From: Rhizobium sp. BT03
Lineage (GTDB): Bacteria > Pseudomonadota > Alphaproteobacteria > Rhizobiales > Rhizobiaceae
Reading direction: 5' to 3'
Length of the DNA stretch: 64,000 nucleotides
Assembly (NCBI RefSeq): GCF_030053155.1
Contig: NZ_CP125640.1
Location: 806,001-870,000 of the forward strand
Both the position numbers and the translations under genes were made by a program. Positions 1 through 64,000 of the stretch are shown one piece after another (the stretch's first letter is position 1; every line of letters starts with the position of its first letter). Below the pieces are notes generated by a model that was not told the origin of the DNA, ran no database searches, and was given only the letters and a program-made list of their open reading frames with translations.

Positions 1-573
1 GCGACGCCGATCCTGATCGCGCTGCTGTCGATGCCGATCCTCGGCGAGCGGGTTGGCTGGCGACGATGGATGGCAATTGGCGCCGGGCTTTTCGGGGTGC
101 TGCTAATTCTGAAGCCGGAAGGCGAGTTTTTCGATGTGAAGCTGCTTCTGGCCATTATTTCCTGCTTCAACTTCGCCTTCTATGTCATCGCCACGCGTCT
201 CGTCAGCCGCGACGACTCGTCGATGACCAGCTTCTTCTATACCGGCGTCATCGGCGGCATCACGATGAGCATCATCGGCCCGTTCTACTGGAGCTCCATG
301 TCGCCGGGAGACTGGGGCTGGATGGCGCTCGTCTGCGTGACCAGCATTTCCAGCCACTATTTCCTGATCCGCGCTTACGATCTCCTTGATGCCGCCGCGG
401 TCCAGCCGCTGACCTATCTGTCCCTGGTCTACGCCTCGATCATCGGTGTGACGATCTATGACGAAACGCTCAGTCTCAACACGATCATCGGCTCGATCAT
501 CGTCGTTGCCGCCGGGATTTTCACCATCTGGCGCGAACATGTGGTGGGCCGCAGGACGGTCGCGGGCAGGTAA
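1..573 (+). CDS. DMT/EamA-family transporter, 3' part
   Basis: The frame is open from the first base of the window, so this is the C-terminal ~190 residues of a larger inner-membrane protein. Alternating hydrophobic segments (for example around MAIGAGLFGVLLIL and TIIGSIIVVAAGIFTIW) give about five or six membrane helices. The motif LLSMPILGERVGWRRW followed by G-GxxGVLLILKP is the usual end of the first EamA repeat, and the second repeat follows it (LDAAAVQPLTYLSLVYA). Members are drug/metabolite exporters of about 290-300 residues; the substrate cannot be read from the sequence. The first ATG in the window (31) is internal. Confidence 0.85.
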   Translation, partial: ATPILIALLSMPILGERVGWRRWMAIGAGLFGVLLILKPEGEFFDVKLLLAIISCFNFAFYVIATRLVSRDDSSMTSFFYTGVIGGITMSIIGPFYWSSMSPGDWGWMALVCVTSISSHYFLIRAYDLLDAAAVQPLTYLSLVYASIIGVTIYDETLSLNTIIGSIIVVAAGIFTIWREHVVGRRTVAGR

Positions 574-658
574 TGATTTCACTGCAATTTTAGCCAAGCC
601 CCTAAAACCATTTCAATTTTCGTGCGCTATGCTCCCTGTTATATTTAAGGGAGAACAT

Positions 659-1060
659 ATGAGCCACAATTTGAAAATCACGGCCCGCAAGGCCGACCGG
701 AAAAACTGCCGCGTCTTCGGCAGCGTCAAATATCTGAACAGCGAAGTGGATGTCCGCATTCTCAACCTGTCGGTGACCGGCGCCGCCCTGGAGACGAAGA
801 CGCCGCTCCATGCCGCTTCCGGCAGCAAGGTGCGCATCGAAACCGAAAATATCGGACTGCTCGAAGGCATCATCCGCTGGAAGCACAATGGCCGTATCGG
901 CGTTCAGTTCGATGTGAATTCGAATGCCCGGGCACAGGTCTCCTCCTATTTCCGCTTTTTCCATAAGGAAATACGGCCGGTGCTGGCGGTGCGTCAGCTT
1001 AGAGCCGCGACCAGTGGCGACCGCCCACCTCATTTGGCGACATTGACGCTGAAATCGTAA
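659..1060 (+). CDS. PilZ-domain protein, probable c-di-GMP receptor
   Basis: A 133-residue soluble protein made almost only of a PilZ domain. Both c-di-GMP binding signatures are visible: arginines R10, R14 and R18 in the RxxxR segment near the N-terminus, and N36-L-S38-V-T-G41 matching (D/N)xSxxG. A short tail rich in basic residues follows. The ATG at 659 is preceded by AAGGGAGAA; the frame is open further upstream but nothing there looks coding. It probably senses c-di-GMP and acts through protein contact; the partner is unknown. A diguanylate cyclase (8068-9336) and an EAL protein (38614-41379) lie in the same window but not next to it. Confidence 0.85.
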   Translation: MSHNLKITARKADRKNCRVFGSVKYLNSEVDVRILNLSVTGAALETKTPLHAASGSKVRIETENIGLLEGIIRWKHNGRIGVQFDVNSNARAQVSSYFRFFHKEIRPVLAVRQLRAATSGDRPPHLATLTLKS

Positions 1061-1336
1061 GGCTGCCCGCTTTTGCGCCGAAGGGAGCGGCGGAGACCGT
1101 TCCGGCAGCTACTGTAGACTTGACGTCGATGGCAGCGGCGCGCGATGACGATCCTGCCGATGATCCCGCCTCCGATCGATTTCCGTCGGATGGCTGCACC
1201 ATAAATTGCATTTTAAAACCACATCGCCTTTGCTAGCGATTGTTTTGCCGTCCTGTCATTTTAGCAGTGTACTCCTCGCCAAATCGTCCTAATTCTGACG
1301 GGCCGGACGATGCATGATCCTTCAAGGAGAGTTTCG

Positions 1337-3325
<1,989 letters not shown>

Positions 3326-3364
3326 TCGGAAGAAAATTTCGAGGGACGCGCACGCGCGCCTTCC

Positions 3365-4333
3365 TCATTCTGCCGCGAGCGGGATTGCGGGTTCGCGCAG
3401 CTCCGCGATCTGGGCGTGAAAATCCGCCTGGCTCGGACAATGGGTAAGCCGGGTGCGGAACGCGTCGATCATCCAGGTGGCGGCAGGTCCGGGCGGGTTG
3501 GCGAGCCGGCGCATCGAATAGATCGGATACTCCCCCTGTTCGTAGGCATCCAGATCGAGATGGATGAGCGCGCCGCTCAGGAGATCGTCATGGATGAGCG
3601 ACGCCGGAAGTCCGCCCCAGCCAAGGCCGGCCTTGATCAGCTGATGCTTCGTCGAAATATCGCTGACGCGCCATGTTTTGTAGGACAAAACGTTGAAATC
3701 GCGCCCCTTCGTCAGGCCCGACGCATCGGTGACGACGAGCTGCACCTCATCGCGCACGTCGCCGAGCGTCAGCGGCCGGTCGAGCCCGGCAAGCGGGTGG
3801 TTAGGCGCGGCGACAGGCATCATGAAGGAGTGACCGATCCGTTCGGTGACGACCGAATCGTCCTGCTTCAGAACTGCTCCACCGATGCCGATCGTCGCCT
3901 TGCCGCTCATGACCAGATCCATGACCATTCCGAGCTCGCCGACGTTGAGGTTCAGCGAAACCGATGGGAACATCTCGCGGAATTCGTGGAGCACATCAAC
4001 CACGGCCTTTGACGGCACCATGACGCTAATGGCAACGGAAACCTCCGCTTCGAGCCCTTCCTTCAGGCTCTTGACGCGCGCCCGCATGACCTGCAGGTCG
4101 CCGAGGATACGGCGCGCATCCTCCAGCATCGCCCTGCCCGCCTCCGTCAACTTTGGCTGGCGGGCGCCGGAGCGCTCGAAAAGCGGCACTTCAAGCTGCG
4201 CCTCCAGATTGGCGATCGTATAGCTGACGACCGACTGAGCTCGGTTCAGCGCCCGCGACGCAGCCGAGAAGCTGCCGGTCTCGGCAACGGTCAAAAACAC
4301 CTGCAATTGGTCCAGCGTCGGGTTCGGAAGCAT
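3365..4333 (-). CDS. LysR-family transcriptional regulator
   Basis: About 322 residues: an N-terminal winged helix-turn-helix (LDQLQVFLTVAETGSFSAASRALNRAQSVVSYTIANLEAQL) and a LysR substrate-binding domain. It is divergent from the azoreductase gene at 4471, the usual arrangement for a LysR activator and its target, so it probably controls azoR and itself. The effector is unknown. The start is uncertain: an in-frame ATG at 4348 (MEWMDM) has no ribosome site, whereas the ATG at 4333 has a weak GGAATGGA in front. The intergenic region holds two copies of TCGATAG about 33 bp apart that could be part of the operator. Confidence 0.85.
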   Translation of the reverse strand: MLPNPTLDQLQVFLTVAETGSFSAASRALNRAQSVVSYTIANLEAQLEVPLFERSGARQPKLTEAGRAMLEDARRILGDLQVMRARVKSLKEGLEAEVSVAISVMVPSKAVVDVLHEFREMFPSVSLNLNVGELGMVMDLVMSGKATIGIGGAVLKQDDSVVTERIGHSFMMPVAAPNHPLAGLDRPLTLGDVRDEVQLVVTDASGLTKGRDFNVLSYKTWRVSDISTKHQLIKAGLGWGGLPASLIHDDLLSGALIHLDLDAYEQGEYPIYSMRRLANPPGPAATWMIDAFRTRLTHCPSQADFHAQIAELREPAIPLAAE

Positions 4334-4470
4334 ATCCATCCATTCCATCGATAGTTTCGATCGACATTATCACCGTTTTTTCGATAGCAAGCCAGACCTA
4401 TTTTCCGCTTCGAGACTGCGGCTCACCTCCCAAAACGGGCCGACAAATCCAATTCGAAAGGAAATGCACC

Positions 4471-5085
4471 ATGTCGTCCATCCTTCTTCTGACGTCCAGC
4501 CCGCGTGCCGAATCGCTCTCGACGCCGATCGCCGTCGAACTCGCCGAGAAGCTGAAGAACCAGAATCCGGGCAGCGTCCTCGTTCGCCGCGACCTTGCCG
4601 CCAGCCCGCTGCCGCATATCGACGACCTCTTCACCGGCGCGATCCGCAAGCCGGCCGAGGCCCGCACTGCCGAGGAAGTCGCCGCCGTCAAGACCTCCGA
4701 CGAACTCGTCAATGAACTCTTTGCTGCCGACACGATCGTCATCAGCACCGGCCTCATCAACTTCAACATCTACTCTTCGCTGAAGACCTGGATCGACAAC
4801 GTCGCCCGTGCCGGCCTGACGTTCAAATACACGGAAAGCGGCCCGGTCGGCCTGCTCACCGGCAAGAAGGTTTACGTGGTGCTTACCTCGGGCGGCGTCT
4901 ACTCGCAGGGACCGGCTGCCCCCTTGAACCACGCCGTGCCGTATCTGAAGTCGGTTCTCGGCTTCCTCGGCATCACCGATGTCGAAACCATCTATGTCGA
5001 AGGCCTCGCCTTCGGCCCGGAAGCTGCCGAAAAGGCCATCGACGCCGCCAAGTCGCGCGTTCAGGAAATCGCGCTGGCTGCCTGA
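4471..5085 (+). CDS. azoR: FMN-dependent NADH-azoreductase
   Basis: 204 residues, the usual AzoR/AcpD length. The flavodoxin-like fold is evident from the N-terminal strand and phosphate loop (ILLLTSSPRAESLS), TGLINFNIYSSLKTWIDNVARAGLTFKY, which lines the FMN site, and VLTSGGVYSQG. The enzyme uses NADH to reduce quinones and azo compounds and protects against thiol-reactive and quinone stress. AAAGGAAA precedes the ATG. It is divergent from a LysR regulator and followed by a good terminator at 5114, so it is probably a single-gene unit. Confidence 0.93.
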   Translation: MSSILLLTSSPRAESLSTPIAVELAEKLKNQNPGSVLVRRDLAASPLPHIDDLFTGAIRKPAEARTAEEVAAVKTSDELVNELFAADTIVISTGLINFNIYSSLKTWIDNVARAGLTFKYTESGPVGLLTGKKVYVVLTSGGVYSQGPAAPLNHAVPYLKSVLGFLGITDVETIYVEGLAFGPEAAEKAIDAAKSRVQEIALAA

Positions 5086-5113
5086 TCGGCTCTCAACGCC
5101 TACTGTAGTGCAG

Positions 5114-5140
5114 CGGCCGGCTTTCGCCGGCCGTTTGTCA
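5114..5140 (+). terminator. Rho-independent terminator between azoR and the TetR gene
   Basis: CGGCCGGC and GCCGGCCG form a perfect 8-bp stem with a TTTC loop, followed by TTTGTCATTT. It lies between two convergent genes and probably serves azoR. Confidence 0.85.
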
Positions 5141-5713
5141 TTTGTCGATGTCGGCGACAAAATCCCGGATCGTCGCGAGGATTTCGGTCGAGAGATTCTC
5201 ATCGGCAGAAATCCTGGCAAAGCCGACGCCGCCCGCCATCATCGCGAAAGCCATGATCGCCTTACGTCGCCTTTCGCCCTCGTCCGCTCCCGCAGCCTTG
5301 CTTGCCAAAGCTTCGAAATTACGCCTCAGCCCGGCCGTCGCGATCGCCCTCGCCTTCTCGCCGCTGCGGGATAGATCGGAGGTCAGCGCGGCAAAGGGGC
5401 AGCCTTCGCCGGGGTTGTCGCGGTGATAGGCGCTGACATAACGATCGGCGATATCGGCCGCAGTCATCTCCGCCGGGTTCACTCCTTCGGCCTCAAGCCC
5501 GCGTCCCCATGAATCGAAGGCGAACTGGACTGCCTCGGCGACGAGATCGTCGCGGGAGGCGAAGTGCTTGTAGAAGCCGCCGACAGTCAGCCCGGCTTCC
5601 TTCATCAGGTCGGCGACGCCGATACCGTCAAGCCCCTCCTCGCGCAGCCGCCTCGATGCGGTCTCGACGATCTTCTCGTGCGTCTTCTGTTTTTCCAGTT
5701 GCGAACGCCCCAT
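5138..5713 (-). CDS. TetR-family repressor of the adjacent SDR gene
   Basis: 191 residues. The N-terminal TetR helix-turn-helix is clear (KIVETASRRLREEGLDGIGVADLMKEAGLTVGGFYKHFASRDDLVAEA), and the C-terminal part is an all-helical ligand domain. The ATG at 5713 has GGGAGAAT upstream and fits the family better than the longer frame starting at 5746. It is divergent from the short-chain dehydrogenase gene at 5820, with two operator-like palindromes between them, so it most likely represses both. The ligand is unknown. It resembles the YxaF/LmrA branch that accompanies oxidoreductases. Confidence 0.9.
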   Translation of the reverse strand: MGRSQLEKQKTHEKIVETASRRLREEGLDGIGVADLMKEAGLTVGGFYKHFASRDDLVAEAVQFAFDSWGRGLEAEGVNPAEMTAADIADRYVSAYHRDNPGEGCPFAALTSDLSRSGEKARAIATAGLRRNFEALASKAAGADEGERRRKAIMAFAMMAGGVGFARISADENLSTEILATIRDFVADIDK

Positions 5714-5746
5714 CGGATTCTCCCTGCATTGCCTCTTGACTTGCAT

Positions 5747-5786
5747 GGATTACAATCATAATCCTTATAGATAACGATCATAATCC
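5747..5786. promoter_or_regulatory. Two TetR-type operators between the TetR and SDR genes
   Basis: GGATTACAATCATAATCC (5747-5764) is an imperfect palindrome with 14 of 18 positions symmetric. A related copy ends at 5786. The ten bases ATCATAATCC occur identically at 5755-5764 and 5777-5786, 22 bp apart, which places both copies on one face of the helix. Position and symmetry suggest binding by the TetR protein encoded at 5138-5713. Confidence 0.65.
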
Positions 5787-5819
5787 AGATCGTTGTCATT
5801 TCCAAGAGGAGCATGCATC

Positions 5820-6596
5820 ATGCGTCTAAGAAACAAGGTCGCCCTGATCACCGGCGGCAACAGCGGTATCGGTCTTGCAACCGCCAAGGTGTTCATCGAT
5901 GAGGGTGCCAAGGTGGTGATCACCGGCCGCAACCCGGAAACGCTTGCCGCCGCCGAAAAGGCGCTTGGGGCCGGCGTGCTGGCGCTGAAAGTCGACGTCA
6001 CCGATGCCGCCGCCACCGAGAAGGCTTTTGCGGAAGCTGCCGCAAAGGTCGGCAAGTTCGACATCGTCTTCGCCAATGCCGGCATCGGCGGCGCGACACC
6101 GCTCGGTGACACGTCGCCAGAGCAGTTCAATCGGATCATCAGCACCAATCTGACGGCAGTGTTCTTCACCGTGCAATCGGCCCTGCCGCATCTCAACGAC
6201 AGCGGCTCGGTGATCCTCAACGGCTCGGTGCATGCCGTGCTCGGCGCTCCCGGCTGGTCGGCCTATGCGGCCACCAAGGCTGCGGTGCGCGCGATGACGC
6301 GCAATATGGCGTCGGAACTCGCACCGCGCGGCATCCGCGTCAACCAGGTGACTCCCGGCGGCACGAAGACACCGATCTGGTCGCCGATGGCACCCACAGA
6401 AGATGCGATGTCGGCGCTCGAGGCTCGCATGGGCGGTCTGAGCCCGCTCGGCCGCATGAGCGAAGCCGACGAAATCGCCAAGGCGGCGCTCTATCTGGCG
6501 TCGGACGATTCCGTCAATGTCACCGGTATCGAGATCACCGTCGACGGCGGCATGACAAGTGCGCCGTCCGGCGCCAAGATCTTCCGCGCTGCCTAA
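5820..6596 (+). CDS. Short-chain dehydrogenase/reductase (SDR)
   Basis: 258 residues, a classical SDR. The NAD(P)-binding motif TGGNSGIG is near the N-terminus, followed by NAGIGG, a catalytic serine in LNGSVHA, the YAATKAA (YxxxK) active site and a PGG-T segment after the last Rossmann strand. The ATG at 5820 follows AAGAGGAG; the frame starting at 5793 adds residues that do not belong to the fold. It is probably repressed by the divergent TetR protein, and its substrate may be related to that regulator's ligand. A strong hairpin terminates it. Confidence 0.92.
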   Translation: MRLRNKVALITGGNSGIGLATAKVFIDEGAKVVITGRNPETLAAAEKALGAGVLALKVDVTDAAATEKAFAEAAAKVGKFDIVFANAGIGGATPLGDTSPEQFNRIISTNLTAVFFTVQSALPHLNDSGSVILNGSVHAVLGAPGWSAYAATKAAVRAMTRNMASELAPRGIRVNQVTPGGTKTPIWSPMAPTEDAMSALEARMGGLSPLGRMSEADEIAKAALYLASDDSVNVTGIEITVDGGMTSAPSGAKIFRAA

Positions 6597-6603
6597 GCAA
6601 ATC

Positions 6604-6645
6604 GGACCCGGGCAACACCAAACTTGCCCGGGTCCCCATCTTGTT
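6604..6645. terminator. Hairpin terminator between convergent SDR and MFS genes
   Basis: GGACCCGGGCAA (6604-6615) and TTGCCCGGGTCC (6624-6635) form a perfect 12-bp stem with an 8-nt loop, followed by CCATCTTGTTCC. It lies between two convergent stop codons, so it may act in both directions. Confidence 0.8.
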
Positions 6646-6674
6646 CCAGACTTCGGTTAGTCGCCGAAGGCTTC

Positions 6675-7886
6675 CTATTTCTCCGCGAAGGACGTTTTGC
6701 CGATTGTCGCGCGGTGGGCAATACGAAACAGGACGATCGCTGAATTCAGGCCGGCAAGCAGGAGCAAGACATAGAGCATCGCCTGAATGCCGGAGGAAAC
6801 AATCAGATTGCCGGCGATCAGTGGGAAGCCGAAGACGCCGATGAAATAGGACAGCGAGAACAAGAGAAGCGATTGCGGCATAAGCCCCTTGGGCGCCTCA
6901 TTTGCGGCCAGCCCATTGATGACGGAATAGGTCAGCCCATAGCCAAGGCCGAGCACCGCCGCAGCGCCGAGATAGGCGAGCTGACTTGATGTCACCACCA
7001 GGAACAGCAGGATGGAGGCGAGCGTCAGGCTCGTCAGCACCAGAAGCGAATAGAATGGATCCTTCTTGACCACATAGCCCGCCACGAACAGTCGGCTCAG
7101 GATGGCGGCGGACATGAAACCGATGAAGAACAGCGAATAATCGAAGCCGTGCGCCTTGGCGTAGCTGGTCTGAAAGCTGGACAGCCCGCCGAAAATCGCA
7201 CCGCCGATGCCGACCATGGCGATGGAATAGATCGCCCGCGACGCAATCACCTGACGCGCTGCGGCAAAAGAGATCTTGTTGACATGCGGCAGAATCTTGC
7301 CGGCATTGGTCAGCCGCAGATGCAGATAAAAGTAAAGAGCACCGCCGACGAGACTGGACAGGAATGCAAAGGCGAATGCCGTCTCGATCGGCATGGACCA
7401 GACGGTGGCAATGCGGCCGATGATCGGTCCGGCGCCGATTCCCGACATCATCGATCCCGAAAGCAGAGCAAAGAACCTGATCCGGTGCTCAGGCTCGGTG
7501 ATCGCGGCGACCAGGATGGGGCCGAGCGCATAGAAGGTGCCCCAGCCGATGCCGAGGACAAAACCGACGGTCATCAGGCTGAGCCCGGCTGCGGGCACCA
7601 TGGCAAATCCCAGCCCCGATGCCGCCAGAAACAGCCCGGAAATCGCCACCGCCCGCGCAGAGCCGATGGCATCGGCGATGTGGCCGGAGAGGATCACCAG
7701 AATGACGGTGCTGATGGTTGCCGCCGAGATGATCAGGCCGGCGAGCGCCTCGTTGCCGCCGCGCTGACCGACCAGCACCGGGATCAGAAAGGTCACGCCA
7801 TAGGCGATCGAAAGAAGAAATCCTCCGATACATAGGACGGCAAACTCGCCGCCATCGACCTTCGTCCGTGCAACTGCATCCGTCAT
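6675..7886 (-). CDS. MFS transporter
   Basis: 403 residues with about twelve hydrophobic segments in two halves. The loop 2-3 signature of the major facilitator superfamily is recognisable (SGHIADAIGSARAV), and GIGWGTFYALGPILVA fits helix 4. An inner-membrane secondary transporter; the substrate cannot be read from the sequence. The start at 7886 (MTDAVARTK) has GTGGAG upstream and is preferred to the longer frame from 7928. It stands alone between the SDR terminator and an AT-rich intergenic stretch. Confidence 0.85.
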   Translation of the reverse strand: MTDAVARTKVDGGEFAVLCIGGFLLSIAYGVTFLIPVLVGQRGGNEALAGLIISAATISTVILVILSGHIADAIGSARAVAISGLFLAASGLGFAMVPAAGLSLMTVGFVLGIGWGTFYALGPILVAAITEPEHRIRFFALLSGSMMSGIGAGPIIGRIATVWSMPIETAFAFAFLSSLVGGALYFYLHLRLTNAGKILPHVNKISFAAARQVIASRAIYSIAMVGIGGAIFGGLSSFQTSYAKAHGFDYSLFFIGFMSAAILSRLFVAGYVVKKDPFYSLLVLTSLTLASILLFLVVTSSQLAYLGAAAVLGLGYGLTYSVINGLAANEAPKGLMPQSLLLFSLSYFIGVFGFPLIAGNLIVSSGIQAMLYVLLLLAGLNSAIVLFRIAHRATIGKTSFAEK

Positions 7887-8067
7887 ATCTCCACGCCCCT
7901 CGTAGGAAAGCCTTATCGGTTGCGGCAATGGAGATCACGTTTGCACTGTGCTAACAAGCCGTTTTTATTGTTCTTATAACCTATTGAAATTTTGTGATAT
8001 TGGTGTCTGATGTTTGCGTTTACGCAACATCACAAACACCGGCAATCAACCTGCTGCGTCGATCGGG

Positions 8068-9336
8068 TCAACCGAGTTTCACCACGCCGGAGCGGCCGAC
8101 GACGCAGTTGCGGCCGCTCTTCTTGGCCGCATAAAGCCTGCCGTCGGCGGCCGTCAGCACCGCGGTGAAATCGACGCCGTCCTCGTCGGCGGTCGCGACG
8201 CCGATGCTGACCGTGACCGGCCTGTCGTCCGGCGTCTTGACGCTGGTGGCGATCGTCCAGCGCAGGCGTTCGGCAAGCAGCAGACCTTCCTCGTGGTCTG
8301 TGCCCGGACAAACGGCAACGAATTCCTCGCCGCCGAAGCGGAAGACGCGGTCGCTCGAACGCAAGGTCGTGCCCAACCGGGCGGCGATCGCCTTCAACAC
8401 CTCATCGCCCTGGAGATGGCCGTAGCCGTCATTGACATCCTTGAAGTGATCGGCGTCGATAATCAGGATGGTGGCGGACAGCCCCTGCCTCAATGCCTCG
8501 CGCAGCATCAGCGGCGCTTCCAGTTCCATGCGCGTGCGATCGTAGACGCCGGTGAGCATGTCGCGGCCGGTGCGCTCCAGAAGATCGTTGTAGCGCTCGC
8601 GGAAGGTCAGGTCGCCGAAAACGTCGCTGATCGAGCGTGCGGACACGGCAACGCCGCCCCGACGGATACGATACTCATAGATCGCGAACATCGCCGCATA
8701 GAGGCAGACGGCAAGCATTTTCGCCTTCCAGCCTGCCCAGAATGCGGCGATCGGCACGCCCAGGAAATAATTCAGCGCGGCGAAGAAACCGATCTGGTCG
8801 AAGGTCAGCAGCACGAAGCCCGAAATCAGGAAACGCAGGACGACGCGACGGCGAAAGAAATCACCGAGTTTTTCGTAAAGCAGAATGATGCCGAGCGAAT
8901 CGACATAGAGCAGCGCCGTGCCCCAGATCATCAGCCAGCCCATCTCCTGGAGGAAATCGACGTCGGGCGTGTGGTTGGGCGACACCTGCAGCGGCAGGTG
9001 CAGTTGCAGCACCCAGGCAATGCCGACGGTCAGCAGGTTGCCGAGGAACAGGCCGTAGATCGGCTGGCGGACCGTCGCGGCATCCTCCTGCAGGTAAAGC
9101 ATCAGGATCATCATCAGCTTGCCGGAGAAGAAGACCGACGAGCCCGGCGACACATCGCCGAACGGCAGCGCGATATAGAAGACCGCCGCCAGGTAGGTCT
9201 CCATGAAATGCATGACGCCGAGCGCCGTCAGGAAAACCCCGAGACCGAGCCGATGACGGAAATGCAGAAGCGTGACCATCAGCGCGAAATAAGCGATGGC
9301 TTCGACGGCAAAGAGAGCGAGGTTGAGCGTCTCCAT
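8068..9336 (-). CDS. Membrane-bound diguanylate cyclase (GGDEF)
   Basis: 422 residues. The N-terminal ~230 residues contain about seven hydrophobic helices, a membrane sensor of no type I recognise. A GGDEF domain follows: LIIDADHFKDVNDGYGHLQGD, then RSSD-RVFRF-GGEEF. The intact GGEEF active site and the RxxD five residues upstream (allosteric I-site) predict an active, product-inhibited c-di-GMP synthase. The ATG at 9336 is preferred to the GTG at 9339. No EAL domain is present. The 250 bp upstream hold no gene. Confidence 0.9.
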   Translation of the reverse strand: METLNLALFAVEAIAYFALMVTLLHFRHRLGLGVFLTALGVMHFMETYLAAVFYIALPFGDVSPGSSVFFSGKLMMILMLYLQEDAATVRQPIYGLFLGNLLTVGIAWVLQLHLPLQVSPNHTPDVDFLQEMGWLMIWGTALLYVDSLGIILLYEKLGDFFRRRVVLRFLISGFVLLTFDQIGFFAALNYFLGVPIAAFWAGWKAKMLAVCLYAAMFAIYEYRIRRGGVAVSARSISDVFGDLTFRERYNDLLERTGRDMLTGVYDRTRMELEAPLMLREALRQGLSATILIIDADHFKDVNDGYGHLQGDEVLKAIAARLGTTLRSSDRVFRFGGEEFVAVCPGTDHEEGLLLAERLRWTIATSVKTPDDRPVTVSIGVATADEDGVDFTAVLTAADGRLYAAKKSGRNCVVGRSGVVKLG

Positions 9337-9592
9337 CACCGCACCCCGGCTTCGGGCCGACGCCCTGGACCGAACGCGTGCGCGGTGGCCGCGACGGCGG
9401 ATTCTTTGGTCGATCGTCCGAAAAACTCAAACACGAGGGCGGCCCTGCAAATGCTGCAGGCCGTAGTTTTGGCTGCAATCCTTTAAGATTGCGTGAGCGA
9501 GATGCCTATCACCGACGGCGGCGCCGCGTCACAGGATTGAAAAAAAAGAATAATTGTGGCCGGTATCACGTGGCGATGCGGCAATCCCGATC

Positions 9593-9919
9593 TCAGACCT
9601 GACGTAGCTTCTCGCCGTCGCCAAAGAGTGACGAACCATGCTGGTCTATGATCTGCTGTGCCTTGCGCACCGTGCATTCGAGCGCATCGTCGGAGGAAGA
9701 AAACAGATCGGCGCGGATGAAATTGCGCACCAGCACCTCGTCGCCGACCTTCTTTTCGATGCGGCCGGCTAGGCGATATTGGCTGCCTTCCCTACGCGGC
9801 TCCGCATAGATCGTGCAATCGTTGTAAAGCTGCGGCTCGCCGGAAGGGCCTGCCGCCTCCGAGGCGGGTTTGCCGCCGCCGGAGAACATCGAAAAGATAT
9901 TTGAAAGGAACGAAGCCAT
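9593..9919 (-). CDS. HlyU-like protein
   Basis: A 108-residue soluble protein with a low-complexity N-terminus (FSGGGKPASEAAGPSGEP), then the HlyU family core: YNDCTIYAEPRREGSQYRLAGRIEKKVGDEVLVRNFIRAD and a helix with KAQQIIDQHG. HlyU was first described as an activator of haemolysin genes in Vibrio. Alphaproteobacterial relatives are widespread, lack an obvious DNA-binding helix and have no assigned role. It lies 37 bp downstream of ilvA on the same strand and may be cotranscribed. Confidence 0.8.
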   Translation of the reverse strand: MASFLSNIFSMFSGGGKPASEAAGPSGEPQLYNDCTIYAEPRREGSQYRLAGRIEKKVGDEVLVRNFIRADLFSSSDDALECTVRKAQQIIDQHGSSLFGDGEKLRQV

Positions 9920-9956
9920 GATCCGCCTTTAGCACGATGACATTGTTTTCGCCAAG

Positions 9957-11207
9957 TCAAATGATCAGGTTGGCGAGGATCTCGTTTTCGGTGATATCCT
10001 CATAACCCATGCCGGCGGCTTCGAAATTTCCGATCAGCCGGGCGAAATTCTCCGGCGCCTTGGTTTCGATGCCGATGAGGATCGAGCCGAAATTGCGGGC
10101 CGATTTCTTCAGATATTCGAAGCGGGCGATATCGTCGTCGGGGCCGAGCAGATTGAGGAAATCCCTGAGCGCGCCGGGGCGCTGGGCGAGCCGCAATATG
10201 AAATATTTCTTCAGCCCTGCGTAACGCATGGCTCTTTCCTTTACGTCAGGCAGGCGCTCGAAATCGAAATTGCCGCCGGAAACGACGGCAACGATGGTCT
10301 TGCCGCGGATCGCTTCAGCGTCCATCGCGGCGATCGCCGTCAGCGACAGGGCGCCGGCCGGCTCCAGCACGACGCCCTCGACATTCAGCATCTCCTGGAT
10401 GGTGACGCAGATGGCGTTCTCGGGCATCAGCTGCACTTGGCTTGCCGGGAAATCGCGAAGGGCGGCGAAATTCAGGTCGCCGATGCGGGCGACGGCAGCG
10501 CCGTCGACGAAGTTGTCGACCTTGGCAAGCGTCGTCACCTCACCCGCCTCGATGCTGCGCCTCAGGCTCGGCGCGCCGGCGGGCTCGGTAAAGACGAAGG
10601 CCGATTTCGGCACGGTGCCGTCGAGATAACCGGTGATGCCGGCGGCAAGGCCGCCACCGCCGACCGGCAGGACGACCATATCGGGCACCGTTCCCTCAGG
10701 CAGCTGCTGCATGATCTCGGCGGCGACGGTCGCCTGCCCTTCGATGATATCGGCATGGTCGAAGGGCGGCACCATGACGCCGCCGACCGCTTCGACATGA
10801 TCGCGTGCGGCCTGGTAGCACTGGTCGAAGAAGTCGCCGAACAGCCGGATGGTGATGAATTCAGCGCCGAACATGCGGGTCTTGTCGATCTTCTGCTGCG
10901 GTGTCGTCACCGGCATGAAGACGACGCCCGGCACGCCGAAATGGCGGCAGACATAGGCAAAGCCCTGGGCGTGATTGCCGGCCGAGGCGCAGACGAAGGT
11001 CTTGCCGGAAGCACCCTGCCCGATCGCCTTGCGGAAGAAATTGAAGGCGCCGCGGATCTTGTAGGAGCGCACCGGCGACAGATCTTCGCGCTTCAGCCAG
11101 ATATCGGCCCCATAGCGGGCGGAAAGATGATCGTTGAGCTGCAGCGGCGTTGCCGGAAAAAGGCTGCGCATTGCCTCTTCGGCGCTTTCGACATCAAGTC
11201 TCGTCAC
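9957..11207 (-). CDS. ilvA: Threonine dehydratase (threonine ammonia-lyase)
   Basis: 416 residues, a fold-type II PLP enzyme converting threonine to 2-oxobutanoate, the first step of isoleucine synthesis. The PLP lysine is in VRSYKIRGAFNF; the glycine-rich phosphate-binding loop is VLPVGGGGLAAG; a serine/glycine site for PLP is in VVSGGNFDFERL. The C-terminal ~80 residues are a single ACT-like domain (KKYFILRLAQRPGALRDFLNLLG), which suggests feedback control. The start is a GTG at 11207, as no ATG fits the N-terminus. The gene is followed closely by the HlyU-like gene. Confidence 0.92.
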   Translation of the reverse strand: MTRLDVESAEEAMRSLFPATPLQLNDHLSARYGADIWLKREDLSPVRSYKIRGAFNFFRKAIGQGASGKTFVCASAGNHAQGFAYVCRHFGVPGVVFMPVTTPQQKIDKTRMFGAEFITIRLFGDFFDQCYQAARDHVEAVGGVMVPPFDHADIIEGQATVAAEIMQQLPEGTVPDMVVLPVGGGGLAAGITGYLDGTVPKSAFVFTEPAGAPSLRRSIEAGEVTTLAKVDNFVDGAAVARIGDLNFAALRDFPASQVQLMPENAICVTIQEMLNVEGVVLEPAGALSLTAIAAMDAEAIRGKTIVAVVSGGNFDFERLPDVKERAMRYAGLKKYFILRLAQRPGALRDFLNLLGPDDDIARFEYLKKSARNFGSILIGIETKAPENFARLIGNFEAAGMGYEDITENEILANLII

Positions 11208-11369
11208 GGGCGTGATCCATTCTCATCATTATACCGCCGCTATGACACAGGCCGACCGGCAAAAGAAAGCCCGCCTCTGCCGTTTACGGTTCGGCTCCGG
11301 CCTTGTTTACGAAAGCTTTTCTTAAGCCAACCGCGAAATTGACGGCACATGAACTGATTTTAACTGTCA

Positions 11370-11756
11370 ATGAAAAGGCGAGCCATTAAATATGAAGCCA
11401 TGATCATGTTCAAATTCGCAAGACCGCTCGCCTGGCTGTTGCTCGCCTTCATCCTCTTCGTCACGGTTTCGCCGATCGGGCTGAGGCCGGAAACCGTCAC
11501 GACTGTCGATACCGACCGCGCAGCCGCCTATGTTCTTCTCGGTCTCGCCTTTGCGCTCGCCTATCCGAAACAGTGGAAATTGGTGGCCGTGCTGCTGATC
11601 GCTGGCGCCGTCGCCATCGAATATCTGCAGTATCTCTCGCCGACGCGCCATCCGCGCCTGCATGATGCCGGCATCAAGGCAATGGGCGCCGCCCTAGGGT
11701 TGCTGGCCGGCTGGGTGATCAACAGGTGGCGCGAGACGGTGATGATTTCAGGTTAG
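11370..11756 (+). CDS. VanZ-like membrane protein
   Basis: 128 residues with four predicted membrane helices. The pattern fits the VanZ-like family: FILFVTVSPIGLRP, then AAYVLLGLAFALAYP, IEYLQYLSPTRHPRLHDAGIKAMGAALGLLAGW; the conserved E-x-Q and D-x-x-x-N/K-x-x-G positions are visible. Function in rhizobia is unknown. Starts at 11370, 11400 (MIMFKF) and 11406 are possible and none has a strong ribosome site. Its stop overlaps the stop of the convergent 43-residue gene. Confidence 0.75.
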   Translation: MKRRAIKYEAMIMFKFARPLAWLLLAFILFVTVSPIGLRPETVTTVDTDRAAAYVLLGLAFALAYPKQWKLVAVLLIAGAVAIEYLQYLSPTRHPRLHDAGIKAMGAALGLLAGWVINRWRETVMISG

Positions 11757-11884
11757 AAACCGCGAAACTCCATGGCCCAGAAGAACAGCGGTATCGCAGC
11801 CGTCGCGGTTCCCAGAACAAGCGCGACACTGGTCTTGAAGATCCGGATGCGCCGAACCTTAGCCCCAGTCCAATCGTAAACCAT
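11753..11884 (-). CDS. 43-residue membrane protein
   Basis: This minus-strand frame reads MVYDWTGAKVRRIRIFKTSV, one hydrophobic helix (ALVLGTATAAIPLFFWAM) and EFRGF. GGGAG lies 8 bases before the ATG at 11884. The layout of a basic cytoplasmic head and a single helix is that of a small inner-membrane protein. The stop overlaps the end of the VanZ-like gene by four bases on the other strand. I cannot assign a function. Confidence 0.65.
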   Translation of the reverse strand: MVYDWTGAKVRRIRIFKTSVALVLGTATAAIPLFFWAMEFRGF

Positions 11885-12131
11885 CGCCTTACTCCCACAA
11901 GACAACACTTACTCAACCGCCGCGGCGCAATCCTTGCACCGAAACTGCCCTTGTCAAGCGATAACGCGCTTATATCCCCGATATACGTGCATATTCAAAC
12001 GGTATTATGAAGCTGTGTGGGCAAGAGGACACGAACCCGCATAACCCAAGCCGATAGTATCGCTGAGACCGCTACAGTTTATCGGCACGGGAATAACGAC
12101 GATCACATCGTAGAGCACCGCATTTATGCTC

Positions 12132-12164
12132 GACGGCGAGCAGGTCTATTTCCCGCTCGCCGTC
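12132..12164. repeat. Inverted repeat in the 11885-12280 intergenic region
   Basis: GACGGCGAGC (12132-12141) and GCTCGCCGTC (12155-12164) form a perfect 10-bp stem with a 13-nt loop and no T-run on either side. The rest of 11885-12280 holds no gene that I can support. It could be a terminator for the minus-strand gene ending at 12281, 117 bp away, or a small structured RNA. Confidence 0.5.
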
Positions 12165-12280
12165 TCGCACTTCTGCACAGATTCTTAAGATCTGAATCCA
12201 AATAAATCACAGATAATCAAAAGTGCTACAGCTTCCGTCACGCGCCTGAAAGACGCAACGGCGCTATACCATCATCACGT

Positions 12281-12499
12281 CTAGCCGTCATAATGACCGG
12301 AGAATGCCGCTTCCGCAGACTTGACGGTGACAGCCACATTCACGCCCTTTGTCACCGTCGCGCCGGTGGCGCGAAGATCAGTTACCACTTTCAAACCACC
12401 CGCCTTGGGGACCGGGAGCGGCAATACGGTGCCGGCGTCCAGATCGGCGACCCAGAGCCCGTCTTGACCTTCAACACTAATAACAACAACTGTAGCCAT
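12281..12499 (-). CDS. 72-residue protein of unknown function, partner of the BTAD/TPR regulator
   Basis: A small soluble protein (begins MATVVVISVEGQDGLWVADL, ends AAFSGHYDG) rich in Val, Ala and Gly, with no Cys and no membrane segment. AAAGGG lies 8 bases before the ATG at 12499. It starts 26 bp after the stop of the large regulator on the same strand, so the two are probably cotranscribed. The alternating VxV pattern suggests a small beta-rich fold. It has no motif I recognise; a secreted or modified peptide precursor cannot be excluded but nothing shows it. Confidence 0.7.
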   Translation of the reverse strand: MATVVVISVEGQDGLWVADLDAGTVLPLPVPKAGGLKVVTDLRATGATVTKGVNVAVTVKSAEAAFSGHYDG

Positions 12500-12525
12500 G
12501 TTTTGCCCTTTCTAACGATTGAAGT

Positions 12526-14460
12526 TTAAAATCCAGCTCTCTTCAGGCCTTCACGATAAAGATCTTTATGCCACTGCTCTTTACTTGGAACTGCAGACAA
12601 CCATTTGTCCACATCGAAGTCCGGATTGCCTTCACGAAACCTTCGTACGAAGATCCGCGCCTTGTCCTGATGACCCAACATGGCCCAACTTGCAGCAGAC
12701 AACCTATCCGCTAAATTAGGATCGGCCATCTGCCCGATATAGTCCAGCGAAGCTTCGAATTCGCCGAGAGCATAGTTTGCTCCCGCAGCAGTCCAGAAAT
12801 AGGTATCGGGACCGAGCGGGTTCAGCTCGATTGCCCGCTCGATCTTTCGCAAGGCCATGGCGGGGAGCGAACAATGAACCAAAGTGTCCGCATAGTCGGC
12901 AATCACGTCGGCGTAGTGCGGCGCAAGGCTTTCCGCCACTTCCATTGCTTCGGCGCTTTCATCGAAGGCGCCCTGCAAGAGTTTGGCGACACCGAGCTCA
13001 CGATGGCCATCGGCGAAGTCCGGACTTGTCCCGGTGGCCTGTTTTGCAAAGGTCTCCGCCAATTGCAAAAGATCGATATCCCCCCGGGCCGTCAGCAACC
13101 ACTCCTTGGAGTAGGTCCGCGCCATCGAACTCAGCGCCGGGGTGAAATCGGGGCTTACGCTGAGCGCGGCTTTCATTTCCTTGCGCACGCGCCGCAGGTT
13201 CGGAAGCGTCAGCCGCGCCAGATGCCGCCTGCCGACAAGATATCTGTGGTAGGCGACCGGATTCAGATCTTCGCGCAATGCCTCATGACGCTCGATTTCA
13301 CTGGACACGGAGAGGGCGATCTGGCGGGCCACGACTCTCCTGTCTCTGGCAAGATCCATACGATCGAGGCTGAACCTTTCCGCCCAGACAATCTGATTCT
13401 GATCGAAAAAGATCAGCTGGGCGAACAGCGTCACTTCCTCGCCCATATTGCTGATCCGGGTGTCGAGGATATAGTTGACGCGATGCCGTTCAAAGAAGGC
13501 CTTCTGCGTCTCCACCTGGTGGCCGATTTGCACCGCCGAATACGGGGCGATGACCTCCAGACTGTTGAAGACGCAAAATCCGATCGTGATATCCTCCACC
13601 AAAGACGCGGCCAGAAAGCCGGCTTGCGGCCGAACGGATTGATTTCTGGGGGGAAGCAGCACCAGCCGGGGAATGGCAATCCGGATATCTTCCGGCTCGA
13701 GAGGCAGAGCAGCCTCGAGCTTCGCCTTTGACGACACGGATGGCGGACGCAGGGATTTCGCGTCACCCTCATCGGATCCGCTGCCCGCGGCGACAGCTCT
13801 CGCCGTCGAACTGCGCCGCTGTTCAAAATAGCTTCGAAGGGATTCGACCTCCCCTTCCGCCTTGAAGATCCGTATGAGCAGTTGCAGCGTTTCCGGATCC
13901 TTCGGCTCGGTCCGAAACAGGATAACCGCAGCCTTCCTCAGGAGCTCGGATTCCTTTTGCGACGGGGCCAGTTGGGACGCCGTTCTCAAAGTATGGGCGA
14001 GAAGCTCGTTATGGAAATTTTCACGTTCGGCGAGCCACCGCTGAAACTGACGGCTATGATTGTGAACCGGCTCCAGAAAAGGCTGGTTCATCAGCGTCAC
14101 CAGCTGTCTCAGCCGGGAGAACGGCTCAACCTCCTCCTCCTCCTTGTCAGCCAGCAGCATGTCGGAAGACAGGGCCCCCCGGTCGAGGGTAAGCATATTG
14201 CCCTGAGACGAAAGGATGTTTACCCCGAGATCGTTTTGACGGGCCTTAATTCTCGAAATCACCTTCCGCAAAGTCGAAAGTGCCACATCCCTGTCGGCTT
14301 CGCCCCATAGAAAGCGCGCCAAGGTCGTTCGATCCGCCGAAGCTTGATCGGTTGTGAACAAATAGGCGAGAAGCAGCAGGCCTTTCTCAGGAAACGCGAC
14401 AGCATTCCCCTCCCCGTCAACGAGCTGCAGCCTCCCGAAAGTCTTCAGAACAAAAGCCAT
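12526..14460 (-). CDS. Winged-helix/BTAD-type transcriptional regulator with TPR region
   Basis: 644 residues. Residues ~1-90 form an OmpR/SARP-like winged helix (LKTFGRLQLVDGEGNAVAFPEKGLLLLAYLF, then STLRKVISRIKARQ). Residues ~95-215 are helical and resemble a BTAD domain. The middle (IAIPRLVLLPPRN, FLAASLVEDITIGFCVF, LDTRISNMGEEVTLFAQL) looks like the TolB-like segment often placed before TPRs in rhizobial adenylate-cyclase and SARP-like regulators. The last ~220 residues contain TPR-like helices (DGHRELGVAKLLQGAFDESAEAMEVAESLAP). No ATPase motif is present. It probably activates nearby genes through protein or ligand sensing; the 72-residue gene downstream is the obvious candidate. Confidence 0.75.
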   Translation of the reverse strand: MAFVLKTFGRLQLVDGEGNAVAFPEKGLLLLAYLFTTDQASADRTTLARFLWGEADRDVALSTLRKVISRIKARQNDLGVNILSSQGNMLTLDRGALSSDMLLADKEEEEVEPFSRLRQLVTLMNQPFLEPVHNHSRQFQRWLAERENFHNELLAHTLRTASQLAPSQKESELLRKAAVILFRTEPKDPETLQLLIRIFKAEGEVESLRSYFEQRRSSTARAVAAGSGSDEGDAKSLRPPSVSSKAKLEAALPLEPEDIRIAIPRLVLLPPRNQSVRPQAGFLAASLVEDITIGFCVFNSLEVIAPYSAVQIGHQVETQKAFFERHRVNYILDTRISNMGEEVTLFAQLIFFDQNQIVWAERFSLDRMDLARDRRVVARQIALSVSSEIERHEALREDLNPVAYHRYLVGRRHLARLTLPNLRRVRKEMKAALSVSPDFTPALSSMARTYSKEWLLTARGDIDLLQLAETFAKQATGTSPDFADGHRELGVAKLLQGAFDESAEAMEVAESLAPHYADVIADYADTLVHCSLPAMALRKIERAIELNPLGPDTYFWTAAGANYALGEFEASLDYIGQMADPNLADRLSAASWAMLGHQDKARIFVRRFREGNPDFDVDKWLSAVPSKEQWHKDLYREGLKRAGF

Positions 14461-14876
14461 TTCGCCCTATAAGTCACCACATGTCCCGATGTTCATGACG
14501 AAAAGTGAATGCACGTATTGCAACAGTAAAAATCGCAAACGCTACCCCTGCCAGCACTTTGTCCCAATGTTCGGCGAAATTCAACAAGCTTGTGTCGCAA
14601 GGGTTGTGCTCAGTTTTCTACGCTGGCTGGCATGAAATTTCGCAATCGACTGCCCCGCCATTGCATGGCGACGACGGCAATTTGAAAACTTCGTGACGCG
14701 CAGTTGCTTACCGAAGCTTTGGATCGGCGCGCCGGATCGCCGCTTTACTCCGGGATTCAGCTGGACATTCGAAACAACCAGGTGATGGAGGGCTTCCTGA
14801 CTTTGAAACGGAATCGCACCTCACCACTGAATATCGGTTGAGAATGCCGCCTCTCTTTGTTAGCAGGGAGAACCAC
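14461..14876. other. Intergenic stretch without a recognisable gene
   Basis: 416 bases between the start of the minus-strand regulator and the tRNA-Leu. It must hold the promoters of both. Short frames on either strand lack ribosome sites and coding bias. I see no repeat or hairpin of note. Confidence 0.5.
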
Positions 14877-15165
14877 GCGGACGTGGTGGAATCGGTAGAC
14901 ACAAGGGACTTAAAACAAAATTGAGTGCACTGGCGGAAACGCCTGATGTAGAACTGCTCAAAGTCGGGGAAACCTGTCAGATGGCAATCCCGAGCCAAGC
15001 CCTGCAAGGGGAAGGTGTAGAGACTAGACGGGCAGCACCTAAGGCAGACGCTAGGGTGAAGGTATAGTCCAGACCACAAACGCCGGAAGGCGGCGGCGAA
15101 AGCCGTAGCGGTAAGAAAATCCCTCGGCTTAGGCTATGCGGGTTCGACCCCCGCCGTCCGCACCA
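14877..15165 (+). tRNA. tRNA-Leu(UAA) interrupted by a group I intron
   Basis: Exon 1 is 14877-14911 (35 nt) and exon 2 is 15116-15165 (50 nt). The acceptor stem pairs GCGGACG with CGTCCGC, and the 3' CCA is encoded. Joining the exons gives the anticodon arm AGGGA-CTTAAAA-TCCCT with anticodon TAA at positions 34-36. A long variable arm and the T-arm GCGGGTTCGACCCCCGC follow. The intron sits between T34 and A35, the same place as the tRNA-Leu(UAA) intron of cyanobacteria and chloroplasts. Without splicing the tRNA would not be functional. Confidence 0.93.
14912..15115 (+). ncRNA. Group I self-splicing intron in tRNA-Leu(UAA)
   Basis: 204 nt. At the 5' end exon bases ACTT pair with GAGT inside the intron (P1), with the expected T-G wobble at the splice site. 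The intron ends in G, as group I introns do. The core shows the R element (GTGTAGAGACTAGACGGG, about 15016-15033) and the S element (AGGTATAGTCC, about 15059-15070), with a plausible Q element at AATCCCGAGCCAAGCC. Size and core suggest the small IC3-type class. It holds no open reading frame, so it carries no homing endonuclease. Confidence 0.9.
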
Positions 15166-15311
15166 TATGCCGATATAAATCAGATCACCGACGAGCAGGC
15201 ATTCGGCACTTCAGGCCTAAACCGCTTTGACTTTTCGGCATCATGCTCGGCTGTTTGCAAAGCGGCCGAAGGGCGCTACCTATTCACCAGCCTCACATCA
15301 CGGAACATCCC

Positions 15312-16088
15312 ATGAGCCACGCCACCGTTGTTACCGCCGCCATGCTCGCCATTGGCGACGAACTTCTTTCCGGCCGCACCAAGGACAAGAATATCGGCCA
15401 CCTCGCCGACCTGCTCACGCTTTCCGGTATCGATCTCAAGGAGGTGCGCATCGTCGCCGACGACGAGGAGGCGATCGTCGAGGCGCTGAACGCACTTCGC
15501 GGCAAATATGATTACGTCTTCACCTCGGGCGGCATCGGGCCGACGCATGACGACATCACCGCCGATGCCGTTTCCAAGGCGTTCGGGGTGCCCTGCGAAT
15601 ATGATGAAGAGGCGATGAGGCTGCTGGCAGATATGTACCGGCGCCGCGAGATGGAATTCACCGAGGCGCGCCAGCGCATGGCGCGCATGCCGCGCGGATC
15701 CGTGCATATCGCCAATCCGGTGTCGACGGCGCCGGGCTTCATCATCGGCAATGTCCATGTGATGGCCGGCGTGCCGCAGGTTTTCCAGGCGATGGTCGAC
15801 AATGTGCTGCCGACGCTTCGAACCGGCACGCCGGTGCTGTCGCTCGCGATCGCCTGCCCTTACGGCGAAGGCGAGATCGGCACGCCCTTGACGGCGATCC
15901 AGAAAGCCCATCCGGACACCAGCATCGGTTCCTACCCCCGCTATATCGGCCAGAAATTCTCGACCGAGATCGTCGTGCGCGGCCGCGCGCAGGCGGAAAT
16001 CGATGCCGCCGGCGCCGAGGTGCACGCCATGATCGAGGCCATCCGCCAGAGGAAGGACATCGCCGAAAACCAATCCGCCGAGGCTTGA
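15312..16088 (+). CDS. CinA-like molybdopterin-binding domain protein
   Basis: 258 residues corresponding to the N-terminal (MoaB/Mog-like) domain of CinA only; the C-terminal nicotinamide-nucleotide amidase domain is absent. The start VTAAMLAIGDELLSGRTKDKN and the segment FTSGGIGPTHDDITADAVSKAFG are typical. In full-length CinA this domain has ADP-ribose pyrophosphatase activity; for the short rhizobial form the role is not established. The ATG at 15312 begins MSHATVV and replaces a longer frame from 15243. It is followed 104 bp later by a UspA gene on the same strand. Confidence 0.88.
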   Translation: MSHATVVTAAMLAIGDELLSGRTKDKNIGHLADLLTLSGIDLKEVRIVADDEEAIVEALNALRGKYDYVFTSGGIGPTHDDITADAVSKAFGVPCEYDEEAMRLLADMYRRREMEFTEARQRMARMPRGSVHIANPVSTAPGFIIGNVHVMAGVPQVFQAMVDNVLPTLRTGTPVLSLAIACPYGEGEIGTPLTAIQKAHPDTSIGSYPRYIGQKFSTEIVVRGRAQAEIDAAGAEVHAMIEAIRQRKDIAENQSAEA

Positions 16089-16192
16089 GGACAAGACCGG
16101 AACCGGGAGCAAGCTTGATTCCCGCTAGGGAGCGGGAGAACGGTCCGGGCATTCCTCCCTCGCGCACGCCATTTCAGCGCAAGGAGATTGAT

Positions 16193-17035
16193 ATGTCTTA
16201 CAAAACCATTCTCGCCATTCTCGATACGGCGGACAATAGCGCCGCGGTTGCCGATTTCGCCTTTGCCATTGCCGCCGAGAGCGGTGCTCATGTGATCGGC
16301 CTGCATGCCGAAAACATCTCCGCCGTGCCGCTGGTGGCGCCGATGGAAATCCCCGATCCCGTCGCCGTGCAGGCGCTGCAGGACATGGCGCATAGCGAAA
16401 CCATCGCGGTGGAGCGGATTTTCCGCGCCAAGGCTGAGGCCTCAGGCGGCTCCTCCGAGTGGCGCAGCTTTGCGACCTCCATCGGCTACGGCTCCGCACC
16501 GCTGATCGAAAGCGCGCGCAGCGCCGATCTCTTGATCGCCTCGCAGGCCGACCCGGCCAAAGCCTCCGACAGCCATGTCGACGTCGACAGCTTCCTCTTC
16601 GAAACCGGCCGGCCGGTGCTGATCATCCCCTACATCATCCGCCAGCCGAAGCCGATCAAGCGCGTGCTGATCGCCTGGAACGGCTCGAAGGAGGCGGCGC
16701 GTGCGACCTTCGATGCGCTGCCGATCCTGAAGGCCGCCGAGCAGGTCGAGATCTTTTCGGTCGATCCGGCCGATACGGCGCTGCAATCGCCGCTGACCGC
16801 AGGCGCAGAAATCGCCGCAACGCTCGCCCGCCACGGCGTGAAGACGACGCTTGCGACGGCCCGAAGCGTGGATAAGAACACCTCGCATGTTATCGAGAAC
16901 CGGCTTTCGGACGACAGCATCGATCTTCTCGTCATGGGCGCCTATACCCATTCCTGGCTCTGGCAGATGATCTTCGGCGGCACGACGAAGACCTTGCTGC
17001 AATCGATGACGGCGCTGACGCTGTTGTCGCGCTGA
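16193..17035 (+). CDS. Universal stress protein, two Usp domains
   Basis: 280 residues containing two UspA-like units. The first starts at SYKTILAILDTADNSAAVADFAF. The second starts at IKRVLIAWNGSKEAARATFDALPIL and ends with DLLVMGAYTHSWLWQMIFGGTTKTLLQSM, which fits the G-2x-G-9x-G(S/T) nucleotide loop of ATP-binding Usps. Cytoplasmic stress protein. The ATG at 16193 follows AAGGAG. It could share a transcript with the CinA-like gene upstream. Confidence 0.9.
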   Translation: MSYKTILAILDTADNSAAVADFAFAIAAESGAHVIGLHAENISAVPLVAPMEIPDPVAVQALQDMAHSETIAVERIFRAKAEASGGSSEWRSFATSIGYGSAPLIESARSADLLIASQADPAKASDSHVDVDSFLFETGRPVLIIPYIIRQPKPIKRVLIAWNGSKEAARATFDALPILKAAEQVEIFSVDPADTALQSPLTAGAEIAATLARHGVKTTLATARSVDKNTSHVIENRLSDDSIDLLVMGAYTHSWLWQMIFGGTTKTLLQSMTALTLLSR

Positions 17036-17122
17036 CCCACGCCGCGATCATTGGCGCTCTTGCCTTTTGACGGCAAATTCCGTTAATTGCGGCGACCGAT
17101 GACGGTTTCGAGCCTCGGCCAC

Positions 17123-17166
17123 AACTCGCGCAGTGCAGCGCGCGAACTCGCGCAGTGCAGCACGCG
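17123..17166. repeat. 22-bp tandem duplication upstream of the xanthine phosphoribosyltransferase gene
   Basis: Two adjacent copies of a 22-bp unit (AACTCGCGCAGTGCAGC plus CGCG-type end; 17123-17144 and 17145-17166) differ at one base (G17140 versus A17162). It lies 87 bp before the start codon at 17253. It may be a simple slippage duplication or a repeated regulator site. Confidence 0.8.
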
Positions 17167-17252
17167 CGTTTCCTGTTTGGTCGATCGCCGCCTCAAGCCC
17201 GTCCGGTCGCCGACAAACGGCGTGTTGTTTTTTCATGCCGCGGAGCAGCCCG

Positions 17253-17747
17253 ATGTCCCTTCCCGATAAAGCCTTTCCCGTCTCCTGGGATCAGTTCCAC
17301 CGCGATGCGCGCGCCCTTGCCTGGCGGCTTGCCGGCCTTGACCAGACGTTCAAGGCGATCGTCTGCATCACCCGCGGCGGCCTCGTCCCGGCCGCGATCA
17401 TTTCGCGCGAGCTGAACATCCGGCTGATCGAGACCGTCTGCGTCGCCTCCTATCATGATTATGTCAACCAGGGCGACATGACCCTGCTCAAGGGAATAGC
17501 GCCCGAGCTTGCCGAAAACGGCGGCGAAGGCGTGCTCGTCGTCGACGACCTGACGGATACCGGCAAGACCGCCGTCCAGGTGCGCACCATGCTGCCGCGG
17601 GCGCATTTCGCCTGTGTCTATGCCAAGCCGAAGGGCGTTCCGACGGTCGATACTTTCATCACCGAGGTAAGCCAGGATACCTGGATCTACTTCCCTTGGG
17701 ACATGGGCTTCACCTACCAGGAGCCGATCGCCAAGGGACCGCGCTGA
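17253..17747 (+). CDS. gpt: Xanthine phosphoribosyltransferase
   Basis: 164 residues, the expected size. The PRPP-binding motif is [14 protein letters not shown], and the start ([21 protein letters not shown], then [20 protein letters not shown]) matches bacterial Gpt. It converts xanthine and guanine with PRPP to XMP and GMP in purine salvage. The ATG at 17253 (MSLPDKAF) is chosen from homology and because the longer frame from 17133 runs through the tandem repeat region. It stands alone. Confidence 0.92.
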
Positions 17748-17941
17748 GCGCACAGATCACAGCGCGCACCCATCGTATTTACCACTTGAAATTGTTCCAG
17801 TTTTTGTCAGCGAGGTTTCCTGAATCCGCTATCGGGATATGCACATCTATTTTAACTTATTCGCATAAACTCGGCAGCTGCGAATGGCATCAAACTGCGC
17901 TTAAAGCGTGCAGGAAAACGATGCGGTAGAAGGAAACGACG

Positions 17942-18529
17942 ATGGCGCGGTGGGGATATGTTGCGGTGGTTGCCGTCGGGCTGGCGGCATGTCTGCTTTC
18001 CCTCACGCCCGCCCGCGCCGAGCCTGCCTATATTTCCCTGGTGCGCGACTATGTCGAGACGCGGATCCGGCCGATGGTGGAAACGCCGCTGGTGCTGAAA
18101 GCCATCGCCGAGCAGAATGCCAAATTCACCGATGTCAGCGAAATCGACCTGCGGGTCCTCGACGAGACCTACCGGTCGGAGGTCGATCGGCACCATCTGC
18201 AGATGGTCCAGCTGCTGCTCGACAAATCCGTGTCGAATTATCTGAAAACCAGGCAGGACGCCTCGCAGGGGGCGATCGTCGAATTTTTCGTCACCGACAG
18301 TCATGGGCTGAATGTGGGGCAAAGCACCATCACCGCCGACTACTGGCAGGGCGACGAAGAGAAATACCTCAGAACCTTCGCCGACGGCTCCCGAGAGATC
18401 TTCATCGACCGGGCGGAACGCAACCAATCCACCCAGATGCTGGAAACGCAGGCGAGCTTCGTGGTCATTGATGAAGAGGACAGGCCGATCGGCGTCGCCA
18501 CCGTCACCATCGCCATCGATGCGCTCTGA
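17942..18529 (+). CDS. Secreted protein with Cache/PDC-like domain
   Basis: 195 residues. A signal peptide (MARWGYVAVVAVGLAACLLS, cleaved near PARA-EP) directs it to the periplasm. The mature part looks like a stand-alone Cache/PDC sensor fold: a long N-terminal helix (YISLVRDYVETRIRPMVETPLVLKAIAEQN), then VEFFVTDSHGLNVGQSTITADYWQGDEEKYLRTF, and VIDEEDRPIGVATVTIAID near the end. Such domains normally sense small ligands at the N-terminus of chemoreceptors or kinases; here there is no output domain. AGAAGGAAA precedes the ATG. Confidence 0.72.
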   Translation: MARWGYVAVVAVGLAACLLSLTPARAEPAYISLVRDYVETRIRPMVETPLVLKAIAEQNAKFTDVSEIDLRVLDETYRSEVDRHHLQMVQLLLDKSVSNYLKTRQDASQGAIVEFFVTDSHGLNVGQSTITADYWQGDEEKYLRTFADGSREIFIDRAERNQSTQMLETQASFVVIDEEDRPIGVATVTIAIDAL

Positions 18530-18700
18530 ACAGGGCCGATTTCCGCGCCGAATCGGCATGCGCATTTGCACCGAAAATGCCATACCAAGATTTGCCGCCG
18601 GACGCTTTTTTGCCGTTCAAGCCTTTTCCTTAGCCGGCAGCGCCTGCAAGCCATTGTAATTTCAGGGCTCCCCGGCTTTCCCCAATCTCCACAGGCGCAT

Positions 18701-18716
18701 CCACAAGATGTTGTGG
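18701..18716. promoter_or_regulatory. Palindrome CCACAAGATGTTGTGG, NrdR-box-like
   Basis: 14 of 16 positions are symmetric and 12 of 16 match the NrdR box acaCwAtATaTwGtgt. It lies 230 bp upstream of the better tandem pair, so its role is uncertain. It could also be part of the end of the upstream transcript. Confidence 0.35.
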
Positions 18717-18925
18717 TTAGCAATCAATTAACGGCCAGCCCTTGACGGAATCACCCGTTTCAAACTTACTGTCCCCGATGTTGCGGCGGCGACAGGACCG
18801 GAGGTAACGAGCCCGGTTCCCTATTGAAAATTAGGACGCGGAATCAGGGCGATGTGCCGGGAACGGTGTCAGGCCTGACAGGATCTCTGCGCGATTTTCA
18901 GCCTCCAAAAAAAGTGACGTCGGGA

Positions 18926-18992
18926 CTGGCGATAATAAGCTGTTAATACTATATTTAGCGTTTGCAGCCACCATCACCACAAGATACAGGAA
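18926..18992 (+). promoter_or_regulatory. nrdJ promoter overlapped by tandem NrdR boxes
   Basis: ATACTATATTTAGCGT (18946-18961) matches the NrdR box in 13 of 16 positions. CCACAAGATACAGGAA (18977-18992) matches in 10 of 16. Their starts are 31 bp apart, the spacing known for paired NrdR boxes. The first box covers CTATAT (18949-18954), a good rhizobial -10, with a weak -35 CTGGCG 17 bp upstream. NrdR-ATP/dATP would block this promoter. The 590 bp between 18530 and 19119 hold no gene; a leader of about 155 nt precedes nrdJ. Confidence 0.65.
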
Positions 18993-19119
18993 GGACATCT
19001 CCGGATGACACCCCTGTGACAATACGGAAACGAGACTGGCTGCACGACGACAATGTGCCGCCGGATAGAAATTTTGCGCCCCGGTCGCGGGGACCGGGCG
19101 CCAACACGAGGTCAAGACC

Positions 19120-22100
19120 ATGCGCATCGAACGTCGTTTCACGAAGGCCGGGCAAGGCGCCTATGCGGATATCGAATTCCGCAAGGCGACGAGCGAGATC
19201 AAGAACCCCGACGGTTCGATCGTGTTCCGCCTCGAGAATATCGATGTTCCCGCGCAGTTCTCCCAGGTCGCGACCGATGTTCTGGCGCAGAAGTATTTCC
19301 GCAAGGCCGGCGTCCCCACCCGGCTGAAGAAGGTCGAGGAAAACGACGTTCCTTCCTTCCTGTGGCGCTCCGTTCCCGACGATGCGGCGCTGAAGGCCCT
19401 GCCCAAGGACGAACAGACCGGCTCCGAAATCGATGCGCGCCAGGTCTTCGACCGTCTCGCCGGCACCTGGACCTATTGGGGCTGGAAGGGCGGCTATTTC
19501 TCTTCGGAAGAAGATGCCGCCGCCTTCAAGGACGAGCTTGCCTATATGCTCGCCACCCAGCGCGTCGCGCCGAACTCGCCGCAGTGGTTCAACACCGGCC
19601 TCCACTGGGCCTACGGCATCGACGGCCCCGGCCAGGGCCATTTCTATGTCGACCCCTTCACCGGCAAGCTGACCAAGTCCAAGTCTGCCTACGAACATCC
19701 GCAGCCCCATGCCTGCTTCATCCAGTCCGTCGAGGACGATCTCGTCAACGAAGGCGGCATCATGGATCTGTGGGTGCGTGAGGCGCGCCTGTTCAAATAC
19801 GGCTCCGGCACCGGCTCCAACTTCTCGATGCTACGCGGCGAAGGCGAAAAGCTTTCCGGCGGCGGCCGCTCCTCCGGCCTGATGAGCTTCCTGAAGATCG
19901 GCGACCGCGCCGCCGGCGCCATCAAATCGGGCGGCACGACGCGCCGCGCCGCCAAGATGGTGGTCGTCGATATCGACCATCCCGATATCGAGGAATACAT
20001 CAACTGGAAGGTCAAGGAAGAACAGAAGGTCGCAGCCCTCGTCACCGGCTCGAAGGTCGTCGCCCGGCACCTGAAGACCATCATGAAAGCCTGCTTCAAT
20101 TGCGAAGGTGGCGACAACGGCGACTGCTTCGATCCGGCCAAGAACCCTGCCCTGAAGCGCGAAATCCGCGCCGCCAAGAAGGACCAGGTTCCGGAGAACT
20201 ACGTCCAGCGCGTCATCCAGTTCGCCCGCCAGGGCTACAAGGATCTTCAATTCAAGACCTACGACACGGATTGGGATTCGGAAGCCTATCTCACGGTCTC
20301 CGGCCAGAACTCCAACAATTCCGTCTCGATCAAGGACGACTTCCTGCGCGCCGTCGAAAATGACGGCGAATGGAAGCTGACCGCCCGCAAGGACGGCCGG
20401 GTGATGAAGACGCTGAAGGCGCGCGATCTCTGGGAAACGATTTCCTACGCCGCCTGGGCCTCGGCCGATCCGGGCATCCACTTCAACACGACGATGAACG
20501 ACTGGCACACCTCGCCCGCCGGCGGCCCGATCCGCGGCTCGAACCCGTGCTCGGAATACATGTTCCTCGACGACACCGCCTGCAACCTTGCTTCGCTGAA
20601 CCTCCTGCAGTTCAAGGACAAGGCCACCAAGCGCATCAACATCGCCGATTACGAACACGCCGTTCGCCTGTGGACTGTCGTGCTCGAAGTCTCGGTGATG
20701 ATGGCGCAGTTCCCGTCGAAGCGCATTGCCGAACTCTCCTATGAATACCGCACGCTCGGCCTCGGCTACGCCAATATCGGCGGCCTGCTGATGTCGTCGG
20801 GTATTCCTTATGACTCCACTGAGGCTCGCGCCATTGCCGGCTCGCTGACCGCGATCATGACCGGCATCTGCTATGCGACCTCGGCCGAAATGGCGGCCGA
20901 ACTCGGGCCGTTCCCGAACTTCGCGCCGAACCGCGAGAGCATGCTGCGGGTCATCCGCAACCATCGCCGCGCCGCTTACGGCGAAACCTCAGGCTATGAG
21001 GCGCTGTCGATCGACCCGGTCGCGCTGATCCATTCGGAAAACCCGGATCAGGATCTCGCCGCCCACGCCAAATCGGCCTGGGACAAGGCGCTCGCGCTCG
21101 GCGAACAGCATGGCTACCGCAATGCCCAGGTCTCGGTCATCGCCCCCACAGGCACGATCGGTCTCGTCATGGATTGCGACACGACAGGCATCGAGCCCGA
21201 CTTCGCGCTGGTCAAGTTCAAGAAGCTCGCCGGCGGCGGCTACTTCAAGATCATCAACCGCGCCGTGCCGGACGCGCTGCGCACGCTCGGTTATTCCGAG
21301 AGCCAGATCGCCGAAATCGAGGCCTATGCCGTCGGCCATGGCAATCTCAACCAGGCGCCGGCGATCAACCCGTCGACGCTGAAGGCCAAGGGCTTTACCG
21401 ACGAGAAGGTGGAAGCCGTCAACGCGGCGCTGAAGAGCGCCTTCGACATCAAGTTCGTCTTCAACCAGTGGACGCTCGGCGCCGACTTCCTGAAGGACAC
21501 GCTGAAGGTTTCCGACGAACAGCTCGCCGACATGAGCTTCAACCTGCTCGACCATATGGGCTTCTCGAAGAAGGACATCGAAGCCGCCAACATTCATGTC
21601 TGCGGCGCGATGACGCTGGAAGGTGCGTCCTTCCTGAAGGCCGAGCATCTGCCGGTCTTCGATTGCGCCAATCCCTGCGGCAAGATCGGCAAGCGCTACC
21701 TTTCGGTGGAAAGCCATATCCGCATGATGGCGGCTGCCCAGCCCTTCATCTCCGGCGCGATTTCCAAGACGATCAACATGCCGAACGAGGCGACCGTCGA
21801 GGATTGCAAGAACGCCTACCTGCTCTCCTGGAAGCTCGGCCTCAAGGCCAACGCGCTCTATCGCGACGGCTCGAAGCTGTCGCAGCCGCTCAACGCCTCG
21901 CTGATCGAGGACGAGAACGACGAGGAAGCGCTGGAAGACCTGCTGCAGGCGCCGGTCGCCGCCCAGGCCGTCACCATCACCGAAAAGATTATCGAGCGGG
22001 TGATCGAACGCGTTTCGCGCGAACGCGAAAAGCTGCCGAACCGCCGCCAGGGCTATACCCAGAAGGCCGCCGTCGGCGGGCACAAGGTCTATCTCAGAAC

Positions 22101-22935
22101 CGGCGAATTCGGCGACGGCCGCCTCGGCGAGATCTTCATCGACATGCACAAGGAAGGTGCTGCCTTCCGTGCAATGATGAACAATTTCGCCATCGCCATC
22201 TCGCTCGGCCTGCAATATGGCGTGCCGCTCGAGGAATATGTCGAGGCCTTCACCTTCACCAAGTTCGAGCCGGCCGGCATGGTCATCGGCAACGACGCGA
22301 TCAAGAACGCCACCTCGATCCTCGACTACGTCTTCCGCGAGCTTGCCGTCTCCTATCTCGGCCGTCATGACCTCGCCCATGTTGATACGTCGGATTTCTC
22401 CAACACCGCACTCGGCAAGGGCATCCAGGAAGGCAAGACCAACCTGCTGTCGACCGGCTGGACCCGCGGCTACAAGCCGACGCTGGTGTCCGGCACCGGC
22501 GGCGAACGCCAGGCGGGCGAACCCAAGGGTGCTGCCACATCAGCGCCTGCCCGCGCCGCGTCGACCGGCACGGTCACCGCCTTTGCAGGAAGTGCTGCCC
22601 GCAAGCTGGAACCGACGGTCGCCATCTCCACCTCCGAAATCGTCGCCTTCAAGCGCGATTACGAGGAGCGCGCCAAGGAATTGGCCGAAGAGATCGCCGA
22701 AGAGGTGATGGAGGAAATCGCCAGCGACGCCACCGCCCTCTTCTCCGACAAGGCTGCAGCCGACGCGGCTACGGCCAAGACCGAAGCCAAGAAGGTGGAA
22801 GCCGAACGCCGCCAGCGCTCGATCATGCAGGGCTATACCGGCAACATGTGCTCGGAGTGCCAGAACTTCACCATGGTGCGGAATGGCACCTGCGAGAAGT
22901 GCGACACGTGCGGGGCTACGAGCGGGTGCAGCTGA
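19120..22935 (+). CDS. nrdJ: Adenosylcobalamin-dependent ribonucleoside-diphosphate reductase (class II)
   Basis: 1271 residues, the long alphaproteobacterial NrdJ. It reduces ribonucleotides to deoxyribonucleotides using B12 to form the thiyl radical. Visible features are the substrate-site segment SPQWFNTGL, the NPCSEY active-site loop, the glycyl-barrel segment [22 protein letters not shown], and a C-terminal zinc-ribbon-like tail with CSECQNF and [14 protein letters not shown] disordered Ala/Glu-rich linker joins the tail. The ATG at 19120 (MRIERRFT) is the only reasonable start. It is probably controlled by NrdR through the boxes upstream and ends at a strong hairpin at 23041. Confidence 0.96.
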
Positions 22936-23040
22936 TTGCTCTGAAGCGAAGAGCTGAGGCAGGAACTCGCCAAACCGGGTGAGTGTTGGCCAAAGCGGAA
23001 GCTAAACCTGGCTAACCGCTACAAGCATACAAACACAGAT

Positions 23041-23072
23041 TTTCCAGGCACCCACGGTGCCTGGAAATTGTC
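23041..23072 (+). terminator. Terminator hairpin after nrdJ
   Basis: TTTCCAGGCACC (23041-23052) and GGTGCCTGGAAA (23056-23067) form a perfect 12-bp stem with a 3-nt loop, followed by TTGTC. It separates nrdJ from the DUF1353 gene. Confidence 0.8.
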
Positions 23073-23094
23073 GACGTGAGAGGGGAGCTCACTG

Positions 23095-23862
23095 ATGGCG
23101 GACCTGGCTTTTATTGCAAACTCGATTCGTCGAAGGGCAGGTCGATTCAAAAAGTCGGTGATGCTCACTGCGGCATCGATGACAGCGGTGCTTGCGGGCT
23201 GCACGACCATCGATTTTGGCGATCTGCGGGCTGGCACTTTCTCTGGAACGTTGATCGTCATGTGGGTCGGTGAAGGTGACGGGGCCGGCGATGGGAAGTT
23301 CGTTTTCGTTCCCGACCCAGATGCCCCACTGACGTTTCTTCGTCCTGGCGCCAAATCGGCTCCGATCATTCCAAGCGTCATGTACACCGACGGCGGCTCT
23401 GTTCCGAAGATCGTTCAGCCGTTCAAGGGCTTTAATCCGTGGGGCTATGCGCCCGCTTACATGATCCATGACTGGATTTTCACCGCGCGGCATTGCCTCG
23501 ATGACGGGCGGCGAGATCCAATCTACACTGCGGTCGAACACATTGACTTCCACGACTCGGCCGTCGTCCTTGGCGAAGCGATTCATACTTTGATGAAGAA
23601 AAACCTCGTTTCCGAGAACGATGTTGCGAAACAGGCGATCACCGAGGCAGTCAATAGCCCGATCGCTGCGAGGATCTGGAAGGGGCACCACGGCCAATGC
23701 GAGGATGACGCCGTGAAGCCAGAGCATCTACGTGAGATCGAGAAGTTCCTGGCTGGATCGACGACCGACGAAGCGAAGAGGCGCAACCTGAACATTGCAG
23801 GAGCCGCCAACTCACTGAGACGACCGTCGCGCGCTGTCGAAGTCGGCAGGGTGACATTTTAG
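23095..23862 (+). CDS. DUF1353 lipoprotein
   Basis: 255 residues. A basic N-terminus (RRRAGRFKKS) and a hydrophobic run end in the lipobox L-A-G-C, so the protein should be lipidated. The middle matches the DUF1353 family: YTDGGSVPKIVQPFKGFNPWGYAPAYMIHDWIF, with the usual D/S-x-P and H-D positions. Many DUF1353 proteins belong to phages and prophages, where their role is unknown. GAGGGGAG lies before the ATG at 23095. Base composition is lower in GC than neighbouring core genes, and the gene begins an insert that runs to about 25.6 kb. Confidence 0.75.
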   Translation: MADLAFIANSIRRRAGRFKKSVMLTAASMTAVLAGCTTIDFGDLRAGTFSGTLIVMWVGEGDGAGDGKFVFVPDPDAPLTFLRPGAKSAPIIPSVMYTDGGSVPKIVQPFKGFNPWGYAPAYMIHDWIFTARHCLDDGRRDPIYTAVEHIDFHDSAVVLGEAIHTLMKKNLVSENDVAKQAITEAVNSPIAARIWKGHHGQCEDDAVKPEHLREIEKFLAGSTTDEAKRRNLNIAGAANSLRRPSRAVEVGRVTF

Positions 23863-23987
23863 ACTAGCTGCCCACCAGCAGCACGCTCTTCAAGTGCGCC
23901 TCATGAGATGGCGTGACGGTGACAGTCAATAAAAAGCGGACAAGCCGCTAATTCAGCTGATTGCGGCTGCCTTAGATTTCAATTGGC

Positions 23988-25145
23988 TCACTGTTCGACC
24001 GTTAATGCACTGAAGGGATTATCAGCGGAGGATGGGTCTTCCAAAGCACGGCGAATGTGGTTCGAAATCTCAGCCTTATAGGATGCCATCTTCGGGACGA
24101 ACGTATAGAGGTTCGTTGTGTCGATGGTTGTCGTTCTTGTCTGATTGACGTCGAAAGGTATTCTGTCGGCAGACCTAATCATCTGAACCACAGGGAGATT
24201 TCGGGCATGTCGTATAGCGAGCTCGTAGAAGACATTCGGGTTATGATATGAAAGATCGGCCACCACTAGTCGCGCTTTCAACAAGTATTGAAAAATTTGC
24301 TTTGTTATTAGGCCAGACTCCTGAATTTCGTCTGCCCTCTTTACTTCAAATCCCTGATCTTCCAGCACAGGGCGTACCAATTGTTCTAGTATCAAGTCCG
24401 AGTGCTGTCGATACTCGCTTGAGGCGTCACCGATAGGGCCAATGAAAAAGCAAAGGCGATCGAACTGTGCATCGGAGTGGACAACCATGCCATTTCCGTC
24501 TGAGGACCGACTGTAAGTCCTTGACCCAGCAGCGGCTGGCTTTGATGATGATGATATTTGTTCGAGTGCATGCTCAGTGGTCAGGATGCGTTCGACGCCT
24601 GACAAAACGTTCAGAAGACCAACGAAGCGTAGGTTCACCAGCCACGTCTCGATGCACTCTTTCTTCTGATGTTCCGGGACGCCAAAGGCTACAGCATTAT
24701 CTTCCAAGATTGGGGTCGCCGGTAATTTCTGACCCGCGAATTGCTCATAGAGTTGCTTGAAGATTTCAACGGTATTCACTGCCAGCTTGATACGAGCTTT
24801 CGTCCGCTCGCGCTCCGTAACATCATCGCTGGTGGCAACATCACCATCAGGGGTTAGTTGAAGGTGCTCGCTTTGGACGCCTCCCGATGTTAGCCCATAT
24901 CGACCAGCTGCAATTATCAGCGTTCTGCTCATACTGCTTTCGGGTGACTTTCCCATTGCGTTAAAAATGGTGAGGCGACGAACAGAGTTAGAACCCGCCG
25001 ACTTCTGAATTGCCAGCGCGAGCTGCATCGCTTCTTCGAATGATTGCGCTGGGAATGGTCTCTGTGCGGCCCGACCACGTGGTGTTTTCACTTCCGTTGT
25101 TTCTGGGGTGGCGGGCTCGACGACTGACGCTTTCTTACGTGGCAT
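23988..25145 (-). CDS. Protein with C-terminal nucleoside deoxyribosyltransferase/TIR-like domain
   Basis: 385 residues. The C-terminal ~150 residues have the Rossmann-like layout of nucleoside 2-deoxyribosyltransferase/TIR-like proteins: DRLCFFIGPIGDASSEYRQH, an acidic segment (VKRADEIQESGLITKQIF), LVVADLSYHNPNVFYELAIRHA and a late VPKM segment. The glutamate of FYEL is where the family has its catalytic acid. Residues ~35-115 look like a winged-helix-type unit (SFEEAMQLALAIQKSAGSNSVRRLTIFNAMGKSPESSMSRTLIIAAGRYGLTSG). AGGAG precedes the ATG at 25145. GC is clearly lower than around it. Proteins of this form are often candidate antiphage effectors that cut NAD or nucleotides; this is an inference, and no partner gene is present. 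Confidence 0.7.
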   Translation of the reverse strand: MPRKKASVVEPATPETTEVKTPRGRAAQRPFPAQSFEEAMQLALAIQKSAGSNSVRRLTIFNAMGKSPESSMSRTLIIAAGRYGLTSGGVQSEHLQLTPDGDVATSDDVTERERTKARIKLAVNTVEIFKQLYEQFAGQKLPATPILEDNAVAFGVPEHQKKECIETWLVNLRFVGLLNVLSGVERILTTEHALEQISSSSKPAAAGSRTYSRSSDGNGMVVHSDAQFDRLCFFIGPIGDASSEYRQHSDLILEQLVRPVLEDQGFEVKRADEIQESGLITKQIFQYLLKARLVVADLSYHNPNVFYELAIRHARNLPVVQMIRSADRIPFDVNQTRTTTIDTTNLYTFVPKMASYKAEISNHIRRALEDPSSADNPFSALTVEQ

Positions 25146-25633
25146 CACGAATCACTCCTGGTGGCAACGGCTGGAAGTGAAATCTACTTTTGGGAGAACG
25201 GCGAGAGCACTCGTTACTCGAGGAGTTATACAATAGAAACTACTTGCTCTCCATGAAGGCTGCGTTGAGAGAAGGCTGGGTCCGGGCCTGTCATCCTTCA
25301 GTGCCCGACGCGCGGGGCATGGAGGATGATCACTGTTCTCGGCACCATAGGATCAGAACATTAGGAGTCGCAACGCGGCATCGTAGTGGATGGTCGAAGA
25401 GACGTTGCTTTCGCGCCAGTATCAACTCGTACTTCCGCCAACCGTGAGGACGATGACATTTGTATCAGATCGAGACCGGCGCGAAGGAATGTCATAGCGG
25501 ATTGCCGGAGATTGGCGTGCGGTCTCATCTTTCACTTCGATCCACCGGCCGAGCCTCTCCGGAGGGTTGCACGATCAGTCTTGCAAAACATTCCTCGCAA
25601 TGTTCAATAACCCTCGCAAAGGCGGGGGAATCG
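25146..25633. other. Intergenic stretch with a RIME-like palindrome
   Basis: 488 bases with no gene I can support; the frame at 25190-25447 lacks coding bias and homology. It contains a long imperfect stem-loop at 25291-25329. The region closes the AT-richer insert that starts after nrdJ. Confidence 0.5.
25291..25329. repeat. Long stem-loop resembling rhizobial intergenic palindromes
   Basis: TCATCCTTCA (25291-25300) pairs with TGGAGGATGA (25320-25329) with one G-U pair. After a single bulged G, TGCCC pairs with GGGCA around an 8-nt loop. The TCATCCT...AGGATGA ends are those of the common rhizobial intergenic palindromic elements. Only one copy is seen here. Confidence 0.5.
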
Positions 25634-26542
25634 ATGCGTTACACTGTTGCTGGCTTGCTGTTTCTATGCGCGTTTCCTCTGTCTGCGGCGGAAATCACGC
25701 GCGAGCCGTTGGAGGGTGACACGGACCTGATCTCCGTCACCGGCGTCCTGAACGAAGGTGACGAAATCCTCTTCAGGAACGTCGCCGCGGCGCCCAACAA
25801 GGCGCTGGTTTTTCTGAACAGCGAGGGCGGGGATCTCAAAGCCGGAATCGAGATCGGGCGGGCGATCCGCCTTCGAAACTTTGCCACCGCGGTCCCACCG
25901 GGGACTTTGTGCGCTTCAGCCTGCGCCCTCACCTGGCTTGCCGGTTCGCCGCGCATGCTTGAGGCCACATCCAATCTCGGCTTCCACGCCGCCTATCGCG
26001 TGATTGACGGCAAGGCCAGCGAGAGCGGCGTCGCCAACGCGCTTGTGGGAGCCTACCTCAACCAGCTAGGATTGTCCGACACCGCCATCGCTTTCGTAAC
26101 CTCGGCGCCGCCTGAAGGCATCGAATGGCTGACCCCTGACAAGGCCCAGGGCGTGGGCATTGCCTACCAGGCGGTTCAACTGGACGCGGCGAATGCGACG
26201 TCCGAGGAGGGTAAGACGTTGCCGTATGATCCGATGGGCACGGTGACGGCGTTCTACTCCGCACTCGCGGTCGCCGATGGTGAAACCGCCTCGGCTCTGG
26301 TCATTCCGGAAAAGCGCGGCAAAGGCCCCTTCAACGAAGCGTCGATCCATGCCTTCTTCGGCGCGATGTCGCAGCCGCTCAAACTCACCGGCACGGCGCT
26401 GCGCGGCAATGACAATGTCCGGGTTTCCTACGAATATGTCACCAACGACGGCCGCCGCTGCCAGGGGCGCGCCGATGTCCAGACCACCTACGCATTCGGC
26501 AAGACGTTGCTTTCGAAAATCACGGCGCTGGACGGCTGCTGA
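25634..26542 (+). CDS. Periplasmic ClpP/crotonase-fold protein
   Basis: 302 residues with a signal peptide (MRYTVAGLLFLCAFPLSAAE). The N-terminal ~170 residues fit the ClpP-like family of secreted alphaproteobacterial proteins (COG3904): VFLNSEGGDLKAGIEIGRAIR, TLCASACALTWLAGSPR with the serine of SAC at the nucleophile position, and LGFHAAYR with the candidate histidine. The C-terminal third (FYSALAVADGETASALVIPEKRGKGPF) resembles an SH3/NTF2-like extension. A periplasmic protease or peptide-binding role is plausible but unproven. The ATG at 25634 is chosen because the signal peptide begins there. Confidence 0.75.
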   Translation: MRYTVAGLLFLCAFPLSAAEITREPLEGDTDLISVTGVLNEGDEILFRNVAAAPNKALVFLNSEGGDLKAGIEIGRAIRLRNFATAVPPGTLCASACALTWLAGSPRMLEATSNLGFHAAYRVIDGKASESGVANALVGAYLNQLGLSDTAIAFVTSAPPEGIEWLTPDKAQGVGIAYQAVQLDAANATSEEGKTLPYDPMGTVTAFYSALAVADGETASALVIPEKRGKGPFNEASIHAFFGAMSQPLKLTGTALRGNDNVRVSYEYVTNDGRRCQGRADVQTTYAFGKTLLSKITALDGC

Positions 26543-26677
26543 GCGTCTTCGCCCTGCCACAGTCACTGCAGCTGACCGCATCTGCTTCAGGCAAGCTGGC
26601 CCCGCAGTTGCTCGTCTCCGGATTTGCGCGCTCGGCTATGCCGCCTGCACCGAAGCTTTTGACCAGCGAGGCACTTC

Positions 26678-27148
26678 GTGACATCACCCTATGACAATCA
26701 CGCCCTCGACCTGACGAGCGATCCCGATTTCTTCTCGCTGCTGACCGGCAGCCACCTGCGCATCGTCGGTCGTCCTCTTGTCCAGGGCGGACAGGGGCCG
26801 GGCTGGCTTTACCGCGATGCGCCTTTCGTGGTCCTCGCGCACAATACCCTGCCCGATCCGCGCTTCATCTATGCGAACCGCACGGCGCAGAACTGCTTCG
26901 AATATGACTGGGATGAATTCATCTCGTTGCCGTCGCGGCTTTCGGCCGAGCAGCCTGACCGCGCCGAGCGTCAGCGGCTGCTGGATAGCGTGACCCGCGA
27001 TGGGTTTGTCGAGAATGGCCGCGGCGTCAGGATCGCAAAATCGGGGCGCCGTTTCTGGATCGAGAACGTGACCGTCTGGCAGCTTATCGATGAAACGGGC
27101 AAGCGGCTGGGCCAGGCTGCAACGTTCCCGTCGTGGCGGGACGCGTAG
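26678..27148 (+). CDS. MEKHLA-domain protein
   Basis: 156 residues beginning with GTG. The MEKHLA domain, a PAS-like fold, is visible in SLLTGSHLRIVGRPL, VVLAHNTLPDPRFIYANRTAQNCFEYDWDEFISLPSRLSAE, RDGFVENGRGVRIAKSGRRFWIENVTVW and the end ATFPSW. Bacterial members are stand-alone and their role is not established. It converges with maiA. Confidence 0.82.
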   Translation: MTSPYDNHALDLTSDPDFFSLLTGSHLRIVGRPLVQGGQGPGWLYRDAPFVVLAHNTLPDPRFIYANRTAQNCFEYDWDEFISLPSRLSAEQPDRAERQRLLDSVTRDGFVENGRGVRIAKSGRRFWIENVTVWQLIDETGKRLGQAATFPSWRDA

Positions 27149-27204
27149 TCCTCCGTCCAATCGCCGGCCTCATCAGCCTGATGCGTTGTCCCCGGGCGGT
27201 GACG

Positions 27205-27837
27205 TCACGGCTTTACGCGGTCGGGATGCGCCGCCTGGAAGGCCGGCAGTTCGGCGCATCTGGCGTCGATATCGACGATGCGCTTGAGATGCGTGAGATC
27301 AACACCCCAGCGGCGGGCGTTGTAGACCTGCGGGACAAGGCAGAGGTCGACCATCGTCGGTGTCTTGCCGAAGCTGAAGGTTCCGCCGGCTTCGCCGATC
27401 ATCGCCTCCAGTTTGCACAATCCGTCGGCGATGAAATGCTCCATCCATTCTTCGCGGGCGTCGGCCTTGTCGGTCATGGTCATGAGATGCGTCACGACAT
27501 GCATATTGCAGATCGGATGGATGTCCATGGCGACCGCATAGGCCAGCGCGCGCACATGCTGGCGGCCGGCGCTGTCTCCTGGCAGCAATCCGTATTCCGG
27601 CCGCAGTTCGGCCAGATATTCGATGATGGCAAGCGACTGGGTGAGAACCTGTCCATCGATCACCAGGGTCGGTACCAGCCCCTGCGGGTTGAGCGTGAGA
27701 TAGTCCGGCGCCCTCTGGGCGCCCTCCAGCAGATTGACCGGCACCGTCCTGTAGTCGATCTCCAGCAGGTTGAGCGCGATGCGGACGCGATAACTCGCCG
27801 ACGATCGCCAATAGTCGTAAAGAACGACCTCGCTCAT
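27205..27837 (-). CDS. maiA: Maleylacetoacetate isomerase
   Basis: 210 residues, a zeta-class glutathione transferase. The signature SSASYRVRIALNL near the N-terminus holds the glutathione-activating serine (usual SSCSYRVRIAL; here the Cys is Ala). Further family segments are PQGLVPTLVIDGQVLTQSLAIIEYL and TPTMVDLCLVPQVYNA. It isomerises maleylacetoacetate to fumarylacetoacetate, the next-to-last step of tyrosine degradation. Its ATG overlaps the fah stop by four bases (ATGA), so translation is coupled. Confidence 0.93.
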   Translation of the reverse strand: MSEVVLYDYWRSSASYRVRIALNLLEIDYRTVPVNLLEGAQRAPDYLTLNPQGLVPTLVIDGQVLTQSLAIIEYLAELRPEYGLLPGDSAGRQHVRALAYAVAMDIHPICNMHVVTHLMTMTDKADAREEWMEHFIADGLCKLEAMIGEAGGTFSFGKTPTMVDLCLVPQVYNARRWGVDLTHLKRIVDIDARCAELPAFQAAHPDRVKP

Positions 27838-28859
27838 TGCGGCCCCTCTCCTCCACAGCGTTCGACGGTCTGCTCGATCGCCCCGAAGATCGAATGGCCG
27901 GCACGATCCTTCATCTCGATGCGGACCTGATCGCCGAAGCGCATAAAGGGCGTCTTCGGCGCGCCGGTTTCGATCGTCTCGATCATCCGGATCTCGGCGA
28001 TGCAGGAATAGCCGTCGCCGCCGTCTTCGACCGGTCTGCCCGGGCCGCCGTCCCGCTTGTTGGACACCGTTCCCGAGCCGATGATCGTTCCGGCCGTCAG
28101 ACTGCGGGTTTTGGCGGCATGGGCGATCAACTGGCCGAAATCAAAGGTCATGTCGATGCCGGCATTGGCCTTGCCGAAAGGCTTGCCGTTCAGGTTCACC
28201 AGCAGCGGCAGATGCAGCCGGCCGCCATCCCAAGCGTCGCCAAGCTCGTCCGGCGTCACCGCCACAGGCGAAAAGGCCGAAGCCGGTTTGGACTGGAAGA
28301 AACCGAACCCCTTGGCCAGCTCGTCGGGGATCAGGCCGCGCAGCGACACGTCGTTGACGAGCACCACCAGACGGATGGCGCCGCGGGCGGCCTCCGGGCT
28401 CGCCCCCATGGCAACGTCGCCGGTAATGACGGCGACCTCGCCCTCCATGTCGATCCCATAGGCCTCGTCGGCCGCGACGATCGGATCGCGCGGCCCGAGG
28501 AAACCATCCGAACCGCCCTGATACATCAGCGGATCGGTCCAGAAGCTTGCCGGCATTTCGGCGCCGCGGGCCTTGCGCACCAGTTCGACATGGTTGACGT
28601 AAGCGGAACCGTCGGCCCATTGATAGGCCCGTGGCAAAGGTGACGTTACGTCATGCTCGTGAAAGCGAAGCGTCGGCTGGGCTCCGGTCTCGATGCCTTC
28701 GGCAATCAGCGCAAGTCTCGGCGCCACATGCTCCCAGTCGTCGAGCGCTGCCTGCAGCGTGCGGGCGATATGGCCGACTTCGGAGCAGCGGGTCAGGTCA
28801 CGCGACACGACGACGAGGCGGCCGTCCCTGGTGGAGTCCTTCAAGGTCGCAAGTTTCAT
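27834..28859 (-). CDS. fah: Fumarylacetoacetate hydrolase
   Basis: 341 residues, the short bacterial form of the FAH family. The metal-binding region is visible as DEAYGIDMEGEVAVITGD, followed by VVLVNDVSLRGLIPDELAKGFGFFQSKPASAFSPVAVTPDEL, and GTIIGSGTVSNK near the end. It splits fumarylacetoacetate into fumarate and acetoacetate. The gene lies between hmgA and maiA and is cotranscribed with both. Confidence 0.92.
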   Translation of the reverse strand: MKLATLKDSTRDGRLVVVSRDLTRCSEVGHIARTLQAALDDWEHVAPRLALIAEGIETGAQPTLRFHEHDVTSPLPRAYQWADGSAYVNHVELVRKARGAEMPASFWTDPLMYQGGSDGFLGPRDPIVAADEAYGIDMEGEVAVITGDVAMGASPEAARGAIRLVVLVNDVSLRGLIPDELAKGFGFFQSKPASAFSPVAVTPDELGDAWDGGRLHLPLLVNLNGKPFGKANAGIDMTFDFGQLIAHAAKTRSLTAGTIIGSGTVSNKRDGGPGRPVEDGGDGYSCIAEIRMIETIETGAPKTPFMRFGDQVRIEMKDRAGHSIFGAIEQTVERCGGEGPQ

Positions 28860-28877
28860 GTTCCAATTCCGATGTTG

Positions 28878-30239
28878 TCACTTGATACCGGGGGTTCCGT
28901 CGAACTTGCGTTCCAGCCCGTCCCAGCATTCGAGGTAATCCTCCTGCAGCGTTTCCAGCTCGGCGGCGTATTTCGTCAGTTGCTGCGGGTATCGGGTCTC
29001 GAACATGAAGGCCATGGTGTGATCGAGCTTCACCGGTTTGAGCTCGGCATTGGCTGCCTTTTCGAAAGCGAGCGCGTCCGGCCCGTGCGGCAGCATCATA
29101 TTGTGCAGGCTGATGCCACCCGGCACGAATCCCTCCTCCTTGGCGTCATACTGGCCGTGGATCAGGCCCATGAACTCGCTCATGATGTTGCGGTGATACC
29201 AGGGCGGACGGAAACTGTGCTCGGCGACCAGCCAGCGCGGCGGAAAGATCACGAAATCGACATTGGCGGTGCCGGCATCTTCGGTCGGCGCCGTCAGCAC
29301 CGAGAAAATCGACGGATCGGGGTGATCGAAGCGGATGGCGCCGACGGGAGAAAATGTCCTGAGGTCGTATTTGAACGGCGCGTAGTTGCCGTGCCAGGCG
29401 ACGACATCGAGCGGCGAGTGGCCGATCTCGGTGACATAGAATTTGCCGCACCACTTCACATGGACACGGCACGGCGTTTCCTTGTCCTCGAAGGCGGCGA
29501 CCGGCGTCTTGAAATCGCGCGGGTTCGCCAGGCAGTTGGCGCCGATCGGGCCGCGGTCCGGCAGCGTGAATTTGGCGCCGTAGTTTTCGCATATATAACC
29601 ACGCCAGGCCGGCTGCTCGCCGATCCTGAGGATCTTGAACATCATGCCGCGGGGGATGAGGCATATTTCCAGCGGCTCGACATCCATGATGCCCATTTCG
29701 GTGAATACTTTGATGGCGCCGAGCTGCGGCACGATCAGCAGTTCGCCGTCGGCATTGAAGAAGTAATCGTCGACCATGTCCTCATTGAAGACATAGGCAT
29801 GGGCCGACATGCCCACCTGGGTCACGGCATCGCCTGCCGTCGTGATCGTCCGTACTCCTTCCAGAAAATTCAGTCTTTCGGTCGGCGCAGGGATAGGGTC
29901 CCAGCGAAGCTGGCCGAGAGGCAGCGAATGCTCGTCGAGGCAGGGCGCGGTCTTCCAGAGCGGATAGGAAGCGTTGGAGAAGCGCCGCGTGTGGCGCACG
30001 CTCGGGCGGATGCGGTAAAGCCAGGACCTTTCGTTCGTGCCGCGCGGCGCGGTGAAGGGCGAGCCGGAAAGCTGCTCGGCATAAAGACCGTAATTGCATT
30101 TCTGCGGGCTGTTCTGGCCCTGCGGCAAGGCGCCGGGAAGCGACTCGGTTTCGAAATCGTTGCCGAAGCCCGGCATATATTTCAGTGTGTCCGTCGCCGC
30201 GGCTTCGCCGTCGACCGTCTGGATCGATGTCTGGTCCAT
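28878..30239 (-). CDS. hmgA: Homogentisate 1,2-dioxygenase
   Basis: 453 residues, the normal length. Diagnostic segments are [22 protein letters not shown] at the N-terminus, [45 protein letters not shown] (iron ligands) and [11 protein letters not shown]. It opens the ring of homogentisate to maleylacetoacetate with Fe(II) and O2. The ATG at 30239 has GGGAGGAG eight bases upstream; a TTG two codons earlier is also in frame. It lies 58 bp downstream of hppD with a hairpin between them. Confidence 0.95.
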
Positions 30240-30268
30240 GCTCAACTCCTCCCATCACTCTCCGGCGC

Positions 30269-30290
30269 CGCGCGTCCTTTCAGACGCGCG
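30269..30290 (-). other. Intercistronic stem-loop between hppD and hmgA
   Basis: CGCGCGTC and GACGCGCG form a perfect 8-bp stem with a 6-nt loop. On the minus strand no T-run follows, so mRNA processing or partial attenuation is more likely than full termination. Confidence 0.5.
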
Positions 30291-30297
30291 AGAGAGT

Positions 30298-31407
30298 TTA
30301 CTCCGCTGCCGTCCCGATGACACCACGTTTGATCTGGTCGGCCTCGATCGACTCGAACAGAGCGCGGAAATTGCCTTCGCCGAAGCCTTCGTCGCCCTTG
30401 CGCTGGATGAATTCGAAGAAGATTGGGCCGATCACTGTTTTGGAGAAGATCTGCAGCAGGATTTTCGTCATGCCGCCATTCACTACGCCTTCGCCGTCGA
30501 TGAGGATGCCGTGCTTCTTCATGCGCTCGATCGGTTCACTGTGGCCGTTCACCCGTTCATAGGACATGTCGTAATAGGTCTCCGGCGGCCCCGGCATGAA
30601 GCGCAGCCCGTTGTCGGCAAGCCGGTCGGTGGCGCCGTAAATATCCTCGGTGCCGACGGCGATGTGCTGGATGCCCTCGCCCCGGTACTTCTTCAGATAT
30701 TCCTCGATCTGGCTGGTGTCGTCCTTCGATTCATTCAACGGAATGCGGATCTTGCCGCAGGGCGAAGTGATGGCGCGGCTCACCAGACCGGTGATCCGGC
30801 CGTCAATATCGAAGAAGTGGATCTGCTTGAAGTTGAACAGCTCGCGGTAGAAATCCCACCACTTGTCCATGTTGCCGCGGAAGACATTGTGCGTGAGGTG
30901 GTCGAGATAATAGAAGCCGATCCCCTCGGGGCGCGGGTTAGGCTCGCCCAGCCAATCGAATTCGGCATCGTAGGCCGATCCCTTGGCGCCATAGGTTTCG
31001 ACGAAATAAAGCAGCGAGCCGCCGATGCCGACAATTGCCGGGACGTCGAGCATCTTGTCATCGCCTTCATAGGGAACGGCGCCCTTCGACACCGCATGGT
31101 CGAAAGCGTGCCTGGCGTCGACGACACGCCAGGCCATCGATGCTGCGCAGGGACCGTGCTTTTCGACAAAGCGGGCGGCGTGACTGCCGGGCTCGGCATT
31201 GACGACATAGTTGATGTCGCCCTGGCGCCAAACGGTGATGTCTTTGGTCTTGTGCCTGGCGACGGCAGCGTAGCCCATGTGTGTGAAGAGTTCGCTGAGC
31301 TTTTCGGGTTCGGGATGCGCGAACTCGACGAACTCGAAGCCATCGGTGCCGGCCGGGTTGTCGGCGGTGATTTCGGATGGCGGCGCATCATGCGGAAAAG
31401 GACCCAT
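30298..31407 (-). CDS. hppD: 4-Hydroxyphenylpyruvate dioxygenase
   Basis: 369 residues with two vicinal-oxygen-chelate halves. Iron ligands lie in YYLDHLTHNVFRGNM (His), EGIQHIAVGTEDIY (His) and a C-terminal segment near FFEFIQRKG (Glu). It converts 4-hydroxyphenylpyruvate to homogentisate with decarboxylation and side-chain migration. A GGAGGA site precedes the ATG. First gene of the minus-strand hppD-hmgA-fah-maiA unit, and divergent from an Lrp-type regulator that probably controls it. Confidence 0.95.
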   Translation of the reverse strand: MGPFPHDAPPSEITADNPAGTDGFEFVEFAHPEPEKLSELFTHMGYAAVARHKTKDITVWRQGDINYVVNAEPGSHAARFVEKHGPCAASMAWRVVDARHAFDHAVSKGAVPYEGDDKMLDVPAIVGIGGSLLYFVETYGAKGSAYDAEFDWLGEPNPRPEGIGFYYLDHLTHNVFRGNMDKWWDFYRELFNFKQIHFFDIDGRITGLVSRAITSPCGKIRIPLNESKDDTSQIEEYLKKYRGEGIQHIAVGTEDIYGATDRLADNGLRFMPGPPETYYDMSYERVNGHSEPIERMKKHGILIDGEGVVNGGMTKILLQIFSKTVIGPIFFEFIQRKGDEGFGEGNFRALFESIEADQIKRGVIGTAAE

Positions 31408-31536
31408 TTTCTCCTCCTGACTGGATAGAGTTTAACTGCGCAAAGTGTGGCCCAAAACGCGCGCAATATCCTTGCATTCTTCATGCTTTTAGAACAAATT
31501 ATGCATGATTCGTGAGTGTTTTGGAGATTTTATGCA

Positions 31537-32037
31537 ATGGATGAACAGATCGACAAATTGGATTTGCGGCTGCTGCAGGAACTGCAAAAGGACGGCAGGC
31601 TGACGAATAACGAACTGGGCGATCGGATCGCGCTTTCACCGTCGCAATGCTCGCGCCGGCGGACGCGACTGGAGGCGGAAGGCTATATCCGCAGCTACCG
31701 GGCCTATCTCGACCGGGAAAAGCTGGGGCTGGATATGCTGGTGGTCATTTCCGTGACGCTTGCGACCCACAACAGAGACAATGCCCAGCGTTTCTCCCAG
31801 CTGATCAATGGACTGCCGGAAGTTCTCGAAGCCTATGCGCTGACCGGTGAAATGGACTACCACCTGAAGGTGGCGACCCGCGGGCTCGCCGACCTCTCGA
31901 AGTTCGTCAACGATGTTCTGTTGCCGCATGAGTCTGTACAGCACGTGAAGACCTCGATCGTGCTCGACACGCTGAAGACCTTCGAGGGCTTTCCGGTGCG
32001 CATGCCCGGCAGCTGGCACGGCGACAGCGCGCGATGA
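31537..32037 (+). CDS. Lrp/AsnC-family regulator, probable controller of hppD operon
   Basis: 166 residues: a helix-turn-helix (LDLRLLQELQKDGRLTNNELGDRIALSPSQCSRRRTRLEAEGYI) followed by an RAM/AsnC ligand domain (LEAYALTGEMDYHLKVATRGLADLSKFV). It is divergent from hppD with about 130 bp between the two starts, so activation by an aromatic amino acid or pathway intermediate is likely. The ATG at 31537 follows TTGGAGAT. Confidence 0.9.
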   Translation: MDEQIDKLDLRLLQELQKDGRLTNNELGDRIALSPSQCSRRRTRLEAEGYIRSYRAYLDREKLGLDMLVVISVTLATHNRDNAQRFSQLINGLPEVLEAYALTGEMDYHLKVATRGLADLSKFVNDVLLPHESVQHVKTSIVLDTLKTFEGFPVRMPGSWHGDSAR

Positions 32038-32079
32038 CCTTCAATCGTCACCGACCGGAGACTTGTTTGGCGATAAGCG

Positions 32080-32541
32080 TCAAAGCGGCAGTTCGGTCGA
32101 GAATTTCAGCTCGCGCAGCACGAAGCTCGAAACCACCGTGCGCACATGCGGGTTGCGCATGAGGTAGCGGGTCATGAAGGCTTCGTAGCTTTCCACGTCC
32201 CGCGCCCGGATCTTCAGCATGTAATCGAAAGCGCCCGACAAGGCATAGCACTCCATGATCTCCGGCCGCTCCAGCACCACCGACGCGAAGGAGGCGACCG
32301 CCTCTTCGTGGTGATCCTCCAGCGTGACATGGGCGATTACGCAGAGTTTAAGATCGAGTTTGCCGGGGTCGAGCAGCGTCACGCGCTTGCGGATGACGCC
32401 GTCGGCTTCCAGTTCCTGGATCTTCCGCCAGGCCGAACTCTGCGACATGCCGGCCTTCTCAGCCAGATCTGCCAGCGAAAGGCTGCCGTCGGCCTGGATG
32501 AGCTGCAGAAGGGTGCGGCGAAAGTTCCCAGTTTCTTTCAT
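32080..32541 (-). CDS. Lrp/AsnC-family regulator, probable controller of phhA
   Basis: 153 residues with the same architecture as its neighbour but clearly different sequence: helix-turn-helix (LLQLIQADGSLSLADLAEKAGMSQSSAWRKIQELEADGVI) and AsnC effector domain (IMECYALSGAFDYMLKIRARDVESYEAFM). It is divergent from phhA, 124 bp away, and convergent with the other Lrp gene. The likely ligand is phenylalanine or tyrosine. Confidence 0.9.
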   Translation of the reverse strand: MKETGNFRRTLLQLIQADGSLSLADLAEKAGMSQSSAWRKIQELEADGVIRKRVTLLDPGKLDLKLCVIAHVTLEDHHEEAVASFASVVLERPEIMECYALSGAFDYMLKIRARDVESYEAFMTRYLMRNPHVRTVVSSFVLRELKFSTELPL

Positions 32542-32665
32542 TTTCTGCGCAATCCTCGGGAAAATCTGCCACCATTATGGCGAAAGCCAAGATGAAAGAA
32601 AAGAAAATCCGCCAAAGCTGGAGGATAATGGCGGCAATATCGTCATGCTCCGGGAGGATCCGCCT

Positions 32666-33457
32666 ATGACCAAGGAAAGCAGCTACACCGCGAAACTGCC
32701 CGGCCCGGACGGCCTCTATGACTACACAGCCGAGGAAGATGCGATCTGGGGCGAACTCTATCGGCGCCAGATGAAGATGCTGGCCGGTACCGCCTGCCAG
32801 GAATATCTCGACGGCGTCACACTGCTGGGCTTGAAGCCGGAGAAGGTGCCGCAGCTTCTCGACGTGAACAGACGCCTGAACGAGACCACCGGCTTCGGCG
32901 TCGAAGGCGTGCCGGCGCTCATTCCGCCCTCGCGCTTTTACGAGCTTCTGTCGCAAGGCAAATTCCCGCTGGCAACCTTCCTGCGCCGCCGCGAGCATAT
33001 CGACTATATCGAGGAGCCGGATCTGTTTCACGAGGTCTTCGGTCACTGCCCGCTCTTGACCAACCAGAGCTATGCCAATTTCGTCCGGCATTTCGGCGAA
33101 ACCGCCGTCCGCCTCGGCAAAGGTTATTCCTGGCATCTGTTCCGGATCTTCTGGTTCACCGTCGAATTCGGCCTGATCAACACGCCGCAGGGCCGCCGCT
33201 GCTTCGGTGCAGGCATCGTCTCGTCGCCTAGCGAAGCGAAGGCGGCAACGGAAGGCACGGCCTGCGAGTTTCGTCCCTTCGATCTCATGAGCGTCCTGAG
33301 AACGCCTTACCGCATCGATATTCTCCAGCCGATCTACTACGTCATCGACAGCTTCGCCGATCTGGAAGCGATCGTGGAGCAGGATATCGAGGCCGCGATC
33401 CTCAAGGCGAAATCGCTCGGTGATTTCGCGCCCGCTTTCGAAGCCAAGGCGTCGTAA
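32666..33457 (+). CDS. phhA: Phenylalanine 4-monooxygenase
   Basis: 263 residues, the size of the single-domain bacterial enzyme. The iron site is PDLFHEVFGHCPLL (His-x4-His) with the glutamate in WFTVEFGLI; further family segments are DGVTLLGLKPEKVPQLLDVN and GFGVEGVPALIPPSRFYELL. It hydroxylates phenylalanine to tyrosine using a tetrahydropterin and O2. The ATG at 32666 has GGGAGGA upstream; an ATG 21 bases earlier is also in frame. No pterin-4a-carbinolamine dehydratase (phhB) gene is nearby. Confidence 0.95.
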   Translation: MTKESSYTAKLPGPDGLYDYTAEEDAIWGELYRRQMKMLAGTACQEYLDGVTLLGLKPEKVPQLLDVNRRLNETTGFGVEGVPALIPPSRFYELLSQGKFPLATFLRRREHIDYIEEPDLFHEVFGHCPLLTNQSYANFVRHFGETAVRLGKGYSWHLFRIFWFTVEFGLINTPQGRRCFGAGIVSSPSEAKAATEGTACEFRPFDLMSVLRTPYRIDILQPIYYVIDSFADLEAIVEQDIEAAILKAKSLGDFAPAFEAKAS

Positions 33458-33477
33458 ACGCCGACGAGGCGAAACGA

Positions 33478-33514
33478 GAGTGGGAATTTACGACCTCCTC
33501 CCACTCACTTCTTC
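33478..33514. terminator. Hairpin at the phhA / L,D-transpeptidase convergence
   Basis: GAGTGGGA (33478-33485) and TCCCACTC (33499-33506) form a perfect 8-bp stem with a 13-nt loop, followed by ACTTCTTC. It touches the stop codon of the minus-strand gene and mainly serves phhA. Confidence 0.55.
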
Positions 33515-34500
33515 GGTGCGGCTGAACTTCGGTTGACGAAGTCGACCAGGACGCCCGGTTTGACCATGCCGGCCAGCTCTTCGGCGTCCCAGTTCGTCAG
33601 CCGCACGCAGCCATGCGAGCCGACCTTGTCGATGAGCTTTGGCTCCGGTGTCCCGTGTATGCCATAGGTCGGCTCGGTCAGATCGATCCAGACCGTGCCG
33701 ACCGGGCCGTTCGGCCCTTTCGGGATGGTCAGGACCTTGTCGTTCTTTCCCTGCTTGAAGTTGCGCTTCGGGTCGTACCGATAGACCGGCATCCTGGCGA
33801 CGCCCTTGACCTTGTGCTTGCCCGAGGGAGCTGGATTGTCTTCGCTTCCGATCGTCGCGGGATAGACGGCCAGCAGCGCTCCATCTTCGGCATAGGCCAG
33901 AACCTGCCCAGACTTCCTGTCAGCCTCGATCCTCTTGACCTTGCCCTCTCTCGGGGGACCGGCGTTCACCACCCACACCGTATCGCCTGGCGCAAACTGC
34001 GAAGCCGGGTTGAGCGCGTTGACGAGATCGATGCCCATGTGAAACCGCTCGGACAGCTTTTCCGCAACGCTGGTATAGCCCAAGCTCTGCATCTTGGCCT
34101 TCTCGCCATAATCCTCGGGGATGTTCTCGACGAGGCCCTTGGCATCGTCGGCCGAAACGACGTAGCTCTCGACGATCGGGGCATCGCCTTCCAAGCGGGA
34201 GACGACCTCCGCATCCGGCCTGCCATCGACGGGAAGGCCGTTCATCGCCTCGAAGCCGGCGACCGCCTTGGTGACGTTCTCGCCGGCGAGCCCGTCGATG
34301 ACGCCAGGAGATGCGCCGGCCCGGTCGAGCAGGACCTGAAGGCGAACGATCGCCGGGTCCGGATCTTCGGACGAGCGCTTTTCTGCTTTGATTGATGCAA
34401 TCGAAGCGGCGTTGATTGCATCGGGTTTGAGTTCCGCCGCGGCGGCATCGCCAACGGAGATGATCAGAGCGAGCAGCGACATCGGCAGGGCTGTTTTCAT
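33505..34500 (-). CDS. L,D-transpeptidase (YkuD)
   Basis: 331 residues with a signal peptide (MKTALPMSLLALIISVGDAAAA). An N-terminal peptidoglycan-binding-like repeat (IVRLQVLLDRAGASPGVIDGLAGENVTKAVAGFEAMNGL) and a LysM-like stretch precede the YkuD domain. The active site HGTPEPKLIDKVGSHGCVRLTNWD contains the catalytic His and the SHGCVR cysteine motif. It should form 3-3 crosslinks in peptidoglycan or anchor envelope proteins. The start at 34500 is set by the signal peptide; a GGAAC-type -35 lies only 29 bp upstream, so the transcript leader may be very short. Confidence 0.9.
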   Translation of the reverse strand: MKTALPMSLLALIISVGDAAAAELKPDAINAASIASIKAEKRSSEDPDPAIVRLQVLLDRAGASPGVIDGLAGENVTKAVAGFEAMNGLPVDGRPDAEVVSRLEGDAPIVESYVVSADDAKGLVENIPEDYGEKAKMQSLGYTSVAEKLSERFHMGIDLVNALNPASQFAPGDTVWVVNAGPPREGKVKRIEADRKSGQVLAYAEDGALLAVYPATIGSEDNPAPSGKHKVKGVARMPVYRYDPKRNFKQGKNDKVLTIPKGPNGPVGTVWIDLTEPTYGIHGTPEPKLIDKVGSHGCVRLTNWDAEELAGMVKPGVLVDFVNRSSAAPKK

Positions 34501-34586
34501 AGACGACAAATGGCCATTGCCGAAACTTGTTCCATCGAGCAACGATACTCGGACTTTAGGCTTAGTCGCTTCAGCCCCTCTCCAGA

Positions 34587-35561
34587 TCACGGCACCTTCG
34601 CGCGCCTCCTGGCTTCGCGCGATCTTGCCGCGCGGCGCGCCGGCCTCAGTTCCTCGATCGTCGGCAGCCACCACTCGGCACCTTGAACGGGAGGGGTTTT
34701 CGCGGGCCATGTGCGGACAAGTTCTTCGAGTGTCGGCGCCCGCCAATATCCCCAGACGTGATCCTCGGTCATGCCGGGATAGAAATCCGCCACGGTATCC
34801 GGCTCGACCAGTTCGCCGGTGATCTCAGCAAAGACGACAATGCCATAGGAGACGGCGACCGGTCTTCCGATCGGCGGCAGATCGTCGCCGGGCAGCGGGT
34901 AGCGATGGCGCTTTCGTTCCGCCGAGCGCAGCTTGCTGCGCATCTCCTGTTCGGTCCCCTTTCGCTCCACGGCGCGGCGCTGTCTCTCCTCCGGCTCGTT
35001 TCGCCGCGCTGCCGCTTCGATAGCGGGCCATCTGTGTCTGAGGTCCTCATAGGATCGGAAGGGAACGTGCCATAGCTTGAGATCGCCGTCCCACCGGGAA
35101 AACGGCACTTCACGCAGTTCGTCGACAACGGTTTTCGAGTATGGCGTGCGGATCCGAAAGCCTGCCTTGCCGAGTTGAAGATAGGGACTGTCGATCGGCT
35201 CGAAGACGAAGGCGTCGCGTCCCTTCGCATCCGCATGGGCGTCGGCTTCGGCCTCCAGTTCGGCAAGCCATCTCCCGATGCGGCGGGGCGCCGTGCGGCC
35301 GGGAACGAACCAGGCCTTGCGGGCGTCGCTCCAGCGGGCACGAGGGAAACGCTTTCGGAACTGCTCGACAGTCATCCTGTCGTAAGGAAAGGAAACGTCG
35401 GCGCCCGGCTTGGGGTCGTCATCGCTGGACAACGCCTCGTCACGATCGGTCGGGGATTTCGTTTCGGTCATGGAAGAAGAACGCTTGCGCGAAGGGATCG
35501 GTTTCCAGTGGGTCGGGCCGAAGCGCTCAATTTGCACGCGGGCACGATAAGCCGCGGGCAA
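34587..35561 (-). CDS. Stand-alone HARP-repeat protein
   Basis: Up to 324 residues, acidic and basic patches, no signal peptide. Two HARP-like units (HepA-related protein domain, normally beside SNF2 helicases) are visible: VSFPYDRMTVEQFRKRFPRARWSDARKAWFVPG and FRIRTPYSKTVVDELREVPFSRWDGDLKLWHVPF. A basic helix follows and the C-terminus holds EEWW-type aromatic residues and an Arg-rich tail. Starts at 35561 (TTG) or 35471 (ATG, MTETKSP) are possible; neither has a convincing ribosome site. There is no helicase gene near it. It may bind branched or single-stranded DNA, by analogy only. Confidence 0.7.
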   Translation of the reverse strand: MPAAYRARVQIERFGPTHWKPIPSRKRSSSMTETKSPTDRDEALSSDDDPKPGADVSFPYDRMTVEQFRKRFPRARWSDARKAWFVPGRTAPRRIGRWLAELEAEADAHADAKGRDAFVFEPIDSPYLQLGKAGFRIRTPYSKTVVDELREVPFSRWDGDLKLWHVPFRSYEDLRHRWPAIEAAARRNEPEERQRRAVERKGTEQEMRSKLRSAERKRHRYPLPGDDLPPIGRPVAVSYGIVVFAEITGELVEPDTVADFYPGMTEDHVWGYWRAPTLEELVRTWPAKTPPVQGAEWWLPTIEELRPARRAARSREARRRAKVP

Positions 35562-35568
35562 TTCCCCG

Positions 35569-35883
35569 TCAGTGAATTGTCTTCAATTGCTGCTCCGCAT
35601 GCGAAATATTATGCAGCGTCGCCATAAGCTTTTCGAATTCGTTCAAGACACGATTGAATTCGGCGTCGGGCATGCCGGTGATCTCAGCTATCGTCGAGGA
35701 AACCGAGGCAATGAGCCTGTCGATCCAGACGCAGCGGTCGGCCGGCACATGGCCGAGAACCTCCTGCCGATGTGTTTGCAGCTCGCGCAGAATGCGGACG
35801 ATAAGGGCGCTCCGGTCCGCCCTGCTCAGCGACCGGAGCCTTGCCTGCGCCCTCTGGATTTCCGTTACCAGCGTCGTCGCCAT
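35569..35883 (-). CDS. Small helical protein of unknown function
   Basis: 104 residues from the ATG at 35883 (MATTLVTEIQRAQARLRSLSRADRSAL...). It is predicted to be almost entirely helical, without membrane segments or cysteine-rich motifs except one Cys. It ends 7 bp before the HARP-protein frame and is probably cotranscribed with it. Upstream lies a CGGAC-N4-GTCCG palindrome. I do not recognise the family. Confidence 0.7.
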   Translation of the reverse strand: MATTLVTEIQRAQARLRSLSRADRSALIVRILRELQTHRQEVLGHVPADRCVWIDRLIASVSSTIAEITGMPDAEFNRVLNEFEKLMATLHNISHAEQQLKTIH

Positions 35884-35938
35884 TCCCCTGATCTCCGCCC
35901 TCAATACAACCGATATCACAACCGTAGCGTTTGCAACA

Positions 35939-35952
35939 CGGACTTAGGTCCG
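35939..35952. promoter_or_regulatory. CGGAC-N4-GTCCG box upstream of the 35883 gene
   Basis: CGGAC-TTAG-GTCCG, perfect 5-bp arms. Same motif as the pairs at 38208, 43364 and 46332. A degenerate -35/-10 pair (CAAAC, 17 bp, GGTT on the minus strand) lies 5 bp from it. Only one copy is clear here. Confidence 0.5.
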
Positions 35953-35975
35953 ACATCGGTTCGCCCCGGCGACGA

Positions 35976-36557
35976 TCAATTGCTCGTCGCCACGATCACC
36001 GGCGCGTCGCAGCCGCGCCGCGGGCCGTCCCACGGCTGATATGTATTATCCTCAGGCCGATACGACCTGTAGCGAGCGGCACACCAGGCCGCCGCCTGTG
36101 CATTCACTTTCGTGCTCGCGCCGTCATCGGCGTCGGCGGCATCAGGCTGGTGCGGCGAAGAGCAGGCGCGGATCTCCCCGCTATAGGATCGATAGCTGTT
36201 GGTCGCAGGATCGAAGGAGCGGTAACGCTCAGCGCACCAGGCAAGGTGTTCGGCCGGAAATTTTGGTTGCGGCCTCAGGCGTTCGGTCGACGGGCCAGCG
36301 GGTTCCGGTTTCGCCCTTACCGTCATGACGGCCGGCGCCTCGGTGACATAACTGGAATAGACGGGCGCAATCCGTTCATATCGCTGCTGCCGAGGGTCGA
36401 TTTTCATCGGCCCCGTCGTCCAGAGATCCGGCTCCGCAAGGACTTGCAAGGCATGGGCTTCGGTATCCGCCACGACGTGCGAAGTAACAGATGCGGCAGC
36501 TATGCAGGCACCCACCGAGCTGACGATGCCGAAGGCGACGGAGACGAGGCCGGTCAT
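35976..36557 (-). CDS. Protein with two BA14K-like motifs
   Basis: 193 residues with an N-terminal hydrophobic segment (GLVSVAFGIVSSVGACIAAASV) that is a signal or anchor. The BA14K pattern (x-W-C-A-x-R-Y-R-S-x-x-P-x-x-x-x-Y-x-x-x-x-G-x-x-x-x-C) occurs twice: around HLAWCAERYRSFDPATNSYR and AAAWCAARYRSYRPEDNTYQ. BA14K proteins are exported, immunoreactive or lectin-like in Brucella and abundant in rhizobia. The ATG overlaps the stop of the upstream small membrane gene by four bases (ATGA). Confidence 0.8.
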   Translation of the reverse strand: MTGLVSVAFGIVSSVGACIAAASVTSHVVADTEAHALQVLAEPDLWTTGPMKIDPRQQRYERIAPVYSSYVTEAPAVMTVRAKPEPAGPSTERLRPQPKFPAEHLAWCAERYRSFDPATNSYRSYSGEIRACSSPHQPDAADADDGASTKVNAQAAAWCAARYRSYRPEDNTYQPWDGPRRGCDAPVIVATSN

Positions 36558-36721
36558 TGTCCCGCCTCCTGCTGTTGCGCCTGTGGAACCCAGACGCGGC
36601 CGGCCGTGCCGCCGTGCCGGCCGCCGGTGGCGACAAGCACGGCGAGGATACCGGCGATCGCCAGCAGAATGGCGACGAGCGGCAGGGCCAGACCAGCGGA
36701 TTTCTGTTCGGAATAGATCAT
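36554..36721 (-). CDS. 55-residue membrane protein
   Basis: MIYSEQKSAG, one long hydrophobic helix (LALPLVAILLAIAGILAVLVA), then a Gly/Gln-rich tail. GAGGAGAGG lies before the ATG at 36721. The stop overlaps the start of the BA14K gene (ATGA), and the DUF1236 gene ends 46 bp upstream, so the three form one transcription unit. Function unknown. Confidence 0.75.
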   Translation of the reverse strand: MIYSEQKSAGLALPLVAILLAIAGILAVLVATGGRHGGTAGRVWVPQAQQQEAGQ

Positions 36722-36767
36722 GTTCCTCTCCTCATCCCGGCGGCGCAAGGCCGCCGGGCGCCGGTTG

Positions 36768-37619
36768 CTATGCCGTGATGATGTAGACGATCGTGAATGC
36801 CGTGGGATCGACGATGACGATCCGGCCGTCGGCGAGGATGAAGAAACGATAGGCCTTGTATTGCGGAACGATCTCCACGATCCGCGGCGGCAGCGGCTCC
36901 AACCTGATCTTCTTCGGAATGGTGGTGCCAACCGAGACCGTGAAGTCCACGTCCCGCACCGGCTCGACATGAACCTCCTTTACGACAGTCCGGATTTCCG
37001 TCTGTTGCTCCACAGAGATGTTGACGTTGGTCGTGTTGTTCGTCTCGGTCTTGGTGGTGTTTTTGGTGTTGGCGTCGACCGAGGTATTGTTGTTCTCGAC
37101 TTTCGTCTTGCTGTTCGACTGAGTTTCGGTCGAGCCGCCGGAAGATTTCGCGGCATCGCCTGATTTTTGGGTTTCGCCAGAACTGTTCGAGGTGCCGGTC
37201 GATGTCCCCTCCTGGCTGCCGGCAGGCTTCTGGCCTTCCGCCGCGGACTGCCCCGACTTCTGCGTCGTCGAGCTGTCCGAGCTTCCGGCCTGCGTCTTGG
37301 CGCCGGACTGAGTCTTGGCACCAGGCTCGGGCGCCGTCTGATTGGGGGATCCATCAGTGGTTCCCGAGGATGCACCCGACGAACTTCCATGAGAGCCCGA
37401 AGGCTGCTGCGTGCCCTGGCCGGTCGATGCGCCTGCGCCGCCCGAAGCAGCACCGCCCGCGTCCGGCTGCTGTGCCGCACCATCGCTGGACTGGCCGCTC
37501 TGCGCGGTCCCCTTTTTGGGAAGGATGGGCGCATCCTGCGCCGAGGCGGACATCATGCCGACCGGAGAAACGCCGATCGAGAGTGCCGTCATCAGAACGG
37601 CGAGTGTCTTGCTCTTCAT
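36768..37619 (-). CDS. DUF1236 protein with long Ser/Gly/Thr/Gln-rich linker
   Basis: 283 residues: signal peptide (MKSKTLAVLMTALSIGVSPV, cleaved near ASA-QD), about 150 residues of low-complexity Ser/Gly/Gln/Thr/Asn sequence, and a C-terminal DUF1236 unit (PPRIVEIVPQYKAYRFFILADGRIVIVDPTAFTIVYII). Exported to the periplasm or surface. Rhizobia carry several such genes; function is unknown. The unusual length of the linker suggests a flexible spacer through the envelope. First gene of a probable unit with the small membrane and BA14K genes. Confidence 0.82.
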   Translation of the reverse strand: MKSKTLAVLMTALSIGVSPVGMMSASAQDAPILPKKGTAQSGQSSDGAAQQPDAGGAASGGAGASTGQGTQQPSGSHGSSSGASSGTTDGSPNQTAPEPGAKTQSGAKTQAGSSDSSTTQKSGQSAAEGQKPAGSQEGTSTGTSNSSGETQKSGDAAKSSGGSTETQSNSKTKVENNNTSVDANTKNTTKTETNNTTNVNISVEQQTEIRTVVKEVHVEPVRDVDFTVSVGTTIPKKIRLEPLPPRIVEIVPQYKAYRFFILADGRIVIVDPTAFTIVYIITA

Positions 37620-37638
37620 AACAATCTCACTGATTTTG

Positions 37639-37671
37639 GCCGCACGACGACGCTGCCGTCCGTCGTGCGGC
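37639..37671 (-). other. Stem-loop in the leader of the DUF1236 gene
   Basis: GCCGCACGACG (37639-37649) pairs perfectly with CGTCGTGCGGC (37661-37671) around an 11-nt loop, 20 bp before the start at 37619. It may protect or regulate the mRNA. Confidence 0.5.
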
Positions 37672-37699
37672 TGATGTAAATGACGATTTGTGAAGTAAG

Positions 37700-37718
37700 A
37701 CGCGGCGGGGGGCCGCGT
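37700..37718 (-). terminator. Short hairpin after the second DUF1236 gene
   Basis: ACGCGGC and GCCGCGT form a 7-bp stem around GGGGG. On the minus strand it is followed by CTTACTTCAC. Probable terminator of the gene ending at 37730. Confidence 0.5.
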
Positions 37719-37729
37719 TGGGCATCAGG

Positions 37730-38128
37730 TCACTTGATGACCTGGATTACCTTGCGGGACGACGGCTCGACGATGACACGTTCATCGTTGACCACCGCGT
37801 AGGCATAGGTCGGATCATCCGGAATAGGCGTTACCACGACCGTTTCCGGCAGCGGCTGCCCGACGACAACCTTCTCCTTTACGACCACGCGCGCCGAAGG
37901 TGCCGGAGCCTCGCGGACATAGGTGACCACCTTTTGCGGCGGCGGATCGATCGCGGTGCCGACGACAGCGCCAGCAACACCGCCGACAGCAGCGCCGACC
38001 GGGCCGCCGACAATCGCGCCGGTGACTGCGCCGCCGGCCGCGCCATTGACGGTCGATGACTGGGCGAATGCGACGCCGGACATGAGGGTCGCAGCAGTTG
38101 CCGCAGAGACGATAAGCTTGGAGAGCAT
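37730..38128 (-). CDS. DUF1236 protein with glycine zipper
   Basis: 132 residues: signal peptide (MLSKLIVSAATAATLMSGVAFA), a glycine-zipper stretch (GAAGGAVTGAIVGGPVGAAVGGVAGAVVG) that can insert in or pack against membrane, and DUF1236 (YAYAVVNDERVIVEPSSRKVIQVI). GAAGGAGGA precedes the ATG at 38128. A GGAAC-N16-GGTT promoter and two CGGAC-N4-GTCCG boxes lie upstream. Confidence 0.85.
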   Translation of the reverse strand: MLSKLIVSAATAATLMSGVAFAQSSTVNGAAGGAVTGAIVGGPVGAAVGGVAGAVVGTAIDPPPQKVVTYVREAPAPSARVVVKEKVVVGQPLPETVVVTPIPDDPTYAYAVVNDERVIVEPSSRKVIQVIK

Positions 38129-38176
38129 ATTTTCCTCCTTCTGTTTTGAAGCGGCCTTGGTGACCGCTGCCAGACC

Positions 38177-38243
38177 AACCAGTTGGAGACGGGGTCGTTC
38201 CACGCCTCGGACCTCAGTCCGATCGATCCCGGTCTTTGGTCCG
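38177..38243 (-). promoter_or_regulatory. EcfG-type promoter with paired CGGAC-N4-GTCCG boxes
   Basis: On the minus strand: GGAAC (38201-38197), 16 bp, GGTT (38180-38177), 48 bp before the start at 38128. Six bases upstream of the -35 begins box 1, CGGAC-CTCA-GTCCG (38208-38221). Box 2, CGGTC-TTTG-GTCCG, is 22 bp further (38230-38243). The same layout and spacings occur at 43364-43431. Confidence 0.6.
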
Positions 38244-38328
38244 AGATCCATGTCAATGTCGGTTGCCGGCGCTACTTTCGGATCGAAAGGAACCGGTCGT
38301 ACCCGGTATCGGCAGGAGACTGAAGGAG

Positions 38329-38625
38329 ATGGCACGATCCAACCGCAAGGAGGCGGGGCGCAGGCGCCTGGCGATGCGTCTGCCTGAGATGCGGAAGCTG
38401 ATCATGGAAGCGCGCGACCCGTGGCAACTCCAGCTCTTCGAAGCCTACCAGATGGCTGTCGAAGCGCGCGATGCCGTTCGCAAGCGGCACTTCGATCCGA
38501 AACGGGTGCAAGAATATGACGAGACCTGTTTCGAGATCGAAAAGCACGTCATCCGGGCGATCCACGAACCTTCCGACGGACCCGCGGCCTTCCAGCGCAA
38601 ACCCGGCGAGCCGTCAGGCCGATAG
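38329..38625 (+). CDS. Conserved-looking small protein of unknown function
   Basis: 98 residues, basic and helical (MARSNRKEAGRRRLAMRLPE..., then LIMEARDPWQLQLFEAYQMAVEARDAVRKR). No membrane segment or known motif. GGCAGGAG lies upstream of the ATG at 38329. A GGAAC is present at 38290 but no matching -10. It converges with the large EAL gene, overlapping its stop by 12 bases. Confidence 0.65.
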   Translation: MARSNRKEAGRRRLAMRLPEMRKLIMEARDPWQLQLFEAYQMAVEARDAVRKRHFDPKRVQEYDETCFEIEKHVIRAIHEPSDGPAAFQRKPGEPSGR

Positions 38626-41379
38626 ACGCTTCCGGACATTCCATTTGGAAAGCATGCGACGAGCCTCGTCCGGCCTCCCGAAGAGATAGCCCTGCCCCGT
38701 CTCGCATCCGAGCCGTTGCAGCGCTTCGGCCTCCGTTTCGGTTTCGACGCCTTCGGCGACGACCTGCAGTTTCAAACCATGCGCCAGCGAAATAATCGCC
38801 CGCACGATCTCCAGCATGGTCGGATTTCCCCTCATTCGCCGGACGAAGGACTGGTCGATCTTGAGCTTGTCGAGAGGAAGATCGGCAAGGTAGCTCATCG
38901 AGGAGTAGCCGGTGCCGAAGTCGTCCAAGGCGATGACGATCCCTGTTTCGCGAAGCGCGCGCATCTTTGCGATCACGGCTCCGCCTTGGCCGAGGAAGGC
39001 CGACTCCGTCAGCTCGAGGCAGAGGCGGGAAGACGGAAGCCCGCTGTTTGACAAGGCCTCCCTCACATCGGCCTCGATGTCGGACTGCTCGAACTGAAGC
39101 GCCGAGACGTTGACGGCGACGCCGAGTTCCCCGGGCCAGGTGGCCGCTTCGGTGCAAGCTTCGAAGAGCGTCCAGCGGCCGATCTCGCAGATCAAGCCGG
39201 AGGATTCCGCAATCGGGATGAATTCGGCCGGAGATATCAAACCGAACTCGGGATGGTTCCATCGGATCAGCGCTTCCGCGCCCAACAGGCGCCCGCTTGC
39301 AAATTCGATCTGTGGCTGGAACAGCAGGAAGAACTGCCGGTCCCGGAGAGCATCACGCATGTCCCGCTCCAGCCGGCGCGACCGGGCCTGGCGAACGGCT
39401 GTGGAAGGATCGAAAGAAGACCATTGCCGGCCGGCCAGGGTCTTTGCAGCATCCAGCGCCGATTCGGCGGCGTTCAGGAGCGCGCCGGCGGCGGCATCTT
39501 CCGAGCTGGCTATTCCGACGTGGACCGAGATCGGCACAGCCGAACCGCGGAGCTGCAGAGGCTCCTCGAATAGGTCCAACAGACCCTCTGCAAAATCCTC
39601 GACCGCCTGTGCATCGACCGCCGGGGTGGCGATGCCGAAATGGTCGCGGTCCAGTCTTGCCAGCAAATTGCCGACGAATGCGTTGCCGAGTCTCACCGCC
39701 ACGGCCTTCAGGAGTTCGTCGCCGACGTCGCGCCCAAGCGTCGCGCAAAGCGAGGAGAAACGTTCGATATCCAGCACCGAGACGAGGGTCCCGCCCTCAA
39801 GGGTTGCCAGACGGGAGGCGAATTCCCGGCGATTGAGCAGCCCGGTCAGGTCGTCCAGCTCTGACAGCGCCTTCAACCGCTCTTCATAATCATACCGCGC
39901 GGTGATGTCCCGTATGATCAGGCAACCGGCAAACCGCGACCGCGCCGAGGCCGGATGCGCATGCGGCTGTTCGATCGGCGAAATCGTGACGGATGCCTCG
40001 TAATGCGTGCCCTGCGAGCCTTTGTCGGAGAAGTCGACAAGGGCCGTGTGCACGTTGCCCGGTTCGCCATCGTGCTCCGCAACCAGCCTGCGCACGACAT
40101 CGACGATGGCGGCGTCGGTGCTGGCGAGAAGGGAGGCGCCGATCTCGGCTCGCAGCACCGCCTTTGCGGATGCGCTCGCTTCGACGATCCTCAGATCGCT
40201 ATCGAATGCAACGACACCGTCCGAACTGTCGGCGATGATCCGTCTCATCAGGCGCCTGGCGTTGCGAGCCTCGGTGTTGGCGATGGCGACCAGCATTCGA
40301 CCGAGGTCGACACGTTCGTTCAGAGCGAGCATCCATGCGAGCAGCAGCATCAGCCACGGCACCGCCGTTCCGACAAGCATCCCGTAGCGCCACTGCAGCA
40401 GGAATGCGCCGATCTCGCCGATGACGACGATGGTCAGTCCGATTGCCATCATCTTGACAATCCCGGTTGAACGGCTGCGGATGACGCCGACGATCAGCAA
40501 GGCTGCAAACAAGAGCTCCAGCGGAGCCTGATCGAACAGCCGGAGGAAGCGCTTCTGAAGCAGCGTTTCCGCGGCGAGCACGTGAATGAGCGGGCCGGCA
40601 ATCGCGCCGTAGACGGGAACGGCGAAAATGTCTTTCAGCTCGGCTGCGGATGCTCCCACCACGACCGAGCGGTTCTTGATCGCCTCGGCCGGCACGGTCC
40701 CGTTCAGCACGTCGGACAACGAGAATGTCGGGATGGTGTCGGGCCTGATCGAATAGTCCACAGCCAGGGAACCGGAACTGCCGTCGACCCTGCCCAGGGC
40801 TGCTGCTGCCGATTGGGTGGGGTTCCCGTCGAGCTGGCTTCCCAGATCGAAACGGCGGACGATCCCGTCCGCATCCAACGCGACATTGGCGAATGCGGGC
40901 CAGGCATTCTCAAGGAACTGCGGGATCGGCCTCGTCACCGCCGTTTCAGACGATGACGCCGTCTCCTGCTGCCGGAACACCGGCAGAAGAACCCCTCCTC
41001 CGGATCTCGCGAGCGCTGCTGTGAGAAGCTCGTCCTCTTCAGTGCTGGAGATTGTGCTGAAATCGACGTCGAGAAAGATATCCTTGACGCCTGAGGCAAT
41101 CAGCTTGTCGAGCAGTGTCGCGTAGATGCTCCGTGGCCAGGGCCATGTCCCGACAGCGTCGAGGGAATGCTTGTCGATCGCAACGAAGACAATGTTGCCG
41201 GTGGCGGTGCGAGGCGCCCATTCGAAGCGCTTGGCGAAAAGATTGTTGTCGATCCCCTGCACGAAGCCGAGGCTGGCCGCGGGCAGCACCAGCATGACGG
41301 CGATCAGCACCAGCCGAACCGCGATCGTGCTGATGCCGTTGGAGAGATAATCCCCAGCCGCCTTGGCCCTACCCCTCAC
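38614..41379 (-). CDS. CHASE2-PAS-GGDEF-EAL protein, probable c-di-GMP phosphodiesterase
   Basis: 921 residues. An N-terminal helix and a CHASE2 sensor domain (to ~310) lie outside the membrane; three helices follow (~315-385), then a PAS-like domain (~385-510), GGDEF (~520-660) and EAL (~675-915). The GGDEF active site reads ARLDRDHFG, so the domain is degenerate and unlikely to make c-di-GMP. The EAL domain is intact: GAEALIRWNHPEFGLISPAEFIPIAE, ALDDFGTGYSSMSYL and KIDQSFVRRM. Its ATG overlaps the FecR gene stop by four bases, so the two are translationally coupled. Confidence 0.9.
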   Translation of the reverse strand: MRGRAKAAGDYLSNGISTIAVRLVLIAVMLVLPAASLGFVQGIDNNLFAKRFEWAPRTATGNIVFVAIDKHSLDAVGTWPWPRSIYATLLDKLIASGVKDIFLDVDFSTISSTEEDELLTAALARSGGGVLLPVFRQQETASSSETAVTRPIPQFLENAWPAFANVALDADGIVRRFDLGSQLDGNPTQSAAAALGRVDGSSGSLAVDYSIRPDTIPTFSLSDVLNGTVPAEAIKNRSVVVGASAAELKDIFAVPVYGAIAGPLIHVLAAETLLQKRFLRLFDQAPLELLFAALLIVGVIRSRSTGIVKMMAIGLTIVVIGEIGAFLLQWRYGMLVGTAVPWLMLLLAWMLALNERVDLGRMLVAIANTEARNARRLMRRIIADSSDGVVAFDSDLRIVEASASAKAVLRAEIGASLLASTDAAIVDVVRRLVAEHDGEPGNVHTALVDFSDKGSQGTHYEASVTISPIEQPHAHPASARSRFAGCLIIRDITARYDYEERLKALSELDDLTGLLNRREFASRLATLEGGTLVSVLDIERFSSLCATLGRDVGDELLKAVAVRLGNAFVGNLLARLDRDHFGIATPAVDAQAVEDFAEGLLDLFEEPLQLRGSAVPISVHVGIASSEDAAAGALLNAAESALDAAKTLAGRQWSSFDPSTAVRQARSRRLERDMRDALRDRQFFLLFQPQIEFASGRLLGAEALIRWNHPEFGLISPAEFIPIAESSGLICEIGRWTLFEACTEAATWPGELGVAVNVSALQFEQSDIEADVREALSNSGLPSSRLCLELTESAFLGQGGAVIAKMRALRETGIVIALDDFGTGYSSMSYLADLPLDKLKIDQSFVRRMRGNPTMLEIVRAIISLAHGLKLQVVAEGVETETEAEALQRLGCETGQGYLFGRPDEARRMLSKWNVRKRLSA

Positions 41380-42329
41380 TTGTCCTTGCCTTTTCCGCCG
41401 GAATTGCCGTTACCGTTGCCGCCGCTGTTGTTGTCACCCTTGCCGCTGTTGCCGTTGCCGTGGCCGTTACCATTCCCATTGTTACCGCTGTCATCGGAAT
41501 GGCCGTTGCCATTGCCGTTGTTGCCGTTTGCTCCGGAATTGCTGTTGCCGTTTCCGTTGCCACCGGAATTGCCGCTGTTGCCGTTACCGCTGCGGCTGGA
41601 ATTGCCGTTGCTCTTGCCGTTGCTAGCGCTGTCATCCTCGCTCGCGCTGGAACTGGTGTTCTTGTTCGTCGCCGAAGAACTGCTCTTGGTCTCTGCGGTG
41701 GCACCGGCGAGTTTCGTGGTACCCACGGCCGGAATCTGGGCGACCGAGGCTGCAACCGAGGTGATCTCGGGCTTGGATAGCCGGCCCGCCACCGTCATAC
41801 CGGCCTTTTTGTCGACGGTCGCACTCTGCCCCGGCGCCACGTTCGACCGCTGGCCGCTGGCGAAGGAGGTGACCTGGACCAGTCCGCGATCCACGGCGAC
41901 CGATGCTTTCGCTCGATTGACCGTCACATGAAAGATCGTCCCTTTCACCACGGCGGCGAGGTAGGGCGTCTGTACCGTCGTATGCGGTTGGCTTCGCTTC
42001 TCGATTTCAAGGTCCAGCGAACCCACCTGCTGGAAGATCTGCGTTTTCATGGCAGCGGATTCGTTGTTGGAGATGGCGGCGAGCGTGTTTGGCTGGAAGG
42101 TAATGCTCTCCACACCCCGGCTAAGCTGAACGCGCCCTCGCGGGCCGGTGGAAACCCATGCCCGGTTGGGAACCACCTCGCCGGCGCGCAGGTCCTGCCA
42201 GTTCGTCCTGTCGACCGTAAATTTTACTTGATCTGTCGCCTTGACGACCCGCCAGTCATCGGCAGCAGCAAAGACGGCTGTCGGCAGCACGATCAATGCT
42301 GCGATCAGAATTCGAAATATTATCAACAT
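41376..42329 (-). CDS. FecR-domain exported protein with Gly/Asn/Ser repeat tail
   Basis: 317 residues. A signal peptide (MLIIFRILIAALIVLPTAVF) precedes a FecR domain (WVSTGPRGRVQLSRGVESITFQPNTLAAI, then VQTPYLAAVVKGTIFHVTV and GLVQVTS). The last ~110 residues are a low-complexity tail of GNGN/SGN repeats ending in KGKDK. FecR domains next to CHASE2 sensor genes are a recurring pair in alphaproteobacteria and may give the signal to CHASE2. The start at 42329 is set by the signal peptide. It is the first gene of a two-gene operon with the EAL protein. Confidence 0.85.
   Translation of the reverse strand: MLIIFRILIAALIVLPTAVFAAADDWRVVKATDQVKFTVDRTNWQDLRAGEVVPNRAWVSTGPRGRVQLSRGVESITFQPNTLAAISNNESAAMKTQIFQQVGSLDLEIEKRSQPHTTVQTPYLAAVVKGTIFHVTVNRAKASVAVDRGLVQVTSFASGQRSNVAPGQSATVDKKAGMTVAGRLSKPEITSVAASVAQIPAVGTTKLAGATAETKSSSSATNKNTSSSASEDDSASNGKSNGNSSRSGNGNSGNSGGNGNGNSNSGANGNNGNGNGHSDDSGNNGNGNGHGNGNSGKGDNNSGGNGNGNSGGKGKDK
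41383..41640. repeat. Gly/Asn codon repeat in the FecR protein tail
   Basis: Short degenerate units coding GNGN, GNSG and GNNGNG on the minus strand (CCGTTGCCGTTACC-like on the plus strand). Similar units recur at 45975-46122 in a different gene. Confidence 0.75.
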
Positions 42330-42445
42330 CAATGCTATCCCTCGGCCTTGAGACGAGTGAAGCATGTTCCAATTAAGAATGATTATAAAACCGCATGACG
42401 ATTGTAGGAATTGTATGATTAATACGCGGGCGCTCGGCCAAGGGA

Positions 42446-43297
42446 CTACGAAACGCGGCCGGTGACGACCAAGGCGCTCATGCCGCCGCTGGGACAAGCT
42501 CCGTGCCGCGCTTCCATTCGCCCGGCCACCTCCTCGACGATCTCGGACATGCGCTCCGGCGCCCGCCATTCGATCTCCCCCCGCAGCGGCGTGCCCTGGC
42601 AGAAGGCCGCCGCAACGTCGTGCGCGGTGGCCGCGACGGCGGTCAATTGGAGCCGGTCGCAGGTAACGGACTCAAAACCCGCCGACGACATCTGCGCCTT
42701 GATCGGGCCTGGGTCGAAGTAAGAGTATGGCAAGCGCCTGAGAAAATCCGGCGGATCAGATGGGAAGAGCTCTGCCAGACATTCATCCACGCAGCTTGCG
42801 AAGTCGTTGGCCGCAAGTGAATCCCATGTCGAGAACAGAAAACGGCCTTTGCCGCGCAACACTCTTTGAGCCTCGCCATAAGCCTTCACCTTGTCGGGAA
42901 AGAACATGGCGCCGAACTGGCAGATGACCAGATCGAACATTTCGGGGGCGAAGGGAAGATTTTGCGCATCGGCGTGCATCCAGTGCGTCCGCGACATCGT
43001 CACCGAGGGTGCGCCGATGTCGATCATCGCCTGGCTGACGTCGGTGGCAACGATCTCCGTCGGCGGATCGAGCGTCGCGCGCAGGGCGCGTGTCAAAGCA
43101 CCCGTCCCTGCGGCGAGTTCGAGAACGCTGCCCGGTTTCGACCGGTCGGCGACGATGGCCATCTCCGCCGCATAGGGCTCGAAGAGGATCGGCACCAGAA
43201 GGGCCTGGTAAAGCTCGGCGACGCCTTGATCGAATGGCGCGGGAGAAGTGGCAGATGAGGCGTGGTCGCCGCTTTCGATATCGGCAGAAATTGTCAC
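42446..43297 (-). CDS. Class I SAM-dependent methyltransferase
   Basis: 283 residues starting with GTG. The SAM-binding motif I is VLELAAGTGALTRAL, followed by EIVATDVSQAMIDIG, MHADAQNLPFAPEMFDLVICQFGAMFF and GKGRFLFSTWDS, the usual order of a UbiE-like Rossmann methyltransferase. Substrate unknown. GGAGG precedes the start. The 160 bp upstream are shared with the divergent promoter of the two-component operon, so it could be a target of the same regulator. Confidence 0.85.
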   Translation of the reverse strand: MTISADIESGDHASSATSPAPFDQGVAELYQALLVPILFEPYAAEMAIVADRSKPGSVLELAAGTGALTRALRATLDPPTEIVATDVSQAMIDIGAPSVTMSRTHWMHADAQNLPFAPEMFDLVICQFGAMFFPDKVKAYGEAQRVLRGKGRFLFSTWDSLAANDFASCVDECLAELFPSDPPDFLRRLPYSYFDPGPIKAQMSSAGFESVTCDRLQLTAVAATAHDVAAAFCQGTPLRGEIEWRAPERMSEIVEEVAGRMEARHGACPSGGMSALVVTGRVS

Positions 43298-43363
43298 TCA
43301 CAAACCTCCACCCTTTCTTCCTCAGGCCTGAAATATGACTGAATCCGCCGATGTCCACGGGGT

Positions 43364-43431
43364 AAGACCTTGGTCCCTACCCTCCCCGACCGAAGTCCGC
43401 AGCGTGGAACGCGCACCGAACCGGCTCCGTT
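43364..43431 (+). promoter_or_regulatory. EcfG-type promoter with paired CGGAC-N4-GTCCG boxes, two-component operon
   Basis: GGAAC (43406-43410), 17 bp, CGTT (43428-43431) is a perfect rhizobial EcfG (general stress sigma factor) promoter, 28 bp before the small gene. Upstream are AAGAC-CTTG-GTCCC (43364-43377) and CCGAC-CGAA-GTCCG (43386-43399), 22 bp apart. Six bases separate the second from the -35. Spacings equal those at 38177-38243. Confidence 0.75.
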
Positions 43432-43458
43432 TCGAACGATACCGAAGGAGATCCTGAT

Positions 43459-43635
43459 ATGGCCTGGAATAACAGATCCCACGTCAATGACGCCTGCAAC
43501 CTGTGCGTCATCGCCCTTGTCGCCATTCTCGCTGGTCTTCTCTACGTCTTCGGCGCAGCCATGTCAGGCGATACGCTGCAGTTGACCAAAAGCATCAGAG
43601 GGGCCGAAATCTTCGATACCAGGGATGTGCCCTGA
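43459..43635 (+). CDS. 58-residue membrane protein in front of a two-component system
   Basis: MAWNNRSHVNDACNLCVIAL is followed by the hydrophobic run VAILAGLLYVFGAAM and a short extracytoplasmic tail with DTRDVP. GAAGGAG lies 12 bases before the ATG. It follows a perfect EcfG promoter by 28 bp and precedes the histidine kinase by 62 bp on the same strand. Its position suggests a signal-chain accessory or a small stress protein; family unknown. Confidence 0.78.
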   Translation: MAWNNRSHVNDACNLCVIALVAILAGLLYVFGAAMSGDTLQLTKSIRGAEIFDTRDVP

Positions 43636-43697
43636 CGCTGTCTGGAAAAATTCTGAGGAAGCGATAGGTTAGTCGGCAGTCTCATACCGGTATCACA

Positions 43698-45086
43698 ATG
43701 AATTGGCTTCGCCGCTGGAATGCCCGCTCACTCGCCTCCCAGTTCTTCATCGCGGGTGGGTTGATCTCGATTGCCGCCATGTTCCTGGTGGGCATTCTCG
43801 TCACCCACCTGATCGAGGAGGCGGTCATCCACAATTCCGGTGCTGCGACGGCGCTCTATGTCGACAGCGTTGTCGCACCGCTGCTTCCCGACATGCAAAC
43901 GGCATCATTCCTCGACGAAGGCAGTGCTCAGGCTCTGGACGAGACGCTCGGTCAGGGGGCGCTCGGTAGGCGCCTTATTTCGTTCAAGCTCTGGCGAAGC
44001 GATGGCACCATCCTCTATTCGAACGAGAAGGAGATGGTAGGCAGGAGGTTTGCGGTCAGCGACAAGCTCCGGAAAGCCTTCGCGGGCTCTCTCGTCGCGC
44101 GCTACGAAATCGCCGACGATCCGGAAAGCGACAAGGAGCGTGCACTCGGCAAGCCACTCATGGAAATTTACAACCCCGTGCTCCAGCCATGGTCCGGCCA
44201 GGCGGTCGCCGTCATCGAATTCTACGAAACGGCGGAAGGATTAGCCGACAGTCTGGCCCATGCCAGGCTGCGGAGCTGGGCCGCAGTCGCCGCTTTGACG
44301 GCAATCTTTTTCCTTGTTCTCGCGGTCCTGGTTTTTCGGGTCAGCCGGACGATAGAGGCGCAGCGCAAGGATCTCAAAGAACGGGTCAGCGATCTGTCAG
44401 CGCTGCTGGCGGAAAACCGCGGGCTGCAGCGGCGGCTGCAGCGCGCCTCCCAGCGCGTGGCGGCGCTGAACGAAACCTATCTGCGCAGCATCGGCGCCGA
44501 TCTGCACGACGGCCCGGCCCAGCACATCGCCTATGCCTCACTGCGGCTGGACAGCGATATGCTGATCAACGCGTCGACCCTGCCCGAAGCGCGGGAAAAG
44601 GAGCTCGCGTGGATACGCTCGAGCCTTGCCGAGGCGATGACCGAGATCCGCAATATCTGCAGCGGACTGGTCCTGCCGCAGATCGAGAAGTCCTCGATCA
44701 GCGAAATCGTGACCCGGGTGGTCGAAGCGCATCAGCACAAGACCGAAACCCGCGTCGAAACAATCATCGACGATGATGGCCCCGAACTCGCTCCTGCTGT
44801 AAAGATCTGCATTTATCGCTTCGTGCAGGAAGCCTTGAACAACGCCTATCGCCACGGCGGCGGTATTCAGCAGGCCGTAAGAGCGGTCTCGCACGATGGT
44901 CATGTTCATGTCGAGGTCAGCGACCGCGGCGACGGCTTCGACCCGACCGAGGTGAGGCCGACGAGCCTCGGCCTGGTGGGGCTTCGCGAACGTATCGACA
45001 GCCTGGGGGGATCCTTCGAGATCAAGACGGGCGAAGGAGGGACGACGGTGACCATGACCTTCGAGCCTATGGAAGCAGGAGACTAG
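43698..45086 (+). CDS. NarL/DegS-type sensor histidine kinase
   Basis: 462 residues: TM helix ~15-40, a periplasmic sensor domain (~40-190, containing FKLWRSDGTILYSNEKEMVGR, typical of Cache-like folds), TM helix ~195-220, a coiled-coil linker, HisKA_3 (RSIGADLHDGPAQHIAYASLRLD, with the phosphorylated His) and an HATPase domain (YRFVQEALNNAYRHGGG, DRGDGFDP, LGLVGLRERIDSLGG). It phosphorylates the response regulator encoded three bases downstream. The input is unknown. Confidence 0.92.
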   Translation: MNWLRRWNARSLASQFFIAGGLISIAAMFLVGILVTHLIEEAVIHNSGAATALYVDSVVAPLLPDMQTASFLDEGSAQALDETLGQGALGRRLISFKLWRSDGTILYSNEKEMVGRRFAVSDKLRKAFAGSLVARYEIADDPESDKERALGKPLMEIYNPVLQPWSGQAVAVIEFYETAEGLADSLAHARLRSWAAVAALTAIFFLVLAVLVFRVSRTIEAQRKDLKERVSDLSALLAENRGLQRRLQRASQRVAALNETYLRSIGADLHDGPAQHIAYASLRLDSDMLINASTLPEAREKELAWIRSSLAEAMTEIRNICSGLVLPQIEKSSISEIVTRVVEAHQHKTETRVETIIDDDGPELAPAVKICIYRFVQEALNNAYRHGGGIQQAVRAVSHDGHVHVEVSDRGDGFDPTEVRPTSLGLVGLRERIDSLGGSFEIKTGEGGTTVTMTFEPMEAGD

Positions 45087-45088
45087 AA

Positions 45089-45712
45089 ATGACATCAATC
45101 ACTATCGGCGTCGTGGACGACCATCCGCTTTTTCGCGAGGGCGTAACACGCAGCCTGTCGGAGATCAGCGACTTTGCCGTCGTTGGGGAAGGCGCCAGCA
45201 GCGACGACGCAGCGATGATCGCCGCGAACAACCGACCCGATGTCATGCTCCTCGATGTTTCGATGCCCGGCGGCGGACTGTCGGCGATCGGCGCCGTGCT
45301 GACGCGCAGCCCGACAACGAAAGTGCTGATGTTGACGGTATCCGAGGAGGTGGACACGCTGCTGACGGCCCTGCAACGGGGCGCAATGGGCTATGTTCTC
45401 AAAGGGGTCGGTTCGCGTGGTCTCGCCGAAGCCATCCAGACCGTGCTGAGTGGATCACGATATATCTCGCCGACGATGTCGACAAAGGTCATGGAGAATT
45501 CGCTGAATGGCGGCGCCTCCGACAAAAACAGTCTGACGCCGCGGGAACGCGAGGTGATGGATCTGGTCGCTCAAGGCTTGTCAAACAAACATATCGGCTT
45601 GCGTCTCAGCCTGCAGGAAAAGACGGTGAAGCATCATATGACACAGATTCTAAGCAAACTCGGCGTCTCGAACAGGACTGAAGCGGCGCTTCAATGGCGC
45701 GAGCAGCACTAA
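45089..45712 (+). CDS. NarL/LuxR-family response regulator
   Basis: 207 residues. The receiver domain shows VVDDHPLFREG (acidic pocket), MLLDVSMPGG with the phospho-acceptor Asp, and YVLKGV (conserved Lys). The C-terminal LuxR helix-turn-helix is LTPREREVMDLVAQGLSNKHIGLRLSLQEKTVKHHMTQILSKLGV. It starts 2 bases after the kinase stop, so translation is coupled. Its recognition site may be the CGGAC-N4-GTCCG box found twice before its own operon and before other envelope genes. Confidence 0.93.
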   Translation: MTSITIGVVDDHPLFREGVTRSLSEISDFAVVGEGASSDDAAMIAANNRPDVMLLDVSMPGGGLSAIGAVLTRSPTTKVLMLTVSEEVDTLLTALQRGAMGYVLKGVGSRGLAEAIQTVLSGSRYISPTMSTKVMENSLNGGASDKNSLTPREREVMDLVAQGLSNKHIGLRLSLQEKTVKHHMTQILSKLGVSNRTEAALQWREQH

Positions 45713-45716
45713 TTAC

Positions 45717-45738
45717 GCCGCTTTTCTCTTGCGGCTTT
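45717..45738 (+). terminator. Weak hairpin after the response regulator gene
   Basis: GCCGC and GCGGC form a 5-bp stem around TTTTCTCTT, followed by TTTT. It lies between two convergent genes. Confidence 0.45.
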
Positions 45739-46250
45739 TAGCGAAGGTAGCGGCCTAACCGGCGGGCATCGTTTGCAGTCGCTTGCCGGCTTATGATCGT
45801 CCTGCCTTTTCCGTCCTTCATCACGTAGCGGCCGCGCCGCAAGGTTTCGGTAATGCCGTTCGCATGGCGGACGTCGATCGAGCCATCGGACGCTTCGGTC
45901 GCGCTTGCGCCCGATTCTTGTGAGGTCCCAGTGGCGGAAGACGAGGCAGAGGAAGAGGATCCGGAACTATTGCTGGAGCTTCCACCACCGCTGTTGCCCG
46001 AACCGCTATTCCCGTTGCCGCCACTATTGCCGTTGCCGCCACCGCTGCCGTTACCGCCGCCGTTGCCATTTCCTCCCCCGTTGCCGTTTCCATTGCCATT
46101 GCCGTTATTGCCGTCCTTTGCCTCGGCGCTTTCTACCGTCAGAACAGGGAGGGAGCCGTCGAGATCGAATGTGGCCGGCGATGCGGCAGCGACGAGGGCG
46201 ATGGCCGCGCTGCCGCCCAATCTCAGAAAATCGCGTTTCGACAATGTCAT
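45738..46250 (-). CDS. Exported protein with Gly/Asn/Ser repeats
   Basis: 170 residues. The N-terminus (MTLSKRDFLRLGGSAAIALVAAASPA) resembles a Tat-type signal with K-R instead of R-R. A low-complexity block of GNGN and GSGNSGGGSSS units covers about half the protein. The C-terminal ~45 residues (VRHANGITETLRRGRYVMKDGKGRTIISRQATANDARRLGRYL) are conserved in style and may be the functional part. Function unknown; it shares the repeat type with the FecR protein. A GGAAC-N16-CGTC promoter and two CGGAC-type boxes lie upstream. Confidence 0.75.
   Translation of the reverse strand: MTLSKRDFLRLGGSAAIALVAAASPATFDLDGSLPVLTVESAEAKDGNNGNGNGNGNGGGNGNGGGNGSGGGNGNSGGNGNSGSGNSGGGSSSNSSGSSSSASSSATGTSQESGASATEASDGSIDVRHANGITETLRRGRYVMKDGKGRTIISRQATANDARRLGRYLR
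45975..46122. repeat. Gly/Asn/Ser codon repeat
   Basis: Degenerate 6- to 12-bp units coding GNGN, GNGGG and GNSG on the minus strand. Protein-coding low complexity rather than a DNA satellite, since third positions vary. Confidence 0.7.
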
Positions 46251-46290
46251 GCCATAGCCTCGTCGTTCTTCGCCGTCTCTACGCAATATA

Positions 46291-46368
46291 GACGCGCGGC
46301 AATTTTCGCCGTTCCGGCGGGCAAAAGCAACCGGACCTAGGTACTAGATCAGGCAGGACTTTGGTCCT
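46291..46368 (-). promoter_or_regulatory. Possible EcfG-type promoter and paired boxes
   Basis: Minus strand: GGAAC (46315-46311), 16 bp, CGTC (46294-46291), 41 bp before the start at 46250. Further upstream are CGGAC-CTAG-GTACT (46332-46345) and AGGAC-TTTG-GTCCT (46355-46368), 23 bp apart. Here the gap to the -35 is 16 bp instead of 6, one helical turn more. Confidence 0.5.
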
Positions 46369-46559
46369 GCCCGCCGGATTGCCGAGACCATGAACGTGGA
46401 ATAGTTCGAAGGATTATCGCCAGCGCTGGATTGCGCAGCGAGCCATTCGCGATGTTCGCCTCCTCGTCAATAGCTGGCCGCATAAGGAGGATGCATTTTT
46501 CGGGAACTTCTTTCCTTGTCGCCGATTTTGATTGTCGAAGAGCAACAGAGGAAACCGCG

Positions 46560-47057
46560 ATGGCAAACCCGAACGAATCCCCCGCAGTCCAGTCCCTGCG
46601 AAAAGAACAGGCAGAGCAGCAAAGGAAGGCCCGAAAGGGTGAGCTCGACAGGGGTATCGAGGGCACCTTCCCGGCCTCCGACCCAGTGTCGGCCACCCAT
46701 ACCTCGATTCCTGCCGGCCGCAGCGACGTCGAGGCGGCTGAGCGCGTGAAGCGGGAGCCCGATCCCACCAGGCTCGACGAAGCGTTTCCGCTCGTCGACC
46801 AAGCCCTGCGCCCGACCGGCGAAACCGGCGGCTCCTCCGAAGGCTTGGATGCCGATCGCGGAGGAAGGCGCGCACTTCAGAAAGAAGCAGGCCGCGTGGC
46901 GGAAACCGCTTCGGAACTCGCTTCCGGAACGGCCCGCCTGGCGAAGGCGGAAGCGCGCAGCTTTGTCCAGGACGTCGAAGATCGGATACGCCGGCAGCCG
47001 CTGACGGCGGTCGCGATCGTCGCCGGCATCGCCTTCGTCTTTGGAGCGACGCGTTGA
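46560..47057 (+). CDS. DUF883/ElaB-like membrane-anchored protein
   Basis: 165 residues: a charged, helical N-terminal half (SLRKEQAEQQRKARKGELDRGIEGTFPASDPVS) and a C-terminal DUF883/YqjD-like unit with amphipathic helix (VAETASELASGTARLAKAEARSFVQDVEDRIRRQP) and a terminal glycine-zipper helix (LTAVAIVAGIAFVFGATR). Such proteins associate with ribosomes or the inner membrane under stress. The segment EGTFPASDPVSATHTS is also common in short rhizobial stress proteins. AGAGGAAA lies before the ATG at 46560. Confidence 0.75.
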   Translation: MANPNESPAVQSLRKEQAEQQRKARKGELDRGIEGTFPASDPVSATHTSIPAGRSDVEAAERVKREPDPTRLDEAFPLVDQALRPTGETGGSSEGLDADRGGRRALQKEAGRVAETASELASGTARLAKAEARSFVQDVEDRIRRQPLTAVAIVAGIAFVFGATR

Positions 47058-47066
47058 GCAGCCAGC

Positions 47067-47858
47067 GTGAAGATCGCAACCTACAACGTCAACGGGATCA
47101 ATGGACGGCTGGCCATCCTTTTGCGCTGGCTGAAGGAGGACGCGCCTGATGTGGTCTGCCTCCAGGAACTGAAGACAGACGACGCCAGCTTTCCGCTAGA
47201 GGAGATCGAGCGATCCGGCTACGGCGCCGTCTGGCACGGGCAGAGATCCTGGAACGGCGTCGCCATCCTGGCAAAGGGCAAAACACCAATCCTGACGCGG
47301 CGCGGTCTTCCCGGCGATCCCGATGACACCCACAGCCGCTATATCGAAGCCGTTATCGACGGCATCGTGATCGGATGCCTGTATCTGCCGAATGGCAATC
47401 CGTTCCCGGGCGCGAAGTTCGACTATAAGCTCCGCTGGTTCCGTCGCCTGCAAGAATACGCAGCTGAACTCCTCGAACTCGAAGTGCCGGCAATCCTGGC
47501 CGGCGACTTTAACGTCATGCCGGCGGAGATCGACGTCTACAAGCCGGAACGCTGGCGCGACGACGCGCTTTTCAGGCCGGAAGTGCGCAAGGCCTATGCC
47601 CATCTCGTCGCCCAGGGCTGGACCGACGCCGTCAGGCATCTGCATCCGCAGGAGCGCATCTACACCTTCTGGAAATACTGGCGCAACAGCTTCGAGCGCG
47701 ACGCGGGGCTGCGGATCGACCACTTCCTGCTCAGCCCGGCCGTCGCGCCATGGCTTCGATCGGCGACAGTCCGGAGAAAACCGCGAGGCTGGGAGCATAC
47801 GAGCGACCACGCACCCGTCATGATCGAACTCGACGCTCCCGGCGCGGAAGACGGGTGA
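47067..47858 (+). CDS. xth: Exodeoxyribonuclease III
   Basis: 263 residues, GTG start nine bases after the preceding gene. Endonuclease/exonuclease/phosphatase fold with IATYNVNGINGR, CLQELKTDD (metal-binding Glu), GDFNVMP and TSDHAPVMIELD (catalytic Asp-His). It acts as an AP endonuclease and 3'-5' exonuclease in base-excision repair. It is likely cotranscribed with the DUF883-like gene and converges with the flavoprotein gene 12 bp away. Confidence 0.93.
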   Translation: MKIATYNVNGINGRLAILLRWLKEDAPDVVCLQELKTDDASFPLEEIERSGYGAVWHGQRSWNGVAILAKGKTPILTRRGLPGDPDDTHSRYIEAVIDGIVIGCLYLPNGNPFPGAKFDYKLRWFRRLQEYAAELLELEVPAILAGDFNVMPAEIDVYKPERWRDDALFRPEVRKAYAHLVAQGWTDAVRHLHPQERIYTFWKYWRNSFERDAGLRIDHFLLSPAVAPWLRSATVRRKPRGWEHTSDHAPVMIELDAPGAEDG

Positions 47859-47870
47859 GCCAAGGAGGTC

Positions 47871-49955
47871 TTATTCGCCCGTTCCAAGATCGTAGATGCG
47901 GCCTGTCAGCCAGGCCGGCCAATCCCGCTCGAAGAAGGATCTGGCGGTTTCGTCCAAAGCGCGGTTGGCACGTTTGGAAAGCCTGATCTCATCGCCATCG
48001 AGCCGAGCGACGATCTGCTCGCCCCGGTCCTCTTCGCGTTCCGTTCGGAAACGAAATTCCTCCAGCGGGCCTGTACGCGCATGCGGAAGGGATTCGCCCT
48101 CAGGATCGCATATCGCGCGTGCTCCGCGGCTGCCGCCACCATTGCGGATGAAGAAATCGAGCGCGCTAAGCACCGCTTCCGAGGCCAACGCCATGTGCCG
48201 CCATTGCACGCCTCGGACCGCCTCGGCGGCGCGGCCGTAGGCGACGCCGCCAGCGCGAATGTCGGCATTCAGCTTGCGCGCCTCGATCAAGGCCTGGGCA
48301 ACGCTCTCCCGATCGCAGATGATGCCGGCTTTCTCACTCATGCGCGCCTGCACGCCCGAGCGGATCGATTTGACGGTGAGCGGGCTCTCGGCCCGAAGAG
48401 CGGCCAGGAGCTCGGCGATGCCCGCCTCTGCGATAGCTGACATATCGCCCGTAGCCGCCCGCTTCGCCCTGCCGCTTGCACTGATATGCTCGGCCGCCCG
48501 GGTGCCGAAGACCTGCCCGGCATTGAGCGCTGCGCCACCCGGCCTCGTCACCCCATGCGTGCCTGCCGCTTCGCCGACCGCGTAACAGCCGGCAAGATTG
48601 CTGCGGCCCCAGGTGTCGACCATGATGCCGCCATTCATGTGCTGGTTGTTGACGGCGAATTCCAGCGGGTCGGCGGCGATGTCGATCTTGTAGCGGCGGT
48701 AGAGCTCGATCGCGAGCGGGTTCATCTGCTTCAACCGGTCGATCGGCATCTCCTGGCCGGCGCCGGCCTTGCCGAGATAGAGGCGAACGTCTTCATCCAG
48801 CCTCTCCAGGCTGAACGGCTGGTCGCCCGGCACCGGCAGCGGATTGCGATTGAAGTCCATGAAGACACGCCGCCCGGCGGCGGTTTCGCTCGATATGGCG
48901 AGATCCACCAGGCTCGAACCGAAATCCAGCATGCGCGTCGCATGAAACGGCCATTGATAGCCCTTGCGGAAGACGTTCGACACCAATTCCTGCGTCGTGC
49001 GGTAATATTGCGCCAGGAAGTGATGTTCGACGCCGTCGGCATCGACCGAGTAGATATGCGGGATTGCCTGGACGTAAGTGCCCGACAGATTCCACGGGAA
49101 GCCTTCCCGGCGCGTTCCGATGCCGAACTGGCTTTCGGTCAGGTTGACGAGTTCGACGCCAGCCTCCAGCGCCAATCCGAGCGAGCCGAAGCAGCCGTTG
49201 GGATAGACGCTGTCGCGGTAAAGCTCGCCCGGCCCGCCGGCCGCGAGCACGATCACATCGCTGACGAAGACGACGATGCCCAGCGGGTTCGCCTCCGCGC
49301 GGTCGCCGGCACGCATGACGAGCATCCCGACAACACGGCGGCCGGCTCCCTCGCCCTCGGTCAGGATTTTGACCGCGGTGGTCTGGTTGTAGAAGGGCAC
49401 GGCCAGCCGGATCGCCTCCTCGGCCAGCACCTTGACCATCAGGCGCGAGGTGCGCGGGCCGCAGCTGGTGGCGCGGCCGACCTCGTCATGATCGGTCTGA
49501 TATCTGAGCGTTCCCCCGAGCGGATCCTGCGGCAGCGGCAGGCCGAGGAACTGCAGCGACGCCATCATCCGCGACGAGCCGACGGCCTCGGCATAGGCCG
49601 TGTCCTCGTCCATGGCGCCGCCGCTGCGGATGGCGCGGGCCATCGCCTTGTAATTGTCGCCCTGATCGGCCGTATTGGCGGTGTGCAGGGTCTGCTTATC
49701 GGATCCAGAGCAGGCCGAGGTTCCGCCCCATGCGCTTTGGCTGATGATGACGACGTCGTCGCCGCGTCGCTTCATTTCCACGGCCGCACGCAGACCTGCG
49801 GCACCCGATCCGACGACGACGCAGCCGGCCCGATAGACCGGAACCTCGACGCCGGCGCACCGGATCGCTTCCGATGAGGCGACCTCGGGCGGAAGCTTGG
49901 GCATGTCGACATCGGTCAGTGCGTCGAGAATTTCCTGCGAAACAACTGTGGTCAT
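47871..49955 (-). CDS. Fumarate reductase/succinate dehydrogenase-type flavoprotein
   Basis: 694 residues. The FAD motif is CVVVGSGAAGLRAAVEMKRRG, followed by SACSGSDKQTLH, which replaces the usual TxAAQGG region, and DVIVLAAGGPGELYRDSVYPNGCFG. Near the C-terminus are NQHMNGGIMVDTWGRSNLAGCYAVGEAAGTHG and the usual helical cap. It is not the respiratory SdhA; sequence and context suggest a dedicated oxidoreductase on an organic acid or ketone. Last gene of the 12-gene operon; starts 5 bp after the dehydrogenase upstream. Confidence 0.85.
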   Translation of the reverse strand: MTTVVSQEILDALTDVDMPKLPPEVASSEAIRCAGVEVPVYRAGCVVVGSGAAGLRAAVEMKRRGDDVVIISQSAWGGTSACSGSDKQTLHTANTADQGDNYKAMARAIRSGGAMDEDTAYAEAVGSSRMMASLQFLGLPLPQDPLGGTLRYQTDHDEVGRATSCGPRTSRLMVKVLAEEAIRLAVPFYNQTTAVKILTEGEGAGRRVVGMLVMRAGDRAEANPLGIVVFVSDVIVLAAGGPGELYRDSVYPNGCFGSLGLALEAGVELVNLTESQFGIGTRREGFPWNLSGTYVQAIPHIYSVDADGVEHHFLAQYYRTTQELVSNVFRKGYQWPFHATRMLDFGSSLVDLAISSETAAGRRVFMDFNRNPLPVPGDQPFSLERLDEDVRLYLGKAGAGQEMPIDRLKQMNPLAIELYRRYKIDIAADPLEFAVNNQHMNGGIMVDTWGRSNLAGCYAVGEAAGTHGVTRPGGAALNAGQVFGTRAAEHISASGRAKRAATGDMSAIAEAGIAELLAALRAESPLTVKSIRSGVQARMSEKAGIICDRESVAQALIEARKLNADIRAGGVAYGRAAEAVRGVQWRHMALASEAVLSALDFFIRNGGGSRGARAICDPEGESLPHARTGPLEEFRFRTEREEDRGEQIVARLDGDEIRLSKRANRALDETARSFFERDWPAWLTGRIYDLGTGE

Positions 49956-49960
49956 TGACG

Positions 49961-51130
49961 TCAGCCCAGCGGGATGTCGACCCAGCGCTTCTGCCGGGAG
50001 GACTCCATGCACGCGTCGACGATCTGGCAGATGTGATGACCGGTATCAAATGTCGGCCACATCGGCCTGTTTGCGACGATCGAGCGGATCACCTCGGCCA
50101 CCTCGATGATCTTGCTTTCATTGTAACCTATGCCGAAATTCGGCAGCGGAAGGAAAGCGCGGAAAGTGGGATTCTCAGGGCCGACATCGATCTCCCGGAA
50201 GCCGCGCCGCCCCGTGCGGTCGTCGTTGGAGTAGAAGCGCAGCCGGTTTATCTCATCATAGGTATAGGCGATGCTGCCTTTGGTTCCGTAGATTTCGTAG
50301 GTCTGCATGAATTTGCGGCCGGTCGCGACACGGCTGAAATCGACGACGCCGCCGGCGCCGTTGGCAAACCGGCACAACAGGTTCGTCGCGTCTGGGTTGG
50401 TGATATCGGCCCAGGATTCGTCGCCTGTCAGCTTCACCTGCTCGCCATAGGCAAGACCCTCGACGACGGGCCGGCGCGGCGTGACGATGAGATTGTCGGC
50501 GATCAGGGAACTGACGCGACCGACCAGGAAATCCATGAAGCTGAAGATATGCGAACCGGTATCGCCGACGATCCCGGTCGGCGCCAGCTTGCCGTCGGCG
50601 CGCCACATGAAGGGCGCTGTCGGATCGCCGTACATGTCGACGTGCTGGCAGCCGCGAAACAGCTTGATCTGACCGATCTCGCCTGAATCGATGATGTCCT
50701 TCGCCAGGTCATGGACGGGGTTTCGCGGAAAGGCGTGTCCGACACGGGTGATGACACCCTTTTCCCTCGCAATCTCGGCCAGTTCCCGCGCTTCGTCGGC
50801 AGTGTTGGCCAGCGGCTTCTCGCAATAGACATGCTTGCCGGCCAACAGAGCCGCCTTGGCGACCGGGTAATGAAGATGGTCGGGCAGGCAGATATCGATG
50901 AGATCGACGTCGGGATCGGCAACCGCCAGCTTCCAATCCTGGTAGATCCTGGCGCCCGGCGCCCTGTTGCCGATATCCTGCGCTACCTCAGGGTTGCTGT
51001 CGACCAGCGCCACGATCCGCGCCGTCCCATCCGACACGCCGAAGAAATGCGGAAAGGTCTGGTAGGCCATCGTGTGGACCTTGCCCATCCAGCCCGAGGC
51101 GCCAAGCACTGCAACTCTCACTTCAGACAT
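49961..51130 (-). CDS. Gfo/Idh/MocA-family NAD(P)-dependent dehydrogenase
   Basis: 389 residues. N-terminal Rossmann motif VAVLGASGWMGKVH, then DLIDICLPDHLHYPVAKAALLAGKHVYCEKPLANTADEARELAE with the conserved E-K-P, and a C-terminal alpha/beta domain (GDTGSHIFSFMDFLVG, the G-D-x-G-x-H motif of the active site). The family oxidises or reduces sugars, inositols and their derivatives. In this operon it may interconvert the hydroxyl/keto form of the imported compound. Eleven bases from the GMC gene upstream. Confidence 0.9.
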   Translation of the reverse strand: MSEVRVAVLGASGWMGKVHTMAYQTFPHFFGVSDGTARIVALVDSNPEVAQDIGNRAPGARIYQDWKLAVADPDVDLIDICLPDHLHYPVAKAALLAGKHVYCEKPLANTADEARELAEIAREKGVITRVGHAFPRNPVHDLAKDIIDSGEIGQIKLFRGCQHVDMYGDPTAPFMWRADGKLAPTGIVGDTGSHIFSFMDFLVGRVSSLIADNLIVTPRRPVVEGLAYGEQVKLTGDESWADITNPDATNLLCRFANGAGGVVDFSRVATGRKFMQTYEIYGTKGSIAYTYDEINRLRFYSNDDRTGRRGFREIDVGPENPTFRAFLPLPNFGIGYNESKIIEVAEVIRSIVANRPMWPTFDTGHHICQIVDACMESSRQKRWVDIPLG

Positions 51131-51141
51131 CGTCGTTCTCC

Positions 51142-52797
51142 TTAGCGGATTTCTGCGCGGGCTCGCGGCCGGGTATCGTTGCGCTCATAGGCGAAGATCA
51201 CCGACGGCAGCGCAGGCAGCCCACGAATAAGGTCCGCCCCCTTTTCGCCGACCATGATCGTCGGCGCGTTGGTATTGCAGGACGGCACGCGCGGCATGAC
51301 GGAGGAATCGCAAACCCGAAGGCCTTCGAGGCCATGGACCTTGAGATCCAGCCCGACAACCGCGTCCGGCCCCGTTCCCATCTTGCAGGTGCCCACAGGA
51401 TGGTGATCGGTCTTGGCGTTGGCGCAGCCATAATCGAACAGCTGCTCGTCGGTCGTGACCTTCGGGCCGGGAAGCCTTTCGGCCATGACATAGGGCTTCA
51501 GCGCCGCCTGCTGCATGATTTCGCGCGCGAGCTTGAGCCCCTCCAGCGACATCTGCCTGTCGTGCGGATCGGACCAGTAGTTGGGATCGATCAGGGGTGC
51601 GGCAGCCGGATCGGACGACGACAGCCGCACCGTCCCGCGCGAGCGCGGATGCAAATAGGCGGAGTTGAGCGTCACGCCCGCATTCTTCAGCCGCTCGACG
51701 CCGGCTTCGATGCCGGATCCCAGGCCGAGATGGAACTGGATATCGGGAGAGCGCGCTTCGGGATCGGCATACCAGAAACCGCCGGTCTCGAAGAGCGACG
51801 AGGCGACCGGGCCGGTGCGAAAGAGGACATATTGAATGCCGGCCCAAAGCGTGCGGTGAAGCTTCGCGACGCCGTCATAGGTGTGATCGCCGGTGCATTC
51901 GGCGATGACGAAAAGATCCAGGTGATCCTGAAGATTGCCGCCGACACCCGGCAGATCGTGGTGCACCTTGACGCCCACCGCGCTGAGATGATCGGCCGGC
52001 CCGATGCCGGACTGCAGAAGAAGCTTCGGCGATCCGATCGCGCCTGAAGAAATCAGCACCTCGCGTTCGGCGCGGACGATCTCCAAGCCGCGCGCGGTGG
52101 CAATCTCGACGCCGACAGCGCGGCTTGCCTCGACGATGATCCGTGCGACACGCGCGCCCGTCCGGACCGTGAGGTTCTTCCGGTCCTTGATCGGCGAGAG
52201 ATAGGCGAGCGATGCCGAGGACCGGCGGCGGTTGCGCTGTGTCAGCTGGTAAAACCCGACCCCGGCCTGCTGGCGGCCGTTGAAGTCATGATTATAGGGA
52301 ATGCCGAGCTCCTGCCCTGCACGGATATAGGCGTCGCAGATCGGCAGCGCTGCCGCCGGCATCGAAACACCCAGCGGGCCGCCATAGGCGTGGTAGTCGT
52401 CGGCGAAGCGCTGATTGTCTTCCGCGCGTTTGAAATAGGGAAGGATCGAACGATAGTCCCAGCCCTCGCAGCCGTCTTCATTGGCCCAAAGGTCATAATC
52501 GGCCGCGTTTCCACGGGTGTAGAGCTGCGCATTGATCGACGAACCGCCGCCGATGACCTTCGCCTGGGTATAACGAAGCACCCTGCCCTTCATGTGCTTC
52601 TGGGGAACGGTCTGCCATCCCCAGCTGGCCACGCCCTTGGTCATCTTGGCAAAACCCGCCGGCATGTGGAAAAGCGGATTCCAATCGCCTCCGCCTGCTT
52701 CGAGCAGGAGGACGCGGATGCCGGGATCTTCGCTCAGCCGGTTTGCAAGGACGCATCCCGCGGGACCGGCGCCTGTGATGATATAATCGAAGCCCAT
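51142..52797 (-). CDS. GMC-family FAD oxidoreductase, choline-dehydrogenase type
   Basis: 551 residues, the usual length of alcohol/choline dehydrogenases of the GMC family. FAD motif IITGAGPAGCVLANRLSEDPGIRVLLLEAGG; YTQAKVIGGGSSINAQLYTRG is GMC signature 1; GAIGSPKLLLQSGIG is signature 2; DHHPVGTCKMG contains the active-site His and NTNAPTIMVGEKGADLI the second. Cytoplasmic, oxidising an alcohol to aldehyde or ketone. Nine bases separate it from the second GMC gene. Confidence 0.92.
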   Translation of the reverse strand: MGFDYIITGAGPAGCVLANRLSEDPGIRVLLLEAGGGDWNPLFHMPAGFAKMTKGVASWGWQTVPQKHMKGRVLRYTQAKVIGGGSSINAQLYTRGNAADYDLWANEDGCEGWDYRSILPYFKRAEDNQRFADDYHAYGGPLGVSMPAAALPICDAYIRAGQELGIPYNHDFNGRQQAGVGFYQLTQRNRRRSSASLAYLSPIKDRKNLTVRTGARVARIIVEASRAVGVEIATARGLEIVRAEREVLISSGAIGSPKLLLQSGIGPADHLSAVGVKVHHDLPGVGGNLQDHLDLFVIAECTGDHTYDGVAKLHRTLWAGIQYVLFRTGPVASSLFETGGFWYADPEARSPDIQFHLGLGSGIEAGVERLKNAGVTLNSAYLHPRSRGTVRLSSSDPAAAPLIDPNYWSDPHDRQMSLEGLKLAREIMQQAALKPYVMAERLPGPKVTTDEQLFDYGCANAKTDHHPVGTCKMGTGPDAVVGLDLKVHGLEGLRVCDSSVMPRVPSCNTNAPTIMVGEKGADLIRGLPALPSVIFAYERNDTRPRARAEIR

Positions 52798-52806
52798 TTT
52801 ACCGTC

Positions 52807-54345
52807 CTATTTGTGCCCGACACGCGCCAATGGATCTGATTTTGCCTGCAAGTCCTTCGACGCGATGTGGTCGGCAACTCTGAGCGCCTGGCTGGCGACG
52901 GTGAGCGCGGGGTTCACCGCGGCCGATGTCGGCAGGAAACCGGCGTCGACGACGAAGAGGTTCTCGTGATCATAGGACCGGCAATAGGGATCGAGCGGCG
53001 CCGTCGCAGGGTCGTTGCCGATGCGGACCGTTCCGCACTGATGGGAGGGCGTGCGCTTGTCGAAGGGCCGCGACAGCACGAGCGGAAACCCGATCGACTT
53101 CAGGATCACCTTCAGCCTGGCGACAAGCGCTAGATGCGCGTCCCAATTGGTTCGCTGCCATTGCAGAATGATCCGATCTCCATCGACCGTGACGCGGCTT
53201 TCCGGATTGGGAACGTCCTCGCTCATCGCATAGAAATCGATGGCATGGTTGGTGATGAGCCGCAGCAGCCATTCCGGCGCCTGCGGCAAGGAGCCCTTGA
53301 GAACCTTCTCGGAGATGCGGCCGAGGAGCTGCACGTTGCCGAGCGGCGGTCCTCCCTCCCCGTCCGAGAGATAGAAGTCGTTGAAGGCAAAGGTCTTCTG
53401 GTAGACGGAAGTATTGCGGAACCGCGGCGAGACGCCGATGACGGCGGAGGCATTGTGGTTCATGAAGTTGCGGCCCACCTGGTCGGAGGAGTTCGCCAGG
53501 CCATTGGGGAAACGGTCGTTTTTCGAACGCAGCAGCAGCACCGATGACTGGACGGCGCCGGCCGAAAGGATGACCATCTCAGGCGAGACGGTCAGGGTCT
53601 CGCCGTCCTTGATATAGGTGACCCGGTCGATCCGGCTGCCGGCTCCCGTGTCGAGCCGCGTGACGCGCGCATTGGTTTCGAGCCGAACATTCTCGTGCTT
53701 CAGCGCCACAGCAAGGGCTGCGGTCTCGGCGTCCATCTTGCCGTCCCTTGCATTCGGATGGGCGTCCCAGGGCGTGTGTGCCTTGGAGAGCCAGGCGTCA
53801 AGATCGAGGCCGAGCGGCAGCGAAAACGGATGCAGGCCGTTCGCCTTGAGGCGCGCCCTGACATCGGCGATCGGCGCCTCGTCGGGCACCGGCGGGAATT
53901 CGTAAGCAGTCGAGTGATACGGTTCGGTCGGATCGTCGCCGAGACTGCCGCGGACCTGATATATGAGTTCCGCCTTCGAGTACCAGGGCTCCAACTCCTC
54001 ATAAGGAAAGGGCCAGGCCGGCGACACGCCTTCGCGGTGTTCGATGATGCCGAAATCTTCTTTGCGATAGCGCGACAAGACGGCGCCGTAGAATTTCGAA
54101 TTGCCGCCGACATTGTAATAGTTGCCGGGATTGAAGCCCTTGCCGTTCGCCTCGTACCAGACTTCCCTAGGGCGGAAATGCCCTCGCTGGAAAATGGCGC
54201 GCTGGTCGCGATTGACCGGAAGATCGGCGATGTGATCGCCGGCTTCGAGGATCAATATCTCAGCGCCGGTCGCGGCCAGGCCGGCGGCGACCGTCGCGCC
54301 GCCGATGCCTGAGCCGATGATGACGATGTCTGGTGAACTGTTCAT
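52807..54345 (-). CDS. GMC-family FAD oxidoreductase, sugar/sterol-oxidase-like branch
   Basis: 512 residues from the ATG at 54345. FAD motif IVIIGSGIGGATVAAGLAATGAEILILEAG. GGNSKFYGAVLSRYRKEDFG replaces the canonical GMC signature, as in pyranose-oxidase and C-glycoside 3-oxidase-like proteins. The C-terminus holds HQCGTVRIGNDPATAPLDPYCRSYDHENLFVVDAGFLPTSAAVNPALT with the catalytic His/Asn pair. It probably oxidises a ring hydroxyl of a sugar or glycoside; this is inferred from family likeness and the neighbouring sugar transporter. Confidence 0.85.
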   Translation of the reverse strand: MNSSPDIVIIGSGIGGATVAAGLAATGAEILILEAGDHIADLPVNRDQRAIFQRGHFRPREVWYEANGKGFNPGNYYNVGGNSKFYGAVLSRYRKEDFGIIEHREGVSPAWPFPYEELEPWYSKAELIYQVRGSLGDDPTEPYHSTAYEFPPVPDEAPIADVRARLKANGLHPFSLPLGLDLDAWLSKAHTPWDAHPNARDGKMDAETAALAVALKHENVRLETNARVTRLDTGAGSRIDRVTYIKDGETLTVSPEMVILSAGAVQSSVLLLRSKNDRFPNGLANSSDQVGRNFMNHNASAVIGVSPRFRNTSVYQKTFAFNDFYLSDGEGGPPLGNVQLLGRISEKVLKGSLPQAPEWLLRLITNHAIDFYAMSEDVPNPESRVTVDGDRIILQWQRTNWDAHLALVARLKVILKSIGFPLVLSRPFDKRTPSHQCGTVRIGNDPATAPLDPYCRSYDHENLFVVDAGFLPTSAAVNPALTVASQALRVADHIASKDLQAKSDPLARVGHK

Positions 54346-54361
54346 TCCTAGCACCTGACCA

Positions 54362-55477
54362 TCACGCGATCCGCATCTGGCTGTCTGGATCGAAGAACAC
54401 GGCCTTGTCGAGATTGAAGGCAAGGCGGGTGGTCTGGCCTGGAGCGATGCCGGCATCGGCGCGCAGGCGGGCGACGACGGATTTGCCGCCGAGCTTGGTG
54501 ACGGCGAAGGTGTCGGAGCCGGCCGGTTCGACCACCTCGATCAGGCAATCGTCCTCGGTCAGCGAACGCGCCTTGCGGTCGGCGCCATCAGGATCGGTCA
54601 GCGCCTCCGGGCGGATGCCGAAGATCACCTGCTTGCCGGCATAGGAGGAGAGGCCGTTGGCGCCTGAGGCGACCGGCAGTCTGAGCGGCGCGCCGTTCGG
54701 CCGTTCGAGCGCGACGGCAAGCCCACTGGTGCCGGTCTCGACGGTGGCGTTGAGCAGGTTCATCGCCGGCGATCCCATGAAGTCGGCGACGAAGAGATTG
54801 GCCGGGCTGTTATAGATCTCGGCCGGCGTGCCGAACTGCTGCAGCACCCCGTCCTTCAGCACCGCGATCTTGGTCGCCAGCGTCATCGCCTCGATCTGGT
54901 CATGGGTGACATAGACGAAGGTGGTGCCCATGCGCTGATGCAGCCGCTTGATCTCGGTGCGCATGTCGACGCGCAGCTTGGCGTCGAGATTGGAAAGCGG
55001 CTCGTCGAACAGGAAGACCTGCGGATTGCGCACCAAAGCCCGGCCCATGGCGACGCGCTGGCGCTGGCCGCCGGACAACTGGCTCGGCTTGCGGTCGAGC
55101 AGATGGCCGATCTGCAGCATGTCGGAGACCTGCTTGATCGCCTTGGCCCGCTCCTCCTTCGGCACGCCGCGGATCTCCATGCCGAAGGCGATATTGCCCG
55201 CCACCGTCATATTCGGATAGAGCGCATAGGACTGGAACACCATGGCGATATCGCGCTTGGACGGATGCAGGCCGTTGATGGCGCGCCCGTCGATCCTGAT
55301 ATCGCCTGACGTGATCGTCTCCAGCCCGGCAATGGTGTTGAGCAGGGTTGACTTGCCGCAGCCGGAGGGGCCGACCAGCACGAGAAAGCCGCCCTTTTCC
55401 AGTTCGAGGTCGATGCCCTTGAGAATGTCGACGGCGCCGAAGCGCTTTCTGAGACCGGAGATTTCCAGGAAGGCCAT
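54362..55477 (-). CDS. CUT1 sugar ABC transporter ATP-binding protein
   Basis: 371 residues, MalK/UgpC type. Walker A GPSGCGKST, Q-loop MVFQSYALYPNMTV, signature LSGGQRQRVAMGRALVRNPQ, Walker B VFLFDEPLSNLDAKLR, and H-loop VYVTHDQIEAMTL. The C-terminal ~130 residues are the TOBE/OB regulatory part (IFGIRPEALTDPDG). It powers import of the operon's substrate. Three bases after the permease gene. Confidence 0.94.
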   Translation of the reverse strand: MAFLEISGLRKRFGAVDILKGIDLELEKGGFLVLVGPSGCGKSTLLNTIAGLETITSGDIRIDGRAINGLHPSKRDIAMVFQSYALYPNMTVAGNIAFGMEIRGVPKEERAKAIKQVSDMLQIGHLLDRKPSQLSGGQRQRVAMGRALVRNPQVFLFDEPLSNLDAKLRVDMRTEIKRLHQRMGTTFVYVTHDQIEAMTLATKIAVLKDGVLQQFGTPAEIYNSPANLFVADFMGSPAMNLLNATVETGTSGLAVALERPNGAPLRLPVASGANGLSSYAGKQVIFGIRPEALTDPDGADRKARSLTEDDCLIEVVEPAGSDTFAVTKLGGKSVVARLRADAGIAPGQTTRLAFNLDKAVFFDPDSQMRIA

Positions 55478-55480
55478 GAC

Positions 55481-56419
55481 TTACCCTTTGACTGCGCCCG
55501 CCATCAGACCGCGCACGAAGTAGCGGCCGGCGAGGATATAGACGATGAGCGTCGGAACGGCCGCGATCATCGCCGCCGCCATGTTGACATTGTATTCGAC
55601 CACCCCGGTCGAGGTGTTGACGACATTGTTGAGCGCCACCGTCATCGGCATGGAGTCACCGGTGCCGGCATAGGCCGAGGCAAACAGGAAGTCGTTCCAG
55701 ATATTGGTGAACTGGTAGATCACCGTGACGACGATGATCGGCAGCGAATTCGGCAGCATGATGCGGCGGAAGATCTGGAAGAAGCTGGCGCCGTCGACCT
55801 GGGCGGCCCTCACCAGCTCGGTCGGAAAGGCCTCGTAGAAATTGCGGAAGAACAGCGTGGTGAAGCCCAAGCCATAGACGACATGGACGAAGACCAGGTT
55901 GACGGTCGAATTGCCGAAGCCGAAGTTCCAGCCGGTGGCGTTCTGCAGCGTCACCCCGAAGCGGCCGAGCGAGCCGAGGATGGTCGCCATCGGCAGAAGC
56001 ACCGACTGGAACGGGATGAAGCAGGCAAACAGCATCAGCCCGAACACCAGCGTATGGCCGGGGAAGCGCCATTTGGTCAGGATATAACCGTTCAGCGCCC
56101 CCATGATGGTGGAGATGGCCACCGCCGGCACCACCATCTTGATCGAGTTCCAGAAGTAGCCCTTGATGCCGGCGCAGGTCAGCCCGACACAGGTCTCGCC
56201 CCAGGCCTTGATCCAGGGATCGAAGGTCGGCGCCTCAGGCAGCGCCAGCATGTTGCCGCCCTGGATCTCGTCCATCGTCTTGAACGAGGTCACGAGCATG
56301 ACGAAGAGCGGCATCAGGTAGAGGATGGCGAAGATCACCAGCAGGCCGTAGATGACCAGCCGGCCGAGAAAGCGGGTGTTGTTGCCGGAAGCGGCCGAAG
56401 AGGAAGCCGAGATGCTCAT
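55481..56419 (-). CDS. CUT1 ABC transporter permease (MalG-type)
   Basis: 312 residues with six membrane helices. The EAA motif contacting the ATPase is EAFPTELVRAAQVDGASFFQIFRRIMLP. The first loop is short and the C-terminus ends in MAGAVKG, as in MalG-like subunits. Partner of the permease at 56416-57369, with which it overlaps by four bases. Confidence 0.92.
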   Translation of the reverse strand: MSISASSSAASGNNTRFLGRLVIYGLLVIFAILYLMPLFVMLVTSFKTMDEIQGGNMLALPEAPTFDPWIKAWGETCVGLTCAGIKGYFWNSIKMVVPAVAISTIMGALNGYILTKWRFPGHTLVFGLMLFACFIPFQSVLLPMATILGSLGRFGVTLQNATGWNFGFGNSTVNLVFVHVVYGLGFTTLFFRNFYEAFPTELVRAAQVDGASFFQIFRRIMLPNSLPIIVVTVIYQFTNIWNDFLFASAYAGTGDSMPMTVALNNVVNTSTGVVEYNVNMAAAMIAAVPTLIVYILAGRYFVRGLMAGAVKG

Positions 56420-57369
56420 CGCGCCTTCTCCTTCAGTTCGGAATAGAGATAGGGCACGATGATCGCCGAGATGGTCATCAGCATGATGATGGCGCTGGCC
56501 GAGCCGACGGCCATCTCGTTGCGCTTGAAGGTGTATTCATACATGAAGTTGGACGGCAGCCAGGCCGAGCCGCCCGGCCCGCCCGAGGTCAGCGCCACGA
56601 CAAGGTCGTAGGACTTGATCGCCATATGGGCGAGCACGATGAAGGCGGAGAGAAAGATCGGCCGCAAGAGCGGAATGACGATGCGGCGATAAAGCTGGAA
56701 GGGCGAAGCGCCGTCGATCTGCGCCGCCTTCATGATCTCGCCGTCGATGCCGCGAAGGCCTGCCAGGAACATCGCCATGACGAAGCCCGACGCCTGCCAG
56801 ACACCGGCAATGACGACGGTGTAGATGACGAAGTCCTTGTTCTTGATCCAGTCGAAGTGGAAGCTCGTCCAGCCGAAGTGGTGCAGCGTCTGTTCGAGCC
56901 CGAGGCCGGGATCGAGGAACCATTTCCACGCAACGCCTGTCACGATGAAGGAGAGCGCCATCGGATAGAGGAAGATCGGCCTGAGCAACCCCTCGCCGCG
57001 GATCTTCTGGTCGAGCAGGATGGCCAGCAGCAGGCCGAGCGCCAGGCAGATGCCGACATAGAGAAAGCCGAAGATCGCCATGTTGGTGATCGAGGTGTAC
57101 CAGGAGGACGGCGGGTCGCTCTCGAAGGTCCAGCGCCACAGCCGCTGATAGGCGCGTGGCCCCGTCAGCGCATAAGACGGAAAGGTCTTGGAATTGGTGA
57201 ACGACAGATAGGCCGTCCAGACGATGAAGCCGTAGACGAAGATGAGGGTGATGACGAAGCTCGGCGCCAGCACGATCTTCGGCAGCGCATCCTGCAGCCG
57301 GCCCCTGAGCGAGATCGGCGTCGCTTGGCCGGGGGTCAGAACCGGATCGGTTGTGGCAACTGTGCTCAT
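56416..57369 (-). CDS. CUT1 ABC transporter permease (MalF-type)
   Basis: 317 residues with six membrane helices and an EAA motif (GIDGEIMKAAQIDGASPFQLYRRIVIP). The larger periplasmic loop after helix 1 marks it as the MalF-type subunit. GGGAGAGG precedes the ATG at 57369. It is separated from the binding-protein gene upstream by 101 bp containing a strong stem-loop. Confidence 0.92.
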   Translation of the reverse strand: MSTVATTDPVLTPGQATPISLRGRLQDALPKIVLAPSFVITLIFVYGFIVWTAYLSFTNSKTFPSYALTGPRAYQRLWRWTFESDPPSSWYTSITNMAIFGFLYVGICLALGLLLAILLDQKIRGEGLLRPIFLYPMALSFIVTGVAWKWFLDPGLGLEQTLHHFGWTSFHFDWIKNKDFVIYTVVIAGVWQASGFVMAMFLAGLRGIDGEIMKAAQIDGASPFQLYRRIVIPLLRPIFLSAFIVLAHMAIKSYDLVVALTSGGPGGSAWLPSNFMYEYTFKRNEMAVGSASAIIMLMTISAIIVPYLYSELKEKAR

Positions 57370-57425
57370 GGATATCCTCTCCCTTCCCGCAGGATCGCTC
57401 GGCATTTATCGCTGCGGAGCCTGAA

Positions 57426-57452
57426 GCTTCCCCGCGAGACAAGCGGGGAAGC
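57426..57452 (-). other. Intercistronic stem-loop after the binding-protein gene
   Basis: GCTTCCCCGC (57426-57435) and GCGGGGAAGC (57443-57452) form a perfect 10-bp stem with a 7-nt loop. There is no T-run on the minus strand. It sits where many sugar ABC operons place a structure that leaves more binding-protein mRNA than permease mRNA. Confidence 0.7.
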
Positions 57453-57470
57453 ATTTGTCATCGACGACCC

Positions 57471-58733
57471 TTAGCGGGCGTCGTCGATTGCCTGGACGAG
57501 CTGCTTGACGGCTTCGTCGGAGCTCTTGATCTGGCCGTGGACGAACTTCGAGACGACGTCCTTATAGGCATTGGCGATGGCCGGCGGGGCGCCATAGCCC
57601 TGCGCCAGCGAGCCGAACAGCGTGCCGCCCTCGTTGGCCGCCTTCAGGTCGGCTATGCCCTTCTTGCCGCAGGCGTCGAAGTCGGTGTCGGGAACGTCGG
57701 TGCGGGCCGGCACCGACCCCTTGACGACGTTGAAGGCCGACTGGAAGCTCTTCGACAGCGTCGCCGTTGCGAGAGCGACCTGCGCCGCCTTGCGGTCGTC
57801 GGGGACGTTGAACATGCCGAACATGTCGGAGTTGTAGATGACGCTGCCGTCGGTGCCGGGGAAGCGGTAGCACAGGAAGTCGGTGTCCGGCGTCTTCTTG
57901 GCGGCGACGAATTCGCCCTTGGCCCAGTCGCCCATCACCTGCACCAGCGCATCACCCTTGATGACCATGGCGGTCGCGAGATTCCAGTCGCGGCCGGAGA
58001 AGTTCGGATCGACGTATTGGACGATCTTCGCCAGATTGTCGAAGGACGTCTTCATCGTGTCCGACTTCAGCGCCTCTTCATCCAGATCGTTGAAGGCCTT
58101 CTTGTAGAATTCCGGGCCGCCGGTCGACAGCACGATGGAATCGAACATCGTCGCTTCCTGCCAGTTCTGGCCGCCGAGCGCCAAGGGGATGACGCCGGCA
58201 GCCTTGGCCTTGTCGAGCAGGGCGATCAGGTCGTCGAAGCTCTTCGGCTCAGTGCCGCCGATCTTGTCCATCACCGCCTTGTTGATCCACAGCCAGTTGA
58301 CCGAGTGGACGTTGACGGGGGCTGCGACCCACTTGCCGTCATAGACGGAGAACTTCTGCAGTGCGGCCGGCACCGACTTGTCCCAGCCTTCCTTCTTGGC
58401 CGTCTCGGTCAGGTCGCCCATGACGCCGGCCTGGGCATAATCCAGCACGGTATAACCCAGCATCTGCGAGGCCGTCGGATAAGTGCCCGCCGCCACCATC
58501 GCCTTCAGCGCCGTCATCGCCGCATCACCGCCGCCGCCGGCAACCGGAACGTCCTTCCAGGCAAAACCTTCCTTCGACAGATCCTGCTTCAAAACGTTCA
58601 GCGCCGCCGCCTCACCGCCTGACGTCCACCAGTGCAGCATCTGCACTTCCTTAACGTCGGCGGCGCGGGCAGAGACATGCGCGCCGGCCAGAGCCAATGC
58701 GATCACGGCAGTCGTGGTCAAAAACCTATTCAT
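57471..58733 (-). CDS. Sugar ABC transporter substrate-binding protein
   Basis: 420 residues, family 1 extracellular solute-binding protein with a signal peptide ([26 protein letters not shown]). [21 protein letters not shown] and the ADFNVPSWLWINK-like segment ([20 protein letters not shown]) resemble the glucose/mannose-type binding proteins (GtsA-like). Tryptophans in HWW and WLW are typical of sugar stacking. Flanked by stem-loops on both sides. Substrate not certain. Confidence 0.92.
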
Positions 58734-58762
58734 CGAAGAACCTCCCAGTTCCTTCTTTGGAA

Positions 58763-58784
58763 GATGCGGGACCATTCCCGCATC
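58763..58784 (-). other. Stem-loop between aldehyde dehydrogenase and binding-protein genes
   Basis: GATGCGGGA (58763-58771) and TCCCGCATC (58776-58784) form a perfect 9-bp stem with a 4-nt loop in the 87-bp gap. No T-run follows on the minus strand. It may be a processing site or a partial terminator. Confidence 0.65.
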
Positions 58785-58820
58785 GATCACCCGCCCTCCC
58801 CGGGCGTAGTTCCTTGCCAG

Positions 58821-60341
58821 CTAGGCCAGCTTTTCCGTCTGCGGCATCCACCAGCCGGTGCGCTTGCCGATATGCATGTTGAGCGTCTTGGTCTCCGTGT
58901 AGTCCTCGACCGCATGGCGGCCGAGTTCGCGGCCGAGGCCGCTCTGCTTGTAGCCGCCGAAGGGAAGCTCCGAGGCGCCGTCCATGAAGGTGTTCATCCA
59001 GACCGTGCCCGCCCGCACCGACCGGCCGATCGTCAGGCAGGTGTCGAAATCGCGGCTCCAGACACCGGCCGACAGGCCGTAATCGATGAAATTGGCGATG
59101 CTGACCGCTTCGGCAGTCGTCTCGAATGTCAGGACCGACAGAACAGGACCAAAGACTTCCTCACGCGCCACCGCCATATCGGGGGTGACCGCTTCGAGGA
59201 TCGTCGGCGCCATGAACTGCCCCATGCCGAGGTCGAGCGTCTCGCCGCCATGGGCGACGCGGGCGCCGCTGCTCCTGGCACCGGTGACATAGCCTGAGAT
59301 CTTCTCCAGATGCTGCGGCGTGATGATCGCGCCGACCTGCGTCGAGGGATCGAGGGGATCGCCGACCTTCACGCCCTTCGACAGCTCGGCAACCCGCCTG
59401 ACGACGTCTGAGGCGATCGACTTGTGAAGGATCAGCCGCGAGCCGGCGTTGCAGCACTCGCCGGCATTGAAATAGGCGCCGAAGACCGCGGCATCGATGA
59501 AGGCATCGAGGTCGGCATCGGGGAAGACGATCTGCGGGTTCTTGCCGCCGAGTTCCAGCGAGACCTTCTTCAGCGTCTGCGCCGCATTCGTCATCGTCAG
59601 TTTTCCGACACCGGTCGAGCCGGTGAAGGAGACCATGTCGACGTCTGGATGAGACGTCATGACCGCGCCGACCTCAGGTCCCGTGCCGGTGACAATATTG
59701 ACGACACCATCCGGAATGCCCGCCTGCTGCAGAATTTCGCCCAAGACGAGCGTCGATCCCGACGTCAGCTCGGAAGGCTTGACGACGGTCGTGCAGCCTG
59801 CTGCGAGCGCGAAGGGCAGCTTCTGGCCGACGATGAGGAACGGGAAATTCCAGGGCGTGATAATCGACACCACGCCGATCGCTTCGCGCAGGACGACGCC
59901 GAGCGTACCGGCGCCGAGCGTGTTGTAGCTTTCACCGTGGAGGTCGCGTGCGAGAGCCGCCGCATAACGCCAGATGTCGACCGAGCCGGCAATTTCGCCC
60001 CGTACCTGGGTGATGGGCTTGCCCGCCTCGATGGCATCGAGAAATGCCAGTTCCTCTGCACGTGCGGCGATCAGATCGGCAGCCTTGAGCAGGATGGCGG
60101 AGCGTTCGGACGCGGTCATGCGCGGCCACCGCCCCTCGTCGAAGGCCTTGCGTGCCGCAGCAATGGCGCGCTCGGCGTCGGTCCTGCTGCCGGCTGGGAA
60201 GCGGCTGACCACGACACCATGGCTCGGCGCGACGCGCTCGATCGGATCGGAGGCGCCGGCCTCCCATTTGCCGTCGATCAGCATCTTGAAATCACGCGCC
60301 TTGTGGTCGCTGAGCGCCGTGGGGTTGACGAGGACCGTCAT
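58821..60341 (-). CDS. NAD(P)-dependent aldehyde dehydrogenase
   Basis: 506 residues. The glutamate motif VSLELGGKNPQIVFPDADLD and the cysteine motif YFNAGECCNAGSRLI hold the two catalytic residues; the N-terminal region (ERVAPSHGVVVSRFPAGSRTDAERAIAAARKAF) and GVVSIITPWNFPF are typical. It oxidises an aldehyde made by the GMC or CoA steps. The ATG at 60341 overlaps the enoyl-CoA hydratase stop (TAATG); an ATG two codons earlier is also possible. Confidence 0.93.
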   Translation of the reverse strand: MTVLVNPTALSDHKARDFKMLIDGKWEAGASDPIERVAPSHGVVVSRFPAGSRTDAERAIAAARKAFDEGRWPRMTASERSAILLKAADLIAARAEELAFLDAIEAGKPITQVRGEIAGSVDIWRYAAALARDLHGESYNTLGAGTLGVVLREAIGVVSIITPWNFPFLIVGQKLPFALAAGCTTVVKPSELTSGSTLVLGEILQQAGIPDGVVNIVTGTGPEVGAVMTSHPDVDMVSFTGSTGVGKLTMTNAAQTLKKVSLELGGKNPQIVFPDADLDAFIDAAVFGAYFNAGECCNAGSRLILHKSIASDVVRRVAELSKGVKVGDPLDPSTQVGAIITPQHLEKISGYVTGARSSGARVAHGGETLDLGMGQFMAPTILEAVTPDMAVAREEVFGPVLSVLTFETTAEAVSIANFIDYGLSAGVWSRDFDTCLTIGRSVRAGTVWMNTFMDGASELPFGGYKQSGLGRELGRHAVEDYTETKTLNMHIGKRTGWWMPQTEKLA

Positions 60342-61120
60342 TACCATTCTCCCTTGAACGTTGCCGGGCGCTTCTCGCTGAATGATGCGACGCCCTCTTT
60401 CAGATCGCCGGTCTTCGCGGCGAGGATAGAGCCCAGGGCTTCGACCGCGGTTCCGTTGTCTTCGCCATTCGCCGATGCGATCATCAACTTGGCGATCTCG
60501 ATGGCCGCCGGCCCTCTTGCCGCAATCCGCCCGGCATATTGCCTGGCGGCGGCGACCGAGTTTCCTGTCGGAACGACCGCGTCGACGATGCCCAGCAGGC
60601 AGGCTTCCTCGGCGCTGAAGATCTCGCCGCCGAGCGCCATACGGCGGACGGCCTGCGCGCCGAACCGACGCACGAGACGCTGGGTGCCGGACCAGCCCGG
60701 CACCATTCCAAGGCCGGTCTCCGGCAGGCCGATCTTGATGTGTTCTTCGGCGATGCGAATGTCGGCAACACCCGCCAGTTCCAGCCCGCCGCCAAGCGCG
60801 TGGCCGTTCAGCGCCGCGACCAGCGGCACCCGGAGCGTCGCCAGTCTTTCGAAGATGCGGTGACCGTGCCTTACCCAGGCATGGCCGAACTCCTGCGGCA
60901 GCATTCCGCCCCAGGCTTTGATATCACCCCCGGCGGAAAAACCCTTTCCTTCACCCGTCAGAATAGCGGCGCGCACATCCGCATTCGCCTCCACCGCGTC
61001 GGCAGCCTCCGCCAATGCCTTCAGCATGTCGAGATCCAGCGCGTTCAGCTTCTCCGGACGCGAGATCGTCAGCGTCGCAACATGCCCGTCGACATCAACT
61101 CTGACAGTTCCGCTAGCCAT
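60341..61120 (-). CDS. Enoyl-CoA hydratase/isomerase family protein
   Basis: 259 residues, crotonase fold. LTISRPEKLNALDLDML, ILTGEGKGFSAGGDIKAWGGM (oxyanion loop), NGHALGGGLELAGVADIRIAEEHIKIGLPETGLGMVPGWSGTQRLVR. The usual acidic residues are partly present (E of LELAG, E of PETGLG). It may hydrate or hydrolyse a short acyl-CoA. It overlaps the CoA-transferase upstream by eight bases and the aldehyde dehydrogenase by one. Confidence 0.9.
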   Translation of the reverse strand: MASGTVRVDVDGHVATLTISRPEKLNALDLDMLKALAEAADAVEANADVRAAILTGEGKGFSAGGDIKAWGGMLPQEFGHAWVRHGHRIFERLATLRVPLVAALNGHALGGGLELAGVADIRIAEEHIKIGLPETGLGMVPGWSGTQRLVRRFGAQAVRRMALGGEIFSAEEACLLGIVDAVVPTGNSVAAARQYAGRIAARGPAAIEIAKLMIASANGEDNGTAVEALGSILAAKTGDLKEGVASFSEKRPATFKGEW

Positions 61121-62732
61121 GGAACGTACCCTCCAGCACCCGCGCCTTCTTGATCGGGAGCGACAGGCCGATGCCGGCCTCGCCGAAAAGTGCCGCATCC
61201 ATGACCTTCAGATCGGGTGCGACGATCAGCGGAAACTCGGACTGATCGAGAATCTGGGACTGCAGATCGACGCCAGGCGCAATCTCGGTGAGGACGATGC
61301 CATCGGAGGTCAGCTTCATCACGCACCGCTCGGTGACATAGATGATATCCTGCTCCTGTTCGATCGCCCGCCTGCCGCTGAAGGTGACGTGTTCGACCTC
61401 GTTGACGAGCTTCTTCAGCTTGCCTTCTTTTTCGATGACCAGAGCCCCGTCGGCGATCGAAAGCTTCGCCCCGGCGTTGAACATGCCTGAAAAAACAATC
61501 TTCTTTGCCCGCGCCGTGATGTCGACGAAGCCGCCGGCGCCGGCCGTCACATGCGGGCGGAAGGAGAGTTTGGAGACGTTGACCGACCCGTCCTTGCCGA
61601 TCTCGAGGAAGGAGAGCAGCGACGCATCGAAGCCAGCGCCCTGAAAGTAAGTGAACTGATAGGGGGATGGCATATAGGCGTCGGCATTGGAGGCGCAGCC
61701 GAAGGCGAAATCGAGCAGCGGCACGCCGCCGACCGCGCCTTGCTCGATCACCCAGGTGACGGCGCCGTGGAGCCCCTCCTCCAGCAGAATGCGCGGTACA
61801 TTGGCCGAAATTCCGAAGCCGAGATTGACGCAGCTTCCCGCCTGCAGCTCCTGCGCGACACGGCGCGCGATCACCTTCTGAACATTGAACTCCGGAACGT
61901 GGAAGCTGTCGAGCGGGCGGAAGATCTCACCCGAAATCGCCGGATCATACCCAGTCTGCGTTGTCTGCTTCTGATCGGGATCGACGACGATATAGTCGAC
62001 CAGCATTCCCGGCACTCGGACGTCATGCGGCTTCAAAGAGCCTTCCTTGGTGATCCGCTTGACCTGGGCGATGACGATGCCGCCGTTGTTGCGGGCGGCG
62101 AGCGCCTGATCGAGACCGCCGAGATAGGCGCCCTCATGTTCGTATGTCAGGTTGCCGCGCTCATCAGCGGTGGTGGCGCGGATGATGGCGACCTGAGGGA
62201 CGATCGAGGGGAAGAACAGCCAGTCGTCGCCCTCGAAGCTGACGCGCTTGACCACCTGCTGCTCCGAAGCCAGCTCGTTCATCGCGCAGCCCTGCCGCCG
62301 GGGGTCGACGAATGTGTCGACGCCGATCTTGGTCAGCACGCCCGGCCGCTTGGCGGCGGCTTCGCGATGGATGTCGAACAGGATGCCAGAGGGAATGTTG
62401 TAGGCCGGGATCTCGTTGTTGGTGATCATCTGCCAGATCAGCGGCGGCTCGGACGATGACGGTCCCGACGGGTAGGAGCCGCCGATGATACGTTTCAGCA
62501 GGCCCTTCCTGGCAATATGGTCGATGCCCTTAATACCGCTCATGTCGCCGGCAGCGATCGGATGAAGGGTTGTCAAATCACGGGGATGGCCGGTCGCCTC
62601 GAAACGCTCGCCGATCGCCTTCAGCATGAGGTCCGGGCAACCGAGACCGCTCGAAGACGATACCGTCACGACGGCGCCATCCGGGATCAGCGCCGCCGCT
62701 TCGGCCGGGGTGAGATGCTTCTTCATGGGCAT
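61113..62732 (-). CDS. Acyl-CoA:carboxylate CoA-transferase (YdiF/Pct type)
   Basis: 539 residues, fused alpha and beta halves. N-terminal AEAAALIPDGAVVTVSSSSGLGCPDLMLKAIGERF; the second half has CVNLGFGISANVPRILLEEGL and TWVIEQGAVGG, where the Glu is at the position of the CoA-thioester-forming residue. It would activate a carboxylic acid with CoA from acetyl-CoA or similar. The ATG overlaps the lacI stop by one base (TAATG). Confidence 0.9.
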   Translation of the reverse strand: MPMKKHLTPAEAAALIPDGAVVTVSSSSGLGCPDLMLKAIGERFEATGHPRDLTTLHPIAAGDMSGIKGIDHIARKGLLKRIIGGSYPSGPSSSEPPLIWQMITNNEIPAYNIPSGILFDIHREAAAKRPGVLTKIGVDTFVDPRRQGCAMNELASEQQVVKRVSFEGDDWLFFPSIVPQVAIIRATTADERGNLTYEHEGAYLGGLDQALAARNNGGIVIAQVKRITKEGSLKPHDVRVPGMLVDYIVVDPDQKQTTQTGYDPAISGEIFRPLDSFHVPEFNVQKVIARRVAQELQAGSCVNLGFGISANVPRILLEEGLHGAVTWVIEQGAVGGVPLLDFAFGCASNADAYMPSPYQFTYFQGAGFDASLLSFLEIGKDGSVNVSKLSFRPHVTAGAGGFVDITARAKKIVFSGMFNAGAKLSIADGALVIEKEGKLKKLVNEVEHVTFSGRRAIEQEQDIIYVTERCVMKLTSDGIVLTEIAPGVDLQSQILDQSEFPLIVAPDLKVMDAALFGEAGIGLSLPIKKARVLEGTFHG

Positions 62733-63805
62733 TACTCAGCGTCCTGTTTTGATTTTACGCTCTTGCCGGTCTTCGACGGCGGGGCCCTGCCGGCGCCGCA
62801 GCTTTCGCGAACGACCAGCCGAACGGCCGTCGTCACCGTCTCCGCTTCGGCCTTGCCCGCATTGATCTGCTTGAGCAGCATCTGCGCGCCGCGACGCCCG
62901 ATGCCCTGCGGGTCGACCGAGACCGTCGTCAGCGCCGGGACCGCTGCCTGGGCCTCGATGACATCGTCGAAGCCCACCACGGCGAAGTCGGCACCCGGCT
63001 CCAGCCGGCGCGCGCGCAACCCGTCGCAAACGCCGAACGCCACCGCATCGTTGAAGCAGACGGCCGCGGTCGGCCGGCGGCCGAGCGCAATCGCTTTTCC
63101 GATCGCCTCTACCCCGCCGGCCCGCGACGGAGCGGACGCGATGATGAGTTCTTCGTGATAGTCGAGCCCGGCTGCCTCAACGCCGCTTCGGTAGCCGGCA
63201 AGCCTGTCGTCGAAGACGGCGGTGTCCGGAAAGCCGCCGAGAAAAGCGATGCGCTTGTGACCGAGGCCCGCCAGATGCTTGACCGCGGACATCATGCCGG
63301 CCTGGTTGTCGGAAACGATCGACGAGACCTTGGCGCCGGGCAGGTTTCGAACGACGACCACGACCGGAATCCCAGCTGCAACGAGCGGCTTGAAATCCGC
63401 GGCATCGGTGGCGCGGGCCGGCGAGACGATGAGACCGGAAATGCCGTGCTCACGCATCGATGCGACAACCTCACGCTGCCGGTCGATGCTCTCGCCGGTG
63501 TTCGACAGGAACTGCACGAAGCCGGCCGACTGAACGACCATATCGACGCCGACCGCCAACTCCGCAAAGAAGCTGTTCGTCAGATCGTTGACGACAACTC
63601 CGACAATCTTCGATTTCGCACCGGCTTGGCGAAGATTGGCGGCGCCGCGATTATAGACATAGCCGAGTTCGCGCATCACGGCATTGACCTTGGAGCGCGT
63701 GCCCTCATTGACCAGAGAGGAGCCCTGCAGCACCAGCGACACCGTCGACTTGGAGACGCCGGCGGCCTTCGCGATATCAATGACGGTTACCCGCGCCTTT
63801 GTCAT
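62732..63805 (-). CDS. LacI-family repressor of the catabolic operon
   Basis: 357 residues. Helix-turn-helix and hinge (VTVIDIAKAAGVSKSTVSLVLQGSSLVNEGTRSKVNAVMRELGYVYNRGAANL), followed by a periplasmic-binding-protein-like ligand domain (IVGVVVNDLTNSFFAELAVGVD, FLGGFPDTAVFDDRLAGYRSG, AVVGFDDVIEAQAAVPALTTVSVDP). GGAGAGGGAA precedes the ATG at 63805. First gene of the operon, hence autoregulated. Two matching operators lie upstream. Confidence 0.94.
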   Translation of the reverse strand: MTKARVTVIDIAKAAGVSKSTVSLVLQGSSLVNEGTRSKVNAVMRELGYVYNRGAANLRQAGAKSKIVGVVVNDLTNSFFAELAVGVDMVVQSAGFVQFLSNTGESIDRQREVVASMREHGISGLIVSPARATDAADFKPLVAAGIPVVVVVRNLPGAKVSSIVSDNQAGMMSAVKHLAGLGHKRIAFLGGFPDTAVFDDRLAGYRSGVEAAGLDYHEELIIASAPSRAGGVEAIGKAIALGRRPTAAVCFNDAVAFGVCDGLRARRLEPGADFAVVGFDDVIEAQAAVPALTTVSVDPQGIGRRGAQMLLKQINAGKAEAETVTTAVRLVVRESCGAGRAPPSKTGKSVKSKQDAE

Positions 63806-63841
63806 TTCCCTCTCCGACAACGTCGATTTCTGGATCAATAT

Positions 63842-63855
63842 TTGGAACGTTCCAA
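63842..63855. promoter_or_regulatory. LacI-type operator 1
   Basis: TTGGAACGTTCCAA, a perfect 14-bp palindrome with the central CG typical of LacI/GalR operators, 37 bp before the repressor start. Confidence 0.75.
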
Positions 63856-63947
63856 TTATGTCAAGAGAGATTTGCATACCCGCCATTCAATCCCACATTT
63901 TCCGCGAGTTTCTCGGCGACCTACGCAGCAATGAAGCGCTTATAAAA

Positions 63948-63961
63948 TTGGAACGTTCTAA
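63948..63961. promoter_or_regulatory. LacI-type operator 2
   Basis: TTGGAACGTTCTAA differs from operator 1 by one base, 106 bp away (about ten helical turns), which would allow looping. It may also serve a divergent gene beyond the window. Between 63806 and 64000 there is no gene. Confidence 0.7.
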
Positions 63962-64000
63962 ATTTGAGCCGAGATCAAGGGACATCTCCCGATATTCTCG

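Follow-up and report, generated by a model that had tools for sequence, protein, structure and literature searches.

Does the palindrome CGGAC-N4-GTCCG, which recurs near GGAAC (EcfG-type) promoters in this part of the Rhizobium sp. BT03 genome, serve as the operator of the two-component system encoded beside it? The initial annotation proposed an activator working with an ECF sigma factor and named the NarL-type regulator encoded at 45089-45712 as the natural candidate. We examined the proposal in the window (the whole 64-kb stretch of DNA analysed), the complete genome and related loci, and put the probability at roughly three in four that the linked system uses the boxes as its operator and co-activates EcfG promoters there as an AND gate.

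A conserved palindromic box

Relatives give the box consensus (C)GGAC-Y-W-W-R-GTCC(G). A weight matrix was trained on relatives with the window excluded, and a second version also without the whole R. etli-like clade. Seven sites in the window score 13.5-21.1 and nothing else exceeds 9.8; the clade-free matrix places the same seven on top (11.6-20.8), with the next at 9.7.

35939..35952, minus strand: single box before the 35883 gene; top score, 21.1; in 7/7 aligned relatives; without a GGAAC promoter
38208..38221, minus strand: proximal box of the DUF1236 gene; 6 bp before GGAAC; matrix 18.4; in 9/9 aligned relatives
38230..38243, minus strand: distal box of the DUF1236 gene; matrix 14.0; recognisable in 9/9 aligned relatives
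43364..43377, plus strand: distal box of the kinase/regulator operon (AAGACCTTGGTCCC); matrix 13.5, or 11.6 without the close clade; in 7/7 aligned relatives
43386..43399, plus strand: proximal box of the kinase/regulator operon; 22 bp from the distal box and 6 bp before GGAAC; matrix 13.9, or 12.6 without the close clade; in 7/7 aligned relatives
46332..46345, minus strand: proximal box of the Gly/Asn-repeat gene; 23 bp from the distal box and 16 bp before GGAAC; matrix 15.3; kept in most of 10 aligned relatives, with one base lost in loci L017 and L018
46355..46368, minus strand: distal box of the Gly/Asn-repeat gene; matrix 18.2; kept in 10 aligned relatives, with a base change in two

On sequence grounds the box is a real motif, with definite sites, spacing and conservation. 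The strict form CGGAC-N4-GTCCG is present in the window only at 35939 and 38208; the copies at 38230 and 43386 have one mismatch, those at 46332 and 46355 have two, and the 43364 box falls outside the set of matches with up to two mismatches. Eight sites had been claimed originally, and these seven hold by matrix score and conservation. The eighth, a half copy at 34550 before the L,D-transpeptidase gene, is a chance match that scores below the seven, and it was rejected because footprinting finds no copy in any of the 6 relatives that align at this position and only 28 nt separate its GGAAC from the ATG. Remeasurement returned the pair spacings first given, 22, 22 and 23 bp.

We give almost no credence to the idea that these are chance palindromes in GC-rich intergenic DNA, ordered only by gaps chosen afterwards, and consider it refuted for seven of the eight sites. 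In its favour, the two-mismatch pattern is no commoner in the window than in shuffles (47 matches versus 64 expected), so the loose consensus alone is no proof, the window read backwards holds three matrix matches of at least 10 (versus seven forward), and the 34550 site is indeed chance. Against it stand the matrix and the footprinting, together with the genome-wide pairs and the phase and phyletic tests below. A Markov null yields 0.3 sites scoring at least 13 per 64 kb, with a maximum of two in 60 runs. The core GGAC-N4-GTCC occurs 58 times in the 6.9-Mb genome versus 158 times for a reversed-pattern control, and three of the 58 fall inside the 10.4-kb locus, where 0.09 are expected (P about 1e-4). 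The box is therefore not common genome-wide; equal frequency in random intergenic DNA had been named in the initial annotation as grounds for dropping the idea.

With 1 mismatch in 16 bases, the DUF1236 and Gly/Asn promoters have the two best double boxes in the genome, and the operon double box (2 mismatches) ties with two places lacking the Y..R centre. Genome-wide, double boxes with up to three mismatches are fewer than those of the reversed pattern (23 vs 41; 19 vs 56). Two further places were not counted: C1:212599, a one-mismatch box with a gap of 7 before GGAAC-N17-CGTT, is inside a reading frame, and C1:425111, a three-mismatch double box without GGAAC, precedes a tiny reading frame.

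The kinase/regulator operon and linkage of the box to its regulator

The double box at 43364 and 43386 precedes an operon with the following genes.

43459..43635, plus strand: 58-aa one-helix membrane microprotein (helix by eye), the first gene of the operon
43698..45086, plus strand: sensor histidine kinase; HisKA_3 (PF07730) and HATPase_c (PF02518) above cut-off
45089..45712, plus strand: NarL/DosR-type response regulator, the proposed box-binding protein; receiver (PF00072) and GerE (PF00196) above cut-off

The microprotein has no match in Pfam or NCBIfam; similar frames are present in loci L016-L022, L025 and L027. In the kinase model (mean pLDDT 79.6, pTM 0.42) an alpha/beta sensor domain appears by eye between two long membrane helices, and the best Foldseek matches are a WalK model, LOV-kinase chimeras and DesK; comparing the sensor domain with solved structures by sequence gave nothing convincing, only beta-lactamases at E 0.09-0.5. 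The regulator is of NarL/FixJ type by its receiver, its GerE/LuxR helix-turn-helix and the adjoining HisKA_3-type kinase. Its best named NCBIfam families are NarL, MadR and MctR, all below the curated cut-offs (152/250, 146/300 and 141/300 bits, respectively), and NarL is its best solved structure. The recognition helix reads EKTVK followed by H in 60/60 loci, an invariance partly selected for, since EKTVKHHM was among the homologue search words.

Comparison across genomes links the boxes to this regulator family, and the choice of the 45089-45712 product as candidate is thereby supported. At least one site lies near regulator homologues in 54/60 dereplicated loci versus 8/60 for an equal-width distant stretch, and the loci with sites include Gamma- and Betaproteobacteria and Chloroflexota; no matrix site was found in the other six. 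Leave-one-out training of the matrix again gives 54/60, and among the 46 loci with both stretches complete the counts are 42 vs 7 for the matrix and 25 vs 3 for the exact core. Of the 256 half sites compared around the homologues, GGAC ranks first, and no spacer other than N4 stands out (48 observed, 6.5 expected). In 80 loci, 46 of the 72 pairs at 13-60 bp are 20-24 bp apart, compared with 13/37 at best for ten control palindromes. Many relatives outside the R. etli-like clade have boxes before the kinase gene but without GGAAC, and the link between regulator and box therefore seems both older and more widespread than the ECF link.

The boxes could instead belong to a different DNA-binding protein, for example a NarL-family regulator encoded elsewhere, for which the linked two-component system is only one target. 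This seems quite improbable: the genome does encode 24 further response-regulator matches to the regulator at E <=0.001, but none has a double box within 1.5 kb, the box tracks this regulator subfamily across phyla, and the combination of DUF1236 box and GGAAC is not seen in regulator-lacking genomes (see below). The regulator itself is single copy, its next match in the genome being 35% identical.

EcfG-type promoters and helical register

GGAAC promoters accompany the three double boxes.

43406..43431, plus strand: promoter GGAAC-N17-CGTT of the kinase/regulator operon; the only exact GGAAC-N16/17-CGTT in the window
38177..38201, minus strand: EcfG-like promoter GGAAC-N16-GGTT of the DUF1236 gene
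46291..46315, minus strand: weak EcfG-like promoter GGAAC-N16-CGTC of the Gly/Asn gene; -35 degenerate in several relatives

The operon promoter is like the R. etli sigma-EcfG1 motif, given as GGAAC-N16-CGTT in the relevant part of PMC3892343, with a spacer one longer. At the 35939 promoter there is no GGAAC, its place being taken by CAAAC, TAATC or CGAAC in the window and relatives. The genome also encodes NepR, the EcfG anti-sigma factor.

The boxes stand in helical register with GGAAC. The gap from the 14-bp box is 6 bp at both 38208 and 43386 (7 from the 12-bp core), as originally described, and 16 bp at 46332 (17 from the core); of the two weaker promoters first credited with a 16-bp gap, the other is the chance match at 34550. 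The 16-bp class was seen in the close clade only. Across Rhizobiales 49/57 box-to-GGAAC distances fall on an 11-bp ladder, counted with phase windows set after the gaps had been viewed, and outside the R. etli-like clade 22/26 GGAAC are in phase, which bears out the proposed fixed helical phasing. Outside the close clade 26 GGAAC (two of them counted twice) lie within 40 bp of boxes versus 7.7 expected, and 18 of the 26 are followed by NGTT at N16/17.

The exact string box-N6-8-GGAAC is found in 103/394 family genomes, 40/104 with the regulator and 63/290 without (hand tally), and proved too noisy as a stand-alone test; it is useful only with a Y..R centre, a -10 element or the regulator nearby. 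The -10 element is absent from all eight Y..R strings among L096-L125, and 12/20 strings have one in dispersed regions (20 regions, picked by eye).

A different reading of the same geometry is that the regulator does bind the boxes but has a repressing or tuning effect on the EcfG promoters, or works with the housekeeping sigma factor, GGAAC being a separate overlapping promoter. The 35939 box without GGAAC would fit this, as would the kinase-operon boxes outside the R. etli-like clade, which mostly lack it. We nonetheless consider it unlikely, as the sites lie upstream of the -35 rather than over it and at 11-bp steps, the pattern expected for an activator, and GGAAC is over-represented near the boxes, mostly with the right -10.

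Candidate target genes and genomes lacking the regulator

37730..38128, minus strand: glycine-zipper DUF1236 envelope protein; Pfam PF06823 above cut-off, Gly-zipper match below cut-off
45738..46250, minus strand: Gly/Asn-repeat protein with a Tat-like N-terminus (by eye); without a Pfam match
35569..35883, minus strand: 104-aa protein behind the single box; only a sub-threshold FliG_N match

A similar Gly/Asn gene with box and GGAAC is present in another genus (locus L190, judged by eye). For DUF1236 genes, with loci counted from true gene positions, the box in register with GGAAC is restricted within our sample to regulator-bearing genomes, at 9/30 loci versus 0/30 in regulator-lacking genomes (9/30 vs 0/20 by genome, P 0.007). 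EcfG-like promoters precede 22/30 and 17/30 of these loci, respectively. Three of the nine are on a contig other than that of the regulator, and 21/30 DUF1236 loci in regulator-bearing genomes have no box. In the regulator-lacking set a single locus of the 30 has a weak box (10.8), located 337 bp upstream and without GGAAC.

Comparison with known systems

DosR/DevR systems have a GAF-domain haem sensor kinase and control a dormancy regulon responsive to hypoxia and NO, and DosR boxes read GG(G)AC-N4-GTCC(C). No GAF sensor domain is detected by Pfam in the 43698-45086 kinase, only the HisKA_3 and HATPase domains. The regulator here shares with DosR/DevR (Mycobacterium) and OsdR (Streptomyces) the NarL type, a G/C-rich palindromic box and a box before its own gene; it is 35% identical to the DevR chain 3c3w, and both have the recognition helix EKTVK. 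The half site here is GGAC, and the residue after EKTVK is H here and N in DosR. Unlike those of DosR and OsdR, the candidate targets have promoters of EcfG type and resemble envelope genes. The OsdR consensus AGGGCCGATCGGCCCT is described, in the pertinent part of PMC5069765, as conforming to the M. tuberculosis consensus.

Joint action of a response regulator and an ECF sigma factor is described for algD of Pseudomonas aeruginosa, activated by AlgZR together with AlgU, with the regulator gene of AlgZR itself under AlgU; AlgR is of LytR/AgrA type and binds distant sites (sections of PMC4064291 on this promoter). Here, in contrast, the protein is of NarL type and its proposed boxes lie immediately before the -35, in helical phase with it. 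In the EcfG/NepR/PhyR general stress response, which has matching promoters and NepR in common with this genome, targets are assigned by sigma motif (same part of PMC3892343); the passages of PMC6599016 on the point allow for stress-dependent additional regulators and name no activator box. A literature search of partial coverage, and so a weak negative, found no paper that describes this box or connects this regulator with EcfG.

A model for joint control

We infer binding, phosphorylation, activation rather than repression, the identity of the sigma factor and the AND logic from these patterns. The membrane kinase would phosphorylate the NarL/DosR-like regulator, dimers of which would bind the tandem palindromes, 22-23 bp apart on one helix face and phased with the -35, and either bring EcfG RNA polymerase to GGAAC-N16/17-(C)GTT promoters or stabilise it there. 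Besides its own operon, the two-component system would thereby control a small number of envelope or secreted proteins, putatively the DUF1236 glycine zipper, the Gly/Asn-repeat protein and the 35883 product, and transcription would need stress-released EcfG and the kinase signal together. There is an even chance, in our judgement, that the regulator is a DNA-binding co-activator dedicated to the general-stress sigma factor, and that an old, phylum-crossing NarL-type regulator-box module has been wired onto Rhizobiales EcfG promoters at a fixed helical register, such that an envelope sub-regulon fires only with a second, kinase-sensed signal.

Genes are commonly placed in an EcfG regulon on the strength of the sigma motif, and a conserved activator box in phase with the -35 would explain how part of such a regulon can respond to an extra signal. 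The kinase/regulator pair would gain a testable regulon, as would the envelope proteins of the DUF1236, Gly/Asn-repeat and possibly BA14K types, and the locus may be a naturally occurring example of a response regulator working together with an ECF polymerase. Any Rhizobiales genome can be scanned for the combination of box and promoter.

Gene content of the region

The kinase/regulator operon and its neighbours lie on a 4.5-Mb contig of the 6.9-Mb Rhizobium sp. BT03 genome. The regulator is single-copy in this genome (the next match is 35% identical), and a protein search places its closest relatives in Rhizobium species. The features of the region, including seven predicted regulator binding sites (boxes), are as follows.

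35.5-46.4 kb: gene region encoding a 104-aa protein of unknown function, a BA14K protein, two DUF1236 proteins, a CHASE2-GGDEF-EAL protein, a FecR-domain Gly/Asn-repeat protein, a methyltransferase, the kinase/regulator operon and then a Gly/Asn-repeat protein
35939: single box, before the 35883 gene
38208 and 38230: boxes, DUF1236 promoter
43364 and 43386: boxes, kinase/regulator operon promoter
43459-43635: 58-aa one-helix membrane microprotein, first gene of the operon
43698-45086: kinase
45089-45712: NarL/DosR-type response regulator
46332 and 46355: boxes, Gly/Asn-repeat gene promoter

The FecR-domain protein has long Gly/Asn repeats and adjoins the CHASE2-GGDEF-EAL protein (38614-41379 and 41376-42308). 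The microprotein is conserved at the operon head in close relatives (L016-L022, L025 and L027) and may tune the kinase, for which a structure model predicts an alpha/beta domain flanked by two long helices.

Definition of the box

The palindrome CGGAC-N4-GTCCG had been proposed for these promoters in the initial annotation; in its strict form it is present at 35939 and 38208 only, but as matrix matches all seven sites hold. With two mismatches allowed, the palindrome is no commoner in the window than expected (47 matches vs. 64), and the motif was therefore rebuilt without the window, from 80 loci with a regulator homologue picked by protein alone, 60 of which were left after near-duplicate removal. 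Across the 7-kb regulator neighbourhoods of these 60 loci, GGAC is the top half site of all 256 in the arrangement XXXX-N4-rc(XXXX); GGAC-N4-GTCC occurs 48 times (6.5 expected), in 31 of the loci, and the 4-bp spacer is unique, with at most 13 occurrences at any other spacer of 0-12.

A weight matrix made from 39 exact sites and 19 partners at regulator loci, with consensus (C)GGAC-Y-W-W-R-GTCC(G), scores the seven window sites at 13.5-21.1 and no other above 9.8. Loci with orthologues of the window promoters took part in training; leaving out the R. etli-like clade (L016-L028) keeps the same seven at the top (11.6-20.8, next 9.7). A Markov null yields 0.3 sites scoring at least 13 per 64 kb (maximum two across 60 runs), and the reversed window has three sites scoring at least 10 vs. 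seven in the forward direction. When footprinted against 7-10 close relatives, the boxes are conserved islands in four promoters, with loss of one conserved base of the 46332 box in L017 and L018. The half copy previously noted at 34550 before an L,D-transpeptidase gene did not stand up, being conserved in none of the six relatives that align there.

Boxes with at most one mismatch form pairs mostly 22 bp (23 pairs), 23 bp (13) or 24 bp (6) apart across the 80 loci (near-duplicates retained), and lesser clusters stand at 33 and 44-46 bp; of the 72 pairs spaced 13-60 bp, 46 are at 20-24 bp, and the best of ten control palindromes has 13 of 37. Across the BT03 genome, double boxes with up to three mismatches of 16 number 23 at 22-bp spacing and 19 at 23-bp spacing, vs. 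41 and 56 for the reversed pattern, and therefore are not enriched as a class. One-mismatch double boxes are confined to the DUF1236 and Gly/Asn promoters, and the operon promoter, with two mismatches, is equalled by C1:1487380 and C1:4196782, both lacking the Y..R centre. C1:425111 (L211) is a candidate extra target, a double box with three mismatches and Y..R centres that precedes a possible 29-aa membrane peptide.

Linkage to the regulator

The suggestion that boxes cluster with the kinase/regulator pair is borne out by the 60 loci, in which 54 have a site scoring at least 10 near the regulator (-3000 to +2500 from its start) vs. 8 in a distant stretch (+4500 to +10000). As these loci had also trained the matrix, the count was repeated with leave-one-out training, again giving 54. 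Where both stretches are complete (46 loci), sites are near in 42 and far in 7 by matrix, and near in 25 and far in 3 as exact GGAC-N4-GTCC. They peak in the -2000 bin upstream of the kinase (34 sites) and the +1000 bin (37 sites), which in the window precedes the gene that follows the regulator. L026, L046, L047, L070, L083 and L092 have no near site at this score; near sites are present in Devosia (L089), Paracoccus (L086), Motiliproteus (L094), a betaproteobacterial MAG (L093) and Chloroflexota-type MAGs (L087, L088, L090). All 60 share the recognition helix EK-T[VI]-K-H, a uniformity that partly reflects selection because EKTVKHHM was among the six search words. Double boxes are absent within 1.5 kb of the 24 other response-regulator matches in the BT03 genome; at two of these matches there is a lone exact core that lacks the Y..R centre.

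In R. cauense (L031), a possible multi-operator control region at +1206 to +1532 from the regulator contains three matrix sites, further half boxes seen by eye, and one GGAAC at gap 0.

Register with EcfG-type promoters

The motif reported for R. etli sigma-EcfG1 is GGAAC-N16-CGTT (PMC3892343). The nearest GGAAC within 40 bp of the 12-bp core (57 cases) lies at 6-7 bp in 17, 17 bp in one, 27-30 bp in 24, 39-40 bp in ten and elsewhere in five; 49 of the 57 fall inside ladder windows (27 excluded; 11 of 41 offsets covered) that were set after a first view of these distances, and boxes of one pair share one GGAAC. For the 31 exact boxes the Rayleigh peak falls at 11.0 bp (R 0.74). Beyond the R. 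etli-like clade, 26 of 88 boxes have GGAAC within 40 bp (7.7 expected), of which, with two GGAAC counted twice, 22 lie at 6-7, 27-30 or 39-40 bp and 18 are followed by NGTT at N16/17, compared with 117 of 2428 for any GGAAC across the 60 dereplicated loci. No GGAAC accompanies many of the kinase-operon boxes found beyond the clade, and therefore ECF coupling would be a later or partial feature. In L025 (8252) and L027 (8233), a double or triple box sits halfway between divergent GGAAC promoters with a gap of 7 to each; one promoter faces the kinase operon and the other a DUF1236 gene.

Activators in general contact region 4 of sigma or the C-terminal domains of the alpha subunits. With GGAAC as the -35, box centres would fall near -49 and -71 on the same helix face, which would suit an activator making such contacts, and the degenerate -35 sequences at 35939 and 46332 might fit promoters that depend more heavily on the activator. 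Joint action of a response regulator and an ECF stress factor has been described for AlgR and AlgU (PMC4064291).

Candidate dispersed targets and DUF1236 promoters

Exact box-N6-8-GGAAC strings are present in 103 of 394 family genomes and the regulator (E <=1e-50) in 104, with both in 40 by hand tally; strings thus occur in 40/104 regulator-bearing vs. 63/290 regulator-lacking genomes (P 0.001, ignoring genome size). Sixteen strings, in 11 genomes, are no more than 10 kb from the regulator vs. ~0.18 expected (a hand comparison assuming 150 strings and 5-Mb genomes). In 20 hand-picked regions, NGTT follows at N16/17 in 12 of 20 gap-6/7 strings, vs. 3/22 strings with other centres and 0/8 Y..R strings among L096-L125. 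The downstream genes are DUF1236-like at L195 (by search, 74% identity) and, by eye, at L197, L200 and L201, and by eye encode a Gly/Asn-repeat-like protein at L190 and a BA14K-like protein at L193. In genus g71 (L186-L192) the promoter GGACTGAAGTCC-CATGGY-GGAAC recurs on several contigs away from the regulator, in many copies followed by CGTT or GGTT at N16.

DUF1236 homologues were searched for in two sets of 30 genomes, the first with and the second without the regulator, hand-picked from the 394 at the E 1e-50 regulator threshold, and are present in 30 and 20, respectively. Thirty loci per set were compared (one per regulator-bearing genome, and from the 20 regulator-lacking genomes), with starts taken from tblastn. 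EcfG-like promoters occur within 400 bp in both sets (22/30 and 17/30), whereas a box precedes DUF1236 at 9/30 regulator-bearing loci, three of them on a different contig from the regulator (G138, G140, G145), vs. 1/30, this one being weak (10.8) and 337 bp upstream. Boxes with GGAAC at 6-7, 27-30, 39 or 50 bp number 9/30 vs. 0/30 by locus and 9/30 vs. 0/20 by genome (P 0.007), with the bias that the regulator-bearing set includes closer DUF1236 homologues than the other.

The comparative sequence evidence argues for a real regulatory module with parts of known type, a NarL/DosR-type regulator and an ECF promoter, and gives good support for its assignment to the linked regulator. With stress promoters in both sets and boxes in register only in regulator-bearing genomes, the box has the look of an add-on to stress promoters that were already there.
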